This document shows positions 1 to 52,724 of a stretch of DNA of 52,724 bases, one piece after another. The notes below the pieces were generated by a model. The model saw only the letters and a list, made by a program, of their open reading frames with translations, ran no database searches and was not told the DNA's origin. How positions within the stretch are numbered: the first letter of the stretch is position 1; each line of letters starts with the position of its first letter. This DNA comes from Candidatus Lutacidiplasma silvani (GTDB lineage Archaea; Thermoplasmatota; Thermoplasmata; Lutacidiplasmatales; UBA184), in assembly GCA_022750295.1 (NCBI GenBank), contig JAKIVZ010000015.1, forward strand, positions 1-52,724, written 5' to 3'. The position numbers were made by a program, and so were the translations under genes.

Positions 1-1
1 G

Positions 2-280
2 GCCCTGAACGGCCACGTTCAGGTTGTCGGTGAGACGGCCGTCAAGCCCTTTCGTGAAGGGTTACAACGGGGCGCTCACTGGCTTATGGACAACGACCCT
101 GAGGACCCTCTCGTCCTGGTCCCGTTCCTTCGCTTGTCGGTCCAGATAATTCGGAGTCGCAGTCCTATAGAGAACCTAGACGACGTGATCCAGGTCCTGA
201 TCGAGCAAACCCTTCCGCCAGCGTGTTCCGAGCGCCTCATCGCTGAGGGCGCCGAACCTTGTGGCGTCTCGTCGGTCTGA
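2..280 (+). CDS. C-terminal fragment of an unrecognised protein, cut by the window edge
   Basis: The frame is open from the first bases to a TGA at 278-280, giving at least 92 residues. The residues are mixed, not the Arg/Pro/Gly-rich pattern of shadow frames here: there are hydrophobic stretches such as LVLVPFLRLSVQII and acidic turns such as IENLDDVIQVLIEQ. The local base composition is less GC-rich than the rest of the window. No family is recognised. It may be the tail of a mobile-element or accessory gene, but nothing visible proves that. An ATG at 86 would allow a 64-residue gene instead. Confidence 0.35.
   Translation, partial: ALNGHVQVVGETAVKPFREGLQRGAHWLMDNDPEDPLVLVPFLRLSVQIIRSRSPIENLDDVIQVLIEQTLPPACSERLIAEGAEPCGVSSV
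4..23. repeat. Short perfect inverted repeat
   Basis: CCTGAAC (4-10) and GTTCAGG (17-23) are perfect inverted copies around six bases. It lies inside the partial open frame at the edge, so it may be chance. Confidence 0.3.
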
Positions 281-731
281 GTCCGGGCGAACTAGCTCGG
301 GCCCCACTGAGGGCTTTCGACGGGATACCACCCCCCAGGGCCCGCCGACGGACAGAACCCTCGCGAGTTCGTTGATATGATTCGGCTTGGCCCGCACCCC
401 GCGCCTGAAAAATCACAAGTGAATCGAAACAATCACATCTGGACCGGACCCTCAGAAAAAATCCCACAGACCATTCGGCGCCTCCAGACGGGCACCCCCG
501 TCAGAAATCGGCCGTAGTCGCGCTCCCTCGCGCGCCGGGTCTTCGAAGGACCGCGAGCGATCCCGACCGCGCGCGACGCAGCTCGTTGGGCTCCGAGGGT
601 CCGGGCCCTCGGCGGGACCAGGTTCGCAGCGGGGCCTCGAGGCGCGATTCTCCGGCCCGCGGGACGCGCAAACCGCGTCGGGGCCTCACCGTGCCCCTTC
701 CGCGGTTCACCATCCTCCCGGATCGGGCGCC
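281..731. other. Non-coding stretch, 451 bases
   Basis: No convincing gene is seen. The frames here give only Arg/Pro-rich translations. Bases 400-480 are less GC-rich and contain an A6 run (456-461), which would be an oligo-T run for transcripts arriving on the minus strand from the secreted-protein gene, about 270 bases past its stop. That could be a termination region, but this is weak. Confidence 0.4.
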
Positions 732-1508
732 CTAGACGAGGCGGACCGAGTCGAGCCGGGTTCCGTTCAGGCCCGGGCCGAGGTTGACCGAGACGGTGGC
801 CGTGCTCGTCCCGGGTCCGACTTCGATGAGTTCGATCCCCACCACGATCAGGAACAGCTCGTAGGCGTGGCTCTGATTCAGGGTAACGTTGAACCACGTC
901 GTGACGGCCCGGTCGGTCACGTTCCGGTAGTAGCTCCCATGCGTGAGATTGTGCTCGACGAAAAACACGTGCGAGGCCCCCCCGAGATTGCCACCGGTGG
1001 TCGTGTCGACGACCTCTGCCCCAACCTCGAGTTCGTACTCGGCGAGCGCCGTCTGGGTCGGGCTGCCGCGCGTCGCGGCGAGGTGGACCTTGTAGCTGAG
1101 GCTCCAGTGCGCGGTCAAGTTATGGTGCCCCGACGACATGTTCGTGAGGGGGAGGCTTTCGAGTCCGGCCGCGAACTCCGCCGCCGCGGTTCCGTTCGTC
1201 CCGAGACAGGACGTGAGCGAGATCTTGGCGGACTGGTGCGACCTTCCCGTCGTCGTGTTGAATACCGGGTAGACTGGGATGGAAACCTTTCCGCAACCGT
1301 CGAGAGCGGAGGTGAACACTTCGTAGGGAATGGCGCGGTACGGCGGCGTCGCGGTGCCCGGGGGGCTCCCTACCGGTGCCGGCGAGGCGGCGGCGGTCCC
1401 CACCGAAAGTACGACGAGAGCGACGGCGACGACCACGCTCAGACCGCCGAACAGCGCTCGCGGTCCCTGACGACGGCTCGACTCCGATCCTAGCTCGCTT
1501 GGCCTCAT
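732..1508 (-). CDS. Secreted or membrane-anchored hypothetical protein
   Basis: 258 residues. After a short basic start there is one hydrophobic segment at about residues 20-42 (LSVVVAVALVVLSVGTAAAS) that looks like a Sec signal peptide or anchor, followed by a Pro/Gly linker. The remainder is Thr/Ser-rich and predicted to be beta-like, with many N-glycosylation sequons (NTT, NGT, NMS, NLT, NVT, NQS), as expected for an archaeal surface protein. Two cysteines (residues about 72 and 99) could form a disulfide. No enzymatic motif is recognised. The start is the ATG at 1508. The neighbouring MASE1-PAS gene lies upstream on the same strand after a 218-base gap with nothing else recognisable in it. 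Confidence 0.7.
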   Translation of the reverse strand: MRPSELGSESSRRQGPRALFGGLSVVVAVALVVLSVGTAAASPAPVGSPPGTATPPYRAIPYEVFTSALDGCGKVSIPVYPVFNTTTGRSHQSAKISLTSCLGTNGTAAAEFAAGLESLPLTNMSSGHHNLTAHWSLSYKVHLAATRGSPTQTALAEYELEVGAEVVDTTTGGNLGGASHVFFVEHNLTHGSYYRNVTDRAVTTWFNVTLNQSHAYELFLIVVGIELIEVGPGTSTATVSVNLGPGLNGTRLDSVRLV

Positions 1509-1726
1509 CCTGGGACCCCCGGTTCGCGCCCCGGCCGACCCCAGCGGGAGGTCGGCGACAGGCGCCGCAGGGATGGAACGAGGCTACTTAGCCCGGTAGG
1601 CCGCAGCGGACTCCCTGCCCACGGTCGAACCTCCCGGGGTGTTCGGCGAGGTCGGGATGCGCCGACCTCCCCCGCCCCCTCGCGGTCGAGCGGGAGGGCC
1701 AGCCGCCGGCGGACCGGCCTCGACGC

Positions 1727-3208
1727 TCACGGCTTCTCCTCCTTCATCCAGGGGATCATCCACATGAGGAAGTCTTTCGGAGGAGGTTCCGACTCGCTGC
1801 CGAGCTTCAGTCGGCGCAGTTCGTCCTCGAGACGTTGGCGCTCGGTGACGTCCAGCACCGTTCCACGCAACCGGGACGCCCGACCGTCGATCGTCTCCGA
1901 AACCGCGATCTGGCTCTGCAGCGCACGCCGCTCCCCGTTGGGAAGCCTCAGCCGGTAGCGGTGCTCGGGGAGGGGGACGTCCTGCGCTGAAGGGGCGTCA
2001 AGAACCGCCCGCAGCTCGGCGAGGAACGTCGCCCGGTCGGAGCGTTCCATCCGCTCGAGCCCGGTGCCCAGCACCACGGGGAATCGAGCACTCCCGTAGC
2101 CAAAGATTTGGTACATCTCGTCGGACCAGACGAGCTTTCCAGATCCCGCCTCGAGCGTCCAAGTGCCGACGGTGGCGAGCGATTTCGCCGCGTCGAGCTG
2201 CGAGTTGCGCTCGATGAGCATCTGCTGGAGAGCCTTGCGGGCATCGTACAGTTCGGTCTCGAGACGGTGATGCTGGGTGACCTCGGCGGCGACGAGAAGG
2301 GCGGTGAGCACGAGCGAGCCGATGAACACGCGGAGCGCGAGCAGGGCGACGTCGGGGGGGAACGCAGCGAACGGTCCCTCGCCGCGGACCGTGGCGACGA
2401 GGGCGATCACCGACACCGCGCTGACCGATCCAATCGCCCCAACGGTCCCGAACCGGGTCGCGCCCCAGACGACAGGAGGAACCACGAGAAACTCGAGCGG
2501 GTATCCCCCGAGCACCGTCGAGGTCGGACGGGCGAACACGAGGAGGGCCACCGCGGCGGTGACCGCGCCGACAATCCCCGCCTCCGCCCGACCGGGGGTC
2601 CCCCAAACCGGGCGGGGCCGCGTCACCCGGGGCGCGAGGGCGAGGATCAGAGGGGCGACCTCGATCGCGCCGATGGCATCCCCGAGCCACCACGAGCCCC
2701 ACACGTTGAGAACCGCGCCCGGGCGGGCCAAATGGGCGAGCGTGAGCGTCGTCGTCCCGATCGTCGCCGCCACCGCGGCCGCGCCGGCCCCGGAGAGGAG
2801 GGCGAACAGGAGGACGTTCCGGGGCTGCTCGAACATCCGACGCCCCCCGGCAAACCGATTGGCGAGGTAGGCACCGACGAGCGCCTCGAGGGTGTTCCCG
2901 GAAGCGATCCCGAGACTGCTCGCGACGTCCCACGTCGTCGTCAGATTCACGAAGAATGCGCCCACGAAGATCGCGGGCCAAAGGGTCGAATCCCCGAGGA
3001 GCAACGCGGCGATGGCGATGCCGGTCGGAGGCCAGACCGCCGAGACGCTCGAGTTGCCGATCGCGAGGAGGAGCCCCACCTTTCCCGCAGCGAAGTAGCT
3101 CGAGCCGAGGAGGCCGAGGGCCGCCGCCGTGCGCCACCACGATGAACGATACCACGGCTCGGCAGGGCGCGGCCGAACGTGGGGGCTCGAAGGAGGCATA
3201 TCCACCAT
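1727..3208 (-). CDS. MASE1 membrane sensor with a PAS domain and no output domain
   Basis: 493 residues. Residues about 25-320 hold eight or so hydrophobic segments with the MASE1 signature (SAVWPPTGIAIAALLLG, then GNTLEALVGAYL and GSWWLGDAIGA). A short coiled linker follows (about 330-355). Then comes one PAS domain (about 355-470) ending in a PAC-like RGTVLDVTERQRLEDELRRL. MASE1 is normally the N-terminal sensory part of histidine kinases or diguanylate cyclases. Here the protein stops about 25 residues after the PAC motif, so there is no kinase, cyclase or HTH domain. It is either a stand-alone receptor signalling through a partner, or a truncated kinase. No response regulator lies beside it. 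An ATG three codons in (3199) is an alternative start. Confidence 0.8.
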   Translation of the reverse strand: MVDMPPSSPHVRPRPAEPWYRSSWWRTAAALGLLGSSYFAAGKVGLLLAIGNSSVSAVWPPTGIAIAALLLGDSTLWPAIFVGAFFVNLTTTWDVASSLGIASGNTLEALVGAYLANRFAGGRRMFEQPRNVLLFALLSGAGAAAVAATIGTTTLTLAHLARPGAVLNVWGSWWLGDAIGAIEVAPLILALAPRVTRPRPVWGTPGRAEAGIVGAVTAAVALLVFARPTSTVLGGYPLEFLVVPPVVWGATRFGTVGAIGSVSAVSVIALVATVRGEGPFAAFPPDVALLALRVFIGSLVLTALLVAAEVTQHHRLETELYDARKALQQMLIERNSQLDAAKSLATVGTWTLEAGSGKLVWSDEMYQIFGYGSARFPVVLGTGLERMERSDRATFLAELRAVLDAPSAQDVPLPEHRYRLRLPNGERRALQSQIAVSETIDGRASRLRGTVLDVTERQRLEDELRRLKLGSESEPPPKDFLMWMIPWMKEEKP

Positions 3209-3595
3209 CGCGGGGCGGCGACCGGTTCGAACGAGACCGGTACCGGACGTCGGATAGCTAGTCGATATCGAATCCGGAGCCCAAAAACCTGCTGGAGACG
3301 GCGGTCGTTCCTCGGGACCCCACGCGAGGTCGCGCTCCGAGGGGAGTGCGTGCGACCGCCCCGAATCGACGGCCCCGAACGGGTTCTCCGATGGACCCGG
3401 GTCCCGGAATCTGAGTGGGACGCCATGCCGCTCGGTCGCCCGCTACCATACGGCGCACGGGAGCTGGGTTCCTCCGTCGCCGAGTCGCCCGAGCCGCGGG
3501 CACTGCGTTGGCCCGTTCCGGGCCGGGCCCACCTGGCGATCGGGCCGCGGATTTCGAGGGCGCAGGGGGATAAGCGACGATGGGCTCGTGCGGTC
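3209..3595. other. Divergent intergenic region between the MASE1 gene and msrA
   Basis: 387 bases with no credible coding sequence: frames on both strands give Arg-rich shadow translations. It must hold the promoters of both divergent genes. The msrA TATA element is listed separately. On the minus strand a GCTATCC-like element near 3252-3258 is a weak candidate for the MASE1 gene. Confidence 0.4.
3568..3575 (+). promoter_or_regulatory. TATA-like element of msrA
   Basis: GGATAAGC lies about 25 bases upstream of the msrA ATG at 3596. That is the spacing expected for a leaderless archaeal transcript. Confidence 0.5.
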
Positions 3596-4156
3596 ATGGC
3601 CACCCCGACGTCCGGCAAACTCGAGCGCGCGACCCTCGGCGGAGGATGCTTCTGGTGCACGGAGGCCGTGTTCCGAGCGGTCCGGGGGGTCGTGGACGTC
3701 ATCCCGGGGTACGCGGGGGGAGCGACGGAGAACCCGAGCTACGAGGACGTCTGCACCGGGGAGACCGGCCACGCGGAGGTCATTCAGGTTACCTTCGACC
3801 CGGCGGTTCTCCCCTACCGGGACGTGCTCGAGATCTTCTTCGCGACTCACGACCCCACGACGATGAACCGGCAGGGCGGCGATGTGGGGACCCAGTACCG
3901 GTCGGTCATCCTCTACGCCTCCCCGAGCCAGCTCGCCACCGCCCAGGAGGTCATCGCCGAAATGAAGGGCGAGCAAAAGTGGGGCCACCGGGTCGTCACC
4001 GAGCTCGTTCCCCTCGCCAAGTTCTACCCCGCCGAGGAGTACCATCACGACTACTTCCGGAAGAATCCGGATCGGGGGTATTGCCAGGCGGTCATCTCGC
4101 CGAAGATGACGAAGTTCCGCGCAAAGTTCGCCGAACGGCTGAAACCGGCCATGTAG
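3596..4156 (+). CDS. msrA: Peptide methionine sulfoxide reductase MsrA
   Basis: 186 residues, normal for the family. The catalytic motif GGGCFWC is near residue 15-21, with the first Cys as the nucleophile that reduces methionine-S-sulfoxide. Downstream landmarks are GYAGG, TGHAEV, HDPTTMNRQGGDVGTQYRS, AEEYHHDYFRKNP and GYCQ; the last Cys could be the resolving residue. The open frame extends upstream to 3179, but that part translates as shadow-like sequence. The ATG at 3596 fits both the conserved N-terminus and a TATA element 25 bases upstream. It stands alone, divergent from the MASE1 gene. It probably repairs oxidised methionine in the cytosol. Confidence 0.95.
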   Translation: MATPTSGKLERATLGGGCFWCTEAVFRAVRGVVDVIPGYAGGATENPSYEDVCTGETGHAEVIQVTFDPAVLPYRDVLEIFFATHDPTTMNRQGGDVGTQYRSVILYASPSQLATAQEVIAEMKGEQKWGHRVVTELVPLAKFYPAEEYHHDYFRKNPDRGYCQAVISPKMTKFRAKFAERLKPAM

Positions 4157-4177
4157 CGCGATCGACCCCCGGCCCGT

Positions 4178-4531
4178 TCAGGCCCGGGGCAGCAGGAACA
4201 GGATCCCCGCGACCAGCGTGAGGACGAATCCGATCAGCACGAGCACGCCCGAGCCGATCAAGATCAGCCCGATCACGCTCACGACGACGAGGACCACGCC
4301 GCCGGCCGTGGCCCGGTCGGTCGACCGCGAACTGGCGAGCGCGACGAAGAACAGGAGGAGGACGCCGAAGACGAGCTGTTCGAGGGCGGTGGCGGTGCTC
4401 CCCAACCCCTCTCGAAGCGACCGGTCGACGGCCGCGTAGACGATCCCGAAGAAGAAGGTGAAGACGGAACCGAGGAGGACGAGGATCCCTCCGAGGTAGC
4501 CGAACGTTCGCGCGAGCCCGTGCGACCGCAT
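4178..4531 (-). CDS. Small four-helix membrane protein
   Basis: 117 residues, almost entirely hydrophobic, with four predicted membrane helices: about 9-33, 48-65, 75-97 and 98-115. A short charged loop (SRSTDRATAG) separates the second and third. No catalytic motif is visible. It resembles the many short uncharacterised membrane proteins of archaea, such as DUF4064-like ones, but I cannot assign a family. A TTTAAT element on the minus strand (4566-4571) lies about 35 bases upstream of the ATG at 4531. Similar small membrane proteins are encoded at 12712-13038 and 48921-49304. Confidence 0.75.
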   Translation of the reverse strand: MRSHGLARTFGYLGGILVLLGSVFTFFFGIVYAAVDRSLREGLGSTATALEQLVFGVLLLFFVALASSRSTDRATAGGVVLVVVSVIGLILIGSGVLVLIGFVLTLVAGILFLLPRA

Positions 4532-4596
4532 TCAATCTCCCCGGAGTCCGATCAGTCCGACGGGGGATTAAACCCGACGCACCGCGGGTTCGGACC

Positions 4597-6004
4597 TCAC
4601 GGGAGCATTTCCCCGGGGACGGCGGCGGTCGTCGGGGGCGGCTCGGCGGCGATCGTCGGACGGTGCGGCGCCGGTTGGAACCCGAGGGACCGCAATTGCG
4701 GGAACGCGGCCATGAGGACGGCGATGGCGATCGTCCCGACCCCGGCCAGGACGAACGGGGTCTGGGCCGAGCCGAGGAGGAGCGTGAGCGTCCCTCCCAA
4801 ATACTGCCCGATCGGGACCATCGCGTAACTGCCGACCTCGTCGGCCGCGAGGACCCGTCCGAGGAGGTCGTTGGGGACCGTCGCCTGGAGGGTCGCCAGA
4901 AAGACGGTCATGTACATCCCCGGGAACACGCCGAACAGGACCATGTCCGGGAGGCTGATCCAGATCGAGTGGCTGAGCCCCAGAATGAGCACGCTCACCC
5001 CCTCGCCAAGGGTGACGAGGGCGAGGGTACGTCCGGCGACCTTCTCGAACCGGATCCGGCCCATCAGCAGGCTGCCGATCGCGACCCCGATGCTCGACCC
5101 GGTGACCATTCCGCCGTAGAGGAGGGCGTCGGAGACTCCGAGCGTGTGGGTGACGTAGAGCCCGAGCTCGACGAACGCGGCGGTCGTGAGGGAGTTGATC
5201 GCGAGGGCGGTGATCGTGATCTGAAGGAGCGCCTTCCGACGCCACAGGTAGGCGTATCCCCGTCGAGCGTCCTGGACGAACGTCGTGCCGGGGGCCCCGC
5301 TCGGCCTCGGCCGGTCCACGGAAATCCCGCCGAGCGCGACCTGGGCGACGGCGAGGAGTCCGAGCGGGAGTGCCGCGGCGACGAACGCGTGGGTGGCCCC
5401 GAGGTTCAGGATCCCAGTCGCGAGCAGGGAGGCGACGACGCTGATCGCGATCGAGAGCGCGAAGATGAGGCCGTTCGCCCCCGCGAGCTCCGCCGTCGGC
5501 AGAAGATTGGGGAGCGCCGCGTTGTACGCCGGCCGGAACATCGTGGTCGCCGCGCTGACGGCGGCCCACGCGGGCATCATGAGAAGCATCCAGAGCGGGA
5601 GGAAGTACCCCGAGGGACCCGGCAGCGGGATCGCCGTCTCGGGGCGGACGTAGAGGTCGAGGAGGATTCCGAACGTCCCGGCGACGGCGAGCGCGTTCGT
5701 AAGCCGCATGAGGCGCCGGCGTTCCATCCGGTCGGCGAGGGTCCCCGAGACGAGGGCCGCCACGAGGGTCGGAACCGTGGCGGCCAGTCCTTCTAGGGCG
5801 AGGGAGGGCGCGACGAACGAGAGCCGCCCGGCGTATTCGGGAGCGGTCGCGATCGACCAGACGAGGACGAGGACGAGCGCCGCGGGGGCGGCGTACGAGA
5901 ACGAGCCGGCGATGGCGAAGGTCCGGATCCGGGCGTCGCCGAGCAGCGAGCGGTAGGTGGCCAGCCGAGTCCCCCCGATGGCGGCGACTCCGGGAGAGGT
6001 CCAT
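4597..6004 (-). CDS. MFS transporter, start out of frame by one base at a run of six G
   Basis: A major-facilitator transporter with about 12 hydrophobic segments. The loop after the second helix carries GTLADRMERRRLMRL, the family signature between helices 2 and 3. The conserved part can be read in one frame from about 5970 to the TGA at 4597, but that frame has no ATG, GTG or TTG before 5763, which lies inside the second helix. The ATG at 6004 is one frame off: removing one G from the G6 run (5971-5976, C on the plus strand) joins it to LATYRSLLGDARIR and gives 468 residues. This is either a sequencing/assembly error, a phase-variable tract, a non-standard start or a mutation. The substrate is unknown. 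Confidence 0.8.
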
Positions 6005-6136
6005 AAGAGTTCCGAATGGCGAACGGTGCCGAACGGTGGGGCACCCCGCGGGGCCGGCCCTCCGGACGCCGCACCGGTCGGCGAAGCGTCGGTGGGCGCA
6101 GGTTTTGACCGAGGGGCGGCTCGACCCGGTCCCGGG

Positions 6137-7216
6137 ATGCGGATCGTTCACGAAGACCCGAAGCTAGGGGAACGGAAGCTCCTCCTGCAGACGCCGAGCG
6201 ACCTCTGGCGGGCCGCCCGGCTCGTTCGACCGGGCGACCGGGTCGGGGCGTCGACGACCCGCCGGGACCCCGAGGCTCCCGAGGACGCCCCCGCGGCCCA
6301 GCGGGAGCGCCGCCGCGTGTTCCTCGTCGTCGTCGCGGAGCAGGTCGAGTTCCACGGGTTCACGAAGCACATCCGGGTGACCGGGCCGATCGTCGAGGGT
6401 CCGTTCGACATCGGGCGCCACCACACGCTCGACGTCGACGTCGGGGAGACGCTCGCGGTCCGGAAGGAAGCGTGGACCGCCGGGGACCATGCGCTCCTCC
6501 AAGAAGGGCTCGCGGGCGCCGGCGAACCGACGGTGGTCGTGGCGACCGTCGACTGGGGCGAGGCGACGATCGTCCGGCTCCGCGGCCGCTCGGTCGAGAC
6601 GGTCGCCGACGTCCGGCGGACCCTCGCGGGGAAGCGCGAAGGGTCGGGGCAGGCCGAGAAGGACCGCCGCACGTACCTCGAAGAACTCGTGGGGATCCTG
6701 GTCCCCACCCTCGCGGAGGCGACGACGGTGGTCGTCGCGGGACCGGGGTTCCTCAAGGAGCAGCTCGCGGCGGCCGTGATCGAAGCGGCGCCGGCCCAGC
6801 GCGCGAAGCTGCACGTGGTCGCGACGGCGGAGTCCGGGCGGGTCGGTCTCGACGAGCTCCTCCGGTCGGGGAAGGCCGCCGAGGCGCTGCGGGGGTCGGT
6901 GGCCGCCGAGGAGGCGGACCTCGTTGAGCGGCTCGTCACCGCCCTTGGGGGGGCCCGGGCCGCGGTCGGCCCGGTCGAGGTGGCGGAGGCGGTCGACACC
7001 GGCGCGGCCGAGACGCTCCTCGTCTCGGAGTCCCGGCTCGCCGAGCCCGAGACCCAGGCGACGCTCGAGGCATCGAAGGGGGCGCGGGCCCGCGTGTTCA
7101 TCGTCCGCGACGAGGGGGACGCGGGCAAGCGCCTCCGCGGGCTCGGGGGAATCGGGGCGCTCCTCCGGTACGATTGGACGCCGTCCACGGGACGGCGCGC
7201 GGCCGGGGCGCGGTAG
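6137..7216 (+). CDS. pelA: Pelota, ribosome-rescue factor (Dom34 homologue)
   Basis: 359 residues, the usual size of archaeal Pelota. An N-terminal Sm-like domain (about 1-135) is followed by a central domain (about 136-265, with VVVATVDWGEATIVRL and TTVVVAGPGFLK) and an eL30-like C-terminal domain (about 270-350, with GAAETLLVSESRL and the late ALLRYDW). Pelota works with the ABCE1 ATPase to split stalled ribosomes and resembles release factor 1 without the GGQ motif; no GGQ is present here. A charged loop (about 45-63, DPEAPEDAP) looks longer than usual. The ATG at 6137 gives the canonical start; the open frame extends further upstream without conservation. The gene converges on rpo3, with 6 bases between stops. 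Confidence 0.93.
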   Translation: MRIVHEDPKLGERKLLLQTPSDLWRAARLVRPGDRVGASTTRRDPEAPEDAPAAQRERRRVFLVVVAEQVEFHGFTKHIRVTGPIVEGPFDIGRHHTLDVDVGETLAVRKEAWTAGDHALLQEGLAGAGEPTVVVATVDWGEATIVRLRGRSVETVADVRRTLAGKREGSGQAEKDRRTYLEELVGILVPTLAEATTVVVAGPGFLKEQLAAAVIEAAPAQRAKLHVVATAESGRVGLDELLRSGKAAEALRGSVAAEEADLVERLVTALGGARAAVGPVEVAEAVDTGAAETLLVSESRLAEPETQATLEASKGARARVFIVRDEGDAGKRLRGLGGIGALLRYDWTPSTGRRAAGAR

Positions 7217-7222
7217 TCGGAC

Positions 7223-8068
7223 CTACGGGATCGCCTGGACCGCCTCGCGGAGTTCCTCGAACCGCCGCTTGAGGTCCTTCAGGGCGTATCGGAGCGCCTC
7301 GCGCGCGGTGAGGCTGCCGTCGGTCTGGAACTGGAGGAAGAACTTCTCGGTGTCCGGCTCGACGTGGACGCTGCCGTGCTCGCAACTCTTCTCGCACGCC
7401 CAGCAGAGGATGCACTTCGTCTCGTCGGTGACCGTGATCTTGCCGGCGTCGAACTCGAGGATGTTCACCGGGCACGACTGCGCCGCCCGCTTCAGGCACG
7501 CGTCGGTGCAGCCGGACTTCTTCGCGATCTTGATGTGCGGCCGGGGGGACACGCCGACCGCGTGGGCGACCTGCCACTTCGCGTGCTCCCGGGCGGTGCC
7601 GACCGTCGCGGTTGCGTAGGCGAGGAGCGCCTGGCGGGCGCCGAGTCGGACGATCGGGACCTCGGGCTCGAGGATCGCGAGGCTCGCGTCGCCGAGCGGG
7701 GTGACGTCCCGCGCGTAGACGGTGCACGGGCCCTTCTTGTCGATCGAGAACATCACTTGGCAGTGGGCGCAGCCCGCGCCCTCGCAGGTGCACTCGGATC
7801 GTCGGCGGAACTGCCCGAGGTCGGTGGGGACGGGGAGGAGGCCGAGGCGGAGCGCGACGCCCTCGTCGAACATGCTGGTCGACGAATCGTAGTCCTTGCC
7901 GGTCGCCTCGTCCCGGATCGGGCCGAGGTGGAACTCGACGTCCTCGATGGCGAGTTTCGGAACGTCCGTGATCAGCGTCCGCCGGATCGCGTTGATTTTC
8001 GAGGCGCTGGCGCTCGAGAACTCGATGCGGAGTTCGCGGGGCTTTAGATCGGTGATCGCAACGTCCAC
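7223..8068 (-). CDS. rpo3: RNA polymerase subunit Rpo3 (RpoD) with ferredoxin-like domain
   Basis: 281 residues. It starts with the alpha-like dimerisation sequence ELRIEFSSASASKINAIRR and TDVPKLAIEDVEF. Domain 2 has a Cys-rich insertion (CTCEGAGCAHC). The Fe-S domain (about 190-240) follows. It has C-x3-C-x7-CP and then a complete C-x2-C-x2-C-x3-C (KCILCWACEKSC), so one 4Fe-4S site looks intact and the other appears degenerate. The C-terminus completes the dimerisation domain (LTAREALRYALKDLKRRFEEL). It assembles with Rpo10, Rpo11 and Rpo12. It is the last gene of the uS13-uS4-uS11-rpo3 operon, one base after rps11. The usual following genes (eL18, uL13, uS9) are not present. Confidence 0.95.
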   Translation of the reverse strand: MDVAITDLKPRELRIEFSSASASKINAIRRTLITDVPKLAIEDVEFHLGPIRDEATGKDYDSSTSMFDEGVALRLGLLPVPTDLGQFRRRSECTCEGAGCAHCQVMFSIDKKGPCTVYARDVTPLGDASLAILEPEVPIVRLGARQALLAYATATVGTAREHAKWQVAHAVGVSPRPHIKIAKKSGCTDACLKRAAQSCPVNILEFDAGKITVTDETKCILCWACEKSCEHGSVHVEPDTEKFFLQFQTDGSLTAREALRYALKDLKRRFEELREAVQAIP

Positions 8069-8069
8069 G

Positions 8070-8453
8070 TTACACCCGCCGGCCGCGCCGGCCTCCCTTC
8101 GCCTTCGTGCCGTCGTGAGGGACCGGGGTGACGTCCTCGATCCGGCTGATCTTCATCCCCGCGCGGGCGAGGGCGCGGATCGCGGCCTGCGCTCCGGGGC
8201 CCGGGGACCGGGCCTTGTTCCCGCCGGGGGCGCGGACGCGCACGTGGAGGGTGTCGTACCCCTTCTCCTTCATCGTGGCGGCGACCTGGTCGGCGGCTTT
8301 CATGGCCGCGTACGGGCTCGACTCGTCGCGAGCGGCCTTGACGACCATCCCGCCGGTCGCCTTCGTCAGGGTTTCGGCGCCCGTGATGTCGGTGACGGTG
8401 ATGTGAATGTTGTTGTAGCTCGCGAAAATGTGCGCGATCCCGATCTTCGGCAT
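8070..8453 (-). CDS. rps11: Ribosomal protein uS11
   Basis: 127 residues, normal length. Recognisable motifs are [17 protein letters not shown], the [10 protein letters not shown] segment, the [24 protein letters not shown] core, and the C-terminal [11 protein letters not shown] followed by GGRRGRRV. It sits in the 30S platform with the 3' domain of 16S rRNA. It lies three bases after rps4 and one base before rpo3, so it is co-transcribed with both. Confidence 0.97.
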
Positions 8454-8456
8454 GCG

Positions 8457-9053
8457 TTACGCTCCCCCGGGGGCGGGACCGGGCGGGGGCGGCGCGCTTT
8501 CCTGGCTTCGCCGGGACAGCTTCTCGCGGATCGCGACGCGGACCGGATGTTCCTCGGAGGTGAGGCCGGACGACGGAGCGTACTGGATGTCCAGCTCCTC
8601 GGCGGCGAGGACAAGGTACCCCGGACGGGTCATCTTGTGATTCCCGATCGTCAGGTGGCCGTGGACGATCAGCTGGCGCGCCCCCTTCGGGGTCGGGGCG
8701 AGCTCCCGCCGGAACGCGATCCACTCGAACCGACGCTGGAGCACCACTTCCGGAGTCAGGGCGAGCACATCGTCGAGACTGGAGCTGCCGGCCGGGAGGA
8801 CCCCGAGCCGGGTCAGCCGGCCGAGGAGGCCGTCGGACTCCCGCTTCGCCTGGGTCTCGCCGGCCCGGACCCGGGCCTGGAGCTCCCGCGCTTGGCGGCG
8901 GAATCCGCGGAGGATCGACTGGGCCTTCCAAAGCTCCCGCTTGTTCTTCAGCCCGTACTTCGTGACGAGCTTCCGCTCCTCGTCCATCCGGGCGGCTTCC
9001 CAGGGGTGCTTCGGCGTGTCGTAGAACCGGCGCAGGAATTTCGGGTCGCCCAT
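8457..9053 (-). CDS. rps4: Ribosomal protein uS4
   Basis: 198 residues. The start GDPKFLRRFYDTPKHPWEAAR is typical of archaeal and eukaryotic uS4. The S4 RNA-binding domain is at about 108-165 (RRFEWIAFRRELAPTPKGARQLIVHGHLTIG). The C-terminal tail is Pro/Gly-rich (APPPPGPAPGGA). It binds 16S rRNA early in assembly of the small subunit. It lies four bases after rps13 and three bases before rps11. Confidence 0.97.
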   Translation of the reverse strand: MGDPKFLRRFYDTPKHPWEAARMDEERKLVTKYGLKNKRELWKAQSILRGFRRQARELQARVRAGETQAKRESDGLLGRLTRLGVLPAGSSSLDDVLALTPEVVLQRRFEWIAFRRELAPTPKGARQLIVHGHLTIGNHKMTRPGYLVLAAEELDIQYAPSSGLTSEEHPVRVAIREKLSRRSQESAPPPPGPAPGGA

Positions 9054-9057
9054 CGAA

Positions 9058-9870
9058 CTACCCCTTCTTCTTGTCGGCGGGTGCGGGGGCCTTCTTGTCG
9101 GCGGTCCCCGGGGCGGCGGCCGGCGCGGCGGGCGTGGCCGGTGCGGCGGGCGTCGCGGCCTTGCCGCCGCCTCCGCCCCGTCCGCCCGAGTCGTCCTTGC
9201 CCGAGGCGGCGGCCGCTTCCTTCGCGGCCTTCTTCATGACGCCGGCGGCCATCCCCGTCCGTCCGTTCGAGCGGGTCCGTTGGCCCCGGACCTTCTGCCC
9301 GCGCTCGTGGCGAACTCCGCGGTACGACCGGATCATCTTCATCCGGTTCACGTCGTCGCGCCGGGTGGTGTCGAGGTCGGCGCCAAAGAAGTGGTGGGTC
9401 TCCCCCGTCGTCGGGTCGGAGACGTGATTGATCATCCAGGAAGGGATCTTGGCGGGCAGGTCGGCGAGGACGAGTTCGAGCCCGTCGATGGCCGGCTCGG
9501 GCACGTTGCCGATCATCTCGGACGGGCTCACGCCCGCCAGTTGGCACGCGACCTCCGCAATGCGCGGCCCGACGCCGCGAACGCCGGTGATGGCGAGCGC
9601 CGTGGCGCGGGTCCCGTCGAGGTCGCTCCCAGCAAGCCGGACGATGTAGCGGAAGTTCGGGTTGTCGGGAATCGGCTTCCCCTTCCGCTCCTTCTTCTCT
9701 CCGGGGGCGCCGGTCTTGCCGGACTTCCCCTTCCCCTCCTTCGGCGGAATGCCGTCCTTGCCCTTCGCCGGCTTCTCCTTCTTGCCGCCTTTCTCGGCGG
9801 CGGGAGCCTCGGCCGGGGCGGGAGTCACGGACGGCGTCTCGTCCTTCGGGGTCTTGGGCGCGATCCTCAC
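9058..9870 (-). CDS. rps13: Ribosomal protein uS13 with long low-complexity extensions
   Basis: 270 residues, far longer than the roughly 150-residue archaeal norm. The conserved core runs from about 72 to 208: NFRYIVRLAGSDLDGTRA, ITGVRGVGPRIAEV (the helix-hairpin-helix part) and SYRGVRHERGQKVRGQRTRSN. About 70 Lys/Pro/Glu/Gly-rich residues precede it and about 60 Ala/Pro/Lys-rich residues follow. I chose the GTG at 9870 because GAGGAGA lies immediately upstream and the frame further up is shadow-like. uS13 sits at the head of the 30S subunit and contacts the 50S. It is the first gene of the uS13-uS4-uS11-rpo3 operon. A CTTAAAAGG element on the minus strand (9956-9964) may be its TATA box, with a leader of about 60 bases. 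Confidence 0.93.
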   Translation of the reverse strand: MRIAPKTPKDETPSVTPAPAEAPAAEKGGKKEKPAKGKDGIPPKEGKGKSGKTGAPGEKKERKGKPIPDNPNFRYIVRLAGSDLDGTRATALAITGVRGVGPRIAEVACQLAGVSPSEMIGNVPEPAIDGLELVLADLPAKIPSWMINHVSDPTTGETHHFFGADLDTTRRDDVNRMKMIRSYRGVRHERGQKVRGQRTRSNGRTGMAAGVMKKAAKEAAAASGKDDSGGRGGGGGKAATPAAPATPAAPAAAPGTADKKAPAPADKKKG

Positions 9871-10120
9871 TCTCCTCGATGATTGGGGCGTCTCGGGCGA
9901 TCGGTCACGTCGACCGGCCCTTAGGCCCCGGGTGCGGGCGCCGAGAAAGCCGTCCCTTTTAAGCGCTTCGGCGAGGGCGGCAGGGCGCGCGAGAGAGAAC
10001 GCCGCCCCAGGGCCCCGGCCGTGCGCCGGCGCGACGTCCCCCCGACGAGAACCGTACCTCGAACGGCTGACCCCCCCCCGACCCGAACGGGAATAACCGA
10101 CCGTGGGGTGGGCGCGCGCC

Positions 10121-10843
10121 GTGACGGAGCCGCTCGAGGTCTCGGTGGTCGTGCCGACCCTCAACGAGCGGGAGTCGATCGATCTCCTCGCCCCGCGGAT
10201 CGCCGACGCGCTCCGAAGGTACCGGTACGAGGTGGTCGTCGTCGACGACGACTCGAACGACGGGACCGGCGAAGCGGTCCGGCAGATCGCGACGAAATTC
10301 CCCTGGCGGCTCTACGTCCGGCGCGGCGAGCGGGGGCTGGCGAGCGCCGTCGTCCTCGGGATGCACAACGCCACCGGCCACGTGATCGTCGGAATCGACG
10401 CCGACGGGAGCCACCCGCCCGAGCTTCTCCCGTCGCTCATCCTTCCGATCCTCTCGGGGAGCGCCGAAATGACGGTCGCGAGCCGCCACGTTCCCGGCGG
10501 GTCCGCGCCGGGGCTCGACCGGACGCGCCGCGTGGTCTCCTGGGGCGCCACGATGCTCGCCCGCCCTCTCACGTCCGTCAAGGATCCGATGAGCGGCTTC
10601 TTCGCGGTTCGCCGCGACGTCCTCGACCGGGCGGCCCTCGAACCGGTCGGGTACAAGATCGTCCTCGAGATCCTCGTGAAGTGCCGGCCCACCCCGACGG
10701 TCGAGGTCCCGTTCGTGTTCGCGGAACGGACCGCCGGCACCAGCAAGCTCGGCTCCGGGGAGTTCGGGCGGTACCTCCGCCACGTCGCTCGGCTCTACGC
10801 TTGGTCGATCGCCGGCCGCCGCCGGGCCTCGACGACCCGGTAG
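10121..10843 (+). CDS. Family 2 glycosyltransferase, dolichyl-phosphate mannosyltransferase type
   Basis: 240 residues. A GT-A fold is indicated by VVVPTLNERESIDLL, VVVDDDSNDGTGEAV and the metal/nucleotide-binding DADGSHPPE. The later DPMSGFFAVRRDVL and GYKIVLEILVKC are typical of DPM1-like polyprenyl-phosphate mannose or glucose synthases. No C-terminal membrane helices are present, as in the soluble DPM1 type. It would make lipid-linked sugar for N-glycosylation, which fits the many sequons in surface proteins of this window. The start is uncertain: GTG at 10121 lies about 25 bases after an AATAA element (10092-10096); a GTG at 10103 is in the same frame. The 3' end overlaps the opposing methyltransferase gene by 49 bases. 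Confidence 0.88.
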   Translation: MTEPLEVSVVVPTLNERESIDLLAPRIADALRRYRYEVVVVDDDSNDGTGEAVRQIATKFPWRLYVRRGERGLASAVVLGMHNATGHVIVGIDADGSHPPELLPSLILPILSGSAEMTVASRHVPGGSAPGLDRTRRVVSWGATMLARPLTSVKDPMSGFFAVRRDVLDRAALEPVGYKIVLEILVKCRPTPTVEVPFVFAERTAGTSKLGSGEFGRYLRHVARLYAWSIAGRRRASTTR

Positions 10844-11439
10844 CCGCTCCCGCGGGCGAGGACCTCGACCCCGCGGGCCCAGTGCTCGGCGAGCCACCGC
10901 TGATAGTACAGGATCCCCTGGCTCCCCTTCCCGACGACGAGGAGCCTCCCGTCGTCGGTGAGGTGATCCGGGGCGGCGGTCAGCAGTTCGAGGATCAGCT
11001 CGCGGCCGGCGTGAAACGGAGGATTCGTCGCGATCACGTCGTACCGCTCGGGACCGGCCGTGGCGAAGAGCGAGCCCGCCCGCACCTCGGCGTTCGCGAG
11101 CTTGTTCCGGCGCACGTTCCGCCGAGCCAGGGCAATGGCCCGCCGGTTCACGTCGGTCATCACGACGTGCCCGCCGGGCGCCGCCTTGGCGGCGGCGACC
11201 CCGACCGCCCCCCACCCGCATCCCAGGTCGAGGACCCGGTCGGCGGGACGGACCCCGAGCGATTCGATCAGGAGCGCGGTCCCGGGGTCGAGCCCGGACG
11301 AGCCGAACACGCCCCGGTCGACCTCGAATACGAGGACCGAGCCGCGGAACAGGAATCGCAGTTCGCGCCGCTGCGAGACCGACCGGGGTCGTTCGGTGAA
11401 GTAGTGGTCCGGTGCGTCGGGGACGTCTTCCGTCGGCAC
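10795..11439 (-). CDS. RsmC-like class I methyltransferase
   Basis: 214 residues. A SAM-binding motif I (VLDLGCGWGAVGVA) near residue 70 and the NPPF motif near 138 place it with RsmC/MJ0882-like N-methyltransferases acting on guanine or another base in rRNA or tRNA. The N-terminal HYFTERP and the RSVSQRRELRFLFRG segment are also common in that family. It begins with GTG at 11439, four bases after the dnaJ stop, so it is co-transcribed with dnaJ. Its last 49 bases overlap the end of the opposing glycosyltransferase gene. The specific target cannot be read from the sequence. Confidence 0.88.
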   Translation of the reverse strand: MPTEDVPDAPDHYFTERPRSVSQRRELRFLFRGSVLVFEVDRGVFGSSGLDPGTALLIESLGVRPADRVLDLGCGWGAVGVAAAKAAPGGHVVMTDVNRRAIALARRNVRRNKLANAEVRAGSLFATAGPERYDVIATNPPFHAGRELILELLTAAPDHLTDDGRLLVVGKGSQGILYYQRWLAEHWARGVEVLARGSGYRVVEARRRPAIDQA

Positions 11440-11443
11440 CGGG

Positions 11444-12604
11444 TCACCCCCGTCGCCCGAAGAGGCCGCCGCGCGGCCGGGCCGCCGTGGCGGTGTCCGC
11501 CCCCAGCGCTTCGCGGAGGAGGTCCTTCTGGTGGGCGCTCAGGTGCTTCGGCAGCTCGACGTGGACGAGGACGATCTCATCGCCCCGTCCGGTCCCGCGG
11601 AACGTCGGGAACCCCTCGCCCCGCAGCCGGAACTGGGCTTCGGGCTGGGTCCCCGGCGGGATCTTGAGCGCGGCCTCGCCGGTCACCGTCGGGACCCGAA
11701 CCTCCCCGCCGAATACGGCGAGGGAGACGGAGATCGTCGTCTCGGTGTGGGCGTCCCGGCCCTCCCGGCGCAGCCGGGGGTCCGGCTCGAGCATCACCTG
11801 GACGAACAGGTCGCCCGACCGGCCGTTCGCCGGCGCAGCGCCCCCCTGGCCCGCCAGCCGGAGGACCGACCCGTCCTCCATCCCTGGCGGGACCGTGACG
11901 CGGATGTGCCGGACCTGCCGGACGGTTCCCCGTCCCTTGCACACCGGGCACGCGATCCGGATCCGCTGCCCAGTGCCGTGGCACGTCGGACATTCGGAGA
12001 CGGAGATCATCTGGGTGTACCCCCGGCTCGTCGAGCGTCGGATCTGGCCCCGTCCCTCGCACTGCGGGCACGTTTCGAGCTCGGTCCCGTCCTTCGCTCC
12101 CGTCCCCCGGCACGCGGCGCAGGCGTCGGTCGTGGGGACGGTGAGCTCGGGCTCGGCGCCGGTGACGGCGGCGGCGAGGGGGAGCCGGATCGAGACCTCG
12201 ACGTCGCTGCCGCGGAACGACGGGCTGGCCCGGGGGTCCCGCCCGGTGGTGAACGTCCCGCCGATGAACCCCTGCCGAAGCAGCTGCTCGAGGAGGTCGT
12301 TCCCCCCGAGAAGGTCCTCCAGGTCGGCCCGGTGGGTGAAGTTCTGCCAGGTGAATCCGCCGGGGCCGAAGTCGCTCTCGACCCCGCCGAACCCCATCTG
12401 GTCGTACCGGCGGCGCTTCTCGGGGTCGACGATGACCTCGTACGCCTCGCTGACCTCCTTGAATTTCTCCTCGGCGGCCTTGACGTCGCCGGCGTTGACG
12501 TCGGGGTGGTGGAGGCGGGCGAGCCGACGGTACGCCGACTTCACCTCGTCGGTCGACGCGGTGCGGGGAACCCCGAGCACCTCGTAGTAGTCGCGCTTCG
12601 CCAC
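11444..12604 (-). CDS. dnaJ: Chaperone DnaJ (Hsp40)
   Basis: 386 residues, the usual size for a type I DnaJ. The J domain (1-70) has YYEVLGV and the essential HPD (LHHPDVN). It is followed by a short Gly/Phe linker, then four zinc-binding CxxCxGxG repeats (CAACRGTG, CPQCEGRG, CPTCHGTG, CPVCKGRG), then the C-terminal substrate-binding domains (IRVTVPPGMEDGSVLRLAGQG). The protein stimulates DnaK ATPase and delivers substrates. No dnaK or grpE is present in this window, so dnaJ sits apart from them here. A GGTTAACTAG element about 50 bases upstream on the minus strand (12652-12661) is a possible promoter. It is followed by the methyltransferase gene after 4 bases. Confidence 0.96.
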   Translation of the reverse strand: MAKRDYYEVLGVPRTASTDEVKSAYRRLARLHHPDVNAGDVKAAEEKFKEVSEAYEVIVDPEKRRRYDQMGFGGVESDFGPGGFTWQNFTHRADLEDLLGGNDLLEQLLRQGFIGGTFTTGRDPRASPSFRGSDVEVSIRLPLAAAVTGAEPELTVPTTDACAACRGTGAKDGTELETCPQCEGRGQIRRSTSRGYTQMISVSECPTCHGTGQRIRIACPVCKGRGTVRQVRHIRVTVPPGMEDGSVLRLAGQGGAAPANGRSGDLFVQVMLEPDPRLRREGRDAHTETTISVSLAVFGGEVRVPTVTGEAALKIPPGTQPEAQFRLRGEGFPTFRGTGRGDEIVLVHVELPKHLSAHQKDLLREALGADTATAARPRGGLFGRRG

Positions 12605-12711
12605 GATGCGTCCCTCGCGGTCGTGAACTCCGGCCGTCCCTTGCGATGGCGCTAGTTAACCGCTTCCCAAGGCCGGACGACCCGGCACTCGGAATCGGGG
12701 AACGAAGCCGC

Positions 12712-13038
12712 CTAGGACTTCATGATCGCGACCAGGAAGATCGCGATGGCGGCGAGCGCGCCGACGGCGGCGGCGACAATCACGAGGATCGTCTGCTCGA
12801 GAAGCCCCGTGAGCGCGAGCCCGGAGCCGTGGTCGATGTGGTACCAGTACGCGGAAATCACGTCGACGATCACGCCGACGAGCAGGAGGACAACGCCGAT
12901 GGTCCGGCTCTTGCCGCTCCCAAAGTAGGCGGTGAAGAGGCCCGCCAGGATCAGGAACAGCCCGAAGACCAGCAGGAGGATCGTCGCGAACTGGCTCAGC
13001 CCCACGGTCAGCCCGGTGTCGACAAGTGTGTTGATCAT
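12712..13038 (-). CDS. Small membrane protein
   Basis: 108 residues with three predicted membrane helices: about 14-38, 44-62 and 75-104. The pattern (FATILLLVFGLFLILAGLFT, IGVVLLLVGVIVDVISAY, then a long hydrophobic C-terminus) resembles the other short membrane proteins in this window. No functional motif is recognised. The ATG at 13038 is chosen because the open frame further upstream is antisense to the Lrp-type gene and shadow-like. It starts 20 bases after the Lrp-type gene and is probably co-transcribed with it. Confidence 0.7.
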   Translation of the reverse strand: MINTLVDTGLTVGLSQFATILLLVFGLFLILAGLFTAYFGSGKSRTIGVVLLLVGVIVDVISAYWYHIDHGSGLALTGLLEQTILVIVAAAVGALAAIAIFLVAIMKS

Positions 13039-13058
13039 GGTGGTTTCCGTTGCTGGGA

Positions 13059-13292
13059 TCAGAACTTGATGCCGGTGAGCGTCTTCGTGTCGATGACGCC
13101 CGAGACCGACCGGATCTTGTCGACCACGAGTTGACCGAGCGCGTTGAAGTCCTCGGCCTCGACCTTGGCAATGAGGTCGTACTCCCCGAAGAGCGGGTGG
13201 AGCTCCACGATCCCCTTCACGCGAAGGAGTTCGGTGTAGACTTCGTGCTCCTTCGCGGGAGCCGTGCTGATGAGGACAAAGCCGATTGCCAC
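13059..13292 (-). CDS. Stand-alone Lrp/AsnC ligand-binding (RAM) domain protein
   Basis: 77 residues. The sequence VAIGFVLISTAPAKEHEVY, the central GIVELHPLFGEYDLIAKVEAED and the closing SVSGVIDTKTLTGI match the C-terminal amino-acid-binding domain of Lrp/AsnC regulators. The DNA-binding HTH is missing. Such stand-alone domains form octamers and are thought to sense amino acids or modulate full-length Lrp partners. The start is either the GTG at 13292, which begins the conserved domain, or an in-frame ATG at 13328. A TATA-like CGCTTATAGCC on the minus strand (13334-13344) would place the transcript start near 13313, which favours the GTG. Confidence 0.88.
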   Translation of the reverse strand: MAIGFVLISTAPAKEHEVYTELLRVKGIVELHPLFGEYDLIAKVEAEDFNALGQLVVDKIRSVSGVIDTKTLTGIKF

Positions 13293-13335
13293 GGAGGAAT
13301 CCCTCGACGGTACCGGGGCGGCCGACAACGGCCTT

Positions 13336-13345
13336 GGCTATAAGC
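13336..13345 (-). promoter_or_regulatory. TATA-like element upstream of the Lrp-type gene
   Basis: GCTTATAGCC reads on the minus strand about 45 bases before the GTG at 13292. It can also be read on the plus strand as GGCTATAAGC, but it lies about 90 bases from the MFS gene there. Confidence 0.45.
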
Positions 13346-13430
13346 GTACTGGCCGAGTTGGCGACGACGCCCACTGAAAGCGCGCCTCCATAAACCCGGC
13401 GAGGGTGAAAAATCGTTCCGGGCGGTTTCG

Positions 13431-14825
13431 ATGGTTCGCTCCGTTCCCACCTGGCCCCGGCGGCTCATCGCCCGCCCTTGGCTCCTCGCCTTCGTCCCGG
13501 TGAACGCCGCGACTTCGGGGTTCGGGGTCGTCCTTCCGCTGTTCATCCTCATCTCGCTGCATGGCGCGTGGACCGACGTCGCGCTGGCGGCCACCCTGTT
13601 CAACGGGGCGGTCATCCTTTCGTCGATCGGCTGGGGGTGGGTCTCCGACCGGTTCCGCTCGCGACGGATCCTCCTCGCCGTCAACTTCGCCGGGTTCGCC
13701 GTCGTGTACGCGGCCCTCGGCGAGGTCCACACCCTCACGTCGTTGCTCGTTCTCTACACGATCGTCGGCGTCCTCGCGCCGGCGGGGACGAACGCCGCCA
13801 ACCTGCTCATCCTCGAGAAGTTCGGCTCGACCGAGCGGCCGAGCGCGTACGCGTCGTTCCAGCTGATGAGCATGATCGGGGCCGTCGGCGGCCTTCTCGT
13901 CGGGTACTTCTGGCTCGCCGACGGCCGACCGCTCGGGCCGCTCCTCTGGGTCCTCGGCACCCTCGCCGCCGCGTCGGCGGTCGCGATCCTCGTCGGGGTC
14001 TCGGAGCCGGACCGCTCCGTCCACGCGAGCCAGGTCGCCCGACACTCCGACAGCCTCGCGTCGCGGATGCGCCACTGGGTCCCGCTGCGCATGTTCGTGC
14101 CGTTCTTCCCGGTGCGTCCCTCGCTCGGAGCCGGGAGCGTCCGGAGGTTTCGGACCTGGGTCCGCGAGGAGCTCCACCATGAACTGCCGCTGATCTTCGC
14201 CGCGACGCTTCTCTTCAACCTCAGCTCGAACCTTTTCAACATCTCGTACACGCCGTACCTCTACTCCTTGGGAGTCGGGGCCGCATCGATCTTCCTCGTC
14301 AACCTCGCGAACAACAGCGCGCAGGCGGTCGTCTATCCCGCGAGCGGCTCGCTCACCAACCGGATCGGTCCGGACCGGCTCGTCGGCCGGGCCACGTACG
14401 TCCGGAGCCTCGGCTACCTCGGCGTGGCCGGGTTCACGTTCCTCCCCCTCGTGGCGTTCGCGGCGTTCGTGGCGAACGTCGTGGCGTTCGCGGTCCTCGG
14501 GGTCGCGATCGCCTTCTACTCGACCGCCTCGTCGATCCTGCTCTTCCGCGCCCTCGAGGGGCGCGACGCGGGCCGGCTCCTCGGGTTCAGCAGCGCGCTC
14601 GGCGGGATCGCCGCGGTCGCTGGCGCGGCCCTCTCGGGCGTCCTTTCGGTGTTCGGGAGCTACCGGCTCGTCTTCCTCGTCTCGGCGGGGGCGCTGCTCG
14701 TCTCGCTCCCCATCTGGTCGGCGGCGACCGTCGCCTACGCGCGACGCCATCCCTCGGCCGTTCCGCTCGTCCCGCCGGCGCCGGTGGCGGCCCCCCGGCC
14801 GGTCCGGGCGGCCGAAACCGATTAA
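13431..14825 (+). CDS. MFS transporter
   Basis: 464 residues with about 12 hydrophobic segments and the helix 2-3 loop signature GWGWVSDRFRSRRILL. A long central loop (about residues 195-240, Arg/His-rich) splits the two six-helix halves. The second half repeats the pattern: NSAQAVVYPASGSLTNRIGPDRLVG. No substrate-specific motif is visible; sugar, drug or peptide export are all possible. A CCATAAAC element at 13388-13395 sits about 36 bases upstream of the ATG. It is followed by the citrate synthase gene after 37 bases, which contains a GATTAACC element (14819-14826), so the two may be separate transcripts. Confidence 0.9.
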   Translation: MVRSVPTWPRRLIARPWLLAFVPVNAATSGFGVVLPLFILISLHGAWTDVALAATLFNGAVILSSIGWGWVSDRFRSRRILLAVNFAGFAVVYAALGEVHTLTSLLVLYTIVGVLAPAGTNAANLLILEKFGSTERPSAYASFQLMSMIGAVGGLLVGYFWLADGRPLGPLLWVLGTLAAASAVAILVGVSEPDRSVHASQVARHSDSLASRMRHWVPLRMFVPFFPVRPSLGAGSVRRFRTWVREELHHELPLIFAATLLFNLSSNLFNISYTPYLYSLGVGAASIFLVNLANNSAQAVVYPASGSLTNRIGPDRLVGRATYVRSLGYLGVAGFTFLPLVAFAAFVANVVAFAVLGVAIAFYSTASSILLFRALEGRDAGRLLGFSSALGGIAAVAGAALSGVLSVFGSYRLVFLVSAGALLVSLPIWSAATVAYARRHPSAVPLVPPAPVAAPRPVRAAETD

Positions 14826-14862
14826 CCTCACCCCCGGTCCCATTCCGTCGGAAGCGAATCGG

Positions 14863-15993
14863 ATGGTCGAGCCGGCGGACGTTCAGAAGGGCCTCGAGGA
14901 CGTCATCGCCCTCGAGTCGCGGATCTGCTACATCGACGGAAAGGGCGGCCGCCTGATCTACGACGGGTACGACATCCGCGACCTCGCGGCCAACTCGAAC
15001 TTCGAGGAGGTCGCCTACCTCCTGTGGTACGGCCGCCTCCCGACGTCGACCCAGCTCGCCGAGCTGAAGCAGCGACTCGCGGGGCTCCGGGAACTCCCCG
15101 CCCCGGTCCTCCGGCTCCTGACCGCGATGCCCCGCGACGCCCTCCCGATGGACGTCCTGCGGACGGTCGTGAGCGCGCTGGCGGTCTACGAGCCGGACGA
15201 GACGAAACCGGGCGAGGCGTCGATCGGGGGCGCCCAGCGGCTTTCGGCGATCCTGCCGGCGATCCTCGGCACGATCCACCGGCTCCGGAACGGGCTCCCC
15301 GCGCTCGCCCCCCGGCCCGAGCTCTCCCACGCCTCCTGGCTCCTCTACGCGATCCGCGGCACCGACTCGAACGAGCTCGAGACCCGGGCGCTCGACGTCG
15401 CCCTCATCCTCCACGCCGACCACGAGCTGAACGCCTCGACGTTCGCGGCGCGCGTCACCGCCTCGACGCTCTCCGACCTCTATTCGGCGGTCACGAGCGC
15501 GATCGGGACCCTGAAGGGACCGCTGCATGGCGGTGCGAACGAGCGCGTCATGGAGCTCCTCGAGGAGATCGGAACCCCGGAGAAGGCCGAGGAGGTCGTC
15601 CGGGCGAAGCTCGCCCGCCACGAGCGGATCATGGGGTTCGGCCACCGGGTCTACAAGGTCGAGGACCCGCGGGCGACGATCCTCCGCGAATGGTCCAAAC
15701 GGATCGGCGAGGCGAAGGGGAACCTCCGGTACTACGACCTCCTGCGGGCCGTCGAAGGGGTCGTCCACCGCGAGAAGGGGCTCTACCCCAACGTCGACCT
15801 CTACTCGGGGTCGGTGTATACGCTGCTCGGGATCCCGAAGGACCTGTTCACGCCGGTGTTCGCGGCGAGCCGCGTCGCCGGCTGGACCGCGCACGTCCTC
15901 GAGGAGTACCAGGACCTCCGCCTGATCCGTCCGACCGCGCGGTACGTCGGACCGGTCGACCTCGTCTACTCCCCGATCGGTTCCCGCGGGTAA
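14863..15993 (+). CDS. gltA: Citrate synthase
   Basis: 376 residues, the archaeal/Gram-positive dimeric size. Motifs: YDGYDIRDLA near the N-terminus; the catalytic His region GPLHGGANERVMELL; GFGHRVYKVEDPRA with the second catalytic His; and the Asp in LYPNVDLYSGSVY. It condenses acetyl-CoA and oxaloacetate to citrate, the entry to the TCA cycle. Related 2-methylcitrate synthases cannot be excluded from sequence alone. The ATG at 14863 follows the conserved EPADVQKGLEDV start. The last 146 bases overlap the opposing MptD-like gene, which is unusual for two conserved genes. Confidence 0.95.
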   Translation: MVEPADVQKGLEDVIALESRICYIDGKGGRLIYDGYDIRDLAANSNFEEVAYLLWYGRLPTSTQLAELKQRLAGLRELPAPVLRLLTAMPRDALPMDVLRTVVSALAVYEPDETKPGEASIGGAQRLSAILPAILGTIHRLRNGLPALAPRPELSHASWLLYAIRGTDSNELETRALDVALILHADHELNASTFAARVTASTLSDLYSAVTSAIGTLKGPLHGGANERVMELLEEIGTPEKAEEVVRAKLARHERIMGFGHRVYKVEDPRATILREWSKRIGEAKGNLRYYDLLRAVEGVVHREKGLYPNVDLYSGSVYTLLGIPKDLFTPVFAASRVAGWTAHVLEEYQDLRLIRPTARYVGPVDLVYSPIGSRG

Positions 15994-16375
15994 CCGCCGG
16001 TCCGACGGCGACGACCCGCATCAGCGGGTACCGGAGGTCGGGCCGGTGCACGAGCTCGGCCCGGACCGTCTCGTGGCCGTCCGACAGGGTCACCTCGGCC
16101 GAGAGCATTTCCGCGACCAGGTACCGGTACGCGAACGCTCCCTCGCCGAGCGGGCCGGCGCGGGAGGGGTCGATGGTGACCCGGATCGACCGGACATACG
16201 GTTGGAGCCGAACGGCGTCCTCGATCGTCCGGGCGAGCCGCCGGGCGGTCCGCTCGCCGACCGGCGTCCCGAGGTACTGATGGAAGACCCCGCCCAGCTT
16301 GATCCCCGCCTCGAAGAGCAGCGCCTCGCGACGCGTCAGGGGGACGGCGTGGAGGTCGGCCGGCCCGCCGGTCAT
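15848..16375 (-). CDS. mptD: Archaeal dihydroneopterin aldolase (MptD-like)
   Basis: 175 residues. FEAGIKLGGVFHQYLGTPV and the spacing of RTIEDAVRLQPYVRSIRVTI match the archaeal DHNA family (MptD type), which cleaves 7,8-dihydroneopterin derivatives on the way to tetrahydromethanopterin or related folates. Family members are about 120-130 residues; here about 45 Arg-rich residues follow the conserved YPLMRVVAVGPAV, and that tail is encoded entirely antisense to citrate synthase. The ATG at 16375 overlaps the pssA stop (ATGA), so translation is probably coupled. It is the last gene of the tuf-rps10-asd-pssA-mptD run. A FolD homologue is encoded at 36.3 kb, so one-carbon metabolism is represented twice. 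Confidence 0.85.
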   Translation of the reverse strand: MTGGPADLHAVPLTRREALLFEAGIKLGGVFHQYLGTPVGERTARRLARTIEDAVRLQPYVRSIRVTIDPSRAGPLGEGAFAYRYLVAEMLSAEVTLSDGHETVRAELVHRPDLRYPLMRVVAVGPAVTRGNRSGSRRGRPVRRTARSDGSGGGPGTPRGRARSSRRRGSPRTPA

Positions 16376-17133
16376 GCCTGTCCCCCGGAGGCCGGATCGG
16401 GGTTCGGGGGCGGCACCGTGAACGGGCCGACGAGGTAGTAGAGGACGATCCCGATCGCGGCCACGGCGCTCGCGGCTTCGGCGGCGAGGAAGAACGGAGT
16501 TCCCGCCGACGGCCGGAACTGGAGGACGAGGACCGCCACGACCACGGCGACGGCCGTGCCGATCATCGCGGGGCGGAGCGGGGCGCCGCGGCGGATCTTG
16601 GGGAAGGGGACCGGGACGACCATCGCGACCGCGATCGCGGCGGCCCCGACGAGCGCCGCGGCGGGGACCGTCCCGAGGAACCCGGGCACGTCGACGAACA
16701 GCAGGAGGGCGATGACCGCGAGCGCCGCTTGCGGCGTCGGGGCGCCGAGGAAGTCGGCGTGACGGAATCCCCGCAGCGTGAAGTAGATCAGGCGGCCGAT
16801 GGCGAGCGCGGCGTAGAGGACCGCGACCGCGACCGCGACCCCGGTCCACGGACTCCAGAGGGAGTGGGCCGTCGTGTGGACGAGGAGGAGGGTCGCCGGC
16901 GCGAGCCCGAACGTGACCGCGTCGGAGACCGAATCGGCGGCGCGGCCGAAGGCGTTCCCGGGGAGGCCGCTGCGTCGGGACAGGAATCCGTCCAGCCCGT
17001 CGAACCCGATCCCCGAGACGATGAGGAGCATCGCCCACAGCGGGTTGCCCGCGAGGACGTAGACGATCGCCCCCACGCCGACGAGACCGTTCGCGAGCGT
17101 CGCGAGGTTCGCCGGCCAGCGGCCGCCCCTCAC
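16372..17133 (-). CDS. pssA: CDP-alcohol phosphatidyltransferase, probable archaetidylserine synthase
   Basis: 253 residues with about 8 hydrophobic segments. The CDP-alcohol phosphatidyltransferase motif is complete in order: DGLDG, then R, G, and RAADSVSD, giving the four metal-binding aspartates at about residues 41-68. The family transfers a head-group alcohol to a CDP-activated lipid; the adjacent decarboxylase gene argues for serine. The start is the GTG at 17133, which overlaps the decarboxylase stop by 4 bases (GTGA). Its stop overlaps the mptD start in the same way. So asd, pssA and mptD are translationally coupled. The product acts in the membrane on archaeol lipids. Confidence 0.9.
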   Translation of the reverse strand: MRGGRWPANLATLANGLVGVGAIVYVLAGNPLWAMLLIVSGIGFDGLDGFLSRRSGLPGNAFGRAADSVSDAVTFGLAPATLLLVHTTAHSLWSPWTGVAVAVAVLYAALAIGRLIYFTLRGFRHADFLGAPTPQAALAVIALLLFVDVPGFLGTVPAAALVGAAAIAVAMVVPVPFPKIRRGAPLRPAMIGTAVAVVVAVLVLQFRPSAGTPFFLAAEAASAVAAIGIVLYYLVGPFTVPPPNPDPASGGQA

Positions 17134-17762
17134 GTCCCGACCTCCCGGGCGATCCGCGTGACCCCCGCGACGACCCGGTCCCCCACCTCGACGGTCGGTC
17201 GAGCCTGGGTCCGGTCGAAGAGGACGTCGACGCGCGACCCCAGGACGATCATCCCGAGCCGGTCGCCCTTGGCCCGTTCGTCCCCGACGTCGACGAACGG
17301 AACGATCCGGCGGGCGACGACGCCGGTCATCTGGACGACCTCGAGGTTCCCGGCCGACGTCGCGATCGTCGTCTTCCGCCACACGTTATGCACCGCATCC
17401 GGGTGGAACGCCGGCCGGAACCCCTCCCCCCCGTCCTCGACCGCGGTGACGGTTCCGGCGAGCGGGAACCGGTTGACGTGGACGTCGGTGACGTTCATGA
17501 ACACGGCGATCCGGGTCCGGTCGCCGTCCGGGCCGACGGCGAGGACCTTCCCGTCGGCGGCCGAGACGATCCCCGGTCCCGGCGTCCGCTCGGGGTCCCG
17601 GAAGAACCAGAGGAAGAATCCGAGGAACCCCCAACCGAGGAGGAGCGTGCCGAGGAACGGCGTCCCGCCCTTCGGAATGTCGCCGAGTGCGAAGGTGACC
17701 GAGATGACCGCGAGCAGGAGGACGGCGACCCCGAGGTACCGGCCGGTGGCCGGGGCGAACAC
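17130..17762 (-). CDS. asd: Archaetidylserine decarboxylase, short type
   Basis: 210 residues, matching the short (PSD-A) family. Two N-terminal membrane helices (about 10-28 and 35-54) precede FFRDPERTPGPGIVSAADGKV, then FMNVTDVHVNRFPLAGTV with the conserved His residues, then GMIVLGSRVDVLF. The Gly-Ser bond in LGSR is the expected site of self-cleavage that creates the pyruvoyl cofactor. It decarboxylates the serine head group to ethanolamine. It starts with GTG 8 bases after the rps10 stop, and pssA follows with a 4-base overlap. Being in the tuf-rps10 transcript would link lipid head-group synthesis to growth rate. Confidence 0.92.
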   Translation of the reverse strand: MFAPATGRYLGVAVLLLAVISVTFALGDIPKGGTPFLGTLLLGWGFLGFFLWFFRDPERTPGPGIVSAADGKVLAVGPDGDRTRIAVFMNVTDVHVNRFPLAGTVTAVEDGGEGFRPAFHPDAVHNVWRKTTIATSAGNLEVVQMTGVVARRIVPFVDVGDERAKGDRLGMIVLGSRVDVLFDRTQARPTVEVGDRVVAGVTRIAREVGT

Positions 17763-17770
17763 GTCGCTTC

Positions 17771-18082
17771 TCAGCTCTTCAGGACGATCTCGATGTTGAC
17801 GCCGTCGGGGACCTGGATCCGCATCACCTGGCGGAGGGCCCGTTCGTCGGCGTCGATGTCAATGAGCCGCTTGTGGATTCGCATCTCCCAGTGGTCGATC
17901 GTGCTCGAGCCGCCGCCGTCCGGGCCCTTGCGGACCGGGACCTTGAGCCGCTTCGTGGGGAGCGGGATCGGGCCGGCGATCCGGACCCCGGTCTTTTGCG
18001 AGATGTCCCGGATCTGCCGGCACACCGAGTCGACCTTGCCGGAGTCGACGCCGCTCAACGAGATCCTCGCTTTCTGCGGCAT
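17771..18082 (-). CDS. rps10: Ribosomal protein uS10
   Basis: 103 residues, normal length. It begins [20 protein letters not shown] and contains [20 protein letters not shown] and the [14 protein letters not shown] core, ending in [10 protein letters not shown]. It lies 36 bases after the EF-1 alpha gene, a conserved archaeal pairing, and 8 bases before asd. It is part of the head of the small subunit. Confidence 0.97.
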
Positions 18083-18118
18083 CCGACCCTCGAAGGCTCC
18101 CGGAACTGGGGGGGCGGC

Positions 18119-19399
18119 CTACGCCTCTCGCTTCTTGACGTCGACAACGACGCCGGCCGCGACCGTCTGTCCCATGTCGCGGACCGCGAAGCGGCCGAGC
18201 TGGGGGAACTCTTTGTACTTCTCGATGACGAGCGGACGCTTCGGCGTGATTCTGACGACCGCCGCGTCGCCGGTCTTGAGGGTCTGGGGGTTCTCCTCCG
18301 CGACCTGGCCCGTCTTCGGGTCGAGCCGCTTCAGGAGCTCCGTGAACTCGCACGCGACCTGCGCGGTGTGGCAGTGGAACACCGGCGTGTAGCCCGCCGT
18401 GATCACCGACGGGTGGTTCAGGACCTGGATGTTCGCCGTGAAGCTCTCCACGACCGTCGGGGGGTTCGACGCCGGCCCGGCGACCTCGCCGCGCCGGATG
18501 TCGTTCTTGTCGATGCCGCGCACGTTGAACCCGACGTTGTCGCCCGGGATCGCCTCGGCGACCGTCTCGTGGTGCATCTCGATCGTCTTCACCTCGCCCG
18601 ACTTTCCGCCGGGCATGAAGACGATCTTCGCGCCGATCTGCAGCTTCCCGGTCTCGACCCGACCGACCGGCACAGTGCCGATCCCCGTGATCGTGTAGAC
18701 ATCCTGGATCGGCAGGCGGAGCGGCTTGTCCGTCGGCTTCTCCGGGACCTTCAGGTTGTCGAGCGACTGGAGCAGCGTGGGGCCCTTGAACCACGGCATG
18801 TTGGGCGACGCCTTGTCGATGTTGTCGTCCTTGAACGCCGAGATCGGGATGAACACGACCTGCTGGTCGACCTTGAACCCGACGTTCTTGAGGAGCTTCG
18901 TCAGCTCGTCCTTGACCTCGTTGTACTTCGCCTCGGAGTACTTGACCTCCTGGCGGTCCATCTTGTTGATGGCGCAGATCATCTGGGCCACGCCCAGCGT
19001 CCGCGACAGGAAGATGTGCTCGCGGGTCTGCTCCTGGATCCCGTCGGCGGCCGAACAGACGAGCACGGCCGCATCGGCCTGGCTCGTCCCCGTGATCATG
19101 TTCTTGACGAAGTCGCGGTGACCGGGGGCGTCGATGATGGTGAAGTAGTACTTCTGGGTGTCAAACCGGCGGTGGGCGATGTCGATGGTGACGCCGCGCT
19201 CCCGCTCTTCCTTGAGGTCATCCATGACCCAAGCGAACTCGAACGTCGCCTTGCCCTTCGCCTCGGCCTCGATCCGGAACTTCTCGATCTCTTCCTTCCG
19301 GATGACGCCGGTGTCGACGAGCAAGCGACCGACCGTCGTCGACTTGCCGTGGTCGACGTGGCCGATGAAGACGATGTTGAGGTGGGGCTTCTGTGCCAT
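18119..19399 (-). CDS. tuf: Elongation factor 1-alpha (aEF1A)
   Basis: 426 residues, normal length. GTPase motifs: GHVDHGKST (G1), RGVTIDIAH (G2), DAPGH (G3), NKMD (G4) and the SAF-like G5 in PISAFKDD. Domain 2 ([18 protein letters not shown]) and domain 3 ([14 protein letters not shown]) follow. It delivers aminoacyl-tRNA to the ribosome. A minus-strand CTAAATAG element (19432-19439) lies 33-40 bases upstream of the ATG, so the leader is short. It is the first gene of the tuf-rps10-asd-pssA-mptD run. Confidence 0.97.
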
Positions 19400-19649
19400 C
19401 TGGTGCCTCGGGGCGCGCCGAAAAGGTGCCCCTATTTAGGTGTTCCTCGACCGGACCGCCGGAGAAATCCGACGGCGAGCGCCCCGCGGCCCGTCGAGCG
19501 TCCGGGCCCCGAATCGGGGCCTCAAACTCGGAGTCGGCCGGCCTCGATTCCTCCCCCGGCGCCCGCGCCGACGGGTCGGTCCCGGTCGGGGGGCTGAATC
19601 GACGCCCGCGGCCCACCCCCTCCCGATCGTGGCGCTCCCGCGGCGGTCG

Positions 19650-20204
19650 ATGAAGTGGCCCCCGCCCCCTCCGGGGCGGCCGGAGTGGGCGTGGTTGCTC
19701 CAACTCCCGCCGCGCGGGTGGATGTTGCGTCAGCTCCTCCGGCCGGCGGCCCTCTCGCTTCCCGACGGGGCACTGGTCGTTTCGGTGGGGGGCGGCCCCG
19801 GCTACGAATTCGAACAGCTCGACCGGCTCCGTCCGCCAGGACAGCGCTGGCGGTTCGTGCTCCTCGACGCCCAGGGCGCGATGCTCGACCACGCGAAGGC
19901 GCGAGCGGCCCGGCGCCCGCAGTTCGTCGCGCCGGCCCTGTCGCGGGGCGACGCCGTCGCGCTCCCGTTCCGCTCCGGGGCGGTCGATGTGGTCGTTTCC
20001 CTCGGCGTCCTCTGTTGCATGACGGAGCCCGGGGTCGATCTCGCGGTTGAAGAGACGTGGCGGGCCGTGTGCCCCGGTGGGTTCGTCGTCCTTTCCGTCC
20101 CCCGATGGCGCGGGGCCGCCGACGAGGCCCGTCACCTCCGGACCGGGTTCGTGCGACGCGCGGGTTGGCGGCCCGGCCGCGCGGTGTTCCAGAAACCCCT
20201 ATAG
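19650..20204 (+). CDS. SAM-dependent methyltransferase (type 11)
   Basis: 184 residues. A class I SAM-binding core: VVSVGGGPGYEFEQL (motif I), RFVLLDAQGAMLDHAKA (motif II), GDAVALPFRSGAVDVVVSLGVL (motif III region) and a GFVVLSVPRW strand. It resembles UbiE/type 11 methyltransferases; the substrate is unknown. It lacks the usual length of C-terminal residues and ends soon after the last strand, which is common in small archaeal members. The ATG at 19650 is chosen; a GTG at 19629 is in frame. It is divergent from tuf. Confidence 0.8.
   Translation: MKWPPPPPGRPEWAWLLQLPPRGWMLRQLLRPAALSLPDGALVVSVGGGPGYEFEQLDRLRPPGQRWRFVLLDAQGAMLDHAKARAARRPQFVAPALSRGDAVALPFRSGAVDVVVSLGVLCCMTEPGVDLAVEETWRAVCPGGFVVLSVPRWRGAADEARHLRTGFVRRAGWRPGRAVFQKPL
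20199..20204 (+). promoter_or_regulatory. TATA-like element of the thioesterase gene
   Basis: CTATAG at 20199-20204 overlaps the stop of the methyltransferase gene and lies about 23 bases before the GTG at 20224. Confidence 0.4.
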
Positions 20205-20223
20205 CGCGGGGGACGCTGCGACC

Positions 20224-20769
20224 GTGCCAGGCCGGCTTCGCCGGCCGGTGCGGGGTCTCCGAGTGTCGTCCGAGGGCGCCCACACGGTCGCCGCGAGTCG
20301 GTCGTCGGTCGTGCGGTTGATGGTCCCCTCCGACGCGAACTTCATGGGGAACATCTTCGGCGGCACGATCCTCGCCGAGGTCGACCGGGTCGCGTACATC
20401 ACGGCGACCCGGCACGCCGGAGCGGATTGCGTGACCGCCTCGTTCGACCGGGTCGACTTCATCGCCCCCGTCCACGTCGGCGACGTCGTCGAGTTCGTCG
20501 CGACCCTGACGTTCGTCGGCCGGAGCGCGATGGAGGTCTGGGTCGAGGTCCGGGCGGAGGACCTCAAGGGGGGTGGACGAAGGCTCGTCGGAAACGCCTA
20601 CGTGACGATGGTCGCGGTCGACGATGCCGGCGCCCCCCGCCCGGTCCCGCCGTTGACGATCGCGAACGACGCCGAACGACGGCGGCACGGAGAGGCCGAG
20701 CGACGGATGGCGGTCCGTCGGAAGACCCGAGCGACCGAGCGGGCGGCGGCGGCCCGACCGGAGGAGTGA
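20224..20769 (+). CDS. Hotdog-fold acyl-CoA thioesterase
   Basis: 181 residues. The hotdog signature of YciA/BFIT-like acyl-CoA thioesterases is clear: VPSDANFMGNIFGGTILAEVD, where the Asn/Gly and Asp positions line the active site, and then ASFDRVDFIAPVHVGDVVEF. The last 35 or so residues are Arg/Ala-rich and probably disordered. The enzyme hydrolyses acyl-CoA to free acid and CoA. The start is uncertain: GTG at 20224, favoured by a TATA element about 23 bases upstream, or an in-frame GTG at 20263. MBF1 follows after 7 bases, so the two are probably co-transcribed. Confidence 0.88.
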   Translation: MPGRLRRPVRGLRVSSEGAHTVAASRSSVVRLMVPSDANFMGNIFGGTILAEVDRVAYITATRHAGADCVTASFDRVDFIAPVHVGDVVEFVATLTFVGRSAMEVWVEVRAEDLKGGGRRLVGNAYVTMVAVDDAGAPRPVPPLTIANDAERRRHGEAERRMAVRRKTRATERAAAARPEE

Positions 20770-20776
20770 ACGAACG

Positions 20777-21217
20777 ATGTTGTGCGAAATGTGCGGCCAG
20801 GATGTCCCGGCGACGAACGCGGTGCGCGTCGAGAGCTCGGTGCTCCAGCTGTGTCCGAACTGCAGCAAGTTCGGCGTGGCCGTGGCCCCGCCGGTCCTTC
20901 CGGCCGGTTCGGCCCCTCCTCCTTCGTCGACCGGCGCCGCTCGACCGTACGCCCGGGCGGGCCGCCGCGTGGAGGAGCGCGACCTCTACACCGAGCTTCC
21001 CGAGATGGAACTCGCCCCGGACTGGGGGAAGCGGATCCGGGTCGCCCGGGAGGCGCTCGCCTGGACTCCCGAGGAGTTCGGCAAGCGACTGAACGAGAAG
21101 AAGAGCCTCGTCCTCAAGCTCGAGTCCGGCTCGTTCCGGCCCCCGGACGCCACGATCCGCAAGATCGAGAAGCTCCTGCGGATCCGGCTCCGGGCCGATC
21201 CGGAGCCGGCCGCGTAA
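20777..21217 (+). CDS. MBF1-like transcription factor: zinc ribbon plus HTH
   Basis: 146 residues. The N-terminal zinc ribbon has CEMCG and CPNC (residues 3-6 and 26-29). A Pro/Ala linker leads to a Cro/C1-type HTH at about 85-140: WGKRIRVAREALAWTPEEFG and LNEKKSLVLKLESGSFRPPD. This is the architecture of archaeal multiprotein bridging factor 1. The family couples regulators to the basal transcription factors, and it also associates with the small ribosomal subunit. GGAGG (20759-20763) lies about 13 bases upstream of the ATG. It converges on the transcarbamylase gene with 14 bases between stops. Confidence 0.93.
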   Translation: MLCEMCGQDVPATNAVRVESSVLQLCPNCSKFGVAVAPPVLPAGSAPPPSSTGAARPYARAGRRVEERDLYTELPEMELAPDWGKRIRVAREALAWTPEEFGKRLNEKKSLVLKLESGSFRPPDATIRKIEKLLRIRLRADPEPAA

Positions 21218-21231
21218 CGGCCGCCGGTCCC

Positions 21232-22173
21232 CTATCGCGCGGGCGCCGGCAGGACGTGCTCCAGGATCGCTTTCTGGGCGTGCAACCGGTTCTCCGCCTG
21301 GTCCCAGATGGCGGCGCGCGGCCCGTCCATCACCTCGTCGGTGATCTCCTGGCCCCGGTGGGCGGGAAGGTCGTGGAGGACCCAGACTCCGGAGTTCGCC
21401 CGCGCGAGCAGTTCCGTATCGACCTGGTAGCCCCGGAACGCGGTCTCCCGCGCGTCCTTCTCGGCCTCGTCCCCCATCGAGACCCAGACGTCGGTGTAGA
21501 TCGCATCGGCGCCCCGGGCCGCGTCGCCCGGGGATTCCACGACCCGCACCGTCGAGCCGGAACGTCCGGCGAGCGCTTCGGCCTGGGTGACGATCGACGG
21601 GGCGGGACGGTACTTGCTCGGGGTCGCGGCCACGATGTTGAGCCCGACGATCGCCGCGCCAAGCAGAAGGGAGTTCAGCACGTTGTTCCCGTCGCCGACG
21701 TACGCGAGGGTCTTGCCGGCGAACTTCCCTGCCCAGCGCTCGTGGAGGGTGAGGAGGTCCGCGACGATCTGGCAGGGGTGCTCGCGGTCGTCGAGCGCGT
21801 TGAGGACGGGGACGGTCGCCGAGTCGGCAAGCGCGCGCATGTCCTCGTGCCGGTACGCGCGGTAGCAGATCGCATCGACGTAGCGGGAGAGGACGCGCGC
21901 CGTATCCCCGATCGTCTCGCCGCGTCCGAGCTGGAGGTCGCGGGACGACATGTACAGGCCGTGGCCCCCGAGGTCGTTCATGGCGACCTCGAACGACGTC
22001 CGCGTTCGCGTCGACGACTTCTCGAAGATCATGGCCAGATTCGTCCCCGGCCGGGTCGGCGAACGGTCGCCGTGCGTCCGGGCCCGCTTCATCGCCTCGG
22101 CCCTCCGAAGGATCGTCGGGAGGGCGGGGGCGAGGTCGACGATCGAAACGACGTCGGACTTGGCGGTCGGCAT
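21232..22173 (-). CDS. argF: Ornithine transcarbamylase homologue with HDLP in place of HCLP
   Basis: 313 residues. The carbamoyl-phosphate-binding STRTRTSFE (near 55) and DREHPCQIVADLL are intact. The ornithine-side VSMGDEAEKDARE (SMG loop) is present. The usual HCLPAHRGEE motif reads HDLPAHRGQE, with Asp at residue 268 where the family has the ornithine-binding Cys. The C-terminus (AENRLHAQKAILEHVL) is canonical. It should make citrulline from ornithine and carbamoyl phosphate, but the Asp change makes a different amine substrate possible. The ATG at 22173 is chosen because a TATA-like CTAAGAA (about 22198-22204, minus strand) lies 25-30 bases upstream, inside the longer open frame. No other arginine genes are nearby. 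Confidence 0.88.
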   Translation of the reverse strand: MPTAKSDVVSIVDLAPALPTILRRAEAMKRARTHGDRSPTRPGTNLAMIFEKSSTRTRTSFEVAMNDLGGHGLYMSSRDLQLGRGETIGDTARVLSRYVDAICYRAYRHEDMRALADSATVPVLNALDDREHPCQIVADLLTLHERWAGKFAGKTLAYVGDGNNVLNSLLLGAAIVGLNIVAATPSKYRPAPSIVTQAEALAGRSGSTVRVVESPGDAARGADAIYTDVWVSMGDEAEKDARETAFRGYQVDTELLARANSGVWVLHDLPAHRGQEITDEVMDGPRAAIWDQAENRLHAQKAILEHVLPAPAR

Positions 22174-22304
22174 CGGGAGCGAATCGTCGATTCCGCTTCT
22201 TAGCGGTTCTGACACGCCCGAGTCGCCGTTCGGCCCGTCTTCGGCCCGGCGCGACGCATACGTTCAAGAACGGGACCGCGCTCGCGCCCCTCCGAGGGAC
22301 CGAA

Positions 22305-23717
22305 TTGCCCGCACGGTCAAAGCCGAAGACAAAGAGCCCCGCCCCGACCGCGACGCACCACGCCCGGGGAGGGCGGCGGGTGTTCATGGTCGCCGGCGGC
22401 GTCACGAAGTTCGCGAAGGCCCACCCGGCGATGGACTTCCGGCTGATGGTCCGGAAGGCGTGGGACGCGGCCGTCGCCGATGCGCCGAACCTCACCAAGG
22501 ACCGGATCGACGGGTCTCGGATCTCGTACTTCTCCGACCACTTCACGCGCCAGCTGAAGGCGGCGAGCATGGTCCAGGACTACCTCGGGCTGAACCCGAA
22601 GGGGTCGGTCCGAATCGAGTGGGGCGGCGCCACCGGCGGCGAGTGCTTCCAGGCCGCCTACGAGGCGGTCGCCTCGGGCCGGATGGACGTCTGCCTCGCG
22701 GCCGGGTTCGAGACGATGAGCCGGGTCCAGACGTGGAAGGGGAACGAGTTCATCGCGCTCGCCTCCGACACGAACTACGACTTCCCGCTCGGCGGGTTCT
22801 ACACCGGCTACTACGCGCTGATGGTCCAGCGGCACATCCACGAGTACCTTCGGAAGACCCGGTTCGCCCACGTCAAGGACGAACGGGAGGCCCAGCGGCT
22901 CGCGACGGCCGAGGGAAGCCGGATCATGAGCCTCGTCTCGGTGAAGAACCACGTCAACGCGCTCCACAACCCCTACGCGCAGTATCCGAAGCAGCTGAGC
23001 GTCGACGACGTCCTCCGTTCGGAGATGATCAGCTACCCGCTGACCCGCGAGCAGATCTGCACGATGAGCGACGGGGCCGCCGTCGCGGTCGTCTGCACGG
23101 CCGACCGGGCGAAGGAATTCACCGACAAGCCGATCGAGATCATCGGCGTTGGAACGGGGACCGACACGATGCGGCTCGCCGACCGGCCGTTCGGGAAGGT
23201 CCCGCTCATGGCCCACGAGAGCGCCAAGGACTACGCGAACCTCGACTACCCCGGGGTCCACTCGTTCCGGGCCGGCCGCTCCGCGGGGCTCGAGGCGTAC
23301 AAGATGGCGGGGATCACCGCCCCGAAGAAGGAGCTCGACTTCATCGAGCTTCACGACGCCTACGCGTCGAGCGAGATCCAGACGTACGAGGACCTCGGTC
23401 TGTGCCGGTACGGCGAGGGGTACTCCTTCACCGAATCGGGCGCCCCGTTCCTCCCGAACGTGAAGTACCCGTTCCCCACGCCGAAGGCGGGCGAGATCCC
23501 GGTGAACCCGTCGGGGGGGCTCATCGCGTGCGGCCACCCGGTCGGGGCGACCGGCCTCATGCAGGCGGTGTTCGCCTACTGGCAGCTCGAGAGGTCGATC
23601 GGCAAGCACTTCGGGGATACGACGCTCCAGATCCCGAACGCGAAACGCGGGGCGATCCACAGCCACGCGGGGACGGGGTCGGCCGTGACCGTCTCGATCC
23701 TCGAGCGGGGGTACTGA
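22305..23717 (+). CDS. SCP2-type thiolase homologue lacking the nucleophilic cysteine
   Basis: 470 residues from a TTG at 22305; a GTG at 22380 is an alternative closer to the conserved start. The thiolase fold is shown by VAGGVTKFAK, ASGRMDVCLAAGFETMSR, ELHDAYASSEIQTYEDLG and NPSGGLIACGHPVGATGLMQ, which has the catalytic His. At the position of the NACAS nucleophile the sequence is WGGAT, so the Cys is replaced by Gly108; a Cys is present six residues later (GGECF). The final loop is SHAGTGSAV and not a Cys-containing one. The DUF35 gene overlaps by one base. Cys-less thiolase homologues paired with DUF35 proteins include the steroid side-chain aldolase Ltp2, so ordinary acetoacetyl-CoA thiolase activity is doubtful. 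Confidence 0.88.
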   Translation: MPARSKPKTKSPAPTATHHARGGRRVFMVAGGVTKFAKAHPAMDFRLMVRKAWDAAVADAPNLTKDRIDGSRISYFSDHFTRQLKAASMVQDYLGLNPKGSVRIEWGGATGGECFQAAYEAVASGRMDVCLAAGFETMSRVQTWKGNEFIALASDTNYDFPLGGFYTGYYALMVQRHIHEYLRKTRFAHVKDEREAQRLATAEGSRIMSLVSVKNHVNALHNPYAQYPKQLSVDDVLRSEMISYPLTREQICTMSDGAAVAVVCTADRAKEFTDKPIEIIGVGTGTDTMRLADRPFGKVPLMAHESAKDYANLDYPGVHSFRAGRSAGLEAYKMAGITAPKKELDFIELHDAYASSEIQTYEDLGLCRYGEGYSFTESGAPFLPNVKYPFPTPKAGEIPVNPSGGLIACGHPVGATGLMQAVFAYWQLERSIGKHFGDTTLQIPNAKRGAIHSHAGTGSAVTVSILERGY

Positions 23718-24241
23718 TGGCGCCTCCGAAGCCCAAGAAGTACACGAAGTTCCGCGACGTCCAGGCGGAGATCCTGAAGTCCGGCTCCGCGATCTTCCGG
23801 GACGCGAACGGCGTCGAGAGCCTCATCGTCGACAGCCCGTACTCGATCCGGTACATCCACAGCTACGCCGAGGATTCCCCGTTCTTCCTCGGTCTCGCCG
23901 GAGGGAAGCTGATGGGGTCGAAATGCACCGGCTGCGGGTTCGTCTACGCGACCCCGCGCGGCCACTGCATGGAGTGCGGCGAGCCGACCGAATGGCTCGA
24001 GCTCCCGAACTCCGGCCGGGTCCACGCCTGGACGACCTGCCAGTTCGGCAGCGAGGCGTTCCTGAAGGACACGCCGTACAACCTCTGCCTCGTCGAGTTC
24101 GACGGCGCCGGCAGCCTCCTGCTCGCCCGGCTGAAGGACTGCACGCAGGACCAGATCTGGATCGGGATGCCGGTCGTCGCGAAGTTCTCCGCGACCCCGA
24201 AGTACTCGATCACCGACGTCTGGTTCGTCCCGAAGAAGTAG
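23717..24241 (+). CDS. DUF35 zinc-ribbon/OB-fold partner of the thiolase homologue
   Basis: 174 residues. A helical N-terminal part is followed by a rubredoxin-like zinc ribbon, CTGCGFVYATPRGHCMEC (about 70-87), and an OB-fold (about 95-170, ending in YSITDVWFVPKK). DUF35 proteins bind CoA substrates and bridge thiolase with HMG-CoA synthase in the archaeal mevalonate pathway, or partner Cys-less thiolase-fold aldolases. The ATG at 23717 shares its first base with the thiolase TGA, so the two are translationally coupled in a fixed ratio. No HMG-CoA synthase gene lies in the window. Confidence 0.92.
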   Translation: MAPPKPKKYTKFRDVQAEILKSGSAIFRDANGVESLIVDSPYSIRYIHSYAEDSPFFLGLAGGKLMGSKCTGCGFVYATPRGHCMECGEPTEWLELPNSGRVHAWTTCQFGSEAFLKDTPYNLCLVEFDGAGSLLLARLKDCTQDQIWIGMPVVAKFSATPKYSITDVWFVPKK

Positions 24242-24327
24242 GGCGTACCCCGTCCGGGTCGGCGCGCCAGTTCCCCTCGGCAGGTCGAGAGACAACGCTC
24301 TTCTCGGAGCGGAGTTCTGGCCGGGCC

Positions 24328-24966
24328 GTGCCGAGCACCCGGAAGGAACCCGAGCCCGCCCTCGCCGCGCCCGGGCTGATTGGTCCGTTCTCGATCGAGA
24401 AGCCCCCCGGGATCGGCCCCCGGTCGGCCCGACGGAGCCGCGCCCGCTCCTACCGTCACGTCCATCTCGAGGTCGACCTCGCGCCCCAGCCGCGGGACCC
24501 GAAGGGGGTCCCCGCGCTCGTGCGGCTCTCCGGCCTGCTGAAGGAGCGGAGGATCGTCGAGCAGGGGACGCTCATCGTCCTCGCCGCGGCGACGCTGCAC
24601 GCCCTCTCCGCCCGGCGGTTCCGACGGGTCGACCACTGGGAGGTCTCCCCCGGCGGGTGGCTCCCTCCGCCCCGGCCGTCGGAGTCGCCGGACGGCTCCG
24701 AGCCGGTCGGCGACCTCATCGAAGCGCTCGAGGGCGGCGGCTGGGAGCCGGTCGCGATCGCGCGGTCGTTCTCCGTCCGGGTCTCCGACCTCTCGGGGGG
24801 GCGGGTCGACGTCACGATCCGCCGGATCCACCGGGAGCGGCGCCACGCCCTCTCCCTCGACCTCTGGGGGTCGTGGACGAAGGCGACGGTCAAGGACCTG
24901 CAGGGATCGCTCGCCGAGCGGCTCCCCGTCGATCAGGTCACGATGACGAAGTTCCAGTACGAGTAG
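24328..24966 (+). CDS. Hypothetical protein
   Basis: 212 residues, no family recognised. The N-terminal 45 residues are Pro/Arg/Ser-rich. From about 45 the sequence looks folded: HVHLEVDL, GVPALVRLSGLLKERRIVEQGT, VGDLIEALEGGGWEPVAIARSF, VRVSDLSGGRVDVTIRRI and HALSLDLWGSWTKATVKDLQG. It alternates predicted strands and helices, and the end KFQYE is short. The start is a GTG at 24328; later starts are possible. It follows the DUF35 gene after 86 bases on the same strand, and its last 29 bases overlap the opposing GNAT gene. Confidence 0.6.
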   Translation: MPSTRKEPEPALAAPGLIGPFSIEKPPGIGPRSARRSRARSYRHVHLEVDLAPQPRDPKGVPALVRLSGLLKERRIVEQGTLIVLAAATLHALSARRFRRVDHWEVSPGGWLPPPRPSESPDGSEPVGDLIEALEGGGWEPVAIARSFSVRVSDLSGGRVDVTIRRIHRERRHALSLDLWGSWTKATVKDLQGSLAERLPVDQVTMTKFQYE

Positions 24967-25795
24967 GGCCGGGACCGCCCGAACGGTTCTCATCTCGCGA
25001 CGGCAGCGGGTCGCCCGGCCCCCGGACCCATCCGACGACGCCCACGAGCGGCTGGAATCCGACCCGCTCGAGGATCGGCCGGCTCGTGGCCAACGCGTCG
25101 ACGGTGACGTACCGGTACCCCCGAGCGCGGGCGAGCGCGACCCGGGCGGCGACGAGCGCCCGGTAGATCCCGCGCCCCCGGAACTCGGGGGCGGTGCCCC
25201 CGCCCCAGAGGCTTGCGAACGCCCGACCGACGGGAAGTTCGAGACGACCGGCCGAGACCGTCTCGTTGCCCACCCGGGCCGCGAACACCTCGAAGGTGGG
25301 GGTCCCGAGACGGAGGAGGTACTCGTCGAGGTCCCATCCCTGGCCGGACGGGAACGCCTTCCGGCTCACGTCGCACGCCCGCTCCAATCCGGCCGGATCG
25401 GACACCCGTTCCACCACGAGGTCCCGAGCCGGCGGCCCGAACTCCGGCGACGCGCGGAGGTCGAGCACCATCAGGGTCTCGGGAGGGTCGGGGGCGAAGC
25501 CGTTCTCCTCGAGGAGGAGAGCGAGGGTCCGGGGAGAATCGTGCGCGAACAGTTTCCACTCGAGTTCGATCCCCTCCGCGTGGGCGCGCTCCACCTCCGC
25601 CCGCACGGCGGCCGGGGCCTCGGTCTCCGAAAGCCCGGAGTAGGCGATCCAGGCTCGGGTGCCTACGACGCGAACGATCGAACCGACCCGCTCGACCCGT
25701 TCGCCGGGATCCACCGAGGGGTCCCTTCGCATCGTCGCGTCAAACTCCGCGAGGATCTCCTCGCGGCGGCCGCTCCCGGGGCCGGAGGAACTCAT
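24938..25795 (-). CDS. GNAT-family N-acetyltransferase
   Basis: 285 residues. The N-terminal half (about 1-115) looks like a degenerate GNAT-like lobe (LEWKLFAHDSPRTLALLLEENGF). The C-terminal half carries the acetyl-CoA motif: LWGGGTAPEFRGRGIYRALVAARVALARARG (motif A, with the R-G-x-G-I turn), then YRYVTVDALATSRPILERVGF (motif B). So it is a two-lobed GNAT of unknown substrate. The frame is open upstream through the tRNA-Phe gene to 25945, so the ATG at 25795 is preferred as it follows that RNA gene. Its 3' end overlaps the opposing hypothetical gene by 29 bases. Confidence 0.85.
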   Translation of the reverse strand: MSSSGPGSGRREEILAEFDATMRRDPSVDPGERVERVGSIVRVVGTRAWIAYSGLSETEAPAAVRAEVERAHAEGIELEWKLFAHDSPRTLALLLEENGFAPDPPETLMVLDLRASPEFGPPARDLVVERVSDPAGLERACDVSRKAFPSGQGWDLDEYLLRLGTPTFEVFAARVGNETVSAGRLELPVGRAFASLWGGGTAPEFRGRGIYRALVAARVALARARGYRYVTVDALATSRPILERVGFQPLVGVVGWVRGPGDPLPSRDENRSGGPGPTRTGTSSS

Positions 25796-25887
25796 CCCGC
25801 GGGTCGAGCCGTCCGAACCGGCGTTGGCGGGTGGGGCGACCCCTTGGGGGTTGAAGGGGGCCGAATCGTCGCTGGGCGGGCGAAGGA

Positions 25888-25961
25888 TGCCGCGGGCCGG
25901 GCTTGAACCGGCGGCTTCAAGATCTTCAGTCTTGCACTCTCCCAAACTGAGTTACCGCGGC
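25888..25961 (-). tRNA. tRNA-Phe (GAA)
   Basis: 74 bases on the minus strand. Acceptor arms GCCGCGG and CCGCGGC pair over 7 bases, followed by discriminator A. The anticodon stem CAAGA/TCTTG holds the loop CTGAAGA, giving anticodon GAA. The T arm contains GGTTCAAGCC. The CCA end is not encoded: the next bases on the minus strand are TCC. No intron is visible. A CATATA element lies about 30 bases upstream. Confidence 0.96.
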
Positions 25962-25988
25962 AGCCGGGCGCGCCGACTCCCCGGCGAG

Positions 25989-25994
25989 TATATG
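25989..25994 (-). promoter_or_regulatory. TATA element of tRNA-Phe
   Basis: CATATA on the minus strand lies 28-33 bases before the 5' end of the tRNA, in a short AT-rich patch of otherwise GC-rich DNA. Confidence 0.55.
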
Positions 25995-26116
25995 GGGCTG
26001 CCGTTCGGCGGTCGCGTGGGGTCCCCGGACCGAGGGGGTCCGACCCCGGTCCACGGAAGCTCCGAACGCGCGCGCTCGTGCGTTCTCACCGTCCCGGCCG
26101 GCCCCGGCGTCCCTCG

Positions 26117-26124
26117 AATTTATC
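26117..26124 (+). promoter_or_regulatory. TATA-like element of topA
   Basis: AATTTATC lies 31-38 bases upstream of the GTG start at 26155. It is the only AT-rich stretch in the 190-base gap between tRNA-Phe and topA. Confidence 0.5.
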
Positions 26125-26154
26125 TAGCCCGCGCGACCTCGATACGCTCCAACC

Positions 26155-28707
26155 GTGAACCGCACTCTCGTCGTCGCTGAGAAATTCAACACCGCGCTCC
26201 GCATCGCGATCGTCCTCTCGGACGGTCTCATGAAGCGGTCCCGGATCGAGGGGACGAACGTCTTCCGGTTCGAGCGGGAGGGGATCGAGTACGCGGTCGT
26301 CGGTCTCCGGGGCCATATCGTCGAGCTCGATTACCCGAAGGAGTTCGCCGACTGGTCGCTCGAGACGCTCCCGAAGCTCCTCGACGCCGAGCCGCTCAAG
26401 CGGGTCACCGCCGAAGGGATCGTCTCCACGCTCCAGGGGATGGTCCGGGAGTTCGACCGGGTGGTCATCGCGACCGACTTCGACCGGGAAGGCGAGCTGA
26501 TCGGCCTCGAGTGCCTCCAGCTCCTCCAGAAGATCCACCCTGACATCGAGGTCCGCCGGGTCCACTACAGCGCCCTCACCCGGGAGGAGATCGAGGGCGC
26601 GTTCGCGAAGATGGTCGACCTCGACCATGCGCTCGCCGAGGCCGCGGAGGCCCGCCAGGAGATCGACCTCCTGTGGGGCGCCCTCCTCACCCGGTTCCTC
26701 TCGATCACCGCCGAGCAGCGGGGCCGCAGTTTCCTCTCCGTCGGCCGGGTCCAGACTCCGACGCTCGCGCTCCTCGTCGAGCGCGACCAGGCGATCAAGG
26801 AGTTCGTCCCGACACCGTTCTGGAAGGTCGAGGCCGACGCCGAGCACGACGGGACCGCGTTCTCCCTCTCCCACGAACACGGGACGTTCGAGTCGAAGGG
26901 ACCGGCCGACGCGATCGTCGCCCGGCTCGAGGGGGTCACCTCGGGGAAGGTCCTCGAATACGCGGAGGAGCCAACCAAGCGCCGGCCGCCGATCCCATTC
27001 AGCACGACGCTGTTCGTCGCCGAGGCGACCCGGCAGGGTCTCGGCGCCGCCTACGCGATGCGGATCGCCGAGGACCTCTACACCCAGGGTCTGATCAGCT
27101 ACCCGCGGACGGACAACACCGTCTATCCCCGGGGGGTCGGCCTCCGCCCGCTCGTCGAGAAGTTCCTCACGACCCCGTTCCACGAGGCCGCGGAGTACGT
27201 CCTTACCCAGCCGTCGTTCCACCCGTCCCGCGGCCGGACCGAAACGACCGACCACCCCCCGATCTACCCGACCAGCGCCATCGACCCGGCGAAGCTGAAG
27301 CCGGATCACGCCCGGATGTACGAGCTCATCGTCCGACGGTTCCTCGCCACCGTGGCGCCCGACTCCACGGGGCTGGCGCGCACCACGAAGGTCGACCTCC
27401 AGACCGAGATGTTCCTCGGCAAGGGCCAGATTCTCGTCGAGCCGGGATGGTACCGGGTGTACCCCTACTCGAAGCCCGAGGAGAGCCCGATGCCCCCGCT
27501 CCCCGTCGGGGGGACGGTCGCCATCCGCGCCGTCCGGCTCGTCGAGGACCAGACCAAACCCCCGCGGCGGTTCACGCAGGGTTCGCTCATCCAGGAGATG
27601 GAACGGCTCGGGCTCGGGACGAAGTCGACGCGTCACGACGTCCTGCAGAAGCTGTTCGACCGGCACTACGTGACGCAGCGGGCGCTCGAACCGACGAGCA
27701 CCGGGATCGCGGTCACCGAGGCGCTGAAGGCCCACGCGCCGGTGATCACCCGGCCCGAGATGACCCACCGGCTCGAGGACGACATGGAACTCGTCGCTGA
27801 GTCGAAGAAACCGAAGGCCGAGGTGATCTCCGAATCGCGCGAGATGCTCCGCGAGGCGTACGAGCTGCTCACCCGGAACACCGAGGGGGTCAAGGCGACG
27901 ATCCGCGGCGCGCTCGACCGGCAGCGGTTCGTCGGCCCGTGCGCGAAGTGCGGCGGCGCGCTGCAGATCACGCGGAGCCCCCGCGGGGCGCGCTGGGTCC
28001 AGTGCGTCAACAACCCGGCGACGTGTCCGGTGAACTACGTACTTCCGTCCGCGGGGTTCATCGAGCCGGCGCCCGAGTTCCTGTGCGCGACGTGCCAGGT
28101 CCCCCGGGTCAAGATCACGTTCCGCGGCCAGCGTCCCGACCTCTACTGCATCAACCCGGAGTGTGCCGAGCACCACAAGGCGTTCCGGATCGGCGAATGC
28201 CCCTCGTGCCGGTCGCCGCTCGCCATCCGCTATTCATTCGCCGGCAACCGATTCGTCGGGTGCACGGGGTACCCGACCTGCAAGGTCACCTACCCGCTGC
28301 CCCAGCGCGGGAAGCTCGAGAAGGATCAGCCTCCGTGCCCCGTGTGCCGCGCCCCCGTCGTCACCGCGATCGAACGTGGCCGTCCCCCGTGGACCCTCTG
28401 CATCAATCCCGAGTGCCCCACCCGCAAGGAGAAGCAGGCGGAGCGGGAGGCGAAGGCCGCCGAACGAAAGAAGGCCGCAGCGGCGAAGACCCGCGCGAAG
28501 GCGAAGCGCCCGAAGGCGGCGTCTCCCGCGGACTCCGGGGCCCCTGCGGCCGAGGCTCCCGCCCCCTCCCCGACTCCCGTCTCGAAACCGAAGGCGAAGT
28601 CGGCCCGGGCCGCGAAGGCTCCGGCCCCGCGGGGCCGTCGACGCGAATCCGCCGAGGCCGGCGGGGAAGCCGCGCCACCCGCCGACGACGCCGCCGGCCC
28701 GGCGTAG
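26155..28707 (+). CDS. topA: DNA topoisomerase I (type IA) with multiple zinc ribbons
   Basis: 850 residues. The Toprim domain starts at LVVAEKFNTALRIA and carries the metal-binding IATDFDREGELIG. The catalytic Tyr is in GLISYPRTDNTVYP, residue 316. The C-terminal part (about 595-760) has four Cys pairs of topoisomerase zinc ribbons, for example CAKCGG, CATC, CPSC, CPVC and CINPEC. The last 90 residues are Lys/Ala/Pro-rich and probably disordered, contacting DNA. The enzyme relaxes negative supercoils and resolves single-strand intermediates. It starts with GTG at 26155 behind a TATA element. The AEKFNTA N-terminus varies from the common EKP motif. It lies next to the excision-repair genes uvrA and uvrC. 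Confidence 0.95.
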   Translation: MNRTLVVAEKFNTALRIAIVLSDGLMKRSRIEGTNVFRFEREGIEYAVVGLRGHIVELDYPKEFADWSLETLPKLLDAEPLKRVTAEGIVSTLQGMVREFDRVVIATDFDREGELIGLECLQLLQKIHPDIEVRRVHYSALTREEIEGAFAKMVDLDHALAEAAEARQEIDLLWGALLTRFLSITAEQRGRSFLSVGRVQTPTLALLVERDQAIKEFVPTPFWKVEADAEHDGTAFSLSHEHGTFESKGPADAIVARLEGVTSGKVLEYAEEPTKRRPPIPFSTTLFVAEATRQGLGAAYAMRIAEDLYTQGLISYPRTDNTVYPRGVGLRPLVEKFLTTPFHEAAEYVLTQPSFHPSRGRTETTDHPPIYPTSAIDPAKLKPDHARMYELIVRRFLATVAPDSTGLARTTKVDLQTEMFLGKGQILVEPGWYRVYPYSKPEESPMPPLPVGGTVAIRAVRLVEDQTKPPRRFTQGSLIQEMERLGLGTKSTRHDVLQKLFDRHYVTQRALEPTSTGIAVTEALKAHAPVITRPEMTHRLEDDMELVAESKKPKAEVISESREMLREAYELLTRNTEGVKATIRGALDRQRFVGPCAKCGGALQITRSPRGARWVQCVNNPATCPVNYVLPSAGFIEPAPEFLCATCQVPRVKITFRGQRPDLYCINPECAEHHKAFRIGECPSCRSPLAIRYSFAGNRFVGCTGYPTCKVTYPLPQRGKLEKDQPPCPVCRAPVVTAIERGRPPWTLCINPECPTRKEKQAEREAKAAERKKAAAAKTRAKAKRPKAASPADSGAPAAEAPAPSPTPVSKPKAKSARAAKAPAPRGRRRESAEAGGEAAPPADDAAGPA

Positions 28708-28789
28708 CCCGTTCGAACCCCAGCGCGACCCGGCGCCCGCCGATGAAACCTCGCCCTACGGGGGGCGTTTCGTTCCCTTCCGTCCCGCG

Positions 28790-28797
28790 TTAAATAC
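28790..28797 (+). promoter_or_regulatory. TATA element of the creatininase-family gene
   Basis: TTAAATAC lies 30-37 bases before the TTG start at 28827, in the 119-base gap after topA. Confidence 0.5.
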
Positions 28798-28826
28798 GCT
28801 CCGAGGGTCCGAACGCCGAGGAACCG

Positions 28827-29540
28827 TTGGCAGAGCTGCTCGAGCTGGATTCGCGGTCGTTCGAGCGCCGGCTCGCCGACCGACCGCTCGTGATCGTCCC
28901 CGTCGGCGCGCTCGAGGCCCACGGCCCCCACCTTCCGCTGGGCGCCGATCAGATCCAGGCCGAAGTCACCGCGCGGGCGCTCGCGGACCGGGTCGGGGCG
29001 ATCGTCGCGCCGACGATCCCGTACGGGGTCTGCTTCGGCGCCCGGAACTTTCCCGGCACGGTCGATGTGCCGATGGGCGTCTTCGCGCGGTACGTCGAGG
29101 CGGTCCTGAGCGACCTCGCCCGGCACGGGGTGACGAAGCTCCTCGTGCTCTCGGGCCACGCCGCGCGCGAGCACATCGCCGCGCTCCGCGGCGCGGCCGA
29201 CGCCACGATGCGGGCCGTTCCGTCGACGAAGGTGGCCGTCCTCAGCGACTACGACTTCGTGTACGAACGCCGGGGGCAGGACGCCCCGGTGAGCGACGGA
29301 CACGCCGGCCTCCTCGAAACGTCTCGCGTCCTCGCGATGCGGCCCGGTCTCGTCGGCGCCCAGCGTCCGTCGGGGGTCCGCGGCGGGTCCCCGTTCGTCC
29401 CCGGCCCGCCGTCGCCGTCCGATTGGTCGGAGAGCGTCGCGGGGGACACCCGCCCCGCCTCGGCCGAACTCGGCGCCCGGGTGCAAGCGTATGTGCTCGA
29501 CCGGCTCGAGGCGACGGTCCGCGAGCTGTGGACCGACTGA
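28827..29540 (+). CDS. Creatininase-family amidohydrolase, possible FAPy deformylase (ArfB-like)
   Basis: 237 residues from a TTG at 28827. The metal-binding set of the creatininase fold is visible: GALEAHGPHLPLGAD (Glu, His, Asp) near residue 28-42, LVLSGHAAREH near 108 and DGHAGLLETS near 152. The family includes creatininase, the mycofactocin protein MftE, and archaeal ArfB, which deformylates the first GTP-derived intermediate of riboflavin and F420 synthesis. ArfB or an uncharacterised relative is more likely in an archaeon, but this cannot be decided here. The usual N-G-H-G-G-N near 110 is replaced by S-G-H-A-A-R. uvrA begins 10 bases after its stop, so the genes are co-transcribed. Confidence 0.85.
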   Translation: MAELLELDSRSFERRLADRPLVIVPVGALEAHGPHLPLGADQIQAEVTARALADRVGAIVAPTIPYGVCFGARNFPGTVDVPMGVFARYVEAVLSDLARHGVTKLLVLSGHAAREHIAALRGAADATMRAVPSTKVAVLSDYDFVYERRGQDAPVSDGHAGLLETSRVLAMRPGLVGAQRPSGVRGGSPFVPGPPSPSDWSESVAGDTRPASAELGARVQAYVLDRLEATVRELWTD

Positions 29541-29550
29541 ACGAGGCCGC

Positions 29551-32409
29551 ATGGTCGCAAAACCACCGACGGAGCCTCGACCGGACGACGCGATCCGGAT
29601 CCGCGGCGCCCGCCAGCACAACCTGAAGAACGTCAACCTGGACCTGCCGCGGAACCGGTTCATCGTCATCACCGGCGTCTCCGGCTCCGGCAAGTCGTCG
29701 CTCGCGTTCGACACGTTGTATGCGGAGGGCCAGCGGCGGTACATCGAGAGCCTCTCCGCCTACGCGCGCCAGTTCCTCGGCCAGATGGACAAGCCGGACG
29801 TCGACGCGATCGAGGGGCTCTCGCCCGCGATCGCGATCGAGCAGCGGGCCGGCAGCCGAAACCCGCGCTCGACCGTCGGAACCGTCACCGAGGTCCACGA
29901 CTACCTCCGGCTCCTCTACGCCCGGATCGGCGTCCCGCACTGCCCCAACGACGGGGAGGAGATCGCGCCGCAGTCGGTCGACCGGATCGTCGCCGCCGTG
30001 CAGGAGCGGGCGAAGGGCGAGAAGGTCGACGTCCTCGCCCCCGTCGTCCGCGGGATGAAGGGCGAACAGCGCGACGTCATCGAGCGGCTCCGGCGGGAGG
30101 GGTACCGGCGCGCGGTCGTCGACGGCGTCGAGGTCCGGCTGGGGAGTTCCGAGCTCCGTCTCGAGAAGAACAAGAAGCACACGATCGAGGTCGTCGTCGA
30201 CACCCTCGAGGCGTCCGAAGAGGAGGCGACCCGCCTCGCCGAGGCGGTCACCCTCGCCCGGGACCTCGCCGACGGCCTCGTGATCCTCCGACGGTCCGGC
30301 GGACGGCGGGAGTCGTTCTCCAGCCGGCGGGCGTGCCCGGTGTGCGGGTTCTCCATCGAGGAGCTCACCCCCCGGATGTTCTCGTTCAACAATCCGTTCG
30401 GGGCGTGTCCGGAGTGCTCGGGGATCGGCGCGACGCTCCACGCCGACCCGACGCTCATCGTGCCGGACAAGTCGAAGCCGCTCGCGAAGGCGATCGCGGT
30501 CTGGGGACTGACGCCCGAGCGGGACGCGCTCGAACGATTCGGCAAGGCGTTCGACTTCGACGTCGACCATCCGGTGAGCGAGCTCTCCGAGAAGGGGTGG
30601 AAGGCGATGTTCTACGGCTCCGACGCGCCGGTCGGCGGCACGGGCCGGTGGTCGAGCTACTGGTGGCACGGCGGGTGGCTCAAGGAGGGGCTCGTCGCCG
30701 CGGTCGAGCGCCGTTGGAAGGCGACGAAGAGCGAGAGCGCGAAGGAGTACTACCTCGGTTTCATGACGTTCACGCCGTGCCGCGCGTGCGGCGGCCGGCG
30801 CCTGAAACCGGCGAGCCTCGGCGTCACCGTGATGGGCCGCTCGATCGCCGAGCTCTCGGCGATGAGCGTGGAGGAGCTCCTCCAGCGGGTCGAGACGCTG
30901 AAACTTTCGGAGAAGGACGAACAGATCGTCGGGCAGGTCCGCAAGGAGATCCGCTCCCGCCTCGGGTTCCTCGTGAACGTCGGCCTCACGTACCTCTCGC
31001 TCGACCGTGCGTCGGCGACCCTTTCGGGCGGCGAAGCGGAGCGGATCGCGCTCGCGACCCAGATCGGTTCGGGGCTCGTCGGGGTCCTCTACATCCTCGA
31101 CGAGCCGTCGATCGGGCTCCACCCCCGTGACCACGAGCGGCTCCTCGCCACGCTCGAGACGCTCCGGGACCTCGGGAACACGCTCCTCGTCGTCGAGCAC
31201 GACGAGATGACGATGCGTCGCGCCGACTGGCTCGTCGACCTCGGTCCGGGGGCCGGGCGCCTGGGCGGCGAGGTCCTGTACGCCGGGGTTCCCGACGCGA
31301 TCGGGCGGGCGCCGCGCTCGCTGACCGGTGCGTTCCTCTCCGGCCGTCGGTCGATCGCGGTACCGGAGCGTCGCGTGAGCCCGACGGCCCGGTGGCTCGT
31401 CCTCCACGGGCCCCGGGAGAACAATCTGAAGGGGGAGGACGTCAAGATCCCGCTCGGGACGCTGACGGCCATCTCCGGGGTCTCCGGGAGCGGCAAGTCG
31501 ACCCTCCTCACCGAGCTCGTCTACAAGGCGGTCCGACGCCACCTCGGGCTGTCGCGCGAAGTTCCCGGGAAGCACGATTTCATCGAAGGGATCGACCAGA
31601 TCGACCGGGTCCTCCTGATCGACCAGTCGCCGATCGGCCGAACGCCGCGGAGCAATCCGGCGACGTACACCGGGGTCATGACCCCGATCCGGGAACTCTA
31701 CTCGGGGCTCCCCGAGGCGAAGGCCCGGGGGTTCGGCCCGGGCCGGTTCAGCTTCAACGTCGCGGGCGGCCGGTGCGAGGCGTGCGAGGGCGACGGCGTC
31801 ATCCGCTACGAGATGCACTTCCTGCCCGACGTCTACGTCGTCTGCGAGGAGTGCGGCGGGAAGCGGTTCAACGCCGAGACGCTCCAGGTCCTGTTCAAGG
31901 GGAAGTCGATCGCCGACGTCCTCGCGCTGACCGTCGAGGAAGGGCTCGCGTTCTTCGCCCACCACCGCCGGATCGCGTCCCGGCTCCAGCTGCTGGTCGA
32001 CGTCGGGCTCGGGTACATCTCCCTCGGGCAGAGCGCGACGACCCTCTCCGGCGGCGAGGCGCAGCGGATCAAGATCGCCTTCGAGCTTGCGAAGACCCCC
32101 ACCGGCCGCACCCTCTACCTCCTCGACGAGCCGACGACCGGGCTCCATTTCGCCGACGTCGAGCGGCTCCTCGAGGTCCTCCATCGGCTCCGCGAGGGCG
32201 GGAACACCGTCGTGGTCATCGAGCACAACCTCGACGTGCTGAAATGCGCCGACTGGCTCATCGACTTGGGCCCGGAAGGCGGCGCCGCCGGGGGTCACAT
32301 CATCGCCGCCGGTCCCCCCGAGCAGGTCGCGCGCATCCGGGGCTCCTACACGGGACGATTCCTCGCCCCGCTCCTCGCGCCCCCGGCTCTGGCGGCGCCC
32401 CGACGATGA
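29551..32409 (+). CDS. uvrA: Excinuclease ABC subunit A
   Basis: 952 residues, the usual size. Two ABC ATPase modules: Walker A at GVSGSGKSS (near 40) and again GVSGSGKST (near 648). Signature motifs are LSGGEAERI and LSGGEAQRI. Walker B sequences are YILDEPSIGLHPRD and YLLDEPTTGLHFAD. Zinc modules include CPVCGF/CPECSG, CRACGG, and CEACEGDG/CEECGG. It recognises bulky or distorting DNA lesions. Excision repair by Uvr proteins is patchy in archaea and usually taken as acquired from bacteria. The ATG at 29551 gives the canonical start. Its stop overlaps the uvrC start (ATGA). uvrB is not in this window. Confidence 0.97.
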   Translation: MVAKPPTEPRPDDAIRIRGARQHNLKNVNLDLPRNRFIVITGVSGSGKSSLAFDTLYAEGQRRYIESLSAYARQFLGQMDKPDVDAIEGLSPAIAIEQRAGSRNPRSTVGTVTEVHDYLRLLYARIGVPHCPNDGEEIAPQSVDRIVAAVQERAKGEKVDVLAPVVRGMKGEQRDVIERLRREGYRRAVVDGVEVRLGSSELRLEKNKKHTIEVVVDTLEASEEEATRLAEAVTLARDLADGLVILRRSGGRRESFSSRRACPVCGFSIEELTPRMFSFNNPFGACPECSGIGATLHADPTLIVPDKSKPLAKAIAVWGLTPERDALERFGKAFDFDVDHPVSELSEKGWKAMFYGSDAPVGGTGRWSSYWWHGGWLKEGLVAAVERRWKATKSESAKEYYLGFMTFTPCRACGGRRLKPASLGVTVMGRSIAELSAMSVEELLQRVETLKLSEKDEQIVGQVRKEIRSRLGFLVNVGLTYLSLDRASATLSGGEAERIALATQIGSGLVGVLYILDEPSIGLHPRDHERLLATLETLRDLGNTLLVVEHDEMTMRRADWLVDLGPGAGRLGGEVLYAGVPDAIGRAPRSLTGAFLSGRRSIAVPERRVSPTARWLVLHGPRENNLKGEDVKIPLGTLTAISGVSGSGKSTLLTELVYKAVRRHLGLSREVPGKHDFIEGIDQIDRVLLIDQSPIGRTPRSNPATYTGVMTPIRELYSGLPEAKARGFGPGRFSFNVAGGRCEACEGDGVIRYEMHFLPDVYVVCEECGGKRFNAETLQVLFKGKSIADVLALTVEEGLAFFAHHRRIASRLQLLVDVGLGYISLGQSATTLSGGEAQRIKIAFELAKTPTGRTLYLLDEPTTGLHFADVERLLEVLHRLREGGNTVVVIEHNLDVLKCADWLIDLGPEGGAAGGHIIAAGPPEQVARIRGSYTGRFLAPLLAPPALAAPRR

Positions 32410-34142
32410 GCGGCCCGACGCCCGGCCCGGCCGGGTTCGTGCCCGCGAGCGAGCTCCGCGCCGCGGACGCCGACCGATTCCACCCCGGCCCGTCGACCCC
32501 GGGCGTCTACCTGTTCCGCTCGCCCCGTGGCGAGGTCGTCTACGTCGGGAAGGCGCTCCGGCTCCGGCGCCGGATCCTCGACCACCTCCACGCCCGCGTC
32601 GAGATCGACGGATCGATCCTCGCCCGGAGCGGCTCGGTCGAGTTCGTGCCGACCGTGACCGAGCGGGAGGCGCTCCTCCTCGAGGCGAGCCTGGTGAAGC
32701 AGTACCAGCCGCCGTGCAACACGCTCCTGAAGGACGACAAGAGCTACCCGTACCTCGCCGTCACCGTCGGCGAGGCGTTCCCCCGGGTCCTCCTCGTGCG
32801 ACGGCCCCGGCGCTCGAGCCGCTACCTCCTGTTCGGGCCGTACACGAGCGCGCGCGAGGCGCGGAGCGTCGCCCAGCTCCTCACCGAGACATTCCGGCTC
32901 CGCCGGTGCGTTCGGCTTCCGAAGCGCGAATGCCTGTACTACCACATCGGCGCCTGTCCGGCGCCGTGCATCGGCGCCATCGGGATCGACGCCTACCAGG
33001 AGCAGGTCGACGGCGCGGTGCGGGCGCTGAAGCGCCACGGCGACGGCCTCGCCCCGGCGCTCGCGACGGAGATGGCGCGGGCCGCGGCGGCGGAAGAGTT
33101 CGAGCGGGCCGCGTTGCTGCGCGACGCGCTCGAGGGGTTCAAGGCGCTCACCGAGCGGCAGCGGGTCGTGGGGCCGGGGGCCGGCCGGGCCGACTTCGTC
33201 GCGCTCGCCTACCCGAACGATCCCGCGACCCTCCGCATCGCGGTCGGGCTCCTCCACGTCGTCGACGGCGAGGTCCGGGGCACCGAGCCGCATCTCCTCG
33301 CCGTCCCCGCCGACGACGTCCCGGAGCCGGGGGAGCTCTTGCGCCAGTTCCTGACGCAGTACTACGGGGAGCGGCTGATCGTCCCCGACCGGATCTACAT
33401 CCAGGGGCCCCGACCGGACGGGGTCGACGACGTCGTCGACTGGCTCGAGGGGGAGCGGGGGATTCCGGTCAGCTTCCGTCCGACCGGCCACCCGGCCGCC
33501 CTCGCGGGACTCGCCGAGCGGCTCGCCCGGGCGACCGTCGAACAGGTCGTCGTCCGCGCGCCCCCGCGCGACGTCCTCGTCGCGGTCCAGCGGCTCCTGA
33601 ACCTCCCGACGCTGCCGAACCGGATCGAGGGGATCGACATCTCGATCTTCCAGGGGTCCGAGGGGGTCGCCTCGGTCGTCGTCTTCGAGCGGGGGGCCCC
33701 CGCGAAATCGGAGTACCGGCGCTACAAGATCCGGACCGTCGAGGGGACGAACGACTTCGCGAGCATCGCCGAGGTCGTCCGGAGGAGATTTGAACGGCGC
33801 GCCGAAGAGGGGGAGCCGTTGCCGGACGTCCTCCTCATCGACGGGGGCCGCGGGCAACTCGCCGCCGCGATGGAGGTGCTGAAGGACCTCCACCTCGACG
33901 AGCGGATCCCGACGATCGGGCTCGCCAAGCGGGAGGAAGAAGTGTACCTTCCCGACCGGGCCGAGCCGCTCAAGCCGAACAAGAACGCGCCCCCGATGCT
34001 GCTGCTCCGGTCGGTCCGGGACGAGGCCCACCGGTTCGCGGTGACGTACCACCGGACGCGCCGGCGGATGCGCCTGCGCGAGGAGTTCGACGACGCCCGT
34101 CGGGCTACTTCGCGTTCTTCGCGCGGTCCGGCGTCCCGATGA
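32406..34142 (+). CDS. uvrC: Excinuclease ABC subunit C, without the C-terminal helix-hairpin-helix domain
   Basis: 578 residues. The GIY-YIG nuclease domain (PGVYLFRSPRGEVVYVGKAL) is at about 29-110, followed by a Cys cluster (CLYYHIGACPAPC), a UVR helix pair (AAAEEFERAALLRDALEGF) and the RNase H-like nuclease domain (GIDISIFQGSEGVAS, LLIDGGRGQLAAAM, RDEAHRFAVTYHR, carrying Asp, Asp and His). UvrC normally ends in a tandem helix-hairpin-helix domain of about 60 residues; here it stops about 25 residues after RDEAHRF. The ATG overlaps the uvrA TGA. The last 38 bases overlap psmA on the other strand, which fixes the short end. It makes the 3' and 5' incisions around the lesion. Confidence 0.95.
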   Translation: MSGPTPGPAGFVPASELRAADADRFHPGPSTPGVYLFRSPRGEVVYVGKALRLRRRILDHLHARVEIDGSILARSGSVEFVPTVTEREALLLEASLVKQYQPPCNTLLKDDKSYPYLAVTVGEAFPRVLLVRRPRRSSRYLLFGPYTSAREARSVAQLLTETFRLRRCVRLPKRECLYYHIGACPAPCIGAIGIDAYQEQVDGAVRALKRHGDGLAPALATEMARAAAAEEFERAALLRDALEGFKALTERQRVVGPGAGRADFVALAYPNDPATLRIAVGLLHVVDGEVRGTEPHLLAVPADDVPEPGELLRQFLTQYYGERLIVPDRIYIQGPRPDGVDDVVDWLEGERGIPVSFRPTGHPAALAGLAERLARATVEQVVVRAPPRDVLVAVQRLLNLPTLPNRIEGIDISIFQGSEGVASVVVFERGAPAKSEYRRYKIRTVEGTNDFASIAEVVRRRFERRAEEGEPLPDVLLIDGGRGQLAAAMEVLKDLHLDERIPTIGLAKREEEVYLPDRAEPLKPNKNAPPMLLLRSVRDEAHRFAVTYHRTRRRMRLREEFDDARRATSRSSRGPASR

Positions 34143-34863
34143 ACGGCATCCCCTGGACACGACGGGCGACCTCGGAGGGCGCGAGCCGCCGAAGCTCCGC
34201 TTCGGGCTCCAGGATCGCGACGTCGAGCGCCTCGGGCGGGAACGGGGAAGGGGACCCCTCCGCGACGGCCTGGACGGCGAGCTTGAACGCGGCTTCCTCG
34301 TTCCGGTCGCCGACGATCTTCTCTTCGAGGAAATCGGCGACGGCGCGGCGGTTGCGGCCGATCGCGTAGGCCTTCCAACCGATCGTCGCCCCGCTCGGGT
34401 CGAGTTCGACGAGCCCCGGGACGCGCCCCGAGAATCCTCCGAGGAGGAGGGACACCGCGAACGGACGGGTGCCGCCGAACTGGGTGAACTGCTGCAGGTG
34501 ACCGCCCAAGGCGTGGGCGAGGAGCGAGTAAGGGGCGGCTTCCCCGAAGGTGATCCGGTGGCGCTGTGCCTCGAGACGGAGGAATTCCACGAGGACCCGG
34601 GAATCGGCGATGAGGCCGGCCGTGACGCAGCCGAGGCCGGCGTCGATGGCGAAGCTCTTCTCGATCGAGCCCGCCTCCGCGAGCGAGCTGACGGGGAGGT
34701 TCCGGTACGCCACAAAGACGATCCCGGAGTCGTACGTCACCGCGACCGCGGTGCCGCCCATCTGAATCGCTTGGAGCGCGTACTCCACCTGGAACAGCCG
34801 ACCGTCCGGGGAGAAGACGGTGCTCGCGCGGTCGTACGCCATTTGACCCGGTTGCATCTCCAT
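34105..34863 (-). CDS. psmA: Proteasome alpha subunit
   Basis: 252 residues. The alpha-type N-terminus YDRASTVFSPDGRLFQVEYALQA is the family signature, including the YDR gate residues. QRHRITFGEAAPYSLLAHALGG, GWKAYAIGRNRRAVADFLEEK and ALDVAILEPEAELRRL follow the family pattern. The ATG at 34863 gives a short leading sequence before AYDR. It forms the outer seven-member rings of the 20S proteasome; no beta subunit is in this window. Its 3' end overlaps uvrC by 38 bases. A weak CTCAAATC element lies about 45 bases upstream on the minus strand. Confidence 0.97.
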   Translation of the reverse strand: MEMQPGQMAYDRASTVFSPDGRLFQVEYALQAIQMGGTAVAVTYDSGIVFVAYRNLPVSSLAEAGSIEKSFAIDAGLGCVTAGLIADSRVLVEFLRLEAQRHRITFGEAAPYSLLAHALGGHLQQFTQFGGTRPFAVSLLLGGFSGRVPGLVELDPSGATIGWKAYAIGRNRRAVADFLEEKIVGDRNEEAAFKLAVQAVAEGSPSPFPPEALDVAILEPEAELRRLAPSEVARRVQGMPFIGTPDRAKNAK

Positions 34864-35028
34864 TCGACTCGCACGCCTCCAGAAACGCTCGCGCCCAGAC
34901 AGGTGCCCGATTTGAGCGTTCCGTGGGTGGTTGCGTCGGGCTCACCACCTACCGGGGGCGCCGGCCGCGTTCGCCCGAGCCACCCCGGCAACGCTCAAGA
35001 GCGGAGCGCCCGGTGGGCCGAGTCCCCC

Positions 35029-36162
35029 ATGCCCGCGAACGGCCTCCACGTGCTGCCGATGGCGTCGAGCCACCGGGGCGCCCTCTCGCAAGCGTGCGTG
35101 CAATGTGCCGAGGGGAAGAAGATGGTCCTGTTCGTCACCGGCCTCTGCCGGTTCCGGTGCTTCTACTGCCCGGTTTCGATGAAACGGAACCAGGTCGACG
35201 TGGTGTACGCGAACGAGCGTCTCGTCACCTGCGACGCCGACATCCTCGACGAGGCCCGGTCGATCGGCGCCGCCGGGACCGGCATCACCGGCGGCGACCC
35301 CCTCGGCGTGATCGACCGGACCGAGCACTACGTCCGATTGCTCAAGGAAACGTTCGGCCCGCAGCACAACATCCACCTCTACACGCACGAGCCGAATCCG
35401 GAGAAGCTCCAGCGACTTGTGGCCGCCGGACTCGACGAGTTCCGCCTCCACATCCCGCACTACCTGTGGGGTCCGCTCTCCGCCGACGGCGGGGCGTACC
35501 GGAAGGTCCTCGAGGACGCCCCGTCGTGGGGGATCCGGCGCGGGGTCGAGATCCCCGTCCTCCCCGACAAGGAGGCCGAACTCGTCCGGCTCCTCCACAC
35601 GCTCGACGAGATCGGCGTCGACTTCGTGAACCTGAACGAGCTCGAGTTCTCCGAGACGAACGAGGACAAGCTGCACGGTCGCGCGTACGAGCTCGACCCG
35701 TCGAACGGCTGGGGGGTCCGGGGGAGCCGCGCCGTCGCCCAGCGGGTCGTCCGCGAGGTCCGGCTCTCGGTCCCCGTCCACTACTGCTCCTCCCGGTTCA
35801 AGGACGGGATCCAGCTCAAGCAGCGACTCCACCGGCGGGCCGAACGGACGCGGGCGCCGTTCGCCGAGACGACGTCGGACGGCACGGTCGTGTTCGGCGT
35901 CGTGGAGGCCCCGGTCGGGCGCGATCTCGCCCGATGGGCGCACCGGCTGGTGCGGCAGCACCGACTCGGCCCGAACGCCTATCGGGTCGACTTCGGACGA
36001 CGCCGGCTCGAGCTCGGCGCCGAACGGCTTCGCCGGCTCGCCCCGCGGCTCGGAGCCGCCGCCTTCGAGGTCGAGGAATACCCCACCGCCGACGCCCTCG
36101 AGGTCGAGCGGGAGCCGCTCAACCGGGCCGCCTTCCCCGAGTTCGCGGGCGGCGGAACGTAA
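35029..36162 (+). CDS. Radical SAM protein related to pyruvate formate-lyase activating enzyme
   Basis: 377 residues. The radical SAM Fe-S motif is CRFRCFYCP (C-x3-C-x2-C, near residue 43-49), preceded by ALSQACVQCAEGKK. Next are GTGITGGDPL (SAM-binding GGDP) and YTHEPNPEKLQRL. A later VPVHYCSSRFKDGIQLKQR and the C-terminal domain after about 300 are typical of the archaeal COG2108-like group. The reaction is unknown. The ATG at 35029 is chosen because the upstream part of the frame is antisense to psmA. Its last 184 bases overlap the small Cys-rich gene on the other strand. Confidence 0.88.
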   Translation: MPANGLHVLPMASSHRGALSQACVQCAEGKKMVLFVTGLCRFRCFYCPVSMKRNQVDVVYANERLVTCDADILDEARSIGAAGTGITGGDPLGVIDRTEHYVRLLKETFGPQHNIHLYTHEPNPEKLQRLVAAGLDEFRLHIPHYLWGPLSADGGAYRKVLEDAPSWGIRRGVEIPVLPDKEAELVRLLHTLDEIGVDFVNLNELEFSETNEDKLHGRAYELDPSNGWGVRGSRAVAQRVVREVRLSVPVHYCSSRFKDGIQLKQRLHRRAERTRAPFAETTSDGTVVFGVVEAPVGRDLARWAHRLVRQHRLGPNAYRVDFGRRRLELGAERLRRLAPRLGAAAFEVEEYPTADALEVEREPLNRAAFPEFAGGGT

Positions 36163-36317
36163 CCCTCGTCGCACGCGTGGCCCCCGAACGTCAGGTAGCG
36201 GGCGTCTCCGCGCCGATTCTTGATCGAGCACGGACCCCATCCTTCGTCGTCGGCGCCGTACCACATCGGGCAGTCCCGACAGTGGAGGCCCGCCGATTTC
36301 GCGGGCGGAGGCGTCAT
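35979..36317 (-). CDS. Small Cys-rich protein coupled to folD
   Basis: 112 residues. The first 53 are protein-like and carry a pattern that looks conserved: LHCRDCPMWYGADDEGWGPC then GHACDEGY, giving C-x2-C, a later C and another C, which would suit zinc or Fe-S binding. The last 60 residues are Ser/Arg/Ala-rich and lie wholly opposite the radical SAM gene, so they may be a read-on to the first available stop. The ATG at 36317 overlaps the folD stop (ATGA), so translation is coupled. I recognise it only as a small archaeal Cys-rich protein; the function is unknown. Confidence 0.65.
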   Translation of the reverse strand: MTPPPAKSAGLHCRDCPMWYGADDEGWGPCSIKNRRGDARYLTFGGHACDEGYVPPPANSGKAARLSGSRSTSRASAVGYSSTSKAAAPSRGASRRSRSAPSSSRRRPKSTR

Positions 36318-37219
36318 GTGGGCCGCCCCCGCCCCAGAAGCGCCCAGGCTTGGACGGTGTTCTCCATCAGTGCCGCGACGGTCATCGGACCGACGCCGCC
36401 CGGGACCGGCGTGAGCGCCCGAGCCCAGCCGTCGAGCGACCCGGCGTCCGCGTCCCCCGCGGCCCTCTGCCCGGACGGGGCACCGGGGTCCGGGATCGTC
36501 GCGAGGCCGATGTCGACGATGGCGGCCCCTTCTGGAACGTTCGAGCGGTCGAGCAGCCCGGGGTGGCCCGCGGCGGAGAACACGACGTCGGCGCCCCGCA
36601 GGGCCTCCGCGAGATCCCGGGTCCTCGAGTGGGCCACGGTGACCGTCGCCTCGGCGCCGAGACCTCGGGCGGCAAGCAGGAGCGCGAGCGGGAGTCCGAC
36701 CGTCTCGGACCGTCCGACGACACCGACGTTCCGACCCAGGAACTCCGTCCCGTAATGCCGGGCGAGGACGATCGCTCCGCGCGCGACCGCCGGGGCGTGG
36801 ACCGGTTGTCCCGCGACCAGGCGGCCGAGGCTCGCGGCCCCCACGCCGTCGACGTCCTTCTCCAGCCGAAGGGTCGAGGCCGCGGAAAGGAACCCGAATT
36901 CGGGGGGGAGCGGGTGTTCGAGGAGCACGGCGTCGACCGACGGGTCGCGGTCGAGCTCCGCGATCCGCGCGCGCAAGGTCGCCGAGGTCGTCTCCGGGGG
37001 AAGCGTCTCATCCCGGAACGCCACGCCGATCCGCTCGGAGGCCCGGGCCTGTTGACGGAGGTAGTATTGGAACGGCGACGCCTCTCCCCGATGGACGCTC
37101 ACGAGGCTCGGCGGACGTCCGCCGTCCGCCACTCCGGACTCGATCGCGCGACGGGCCCCTTCCAGGAGGCCGTCGGCGACCGCCCGGCCGTCCCAGCGCG
37201 TGGTCAACCGATTCCCCAC
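36314..37219 (-). CDS. folD: FolD homologue with the catalytic Lys replaced by Gln
   Basis: 301 residues. Fold and motifs of methylene-tetrahydrofolate dehydrogenase/cyclohydrolase are clear: [31 protein letters not shown] (nucleotide site) and [19 protein letters not shown]. However, in the YxxxK motif the Lys is Gln57 (YLRQQ), and the Gln of the QLPLP motif is Glu101 (EHPLP). The Asp of the KDVDG motif is kept. In the human and E. coli enzymes this Lys is needed for the cyclohydrolase step, and a Lys-to-Gln change of the human enzyme keeps the dehydrogenase. So this protein may be dehydrogenase-only. It starts with GTG at 37219, about 20 bases after a TTATCTA element, and is divergent from lon. 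Confidence 0.9.
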
Positions 37220-37307
37220 CCGAGGAACCCGGTTCGGTAGATAACGGGCCGCGCGGCGACCCGTCCGGGCGTCCCGGCCGTCGCAAAGCGACGCTTGGTA
37301 ACCCGTT

Positions 37308-37319
37308 CTCTCGCGAGAG
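37308..37319. promoter_or_regulatory. 12-base palindrome upstream of the lon TATA element
   Basis: CTCTCGCGAGAG is a perfect palindrome three bases before TTTATA. It covers the position of the BRE and upstream factor sites, where a dimeric regulator could bind and block or recruit the transcription machinery. It lies in the gap between the divergent folD and lon genes, nearer lon. Confidence 0.45.
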
Positions 37320-37321
37320 GC

Positions 37322-37327
37322 TTTATA
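37322..37327 (+). promoter_or_regulatory. TATA element of lon
   Basis: TTTATA lies 24-29 bases before the GTG at 37351, the spacing for a leaderless transcript. This argues against the in-frame GTG at 37330, which almost touches the TATA element. Confidence 0.6.
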
Positions 37328-37350
37328 GAGTGGTCCCCTCGGTACAGTGG

Positions 37351-39393
37351 GTGCGGTCCGCCGAGGACGGTACCGCAGCCATCGGGGCAGTTACGGACCC
37401 ACAGGGCGCCGCATCCGCGGATTCGGGCACGAGGGAGGACCTCGACGCCTGGGGCCGTACGCTCTCCTACGAGACCACGGCGAACGTCGAGGTCCCCGCC
37501 CGGCTCCTCGACCAGGTCATCGGGCAGGACGACGCCGTCGAGGTCGCCAAGAAGGCCGCGACACAGAAGCGGCACATGATCCTGATCGGCGACCCCGGCA
37601 CGGGAAAAAGCATGCTCGCCCGCGCCATGGTCGACTTCCTTCCGAAGGAGCCGCTCCAGGACATCCTCGCGTACCCGAACACCGACGACCCGAACGAGCC
37701 GAAGATCCGGGTCGTTCCGGCGGGGAAGGGAAAGGAGATCGTCGCCGCCCAGAAGCTCGAAGCGGCCCAGAAGAAGGAGCAGAAGATGCTCCTCCTCGCG
37801 ATCGTCGCGGTCGTCATCTTCCTCCTGGCCGGCTACGTCACGCTCGTCACCCACGACCTGACCGCGCTTCTGATCGCCGTCATCGTCGTGATCTTCCTCT
37901 ACGTGCTGGTCCGGTTCTCGAGCGGCCGGTCCGACGGCGCCAACGCCGTCGCGAAGCTCCTCGTCGGCCACCAGCCGGACGAGCGCCCCCCGTTCATTGA
38001 CGCCACGGGCGCCCACGCTGGAGCCCTCCTCGGCGACGTCAAGCACGACCCGTTCCAGTCGGGCGGCCTCGAGACCCCCCCCCACGAGCGGGTCGAGGTC
38101 GGCGCGATCCACAAGGCGAACGGCGGCGTCCTCTTCGTCGACGAGATCAACCTGCTGAAGATCGAGAGCCAGCACTCGCTCCTCACGACCCTCCAGGAGC
38201 GGAAGTTCCCGATCGTCGGCCAGTCGGAGCGGTCGGCCGGTGCGATGGTCAAGACCGAGCCGGTCCCGGCCGACTTCGTCCTCGTCGCCGCGGGGAACAT
38301 CGACAGCGTCCAATCGATGCACCCGGCGCTCCGCTCGCGGATCCGCGGCTACGGGTACGAGCTCTACGTTCACACGACGATGCCCGACACGATCGAGAAC
38401 CGGATGAAGATCGTCCGGTTCGTCGCCCAGGAGGTCGTGAAGGACCGGAAGATCCCTCACTTCGACATGCCCGCGGTCATCGAGATCGTCCGGGAGGCGC
38501 AGCGCCGGTCCGGGCGATCGGGCCAACTGACCCTCCGGCTCCGGGAGCTCGGCGGGCTCGTCCGAGTCGCCGGCGACGTCGCGAACGCCGAAGGGGCCCG
38601 AGTCACGACCGCCGACCACGTCGTCCGCGCCAAGCGGACGAGCCGATCCCTCGAGCAGCAGATCGCCGATCGGTACATCGAGCGCCGCAAGGAGTACCGT
38701 ATGTTCGCGGTCGACGGAGCGGCGGTCGGGATCGTCAACGGCCTTGCTGCGATCAACGCCCAATCCGGGATGTCGGAGTTCTCCGGCATCGTGCTCCCGA
38801 TCGTCGCCGAGGTGACCCCGGCCCAGACCCGCGACGGCGGGGTCGTGGTGGCGACGGGGAAGCTCGGGGAGATCGCCCGCGAGGCGGTCCAGAACGTGAG
38901 CGCGCTCGTCAAGAAGTACACCGGCGAGGACATCAGCCGGTACGACATCCACATCCAATTCGTCGGGACCTCCGACGGGGTCGAGGGCGACAGCGCCTCG
39001 GTCTCGATCGCGACCGCCGTGATCAGCGCTCTCGAAGGGGTGCCGGTCGACCAGTCGTGCGCGATGACCGGCTCGCTCTCCGTCCGCGGCCAGGTCCTCC
39101 CGGTGGGCGGCGTGACCGCCAAGGTCGAGGCGGCCGCCGACTCCGGCCTCCGCCGCGTCCTGATCCCCGAGGACAACATGGGCGACCTCGTCCTCGAATC
39201 CCGCTACCGCGGGATGATCGAGGTGATTCCGGTCCGGACCCTCCGCGACGTGCTGAAGTACGCGCTCGTGGGCAAGGAGACCGCGAAGGACTCGCTCCTC
39301 GAGCGGCTCGCCGCCATGGTTCACGCCACCAGCCGAACGGACATCGGCGGGGACCGGGTGCCGCCGCCGTCGGGCCGTCCGGCGGGCACGTGA
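37351..39393 (+). CDS. lon: Archaeal membrane-bound Lon protease (LonB)
   Basis: 680 residues. The AAA+ domain has Walker A GDPGTGKS (near 78-85) and Walker [10 protein letters not shown]. Two membrane helices (about 145-170 and 175-195) are inserted between the Walker motifs, which is diagnostic for archaeal LonB. The C-terminal peptidase domain holds the catalytic dyad: Ser548 in EGDSASVS and Lys591 in [10 protein letters not shown]. It degrades misfolded and regulatory proteins at the membrane. The GTG at 37351 lies 25 bases after TTTATA. The next gene overlaps by 4 bases (GTGA), and nadM and a cystathionine synthase/lyase follow, forming a four-gene operon. Confidence 0.96.
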
Positions 39394-39632
39394 GGAGTTC
39401 GAGCCGTCTCCCGACCCACCGGCTCGCCCCGAGCTGGCACCCGTCGAAGGAGCCGTCCGACCCCGACGAAGGGGAGGATCGGTTCCGCAACCGACCGTGC
39501 TACGTGTTCAACCCGTCGCTGAAGCCGAACTTGAACGACCAGGCGTGCGGCCACTGCCGGTACTACCTGACGTCGTCGTGCCCGCACATCGACGAGTTCA
39601 TCGACGACGTCGAGGACCTCTCGCCGGAGTAG
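39390..39632 (+). CDS. Small Cys-containing protein between lon and nadM
   Basis: 80 residues from a GTG at 39390 that overlaps the lon TGA. Three closely spaced cysteines (CYVF, then ACGHC) and a fourth in SSCPHIDEF suggest a small metal-binding fold. The end is acidic ([12 protein letters not shown]). The first 30 residues are Ser/Pro/Asp-rich. A run like this occurs as a small conserved archaeal protein, but I cannot name the family. Coupling to lon by overlap and to nadM by a 10-base gap shows it belongs to this operon. Confidence 0.7.
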
Positions 39633-39642
39633 GGGCGCGCAC

Positions 39643-40164
39643 GTGCGCGGGCTCCTCGTCGGCCGGTTCCAGCCGTTCCACTCCGGCCACGTCGACGTCG
39701 TCCGGCACGTGACCCAGGCCCGGCCCGAGGACGAGCTCATCCTCGGGATCGGCAGCGCGGAGGACTCCTACACCGTCGAGAACCCGTTCACGGCGGCCGA
39801 GCGGTTCGAGATGATCTCGCGCGCGCTGCGCGAAGCGAAGCTCGACCACTGGATCGCGGTCCCAATCCCGGACATCCACCGCCACGCCCTCTGGGTCGCC
39901 CACGTCGCGGAACTCGTTCCGCCGTTCGATCGGGTCTACACGAACAACGCGCTCACCCGGACGCTGTTCGAGCGGGCCGGGTACAAGGTCGAGTCGACCC
40001 CGATGTTCGGCCGCGACCGACTGGAAGGAACCGCGATCCGGCGACTCCTCTCGGAGGGGTCCGAGGAATGGAGCGCGCGAGTCCCCGCCCCCGTGGCCGA
40101 CTACCTCCGGGAGCTGAACGCGACCGACCGACTCCGCTCCCTGACGGCCGGCCGCGGGGCATGA
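39643..40164 (+). CDS. nadM: Nicotinamide-nucleotide adenylyltransferase (archaeal NadM)
   Basis: 173 residues. It begins RGLLVGRFQPFHSGHVDVV with the nucleotidyltransferase GRFQPFHxGH motif. ELILGIGSAEDSYTVENPFTAAER follows, and the closing motif is GTAIRRLL (the ISSTxxR equivalent). This is the archaeal NMN adenylyltransferase, which makes NAD from NMN and ATP. It starts with GTG at 39643, 10 bases after the small Cys gene, and its TGA overlaps the start of the next gene by four bases (ATGA). Confidence 0.96.
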   Translation: MRGLLVGRFQPFHSGHVDVVRHVTQARPEDELILGIGSAEDSYTVENPFTAAERFEMISRALREAKLDHWIAVPIPDIHRHALWVAHVAELVPPFDRVYTNNALTRTLFERAGYKVESTPMFGRDRLEGTAIRRLLSEGSEEWSARVPAPVADYLRELNATDRLRSLTAGRGA

Positions 40165-41381
40165 GCGGGCCGGACCCCGCTTCGGCGCCCCCTCGCCCCA
40201 AGTTCCATCCCTTGCCCGAATGGGTCGGGCCCGCGACCCGCGCGGTCCACGCGGGAGCTCGCGAAGATGCCAACGCGGGGTCGGTGGTCTTCCCGATCTA
40301 CCAGACTTCGACGTTCCATTTCCCGGCCGAATTCTCCGAGGCGCGAGACCCCCGGGACGTCCAGTTGTACACCCGGCTCGGCAACCCGACCCAGGAGGTC
40401 GCCGCGGAGGTCCTCGCCTCGCTCGAGGGAGCCGAGGCGGCCCGGGTCTTCGGCTCGGGGATGGGGGCGATCGCGGCGACGGTCCTGACGTTCGTCTCGC
40501 CCGGCGACGAGGTCGTCGCCCTGAGCGACCTCTACGGAGGGACCCTCGACCTCCTCGGCGAACTCCTCCCCCGGTTCGGCGTCCGCGTCCGGTTCCTCTC
40601 GGCGGCCGAAGCCGCCCGTCCCGAATCGGCGATCGGGCCGTCGACGAAGCTCGTGTACTTCGAATCCCCGACGAACCCCCTCCTCCGGATCCACGACATC
40701 CGTCGATGGACCGACGCTGCGCACGCGGTCGGCGCCCTCGCCGTCTTCGACAACACGTTCGCGACCCCGATCGGCCAGCACCCGTTGGCGCGGGGCGTCG
40801 ACCTCGTGCTTCATTCCGCCTCCAAGTCGCTCGGCGGCCACTCCGACGTGATCGCGGGCGCGGTAGCGGGGTCGGCGGACCTCCTCGAGCGGGTCGACCG
40901 CACCCGATCGATCCTCGGATCCCCGCTCGATCCGTTCGCCGCGTTCCTGCTCACGCGGGGGATGAAGACGCTCCCCCTCCGCGTGGCGAAGCAGAGCGAG
41001 AACGCACGGAAGCTCGTCGGGGCCCTCGCGCCGCACCCGGCCGTCGCCGAGGTCCACTATCCGGGGCGGGAAGGTCCGGCGGCCGAGTCCGTCGCATCGG
41101 CCCAGATGCGCTTCCGCGGAGGCGTCGTCGGGCTGGAGCTCGCGGGAGGGCGTGCCGCCGTCCGACGGTTCCTGGGGAACCTGCGGCTGGTCCACGTCGC
41201 GGCGAGCCTCGGCGGGGTGGAGAGCCTCGCCAGCGTTCCCCGGGAGACGTCCCACCGCGGGTTGTCCGACGCCGATTGCCTGGCCCGGGGGATTCGCCCC
41301 GGGCTCGTGCGGCTCTCGCTCGGGATCGAGGACGCCGAGGACCTGATTCGGGACGTTTCCGAGGCGCTCGCCGGAGCGTGA
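40161..41381 (+). CDS. Cystathionine gamma-synthase/lyase family PLP enzyme
   Basis: 406 residues. Cys/Met-metabolism PLP family motifs: TRAVHAGAREDANAGSVV at the start, YTRLGNPTQ, the YGGTLDLLGE helix, PTNPLLRI, VFDNTFATP and the PLP-binding Lys in HSASKSLGGHSD. The conserved tail has AASLGGVESLASVP and GLVRLSLGIEDAEDL. Cystathionine gamma-synthase, gamma-lyase, beta-lyase and O-acetylhomoserine sulfhydrylase cannot be told apart here. The ATG overlaps the nadM stop (ATGA). It is the last gene of the lon operon; tRNA-Thr follows. Confidence 0.92.
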   Translation: MSGPDPASAPPRPKFHPLPEWVGPATRAVHAGAREDANAGSVVFPIYQTSTFHFPAEFSEARDPRDVQLYTRLGNPTQEVAAEVLASLEGAEAARVFGSGMGAIAATVLTFVSPGDEVVALSDLYGGTLDLLGELLPRFGVRVRFLSAAEAARPESAIGPSTKLVYFESPTNPLLRIHDIRRWTDAAHAVGALAVFDNTFATPIGQHPLARGVDLVLHSASKSLGGHSDVIAGAVAGSADLLERVDRTRSILGSPLDPFAAFLLTRGMKTLPLRVAKQSENARKLVGALAPHPAVAEVHYPGREGPAAESVASAQMRFRGGVVGLELAGGRAAVRRFLGNLRLVHVAASLGGVESLASVPRETSHRGLSDADCLARGIRPGLVRLSLGIEDAEDLIRDVSEALAGA

Positions 41382-41399
41382 CGGAAGTCGGACCGCCAC

Positions 41400-41406
41400 T
41401 ATTATG
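41400..41406 (+). promoter_or_regulatory. TATA element of tRNA-Thr
   Basis: TATTATG lies 27-33 bases before the tRNA 5' end at 41433. Confidence 0.55.
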
Positions 41407-41432
41407 GCCCGAGGGTCCTCGGCCCGACCAAC

Positions 41433-41506
41433 GCCACTGTAGCTCAGCTCGGTAGAGCGGCTGATTCGTAATCAGCAGGTCGAGGGTTCAAGTCCCTCCA
41501 GTGGCT
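41433..41506 (+). tRNA. tRNA-Thr (CGT)
   Basis: 74 bases. The acceptor arms GCCACTG and CAGTGGC pair fully, with discriminator T. The anticodon stem GCTGA/TCAGC encloses the loop TTCGTAA, giving anticodon CGT, which reads ACG. The T arm contains GGGTTCAAGTCCC. CCA is not encoded. The module just downstream (antitoxin, broken toxin, alkyltransferase-like gene) makes this tRNA a possible insertion landmark, but no repeated copy of the tRNA 3' end is visible. Confidence 0.96.
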
Positions 41507-41598
41507 GCCCGACCCACCTCCCACAGGATTCCATGGATGGACAAGTTGGACCAAGTTTGCTATCTCGATGCCGCCATCGTTGCCCGCAAGTGATATCG

Positions 41599-41808
41599 AT
41601 GGAGACGGACACGGTTTCACCGAAGTATCAGGTCGTGATCCCCGCGCGCGTCCGCGAGGAGTTCAACATTCGGGCCGGCGACAAGATGGCGGTCATCGTG
41701 AAGCACGGGATCTTGCACTACGTGCCCGTACGACCATTCGACCAGACCAAGGGGATGACCCTGGGACTGGACGCGAAGGACCTGCGGGACACGCACGATC
41801 GCCCCTAG
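41599..41808 (+). CDS. AbrB/SpoVT-type antitoxin (VapB-like)
   Basis: 69 residues. The swapped-hairpin AbrB DNA-binding fold is indicated by VSPKYQVVIPARVREEF and IRAGDKMAVIVKHG. In this family the antitoxin binds the operator and neutralises a PIN-domain RNase. The C-terminal VRPFDQTKGMTLGLDAKDLR would contact the toxin. The ATG at 41599 is chosen; the frame is open further up to 41533 but with no conservation. A GCTATCTC element at 41560-41567 may be its TATA box. The broken PIN gene follows immediately. Confidence 0.85.
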   Translation: METDTVSPKYQVVIPARVREEFNIRAGDKMAVIVKHGILHYVPVRPFDQTKGMTLGLDAKDLRDTHDRP

Positions 41809-41822
41809 CGCGGCGGGACGAA

Positions 41823-42280
41823 ATGATTTCGATCACCGCTCTGGCTGGATCGAGCGATTCGGTGCCGGGCCGAAGCACGCGGCCTACAACCGGGTGACCG
41901 ATTCCGTCGTGCCGGACCAGATCCTCACGTCTGTGGTCACCGTGTATGAGGTCTACAAGAAGGCCAAGTCGATTCGAGGGGAGCACGCGGCGCTCGAAGA
42001 CGTCGCGGCCCTCGGCCACACTCGGGTCCTGCCCGTGGACCAAGAAATCGCGCTGGCGGCCGCCGATTACAGCCTCGCGAACGGCCTCCACTTCGCGGAC
42101 GCTCTCATCTACGCGACGGCGCGGCGGCACAACGCGGATCTCTCCACCAGCGACCCGGCGCTCCGCCCGCTCCCTGGCGTTCGATTCGTCGGAAGGGGGG
42201 GCCTTCCCCGCCCGCGAGCCGAACCGACCGCGGACGGGGGGCGGACCCCGTCTTGCGGCTCACGTCCGGCGGCGCGGTAG
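41823..42280 (+). pseudogene. PIN-domain toxin (VapC-like), start out of frame
   Basis: The PIN fold can be read in one frame: FDHRSGWIERFGAGPKH, then LTSVVTVYEVYKKAKSIRG, LHFADALIYATARRHN and LSTSDPALRPLPGVRF, including the first Asp, Glu, and later Asp residues expected at the active site. No ATG, GTG or TTG precedes the first Asp in this frame; the well-placed ATG at 41823 is one base off. Inserting one base at 41826-41830 would join it. The first in-frame start is the GTG at 41894, which would lose the first Asp and helix. So the toxin is probably inactive while the antitoxin is intact. The conserved part ends near 42195; the rest is read-on. Confidence 0.75.
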
Positions 42281-42332
42281 GGGGTACGAGCGCCTCGGCT
42301 CGTCTCCGCCCAGCCCAACTCGAGCGTCGACA

Positions 42333-42644
42333 CTCGGGCGGTTCCGGGCGGTCATTGCCCGCATCCCCCGAGGTAAGGTGACCACGTACGGTCAGGTCGC
42401 CGCCGCGGCCGGGTTTCCCGGGGCCGCCCGTCTCACCGTGCGGGCGCTCCAAGGAGAGAGGGGTCTGCCGTGGCACCGCGTGGTCGGCGCCGGCGGGCGG
42501 ATCGCCCTACATGGAATGGAGGGGGAGGAGCAGCGTCTGCGGCTCGCCCTCGAGGGTATCAAGTTCCGCGGTCGTCGGGTCCGGATGGACCTCCATGGGT
42601 GGATCCCGAGAGCCCCAGCTCGCCCCTCGGAGACGCCCCGCTGA
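42333..42644 (+). CDS. Alkyltransferase-like protein (ATL), MGMT homologue with PWHR
   Basis: About 103 residues. KVTTYGQVAAAAGFPGAARLTVRAL, LPWHRVVGAGGRIALHG and RLRLALEGIKFRGRRVRMDLHGW match the C-terminal DNA-binding domain of O6-alkylguanine-DNA alkyltransferase. The reactive Cys of PCHR is Trp (codon 42471-42473). That change defines alkyltransferase-like proteins, which flip and hold O6-alkylguanine without repairing it and pass it to nucleotide excision repair. No ATG, GTG or TTG lies in frame between 42280 and the conserved start, so the boundary given (a CTC codon) is approximate. ATT at 42354 is possible. The true start may need a non-standard codon or a frameshift. Confidence 0.82.
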   Translation, partial: LGRFRAVIARIPRGKVTTYGQVAAAAGFPGAARLTVRALQGERGLPWHRVVGAGGRIALHGMEGEEQRLRLALEGIKFRGRRVRMDLHGWIPRAPARPSETPR

Positions 42645-42761
42645 GGTCCGAGGGCCTGGAACTCGGGCCACTCCCCCCGGCCGATGGCCCATCGGCGGGT
42701 TGGCGAGGGGCGGGCTCCGCCGTCCCCCGCGGCCGGCGCGTGCGGGAATTCGGGGTCGGGT

Positions 42762-43184
42762 CTACGAGGCGATGTAGATCCCGATCGAATGGTTGATCGC
42801 CGTGATCTTGCTGATCCTCACCATCGTAGAGCCGGTGACGTAGACCCCGATGGAGTAGCCCGACGCGCGGATATGGGTGACGGACACCCCCGAGGAGTCG
42901 GTGATGTTCACGCCCGTCGAGTTGTCTTTCGCGAGCCCCCACGTGACAGTGACCATCCGCGAGTCATTGACGACAACCCCCGTCGACCAGACCCACGTCG
43001 ACGCCGCCATGACCGACACATTCTGTGAATTGAAGACGGAGACCCCCGTCGACCGGACCGAGGTCACGACGTGAAAGACAGAGACCCCGGACGCGTGATC
43101 GGTCACGACTCCGACTGAGTCGTTCGACGCCCACACCCACGCGACCGTCGTGTGTTGGGACAGCGAGATGTTGGCTCCCGTCGA
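42762..43184 (-). repeat. Six tandem 22-residue beta-helix repeats in thermopsin
   Basis: Exact 22-residue spacing of the lines that start STGANISLS, SVGVVTDHA, STGVSVFNS, STGVVVNDS, STGVNITDS and SIGVYVTGS, followed by a partial SIGIYIAS end. Hydrophobic residues alternate as in beta-helix coils. The repeats differ enough at the DNA level to be old and not newly expanded. Confidence 0.8.
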
Positions 43185-45614
43185 TCCGCTGCTTGCGAAG
43201 ACGTCGCTCAGCGAGAGGCCCGTCGTCCCCGGCAGGTAGTAGTACGCGTCGTAATCGGTCCCGATCCCGTAGTCTTCGCCAGTCGCCACGCCCATGGCGC
43301 CGCCCGAGGCCCAGATCCACGAGAAGGTTCCGTGCGAGCTGGTGTACCCGTAGACGCCTACGCTGGGGTGCCCGGGGCCGGCGGTCCCGACCGCGAAGAT
43401 CTCCGAACCCGTCGTGTGGGTCGACCCGATGTCGGTGATGCCCGTGGCGCCGGTGTAGGCCCACACCCAGCTGACGGTCGTGCCGGTCGAGTCGCCGACC
43501 CAAACGCCCGCGCCCCCGTACTCGGAGACGACCTGGGAGACCCACGCGTCCGTGTCGCCCCAGAGGTTGACCTGCAACCCATACGCGCTCGCCGCGACCG
43601 TCTCATTGGTGACCTGGTCGTTGTGCCCGCCGAAGATGTTGATCCCCGACGTGAAGTATGGGAGCGAACCGGTCGTGATCGGACCCGGGGTGAGGATGCC
43701 GGTCGCGGCGCCCCCGGGTGCGAAGTCGTAGATGTAGAAGTTGCCGGCCGCCGAGTCCTGGCCCTGGTAAGTGTCGTTGACCTCGACCGGGTTCGTCACG
43801 CCCTGCGTCATGAACAGGACGAACTCCGGATACCCGTAGTCGTTCACGTGATTGAACGAGAAGTTCATGTTCACCGTCAGGCCGTTGAAGTCGTACGGCG
43901 GGGCCGCCGAACCGGTGACGTGCATCGCGAGGCTGGACGCCTGCGCGTTCGAGAACGCGTACAACGGGGCGTTCAGCGTCCCCGGCGACGGCCGCAGGTT
44001 GAGGGCGTACGTCGTGGTCGACCCGGTGACGGAGGTTCCGTTCTTCTCCGCGAATCCGTCCGCGAACCCCTGGACGTAGTAGCTCGAAGTCCATGGCGCG
44101 CCGAGCGGCGGGAGGTAGGTGTTGAAGGCGCCCGAGTTCGACGTCGGGAGCCAGCTCATGTTGGAGACGTGGCCGACGACCCACGGGTTGAAGATCGGGT
44201 GGGTGTTCCCCACGAGGACGAACCCGTACGAGGGCGAGATCGTACCGGCCAGGTGGATGTCCCCCGACTTCACCGACGCCCACGGCGCGGCGTTCCAGAG
44301 GCCGTAGAGCATCGCGGGTCCTTGGTTGATGTGGAGCGTGTGGCTCGCGGTCCAGTAGTCGGCGATCCCGGTCGATGTCTCGCCCGTGTCGCCTCCCCAG
44401 TTGTACGCGGAGGGGACGTTCTGCCAGCCGCCCGTGCTCGCGTTGGTGTACTCCAGGTTGATCGCTCCGCTCAGGGAGCGGAAGACGGAGTTGTCGCCGC
44501 CGATGTCGCCAACGAGGACGATCTCGGCGTCCCGGAAGAGGCCCGCGGGCGCCCCGGAGAAGCCGTCGATCGAGAATCCGGGGGTGTTCGCCGGGGCCGC
44601 GTGGGGCGCTCCTGGGCTGTTGAACACGATGGTGTCGCTGACACCGGTGTAGAGCGTACCGGTCCCCGTCTCGACGATCCGGTAGCCGTACGCGACCTGC
44701 GTGCGGTTTTGCGCGTTGACGGTCGCGTTGTTGTAGAGCTGGATGGTGACGGGGTACGACGCGGGGGTCAGCGGAATCGTCCCGCCGACGCACTGGAAGA
44801 CGCCCCCGTAGTTGTACAGAATTTTATCGATCCCGGCCGTGCTGTTGTGGCAGGCAGAGTAGATCGTCCCCGGCTCGATGACGAACGGGTTCTGGGTCCC
44901 GGACGTCAGGTTGAACGTGTCGTCGACGAAGTGGATCCCCGTGTCGTTCCAGTTCACGACGTTCTGGGTCCAGAAGAATCCCTGGTCGGAACCGGGGATC
45001 GACATGTTGGTCGCGACAGTGTTCAGCTGGATGCCGAACTCGTAGACGCTGCCCACGTAACCGTCGTGCTGACCGGACGGCTCGATGAGGCCGTCGGAGC
45101 TTGGGTCGGTGACGTTGGGGGGAGCGTTGAACGTCACCTGCCCCATCAGGCGGGAGACGTTGTAGGAGTAGGTCGTCGCGCCGAGCCCGTAGTCCGCGAG
45201 CCCGAGCGGAGCGGGCTGCGCGACGTAGAACGGATTGACGGGGCCGTCCGTGGTCTGGGGATGCTCGAGGAGGGCGAAGTTGGGGACGGAGGTGAGCGGG
45301 AGGAGACTCGGGCCCTGGTGGGTCAGCGACTGGACCCACGGGGCGCGGCTCACGCTCGCCGGAAGCTGGGAGAACAACGAAGAATCGGTCGGGGCGGTCG
45401 GAGCGAGGGACAGCGACGACGTCCCGGTCGCCGGCGCTGCGACGACCGCGGAACTCGGGACCGCTGCGAGGGTCCCCGTGGAGAGCCCCGACGACGATCC
45501 AGCCGTGGAGACCGACGCGACGACCGAACTCGCCGGGAGAACCATCAGGGCGCAGACGGCGACGACGATCGGCAACAGCCACGCGATCTTCGGAATCGAG
45601 GGCAACTTCGGCAT
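42762..45614 (-). CDS. Thermopsin-family acid protease with C-terminal beta-helix repeats
   Basis: 950 residues. A signal peptide or anchor spans about 10-34 (IAWLLPIVVAVCALMVLP). The thermopsin domain follows: NPFYVAQPAPLGLADYG, QVTFNAPPN, VYEFGIQLNTVATN, GFFWTQNVVNWNDTGIHF and FVLVGNTHPIFNPWVVGHV. Thermopsins are pepstatin-insensitive proteases that act outside the cell at low pH. From about 690 the sequence turns into short coils of the NosD-like parallel beta-helix type. The last six (about 811-942) are regular 22-residue repeats, each starting S-(T/V/I)-G. Dozens of Asn-glycosylation sequons are present. It begins with ATG at 45614, about 28 bases after a TATA element. No C-terminal anchor is seen. 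Confidence 0.9.
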   Translation of the reverse strand: MPKLPSIPKIAWLLPIVVAVCALMVLPASSVVASVSTAGSSSGLSTGTLAAVPSSAVVAAPATGTSSLSLAPTAPTDSSLFSQLPASVSRAPWVQSLTHQGPSLLPLTSVPNFALLEHPQTTDGPVNPFYVAQPAPLGLADYGLGATTYSYNVSRLMGQVTFNAPPNVTDPSSDGLIEPSGQHDGYVGSVYEFGIQLNTVATNMSIPGSDQGFFWTQNVVNWNDTGIHFVDDTFNLTSGTQNPFVIEPGTIYSACHNSTAGIDKILYNYGGVFQCVGGTIPLTPASYPVTIQLYNNATVNAQNRTQVAYGYRIVETGTGTLYTGVSDTIVFNSPGAPHAAPANTPGFSIDGFSGAPAGLFRDAEIVLVGDIGGDNSVFRSLSGAINLEYTNASTGGWQNVPSAYNWGGDTGETSTGIADYWTASHTLHINQGPAMLYGLWNAAPWASVKSGDIHLAGTISPSYGFVLVGNTHPIFNPWVVGHVSNMSWLPTSNSGAFNTYLPPLGAPWTSSYYVQGFADGFAEKNGTSVTGSTTTYALNLRPSPGTLNAPLYAFSNAQASSLAMHVTGSAAPPYDFNGLTVNMNFSFNHVNDYGYPEFVLFMTQGVTNPVEVNDTYQGQDSAAGNFYIYDFAPGGAATGILTPGPITTGSLPYFTSGINIFGGHNDQVTNETVAASAYGLQVNLWGDTDAWVSQVVSEYGGAGVWVGDSTGTTVSWVWAYTGATGITDIGSTHTTGSEIFAVGTAGPGHPSVGVYGYTSSHGTFSWIWASGGAMGVATGEDYGIGTDYDAYYYLPGTTGLSLSDVFASSGSTGANISLSQHTTVAWVWASNDSVGVVTDHASGVSVFHVVTSVRSTGVSVFNSQNVSVMAASTWVWSTGVVVNDSRMVTVTWGLAKDNSTGVNITDSSGVSVTHIRASGYSIGVYVTGSTMVRISKITAINHSIGIYIAS

Positions 45615-45638
45615 GGTAGGGGCGGGGAGGGTTTTTGG

Positions 45639-45646
45639 TTATACAT
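45639..45646 (-). promoter_or_regulatory. TATA element of the thermopsin gene
   Basis: TGTATAAC on the minus strand lies 25-32 bases upstream of the ATG at 45614. It is flanked by GGTA and CC, forming GGTA-TGTATA-ACC. Confidence 0.6.
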
Positions 45647-45760
45647 ACCTTGGCTGTGGCCCATATCCGGAATCGATCCGGGGCCGGTTCGCGGGGACCT
45701 CGGAGGGCCGGGACCCGTGTTGCGCGACGGTGGAATCAGACCCGACCGGATGGCGGGGCC

Positions 45761-46174
45761 GTGTCCGCCAGTCGGCCCACGTTCTTCGGACCGATGTTGA
45801 TGGTCCGCAATTTCGAATCGGCCCTCGCGTTCTACAACGACGTCCTGGGGCTCGAACGAGGGGGGGCGAGTCCGTAGGCGGAGTACGGTTCGAATTCGGG
45901 CCAGCTGGTCCTCCTCGACCCCGCGTTCTTGGCTTCAACGGGCGCGAGCGGAGGGCCCGCGCCGATCGTCGGGCAGCGTGAAGGAGTCGCCCTCGCGGTT
46001 CAGGTCGCCGATGTCGACGCCGGGTATCGGAGGAGGCCGGCGGCGGGGGTCGTAATCGCGTCCCCGCCCGCCGACCGGCCGACGAGGGGATTCCGGAACT
46101 TCCGGGGGTACGACCCGGACGGGAACCTCGGGGAACGGACCTCTCCCCCCCCGAGGCGATCGGCCGCGCTGTGA
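45761..46174 (+). pseudogene. VOC (glyoxalase/bleomycin-resistance) family gene with an in-frame TAG
   Basis: A single frame encodes a VOC-superfamily protein: FFGPMLMVRNFESALAFYNDVLGLE, then AEYGSNSGQLVLLDPAF, VALAVQVADVDAGYRR and FRNFRGYDPDGNLGE. A TAG at 45875-45877 interrupts it between ASP and AEY, where relatives often have Tyr; TAC to TAG is a one-base change. The downstream part remains open to 46174 and keeps its conserved motifs, so the stop looks recent. The start is GTG at 45761 or an ATG near 45794. The tail after GNLGE is unlike the usual LIEL. It is divergent from thermopsin and converges on the pilin gene. Confidence 0.75.
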
Positions 46175-46232
46175 GGACCGCCCTACCGGGGGCTCGGTCG
46201 CTCGAACCGCGGGCGCCGGGAGCCGGGTCCCT

Positions 46233-46952
46233 TCAGACCCCGCTCAACTGGAACAGCGAGATGCTGAACACGAGCGACGTTTGTTTCCCGGAGACGTAGT
46301 CCAGGTAGAGGGTACACGCGTTCTGGACCGTGAAGCACCACAGCGGGGCGCCGTGGTAGTCGTCGTCCGGGTAGTAGCCGCTGCGGTCCGTGAAGTCGAG
46401 CTTGGGGTGGGAATAGACGACGAGGATGTCCCCCTGCTCGATGCCGGGGATCCCCGGGGTTTTCTGCTGGTAGTAAAGAAGGCGATTGAAGTACGTGCCC
46501 GACGTACCGAGCCCGCTGCCCCAGTCCCACGTCCCGCAGTTCTTCAGAACGGGCGCCCCCGAGCCGGGGTTCGCACCCGATCCGGGCACGACCTCGAGGG
46601 CCTGCAGACTCCCGTTCATGAGCTGCGTTCCATTGCAGATGAACACGAGTTCGAGTTGGGCGAGGGAGATGTACGAGGGGGTGAACGAGGTGACGCTGAT
46701 GAACACGGCGGGGAGGGAGTCGCAGGCGGCGTAGATCGAGGTGTTCGTGCAGTCGGTTGGGTCGCCCCAAGCTTCCTCCGACTCGTTCCCTTGCGCGGTG
46801 TACCACACGTGCGGGGATTGGGTCGGGAGATTGAACCGGAAGGTGGCGACGACCGCGACGAGGATCACCGTAAGTGCGAGCAGGAGCACGACGGCGATGA
46901 CGGAGGAGACCGCCCGGAAGCCCGTCGGCCGGCGGTGGCGGTAGTAACGCAT
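46233..46952 (-). CDS. Archaeal type IV pilin-like surface protein
   Basis: 239 residues. The N-terminus, MRYYRHRRPTGFRAVSSV and then a 20-residue hydrophobic helix (IAVVLLLALTVILVAVV), is the pattern of archaeal type IV pilin precursors (basic leader, R-A-V-S-x-V-I motif). After processing the helix would drive assembly. The extracellular part has five Cys (for example CTNTSIYAACDS and CNGT) and several glycosylation sites. The function could be a pilus, a surface adhesin, or a pilin-like anchor. The ATG at 46952 follows a TATA element by about 30 bases; the open frame upstream has no conservation. No pilus assembly ATPase is in the window. Confidence 0.82.
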   Translation of the reverse strand: MRYYRHRRPTGFRAVSSVIAVVLLLALTVILVAVVATFRFNLPTQSPHVWYTAQGNESEEAWGDPTDCTNTSIYAACDSLPAVFISVTSFTPSYISLAQLELVFICNGTQLMNGSLQALEVVPGSGANPGSGAPVLKNCGTWDWGSGLGTSGTYFNRLLYYQQKTPGIPGIEQGDILVVYSHPKLDFTDRSGYYPDDDYHGAPLWCFTVQNACTLYLDYVSGKQTSLVFSISLFQLSGV

Positions 46953-46980
46953 CGCAGGTGTAAGAACGCATGGGGATGCG

Positions 46981-46987
46981 CATAAAC
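46981..46987 (-). promoter_or_regulatory. TATA element of the pilin-like gene
   Basis: GTTTATG on the minus strand lies 29-35 bases before the ATG at 46952. Confidence 0.5.
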
Positions 46988-47090
46988 CTATCCGCCCGCT
47001 CCCGCGCCCTCCGGATATCACCGACGGGTCCCCCGGCGCTACTTCGCGAGGGGATGGGTATCCAACCGTTCCCCGTTCGACCGACCGGGG

Positions 47091-47097
47091 TTATCTA
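47091..47097 (+). promoter_or_regulatory. TATA element of the anchored surface protein gene
   Basis: TTATCTA lies 24-30 bases before the ATG at 47121. The same heptamer occurs before folD on the minus strand (37238-37244). Confidence 0.5.
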
Positions 47098-47120
47098 CCG
47101 TGGAGGCGCCTGATTCTGCT

Positions 47121-47921
47121 ATGGCCGCGCCACCCGCGATCTGGCGGTTCGCCCGGTTGTTCCGGATCCTGGCGGTGGTCTGGATCGTCGCGGTCGGCGT
47201 GTTCCTCGCTACGGTCGCCTACTCGGGCTCCCAGCTCCGTCCCGAAGGGGAGACGGGGCCGAGCACGCCCCCGGTGGTCTCGGGAAACGACACGATCAGC
47301 CTCACGGGGGCGGTAAACCTCTCGAACCCGGGCTGGTACTCCCTCAACGACGTCACGCTGTACACCGTCGTCGACGAACCGAACGGGTCGCTCCTCGCGA
47401 CGGGCGGATCGCCGGTGACCACCGTCGCGGCCGGTGGGACCACGACCGTGCCGTTCACGATCACCCTCGGGCTGGACACAAAACCGTACGCGCGGACGCT
47501 CCTCACCGACGATGCGATCCTCCCGTCGACGACGTGGGCGAATGCGACGTACGTCCGACTGTTCGCCGTCCGGCTGACCGTCCCCCAGAACGTCTCGTGG
47601 GGCGCCCCCCTGTACGGCCTCAACGTCACCCCCGGCGCGGGGTCGGTGGAGCCGAACGGCACCGCCCTCGTCCCGCTGACCCTCACGTTCGCCGACCACG
47701 CCAAGTTTCCCGTCGACGGGACGGCGAAGTACTCGGTCACGAGCGGCGGCGAGTCCTGTTACGCAGGGTCGCTGCCCGTCGCCGTGGCGAGCGGCGGGTC
47801 GTACGACCAGACGACCAACGCGTACCTCCGGCCGGGCTGCCCCGTGAGCGGGGCGACACTCTCCCTCAGGTTCCTCGGGAGCGGCTGGGCCCTGAATCCG
47901 TTCCCCGTGGTGCTCCGATGA
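47121..47921 (+). CDS. Membrane-anchored extracellular hypothetical protein
   Basis: 266 residues. One N-terminal membrane helix (about 13-34, ILAVVWIVAVGVFLATVAY) is followed by an extracellular Thr/Val/Gly-rich domain with predicted beta-sandwich character and Asn-glycosylation sites (NDT, NLS, NGS, NAT, NVS, NGT). Two cysteines (GESCYAG and RPGCPVS) probably pair. The pattern resembles LEA2/NDR1-like or DUF4352-type accessory domains, but that is not certain. ATG at 47121 is chosen over GTG at 47100, since a TATA element at 47091-47097 would overlap the latter. The next gene overlaps by 4 bases (ATGA). Confidence 0.75.
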   Translation: MAAPPAIWRFARLFRILAVVWIVAVGVFLATVAYSGSQLRPEGETGPSTPPVVSGNDTISLTGAVNLSNPGWYSLNDVTLYTVVDEPNGSLLATGGSPVTTVAAGGTTTVPFTITLGLDTKPYARTLLTDDAILPSTTWANATYVRLFAVRLTVPQNVSWGAPLYGLNVTPGAGSVEPNGTALVPLTLTFADHAKFPVDGTAKYSVTSGGESCYAGSLPVAVASGGSYDQTTNAYLRPGCPVSGATLSLRFLGSGWALNPFPVVLR

Positions 47922-48403
47922 ACCCCCGCTTCCCCGTCCCCAACATCCCGTCCCTCGCCCGCCGGATCGTGTACGCGACCCTTCGGCTCGTCGGGCTGCT
48001 GATTTTCTTCGTCGCGATCCCGCTCGGCCTCCTCAACCTGTTGATGGCCCACGGAATCCACCCACCGGTGTCTCTCCTCACCGTGTCGACCGTCGGGATC
48101 CTGCTGAGCGTGATCGGCGCGGCCGGGACGATCGCCCGGCCGACCCGGGCGTACGGCCCGATCGCGATGAGCGGGGCGGTGCTCTTCTTCCTCTACCTGA
48201 TCTTCCTCGCGCGGAACGGCGTCCTCAGTGTCGGCATCGGCTCAGGCGGGACGTTCCAGCTCTCGTACGGGAGCGCGATCCTCCTGATCGCCGTCGCCCC
48301 GGTCCTCAGCGCGATCGCCGCGACCCTCACGACGATCGAGGACGTGAACCGGCCGGGGCAACGACTGCCGTTCGACTACCCGCCGAAGCGGCGCCGGGGC
48401 TGA
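47918..48403 (+). CDS. Four-helix membrane protein coupled to the surface protein
   Basis: 161 residues with four predicted membrane helices: about 21-43, 52-70, 78-98 and 110-130. It has a basic N-terminus and a basic C-terminal tail (PPKRRRG). No family recognised. The ATG overlaps the upstream stop (ATGA), so the two proteins are translated in a coupled way and may form a membrane complex. It converges on the cyclophilin gene with 5 bases between stops. Confidence 0.75.
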   Translation: MNPRFPVPNIPSLARRIVYATLRLVGLLIFFVAIPLGLLNLLMAHGIHPPVSLLTVSTVGILLSVIGAAGTIARPTRAYGPIAMSGAVLFFLYLIFLARNGVLSVGIGSGGTFQLSYGSAILLIAVAPVLSAIAATLTTIEDVNRPGQRLPFDYPPKRRRG

Positions 48404-48408
48404 CGAAC

Positions 48409-48873
48409 CTACGCGACCGTGGCGGTCCGGATCGTGACCGTCGTCTTCGGACGGTCGGACCGGTCCCGGGGGAGCCCCGCGATCTTGTCGACGGTATCCT
48501 GCCCGCCCACGACCTTCCCGAAGATCGCGTGCTTGCCGTCGAGCCATCCGGTCGCGGCGAGCGTGATGAAGAACTGGCTACCGCCGGTGTTCGGCCCGGC
48601 GTTCGCCATCGAGACGATGCCGGGTCCGGTGTGCTTCAGCAACGGGTGGAACTCGTCGGGGATCTCGTACCCCGGCCCGCCCGTGCCGTTCCCGTTCGGG
48701 CAGCCGCCCTGGATCATGAATCCGGGGATCACGCGGTGGAACGTGAGGCCGTTGTAGAACCCTTTCCGGGTCAGGTCGAGGAAGTTCTTCGCCGTCTTGG
48801 GCGCCTTGTCCTGGAAGATCTCGAGCCGGATCGGTCCTTCGGTCGTGTCCAGGGTCACCACGGGGTTCGCCAT
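48409..48873 (-). CDS. ppiA: Cyclophilin-type peptidyl-prolyl isomerase
   Basis: 154 residues, the size of small single-domain cyclophilins. Active-site motifs: [28 protein letters not shown] (with the catalytic Arg in FHRVI), [16 protein letters not shown], and [16 protein letters not shown]. It catalyses cis-trans isomerisation before proline and helps folding in the cytosol; there is no signal peptide. ATG at 48873 is chosen as it directly precedes [14 protein letters not shown]. Cyclophilins are present in only some archaea. Confidence 0.95.
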
Positions 48874-48920
48874 CGTCGGGGGCACCGCTCGCGGCCTAAA
48901 ACGGCTCGGTACGGGCCGTC

Positions 48921-49304
48921 TCAGATGAAGTGGCGATGGACGGCGAGGAGGTAGATCAGCAACAGGACGAGGATGATCCCGCTGAGGGTGAGCAGGGCGC
49001 CGCGGAAAATATCCCCGACGACGAGGATCCCCACGACGATGATCGAGAGGACGAGGGCCCACAGCTCCTGATCCCAGAGGCCGAAGGCGACGGCGAGGAG
49101 AATGATCGCGAGGATCGAGAGGAGCAGTCCCCCCACCAAGCCCCCGCCGAAGACGGCGAGGCCCGGGATCGTGTACCCGATGACCCCGACCGCGAGGAGG
49201 AGAACCCCCGCGATCAGGTAGATGAACCCGAAGATCCCGATGAGCACCGCAATGATCGCGACGCCGATCGGAAGGTTGCCCGGTGACTGGACGGTGGCGG
49301 ACAC
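48921..49304 (-). CDS. Small membrane protein
   Basis: 127 residues with four predicted helices: about 12-43, 45-72, 80-98 and 102-122. It is nearly all Leu/Val/Ile/Gly/Ala, with [11 protein letters not shown] in one loop. No motif. The ATG at 49304 lies about 25 bases after CAAATACC (minus strand, 49326-49333), so it is likely leaderless. It resembles the other small membrane proteins at 4178-4531 and 12712-13038; the three could be paralogues. Confidence 0.75.
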
Positions 49305-49376
49305 GACCGCTCGACCGAGCCCTCGGGTATTTGGACTTTGGTCGGCGTCCTAACCGCCGGGTAACGACTGCGCGCC

Positions 49377-49401
49377 CGGCCCCGGGTTTATTATTGGGCC
49401 G
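49377..49401. promoter_or_regulatory. Inverted repeat around a TATA-like element
   Basis: CGGCCC (49377-49382) and GGGCCG (49396-49401) are inverted copies flanking a 13-base AT-rich centre that includes TTTATTATT. The plus-strand gene starts about 55 bases downstream, giving a leader of roughly 40 bases. It is a candidate promoter with an overlapping operator. Confidence 0.35.
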
Positions 49402-49454
49402 ACCGATGATTCGTAGCGCGGGACTCGCCGACCGTCCCCGCTGACAGGGCGGGC

Positions 49455-49961
49455 ATGAACCGGTCGATCGTCTTCGTCGGCCTCGCCCTGATGATCCTCG
49501 CGATCGGGCTGTTCGCCTACCCGGAGATCTTGACCGGCGCGGAGGCGGTCGACCTCGAGGTCCAGGTGGGGATCGTCGTCCTTCCCCTCGGGATCGCGGT
49601 GATCGTCCTCGGGGCGGCCGCCCCCGACCCCCGCCTGACGACCGTCGGGGGAATGTTCGGGAACGCCGACGAGAACGAGATGCGGAAGCGGCTCGCGCGG
49701 TCCCCGCCGACCGGCCAGGCCCGGTTCCTCCCGAGCCCCCTCGAGTCGGTCAACTGCCGCAAGTGCTACACCGCCGTACCCGCCCAGATGGCCGACTGCC
49801 CGCGGTGCGGGACTCACCGGGAATGCCGGGGGTGCAACAAGCCGCTCTACGTCCTCGCCGGGGCGGTCCGCTGCGCGCCCTGCTTAAAGGACGAAGTGTA
49901 CTGCTCCTGCCCGAAGGTCCGCAAGCCCGGCGCCGGCCGGCGCACGAGCGGCCACTGGTAG
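49455..49961 (+). CDS. Membrane protein with a cytosolic double zinc ribbon
   Basis: 168 residues. Two N-terminal membrane helices (about 5-22 and 37-55). A basic linker with KRLARSPP leads to a Cys-rich C-terminus: [31 protein letters not shown] and CSCP. At least ten Cys arranged as CxxC pairs imply two zinc ribbons or a RING-like site. Small membrane proteins with ribbons of this type are common in archaea and mostly unassigned. It precedes the RNase H gene by 6 bases and may be co-transcribed with it. Confidence 0.7.
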
Positions 49962-49967
49962 GGGCGA

Positions 49968-50519
49968 ATGGACGCGCAGCTACCGCGGGGAACGGTCGTG
50001 ACCGGGTTGCCGGTCCGGATCCATTTCGACGGGGCGTGCGAACCTCCGCGCGGCGGCGGAGTCGCGACCTACGGGTTCACCCTCGAGGGTCCCGAGCTCG
50101 AGCACGAGGAGTTCGGCCTCGCCGTACCGCCGGGGTCGGAACGGGCGACCAACAACGTCGCGGAATACGTCGGGGCGATCCGCGCGCTCGAGTTCCTCGT
50201 CTCCATCGGGTACCGGGGACCGGTCCTCGTGTTCGGCGACAGCCAGCTGGTCATCCGCCAGATGTCCGGCGAGTACGAAGTCCGCGCCGAGCACCTGCGG
50301 GCGTACCACGAGCACCTGGGGGCGCTCGCCGCCCGGATCGGGGATGTGCAGTTCCAGTGGGTCCCGCGCGAGGAGAATGCGCGGGCCGACGAACTCAGCA
50401 AACGCGCGATCGCCGAGGCCCGACGCGATGCCGAGCTCCGCGAACGACTGGCGCGACGGCCGCCGGTGCAACCCGAGATCCGCGGTCTCGCCGCCGATGA
50501 CACGGCCCGGCCGGACTAG
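49968..50519 (+). CDS. rnhA: Ribonuclease H type 1
   Basis: 183 residues. The RNase HI fold with all four acidic residues: Asp in RIHFDGACEP (near 20), Glu in NNVAEYVGA (near 67), Asp in LVFGDSQLV (near 90) and Asp in ARADELSKRA (near 144). It cleaves RNA in RNA-DNA hybrids, such as R-loops and primers. The N-terminal PRGGGVATYGF and the absence of the basic protrusion are typical of archaeal-type RNase HI. It starts at the ATG 6 bases after the zinc-ribbon gene. Its stop overlaps the opposing small gene by 4 bases. Confidence 0.93.
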   Translation: MDAQLPRGTVVTGLPVRIHFDGACEPPRGGGVATYGFTLEGPELEHEEFGLAVPPGSERATNNVAEYVGAIRALEFLVSIGYRGPVLVFGDSQLVIRQMSGEYEVRAEHLRAYHEHLGALAARIGDVQFQWVPREENARADELSKRAIAEARRDAELRERLARRPPVQPEIRGLAADDTARPD

Positions 50520-50728
50520 TTCCAGCGGACCGTGTAGACCAGCGTCCGCCCCTCGAGGGCGGCGCGGGCCCGGGCGGTGTCCACGACCGTCGCAAATGCG
50601 GCGGCGGCTTCGGGGGTGAGGCGGGGGCGGATGCCGTACCCGCGCGGGGTCCCGGCGCCGAGAAACAGCTTGCGAGGCGCGACGGTCGGCCGAGGGTCCG
50701 TCGGGAGGGGAAGGGCCACGTCGCTCAC
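50516..50728 (-). CDS. Small protein of unknown function, second of a coupled pair
   Basis: 70 residues from GTG at 50728, which overlaps the upstream stop by three bases (GTGA). The sequence is plausible for a folded protein: APRKLFLGAGTPRGYGIRPR, then LTPEAAAAFATVVDTARARA and LEGRTLVYTVRWN (helix and strand). No family recognised. Its stop overlaps the RNase H stop from the other strand. The open frame runs further upstream in the same phase, but the part beyond 50728 is shadow-like. Confidence 0.55.
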   Translation of the reverse strand: MSDVALPLPTDPRPTVAPRKLFLGAGTPRGYGIRPRLTPEAAAAFATVVDTARARAALEGRTLVYTVRWN

Positions 50729-50895
50729 CGGCGCCCCCAGTTGACCGACCGCTCGAGAACTTCTCGGTAGGTCGGCGCCTCGGGGATTCCCCGTGGGATG
50801 TACGCGATCGGAAGGTCGACGTTCTCGGGCGTCTCGGGCGCCGTCAGCGCGGCGAGTGCTGCGAGAGGAACCCATCGCTCGGCTTCGTGTCCCAC
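50725..50895 (-). CDS. Tiny protein of unknown function, first of a coupled pair
   Basis: 56 residues from GTG at 50895, with a good GGAGGT ribosome binding site seven bases upstream. The sequence has folded-protein features: GHEAERWVPLAALAALT, ENVDLPIAYIPRGIPE and APTYREVLERSVNWGRR. It ends in a TGA overlapping the next start. Only a few genes in this window have such a clear Shine-Dalgarno sequence, so this supports it being real. No family recognised; the pair could be a small operon of accessory or toxin-antitoxin type, but nothing proves this. Confidence 0.6.
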   Translation of the reverse strand: MGHEAERWVPLAALAALTAPETPENVDLPIAYIPRGIPEAPTYREVLERSVNWGRR

Positions 50896-51142
50896 GTTGG
50901 CCACCTCCCGATTGTCGGACGCTTGTCATACATAAAGCAGGGAGCTGGACAGGAATGGGTGGGGTCCGGAGGGTGGTTTCCGTCGAAGGATGGCTTCCGA
51001 CAACCGGCGGACACGGGGCAGGTCCGAGGCGGACCGTGCCCAGGACGGACTGGGCGTGCGGACGGGGGGCGACCGTAGTGGGGCTCCATGAACTGCGTAG
51101 AGGATTACGCTCGACTCCTTGTTTCTGCGTAGGAATCGACCC
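50896..51142. other. Intergenic region, no gene seen
   Basis: Apart from the ribosome binding site and TATA element of the minus-strand pair, nothing coding is convincing. It is less GC-rich than the surrounding genes around 50910-50950 and 51085-51150. It may be divergent promoter space for the tiny genes on either side. Confidence 0.4.
50903..50908 (-). promoter_or_regulatory. Ribosome binding site deciding the start at 50895
   Basis: GGAGGT on the minus strand, seven bases before the GTG. A TTTATG element (50931-50936, minus) lies about 35-40 bases before the GTG and could give a leader of about 13-18 bases that includes this site. Confidence 0.55.
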
Positions 51143-51148
51143 TTATAT
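51143..51148 (+). promoter_or_regulatory. TATA element of the 47-residue gene
   Basis: TTATAT lies 25-30 bases before the ATG at 51173, the leaderless spacing. Confidence 0.6.
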
Positions 51149-51157
51149 GCGCCATCG

Positions 51158-51178
51158 GCTCATCGTTGAACGATGAGC
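51158..51178. promoter_or_regulatory. Perfect 21-base palindrome overlapping a start codon
   Basis: Arms GCTCATCGTT and AACGATGAGC are exact inverted copies around a central G. The palindrome begins 10 bases after the TATA element and covers the predicted transcript start and the ATG at 51173. This is an ideal place for a dimeric repressor, possibly autoregulatory. As RNA only part of it would be in a leaderless transcript. Confidence 0.6.
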
Positions 51179-51316
51179 GAGTTGAGCGCGGAGTCGACTC
51201 CCCGGCCCCGCGACCCTCCCCCACCGCCGCCCCACCGGGCGCCGATCGGCTCCGCGCCGTGCGGCGACGAAGAGGGCGGAGCCAGGGCGTGCGAGTGGTG
51301 CGGCGCGAGCGAGTAG
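51173..51316 (+). CDS. 47-residue Pro-rich protein with a C-terminal Cys pair
   Basis: The ATG at 51173 opens a 47-residue frame: a short acidic/Ser start (SELSAESTP), a Pro-rich middle (RDPPPPPPHRAP) and an end with PCGDEE and ACEWCGASE, so Cys-x-n-Cys-x2-Cys may bind a metal. It has a TATA element at the right distance and the palindrome over its start, which supports it being expressed. No family recognised. A different frame starting with TTG at 51166 gives a 101-residue Arg-rich translation, which I do not accept. Confidence 0.5.
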   Translation: MSELSAESTPRPRDPPPPPPHRAPIGSAPCGDEEGGARACEWCGASE

Positions 51317-51335
51317 GCCCCGGGTTCTCGCGATC

Positions 51336-51884
51336 TCACCGGTTCGACGGTCCAGCCCCCTGCGCGGGCGGCGAGAGTTGCAACACCATCCACTCGTGGT
51401 CGATGTATCGCCCGTTTCGGCGAAGCCCGTTGGGGAGCGTCCCCCAGCGCCGGAAACCAAGGGACTCGTAGAGCCGTCGAGCGTGGGCGTTCGTCGCGAA
51501 CACGGAGAGCTCGACCATCTCGAACTTCCCCCGGGATTGGGCGAGGGCTTCGATCATCAGCGCCCGACCGATGCCCTTGGCCCGCCACTTCTGGTCGACG
51601 AGGAGGCCGAGGACGCCAACGTGGCGGGACTCCGGCCCGGAATTGGGTCTCACGGCGCAATGCCCGACGGCGCGACCCTCCTCCTCGGCGATGACGGCCA
51701 CGGCGGCTCCCTCGTGGACCGACCGGAAGAGTGAGGCGAACCACTCGATTTCGTCCGCGAACGACGGCTTCTGAGGGAACAGGCTGATGCCCACCTCGGG
51801 ATCCGTCTGGACCTCGTCGTAGAGGGCGAAGTAGGTATCCACCATCGCGGGGAAGTCCTTCCACTCGAGCCCTCGAATTCGCAC
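51336..51884 (-). CDS. GNAT-family N-acetyltransferase (RimI-like)
   Basis: 182 residues. MRIRGLEWKDFPAMVDTYFAL start, then VAVIAEEEGRAVGHCAVRP. The acetyl-CoA motif is VLGLLVDQKWRAKGIGRALMIEALAQ (Q/R-x-x-G-x-G) and the late helix is NAHARRLYESLGFRRWG. Substrates of this group include protein N-termini and small amines. The start ATG at 51884 is followed by conserved sequence. It converges on the 47-residue gene, with 19 bases between stops. Confidence 0.9.
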   Translation of the reverse strand: MRIRGLEWKDFPAMVDTYFALYDEVQTDPEVGISLFPQKPSFADEIEWFASLFRSVHEGAAVAVIAEEEGRAVGHCAVRPNSGPESRHVGVLGLLVDQKWRAKGIGRALMIEALAQSRGKFEMVELSVFATNAHARRLYESLGFRRWGTLPNGLRRNGRYIDHEWMVLQLSPPAQGAGPSNR

Positions 51885-52107
51885 GGCCGGGGAGAGTTAG
51901 GGGAGCGACTAAACCCTTCGTTGCCCCGTGGTCCGTTCGAGGCCTCTTGGGCGCCAGTCGGGTTCGGACGCGGAGACGTTCGCGAGAAGCCCGTCGTTCC
52001 CGACTTGAACTCCTCCCCATCGTGATGGCACCGATCCTCGACAGCTCCGGGTGGATTGCGGTTGGAAATGGCTGCGGGGAGAGATCGAACCTACTTCGGG
52101 CGAGAAC

Positions 52108-52134
52108 CCCCGCTTCCCCGTGGTGGAAGCGGGG
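52108..52134 (+). repeat. Perfect 10-base-pair hairpin, possibly an IS200/IS605-type end remnant
   Basis: CCCCGCTTCC (52108-52117) and GGAAGCGGGG (52125-52134) pair perfectly around CCGTGGT. From memory this sequence type resembles the subterminal hairpins of archaeal IS200/IS605 (TnpB) elements. No TnpA or TnpB gene is present. It could also be a terminator-like or regulatory RNA structure. Confidence 0.4.
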
Positions 52135-52167
52135 CATTCGGCGGCTCCTGACGGGCGTCATGGTCAT

Positions 52168-52174
52168 CTATAAG
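52168..52174 (+). promoter_or_regulatory. TATA element of the RelB-like antitoxin
   Basis: CTATAAG lies 25-31 bases before the ATG at 52199. A second GCTATAG follows at 52178-52184 and is too close to the start to act as the TATA box. Confidence 0.55.
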
Positions 52175-52198
52175 TGGCTATAGCGCAACGGGAGTGTC

Positions 52199-52423
52199 AT
52201 GGCCACGACCACCATCCAACTCACTTCGGCCCTGAAGCACGAGCTCACTGCGATGAAGATTCATCCCCGGGAATCCTACCAGGACGTACTCGAACGGGTG
52301 CTCGAAGACCTGCGAGAGCTCGACTCGAAGACGCGAAAGGAACTTGCCAGGGCCGAGGCAGAGATTGAAAAGGGATCGTCCGTCACGCATCGGCAACTCG
52401 GCGCGAAGATGGGCTTTGTTTGA
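52199..52423 (+). CDS. RelB-like antitoxin
   Basis: 74 residues. An N-terminal beta strand (MATTTIQLTSALKHELTAMK) and SYQDVLERVLEDLRELDSKTR resemble the ribbon-helix-helix dimerisation fold of archaeal antitoxins of the DUF7557 type. A charged helix follows (ELARAEAEIEKG). It would bind its own operator and the RelE partner. The ATG at 52199 is leaderless behind CTATAAG. Its TGA overlaps the toxin ATG (one base). It is at the window edge; both genes are complete. Confidence 0.8.
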   Translation: MATTTIQLTSALKHELTAMKIHPRESYQDVLERVLEDLRELDSKTRKELARAEAEIEKGSSVTHRQLGAKMGFV

Positions 52424-52674
52424 TGCCCTTCGAGATCGTATGGTCGGACTCCGCGACACGGCAACTCCAAAAGCTGGACCGAGCGGTCGCCCGTCGGATT
52501 TACGGTAAAGTTGGCGAACTCCGCCACGAACCGTCCCGGAACGTCCGCCGCGTCGCCGGCGAGCCTTACTACCGGCTTCGAGTCGGGGATTATCGGGTCA
52601 TCCTGCGAATTCGCGAAACGGAGCTCCAGGTTCTGGTCCTCAAAGTAGGGCATCGCGAGTCGGACTACGACTAG
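52423..52674 (+). CDS. RelE/ParE-family toxin
   Basis: 83 residues. FEIVWSDSATRQLQKLDRAVARRI, then GKVGELRHEPSRNVRRVAGEPYYRLRVGDYRVILRI and VLVLKVGHRESDY are the RelE fold signature, with the late basic and Tyr residues used for mRNA cleavage on the ribosome. The R-x-x-x-G-x-Y-R-V-I-L-R pattern is complete, so the toxin looks functional. It starts with ATG at 52423, overlapping the antitoxin stop; a TTG one codon earlier is in frame. The remaining 50 bases to the window end show nothing. Confidence 0.88.
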   Translation: MPFEIVWSDSATRQLQKLDRAVARRIYGKVGELRHEPSRNVRRVAGEPYYRLRVGDYRVILRIRETELQVLVLKVGHRESDYD

Positions 52675-52724
52675 GAGCCTGTGGCGCAGCTCCGAATCCC
52701 CCTCGAGGGTCGTCTATTGTGGTT

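Follow-up and report, generated by a model that had tools for sequence, protein, structure and literature searches.

A thiolase homologue without catalytic cysteines, paired with a DUF35 protein, in Thermoplasmatota: a possible CoA-ester C-C lyase

Introduction

In steroid operons, an acyl-CoA dehydrogenase gene stands beside the genes for an aldolase and its DUF35 partner. A DUF35 protein also belongs to the Methanothermococcus complex of thiolase, DUF35 and HMG-CoA synthase (6esq/6et9). According to passages of one article (PMC12329534), the aldolase Ltp2 has a thiolase fold, lacks the thiolase cysteines and is partnered by a DUF35 protein (ChsH2), with Tyr294 of the motif YDHF as its base and Tyr344 as its acid. 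The same passages give CtSal a Gly at the nucleophile position and a DUF35 partner, Shy, assign Tyr302 and Cys304 of the motif YDCY as the catalytic residues of Sal, and name Tyr as the catalytic base in both enzymes. Among the articles listed by searches of open-access PMC, none concerned an archaeal Cys-less thiolase-DUF35 lyase. Here we analyze a Cys-less thiolase-fold gene and its DUF35 partner from a soil archaeon, many relatives of which also carry the Cys-less gene.

Results

Organization of the gene pair

The features below lie in the window, which is the whole stretch of 52,724 nucleotides that was analyzed.

22305..23717, + strand: Cys-less thiolase-fold gene, TTG start, 470 aa
22617..22646, + strand: nucleophile loop E105-W-G107-G108-A-T110-G-G-E-C114, with Gly108 in place of the acyl-accepting Cys
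23352..23363, + strand: H350-D351-A352-Y353 loop, equivalent to the HDCF loop of SCP2-type thiolases, the Cys there being Ala352
23532..23540, + strand: catalytic-His loop G410-H411-P412
23664..23672, + strand: H454-A-G456, His454 standing where classical thiolases have their second catalytic Cys (CxG)
23717..24241, + strand: DUF35 partner gene, ATG start, 174 aa, zinc ribbon and OB fold
23924..23977, + strand: DUF35 zinc-ribbon cysteines C70, C73, C84 and C87

The one-base overlap of the two genes given in the preliminary description was confirmed: the thiolase-gene stop and the DUF35 start share a base (TGATG). Pfam assigned Thiolase_N and Thiolase_C/Thiolase_C_1 to the 470-aa protein and zf-ChsH2 and OB_ChsH2_C, which make up DUF35, to the 174-aa partner. 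The thiolase-fold protein carries a basic, poorly conserved N-terminal extension of about 22 aa, and its top family, by a wide margin, is NCBIfam PRK06365 (NF004982), at 617.5 bits and under the cut-off of 695. DUF35 partners were sought by homology with ten queries, nine of them chosen by position and hence self-matching, and then with the window's DUF35 alone; in the latter search, 109 of 110 clade loci had a homologue after the thiolase gene, the exception, L158, being truncated by a contig end. Some members of the genus have a C-x4-C rather than a C-x2-C zinc motif in DUF35.

Active-site residues and their conservation

Alignment to 6esq, 7yvy and 6hsj placed Gly108 (in R-I-E-W-G-G108-A-T-G-G-E-C114-F) onto the nucleophilic Cys (6esq: R-V-E-A-A-C-A-S-G), HDAY onto HDCF or HDAF, and GHPVG onto the GHxxG loop. 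These results agree with the preliminary description, which had reported the replacement of the nucleophilic Cys by Gly and the retention of the catalytic-His motif and the HDAY loop, and they do not describe an ordinary thiolase. The same description had named an alignment of Cys114 with the nucleophile position as evidence to the contrary; Gly108 was found there instead.

Conservation was assessed in 114 non-identical relatives of at least 50% identity, after 30 rows that showed no difference over a stretch of 200 residues had been removed. Gly108 occurs in all 114 and is thus not a sequencing accident. Asp351 (114/114), His411 (113/114) and His454 (112/114) are near-invariant, which indicates a constrained active site, and Thr110 is present throughout (114/114). 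Residue 350 is His in 107 relatives and Tyr in seven, which form a subgroup. Cys114 was found in 69 and is missing from 45, so the earlier proposal that it takes over as nucleophile is not sustained. Of 57 thiolase-fold rows, 13 have Cys at 108, and 12 of these also have Cys at 352; none of the 44 with another residue at 108 has Cys at 352.

Of the residues that define a thiolase, the Cys of the CxS loop is replaced in all 114 relatives, and the second Cys (CxG, or HDCF in the SCP2/archaeal type) is replaced by His454 and Ala352, while the thiolase fold and the GHP His (His411) are present. With Ltp2 and Sal the protein shares the lack of a nucleophilic Cys (Gly in Sal) and a DUF35 partner encoded alongside. 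The Tyr base of their Y-D-x-F/Y motif is His350 here, as it is in all relatives but the subgroup with Tyr, and the position of the Sal proton donor Cys304 is Ala352.

Fold and ancestry

The AF2 model (pLDDT 88.6, pTM 0.90) has a thiolase fold, with residue 108 between strand 100-104 and helix 110-123, the expected place of the nucleophile loop. Foldseek gave a TMt of 0.93 to the archaeal acetoacetyl-CoA thiolase 6et9 vs 0.85 to Ltp2 (6ok1). The Cys-less family forms a well-supported archaeal clade, and because it is nearer to the archaeal acetoacetyl-CoA thiolase than to Ltp2, its aldolase-like features look convergent with those of the steroid aldolases. Plasmid "lipid-transfer proteins" considered as Ltp2 sequences proved to be SCP2-thiolases with Cys.

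Genomic context

The neighbors of the pair in the window are genes for a 4HBT thioesterase-fold protein, an HTH protein and, on the opposite strand, a carbamoyltransferase. The thioesterase and transcarbamylase genes of the preliminary description are thus present, but a functional link to them or to the HTH gene was rejected, since only the window's own group has these genes close by. Four more distant loci, L161-L164, also have a member of the carbamoyltransferase family, but 6-7.6 kb downstream, which we regard as loose old synteny. Of 52 loci of at least 79% identity, 46 are free of ligase, transferase and dehydrogenase genes up to a distance of 700 bases. The pair stands alone in the window's genome, where no acyl-CoA dehydrogenase is adjacent, and its own genus has no constant partner enzyme alongside apart from DUF35. 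Neither an acetoacetate-CoA ligase (at E 1e-120) nor a CoA-transferase (at E 1e-15) was found in the window's genome, whose one carboxyltransferase is of the propionyl type. A ligase is present in six loci of the genus, and the four typed are plain acetate-CoA ligases.

In the clade as a whole, 15 of 110 loci, from several lineages, have an acyl-CoA dehydrogenase gene no more than 700 bases from the thiolase gene; in L165-L167 and L197 the two genes touch or overlap. Seven of the neighboring dehydrogenases were typed. Ligases beside the gene differ in kind between loci. All ten loci L147-L156 have a ligase 3-63 bases upstream, and the only one typed, that of L147, is an acetoacetate-CoA ligase (926.6 bits, cut-off 639). 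All 28 gene-bearing genomes of family f34 encode one, and only one, of two enzymes, a CoA ligase in 12 genomes and a CoA-transferase in the other 16, residue 108 having been read in five of the 28 sequences; in f34 genomes without the gene, which are mostly less complete, one or the other occurs in 3 of at least 16. Two f34 ligases were typed, and their assignment as acetoacetate-CoA ligases was rejected because the acetate model fits better, at threshold (688 and 686 vs a cut-off of 657), than the acetoacetate model (426 and 415, cut-off 520.9). SCOT was rejected as the identity of the transferase, the nearest match of that of L184 being glutaconate CoA-transferase.

At L184, the Cys-less gene and DUF35 are accompanied by a methylcrotonyl-type carboxylase beta gene, a biotin carboxylase, a ligase nearest MbcS, an acyl-CoA dehydrogenase and the CoA-transferase. 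L142, which L143 and L159 resemble, additionally has 2-oxoacid dehydrogenase E1-E3, for which Pfam cannot separate a branched-chain from a pyruvate-type complex; its ligase is matched best by the acetoacetate model, yet far under the cut-off (326 vs 639). The genes ahead of the pair in L138, considered as a carboxylase, are aldehyde dehydrogenase and peptide-transporter genes.

HMG-CoA lyase and mevalonate genes

Classical HMG-CoA lyase is a TIM barrel, and therefore only function could be common to it and the Cys-less protein. At E 1e-40, none of 292 Thermoplasmatota genomes, the window's among them, had a match to its family (NF004283); 159 of the 292 are at least 90% complete. None of 20 had a match above the cut-off, and the family was also absent among the best 25 families shown for the 470-aa protein. 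All 28 f17 genomes carry the Cys-less gene, and none of the 28 has a PF01039 carboxyltransferase at E 1e-30; HMG-CoA from leucine would therefore be unavailable there. The window's genome encodes a classical two-Cys thiolase and, on another contig (C22), a separate HMG-CoA synthase-thiolase-DUF35 operon, on account of which the mevalonate-pathway variant suggested in the preliminary description fails.

Discussion

The protein has no nucleophilic Cys, both second-cysteine sites are replaced, the other active-site residues are conserved, and it combines a predicted thiolase fold with a co-conserved DUF35 partner. Since the nucleophile is lost and the rest of the active site is kept, the enzyme probably cleaves C-C bonds by another route. 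By analogy with Ltp2/ChsH2-DUF35 and Sal/Shy-DUF35, it is an evenly balanced proposition that the pair works as a heteromeric CoA-ester C-C lyase; that the reaction would be that of a retro-aldol/aldol lyase we also hold to be about an even chance. The likeness to Ltp2 raised in the preliminary description, whose interpretation as a whole is partly supported, thus leads to the interpretation that we prefer: a retro-aldolase that, assisted by DUF35, would cleave a 3-hydroxyacyl-CoA in branched-chain catabolism, perhaps during leucine digestion. It is favored by the near-invariant active-site residues, the joint loss of Cys at 108 and 352, the dehydrogenase, ligase and transferase genes near the pair in other lineages, the gene sets of L184 and L142, and the lack of matches to classical HMG-CoA lyase. 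Against it stand the isolation of the pair in the window's genome, from which most of these partners are absent, the differing kinds of ligase, the match of the L184 transferase to glutaconate CoA-transferase, the f17 genomes without a PF01039 carboxyltransferase, and Ala352 in place of Cys304 of Sal. HMG-CoA lyase activity in at least some lineages is a tentative assignment.

In such a lyase, a 3-hydroxyacyl-CoA, most likely methyl-branched at C3 and supplied by an acyl-CoA dehydrogenase and a hydratase, would bind in the room left by Gly108, with DUF35 shaping the tunnel for substrate and CoA. Residue 350 (His, or Tyr in the one subgroup), paired with Asp351, would deprotonate the 3-hydroxyl; C2-C3 cleavage would then give a ketone and the enolate of acetyl-CoA, which may be protonated by His411 or His454. 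In lineages with methylcrotonyl-CoA carboxylase, the likeliest reaction would be HMG-CoA to acetoacetate and acetyl-CoA; in those without it, the window's included, 3-hydroxyisovaleryl-CoA to acetone and acetyl-CoA. More speculatively, the family may be an unrecognized archaeal class of 3-hydroxy-3-methylacyl-CoA lyases, derived from acetoacetyl-CoA thiolase, that replaces the missing HMG-CoA lyase in leucine catabolism, the direct cleavage to acetone applying where the carboxylase is lacking.

Other explanations were weighed against the C-C lyase. It is unlikely that catalysis has been lost and that the protein only holds DUF35 together with a partner enzyme or a CoA tunnel. Such decay does occur in this phylum: six of seven Thermoplasmatota rows of the thiolase from the HMG-CoA-synthase operon lack the Cys, and the copy in the window's genome lacks the GHP His as well (GRPFG). 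Those copies, however, are variable at the GHP and HDCF places, whereas the window family retains Asp351, His411 and His454 almost without exception, and DUF35 is the only neighbor that a scaffold would constantly find in the genus. A Claisen-type enzyme that forms no covalent intermediate (one that decarboxylates, or that catalyzes direct acyl transfer or condensation, e.g., with malonyl-CoA or acetoacetyl-CoA), or a thiolase in which a different residue, such as the invariant Thr110, is the nucleophile, is improbable too. It would suit the nearest fold, that of acetoacetyl-CoA thiolase, and neighbors that are often CoA ligases producing acetyl- or acetoacetyl-CoA; but Thr110 is not a new residue, because it matches the Ser of CAS in ordinary thiolases, Cys114 is unconserved, and the second cysteine sites are lost as well. 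Moreover, passages of PMC12329534 put malonyl-CoA decarboxylation at only 0.005 per second in TbSLP, said not to share the SCP2-thiolase cysteines, and give none for CtSal.

Hydrolytic retro-Claisen cleavage, with water attacking a 3-oxoacyl-CoA and the freed acid being re-activated by the neighboring ligase or CoA-transferase, appears distinctly unlikely. The alternation of these two genes in f34 suggests that a free acid needs activating, but this acid could equally be the pathway substrate, or acetoacetate from HMG-CoA, and we know of no characterized thiolase-fold enzyme with DUF35 that performs this reaction. That Cys114 has taken over in an ordinary biosynthetic thiolase of the mevalonate pathway is very hard to credit, although Cys114 is nearby in sequence and the closest PDB relatives are thiolases: the nucleophile position is that of Gly108, two-fifths of the relatives manage without Cys114 (45/114), and the genome already encodes a classical two-Cys thiolase as well as an HMG-CoA-synthase operon.

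If correct, the preferred reading as a lyase would mean that aldolase chemistry arose on the thiolase fold a second time, independently, in archaea and in a setting other than steroid degradation. It would also supply a candidate that can be tested for the lyase step of leucine catabolism, in a phylum where the classical family was found in none of the 292 genomes at E 1e-40. The archaeal label "thiolase domain-containing protein" includes proteins incapable of being ordinary thiolases.

The closest solved relative in both fold and sequence is 6esq/6et9 (30-31% identity, TMt 0.93, phmmer 3.5e-42); both systems have a DUF35 partner, and 6esq_E is the top match of the window's DUF35. Unlike 6esq, which keeps the nucleophilic Cys, the window protein has Gly108, Ala352 and His454, and its gene is not beside HMG-CoA synthase, the adjacency that characterizes the archaeal thiolase/HMG-CoA synthase complex. 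The members of PRK06365 above its cut-off that were read here (L038-L063) are likewise Cys-less, and that model carries no function name. The Sulfolobus protein ST0096 (4yzo) is another archaeal thiolase-like protein that aligns without Cys at the nucleophile site, but it is more distant (25-27% identity), shorter (373 aa) and has another motif. From Sal (9myr, 21% identity) the window protein differs in having His350 and Ala352 in place of Tyr302 and Cys304, and from Ltp2 (19% identity) in having HDAY in place of YDHF; Ltp2 acts on steroids. As in the steroid operons, some relatives have an acyl-CoA dehydrogenase beside the pair.

The gene pair and its active site

The window is the whole of contig C23 in a genome of 2.10 Mb and 29 contigs (listed completeness 90.9%), and it carries the two genes as follows.

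22305-23717, +: Cys-less thiolase-fold ORF, 470 aa; Pfam Thiolase_N, Thiolase_C and Thiolase_C_1
23717-24241, +: DUF35 ORF, 174 aa; Pfam zf-ChsH2 and OB_ChsH2_C, i.e. DUF35

The ORF ends, which share base 23717, bear out the one-base overlap claimed in the preliminary description. The top NCBIfam model for the thiolase-fold protein was PRK06365, a model without named function, at 617.5 bits and thus under its cut-off of 695. HMMER alignments with 6esq, 7yvy and 6hsj confirmed the earlier claim that Gly108 replaces the nucleophilic Cys; in these alignments G-H411-P matched the GHP loop, and H350-D-A-Y took the place of HDCF or HDAF. On our reading of further alignments, His454 is the counterpart of the CxG Cys in classical thiolases.

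Conservation was assessed in 147 sequences, after removal of 30 rows identical across a 200-residue stretch; 114 were at least 50% identical to the window protein and 31 were 33-50% identical. Gly107, Gly108, Thr110, Lys214, Asn215 and Asp351 were kept in all of the 114, His411 in 113 and His454 in 112, the remainder being gaps. At residue 350, 107 of the 114 had His and 7 had Tyr; at residue 352, 111 had Ala and 3 had Ser; Cys114 was present in 69. Among the 31 more distant sequences, which include other families, residue 108 was Gly in 23, Asp in 4, Cys in 3 and Pro in 1. In a 57-row tree, the Cys-less proteins resembling that of the window formed a single clade (n = 35, support 100/99), with His at the CxG site in 33 of the 35 (support 98/95). 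Cys108 was paired with Cys352 in 12 of 13 rows of this tree set, and all 44 rows lacking Cys108 also lacked Cys352; the small P value for this association is overstated because the rows are related.

Using the window's DUF35 as a tblastn query (E 1e-8, 121 loci), we found a homologue following the thiolase gene on the same strand in 111 loci. Within the clade (110 loci) it was missing only in L158, which ends at a contig end. We conclude that the Cys-less thiolase-fold/DUF35 pairs are an authentic, conserved archaeal family, on which no study was found in the open-access literature.

At four loci (L165-L167 and L197) the HDAY position reads YDAY or YDSY, closer to the YDHF/YDCY of steroid aldolases, and the acyl-CoA dehydrogenase, Cys-less thiolase and DUF35 genes adjoin or overlap. 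The first pair of the DUF35 zinc ribbon is C-x4-C in some loci of the genus (e.g. L082, L090, L100 and L117) and C-x2-C in the window. A Halococcus dombrowskii plasmid (L216) carries a thiolase-family gene with Gly for Cys (4019-5188, +; ENGGATGA); adjoining it are genes for an OB-fold (DUF35-like) protein and an enoyl-CoA hydratase.

Thiolase paralogues and the mevalonate pathway

In the window genome, PF02803 matched at seven places and DUF35 (PF01796) at four (C22, C7, C3 and the window). A classical two-Cys thiolase is encoded at C22:13.1-14.3 kb, and the paralogues on C3, C7 and C17 retain Cys. The HMG-CoA synthase is also on C22, next to a thiolase with Gly at the nucleophile position (locus L074, G000:C22:38000-50000).

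L074 5031-6197, -: HMG-CoA-synthase-operon thiolase, adjoining HMG-CoA synthase
L074 6201-7259, -: HMG-CoA synthase, beside the operon thiolase

Because the genome holds other thiolases and a separate HMG-CoA synthase, acetoacetyl-CoA could be supplied without the window gene, on which its synthesis need not depend. The operon copy reads GGGASGA, HDGY and GRPFG, the GHP His also being gone, and mevalonate acetoacetyl-CoA may come from some other thiolase. The thiolases of such HMG-CoA-synthase/DUF35 operons formed a separate clade (7 Thermoplasmatota rows, support 100/99), in which 6 of the 7 (L074, L187, L189, L192-L194) had Gly or Asp instead of the nucleophilic Cys and the GHP and HDCF positions were variable; this loss was apparently separate from that of the window clade. 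A further paralogue (L076, G000:C8:48000-60000; 5655-7742, -) carries Ser in place of the nucleophilic Cys (EAASASG), and contig C8 gave no PF01796 match.

Genomic context in relatives

Neighbors up to 700 bases from the thiolase gene were counted at the 110 clade loci, a set in which the same or a near-identical genome is sometimes represented more than once. Of the 52 loci with at least 79% identity, 6 had a CoA ligase and 46, the window among them, had no ligase, CoA-transferase or acyl-CoA dehydrogenase. A dehydrogenase and/or ligase was found in 19 of 35 loci at 60-79% identity, a dehydrogenase in 4 of 5 at 50-60%, and a dehydrogenase, ligase or transferase in 9 of 18 below 50%. Four of the six downstream ligases in genus loci were typed, all as acetate-CoA ligase. 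At L147-L156 (five labelled only archaeon, the rest Thaumarchaeota, Nitrososphaerales or Nitrososphaerota), a ligase sharing 61-100% identity with the L147 enzyme lies 3-63 bases upstream in 10/10; the L147 enzyme, the sole one typed, is an acetoacetate-CoA ligase (926.6 bits against a cut-off of 639; 800.8 against 520.9).

The other window neighbors encode a 4HBT thioesterase-fold protein, an HTH protein, a carbamoyltransferase and topoisomerase I. In L161-L164 the carbamoyltransferase family recurs downstream of the thiolase gene, at a distance of 6-7.6 kb (typed in L163 only). A predicted ORF without Pfam match (24941-25945, -) overlaps at its start with a tRNA-Phe (25885-25962, -), and the true start of this ORF is likely further downstream.

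In genome family f34, 28 genomes among the matches listed carry a clade member by score; residue 108 was read in five sequences (L176, L179, L181-L183), all Gly, and the member of G173 is a contig-end fragment. A TIGR01217-type ligase (E 1e-120) occurred in 12 of these 28 genomes and a PF01144 transferase (E 1e-15) in the other 16, never both and never neither. In 10 of the 12 genomes with the ligase, it lay upstream at a distance of 124-281 bases, and in 2 it was on other contigs; the upstream distance of the transferase was 201-481 bases in 9 of its 16 genomes, 2.2-3.2 kb in 4 and 9.8 kb in 1, and in 2 it was on another contig. The f34 genomes without the gene (at least 16) had the ligase in 3 and the transferase in none (Fisher P 1e-8; 1e-5 among genomes listed as at least 80% complete), values weakened because the genomes are related and incomplete. 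Two f34 ligases scored 688 and 686 with the acetate model, above its cut-off of 657, and 426 and 415 with the acetoacetate model, below its cut-off of 520.9. Family f17 had the ligase in 10 of 28 genomes and the transferase in 12, never together, as counted per genome irrespective of distance to the gene.

A probable role in branched-chain catabolism

Locus L184 (G138, family f50) combines the Cys-less gene and DUF35 with genes for a transferase, a carboxyltransferase, a ligase, an acyl-CoA dehydrogenase and part of a biotin carboxylase. Its carboxyltransferase matches methylcrotonyl-CoA carboxylase (8j4z, 4e-238; 3u9r, 8.5e-237), whereas the best-scoring ordinary propionyl enzyme was 1vrg (1.4e-81); the best match overall, 9tps (6.6e-247), carries the name propionyl-CoA carboxylase. 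The L184 transferase, 77% identical to those of f34 loci L179 and L181, is nearest glutaconate CoA-transferase (1poi, 6e-48) and far from SCOT (5e-9), and the ligase is nearest MbcS, under its cut-off (513 vs 850). At L142, a 2-oxoacid dehydrogenase complex is encoded upstream (E1 alpha, E1 beta, E2 and E3; Pfam cannot single out the branched-chain type), and a dehydrogenase and methylmalonyl-CoA mutase lie behind the Cys-less gene. By similarity, L143 shares the E1, E2, ligase, dehydrogenase and mutase, and L159 the E1 alpha, E1 beta and E2. L142-L144 and L146 come from 0.7-1.2 Mb bins labelled Nanoarchaeota, Parvarchaeota or Micrarchaeota, and their contigs may be mis-binned.

Classical HMG-CoA lyase (NF004283) was found in none of 292 phylum genomes at E 1e-40, a search in which controls matched in 5 of 14, and in none of 20 further genomes above cut-off, with weak matches in 8. 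Counting against a leucine context, all 28 f17 genomes have the gene and none has a PF01039 carboxyltransferase at E 1e-30. The window genome encodes acyl-CoA dehydrogenase at six places and enoyl-CoA hydratase at five, and the order's description (PMC9287336) reports beta-oxidation as well as genes for valine, leucine and isoleucine degradation. The single carboxyltransferase of the window genome is of the propionyl type (1vrg 8.8e-202, vs 1.7e-84 for the methylcrotonyl type); leucine-derived HMG-CoA would thus lack a visible source, whereas 3-hydroxyisovaleryl-CoA would have one. At this completeness (90.9%), neither an acetoacetate-CoA ligase (E 1e-120) nor a CoA-transferase (E 1e-15) was found in the genome. 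The pair is most likely a 3-hydroxyacyl-CoA lyase of branched-chain catabolism. Most of the context evidence stems from relatives; the window protein shares 64-72% identity with those whose neighbors include an acetoacetate-type ligase or a 2-oxoacid dehydrogenase.

Comparison with steroid aldolases

An AlphaFold2 model of the window protein (33-sequence alignment; mean pLDDT 88.6, pTM 0.90) was compared with the PDB by Foldseek. The archaeal acetoacetyl-CoA thiolase 6et9/6esq came first (TMt 0.93, 30-31% identity), followed by SCP2-thiolase, Pyrococcus thiolase and ST0096, whereas the steroid aldolases Ltp2 (6ok1; TMt 0.85, 19% identity) and Sal (9myr; TMt 0.81, 21% identity) ranked 32nd and 34th. 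On this ranking, the aldolase-like features of the window protein more probably arose by convergence with Ltp2 and Sal, neither of which was in the tree, than by inheritance from them.

According to PMC12329534, CtSal has Gly at the position of the SCP2-thiolase nucleophilic Cys and is for that reason incapable of thiolysis; its catalytic residues are Tyr302 and Cys304 of YDCY, and in TcLtp2 the base is Tyr294 of YDHF and the acid is Tyr344. The window protein resembles the CtSal so described in its Gly, whereas at the base position it has His, with Tyr in a natural subgroup (7/114) as in the two aldolases. Its putative acid must differ from that of Sal because Ala352 is incapable of that role, and His411 and His454 are the candidate acids.
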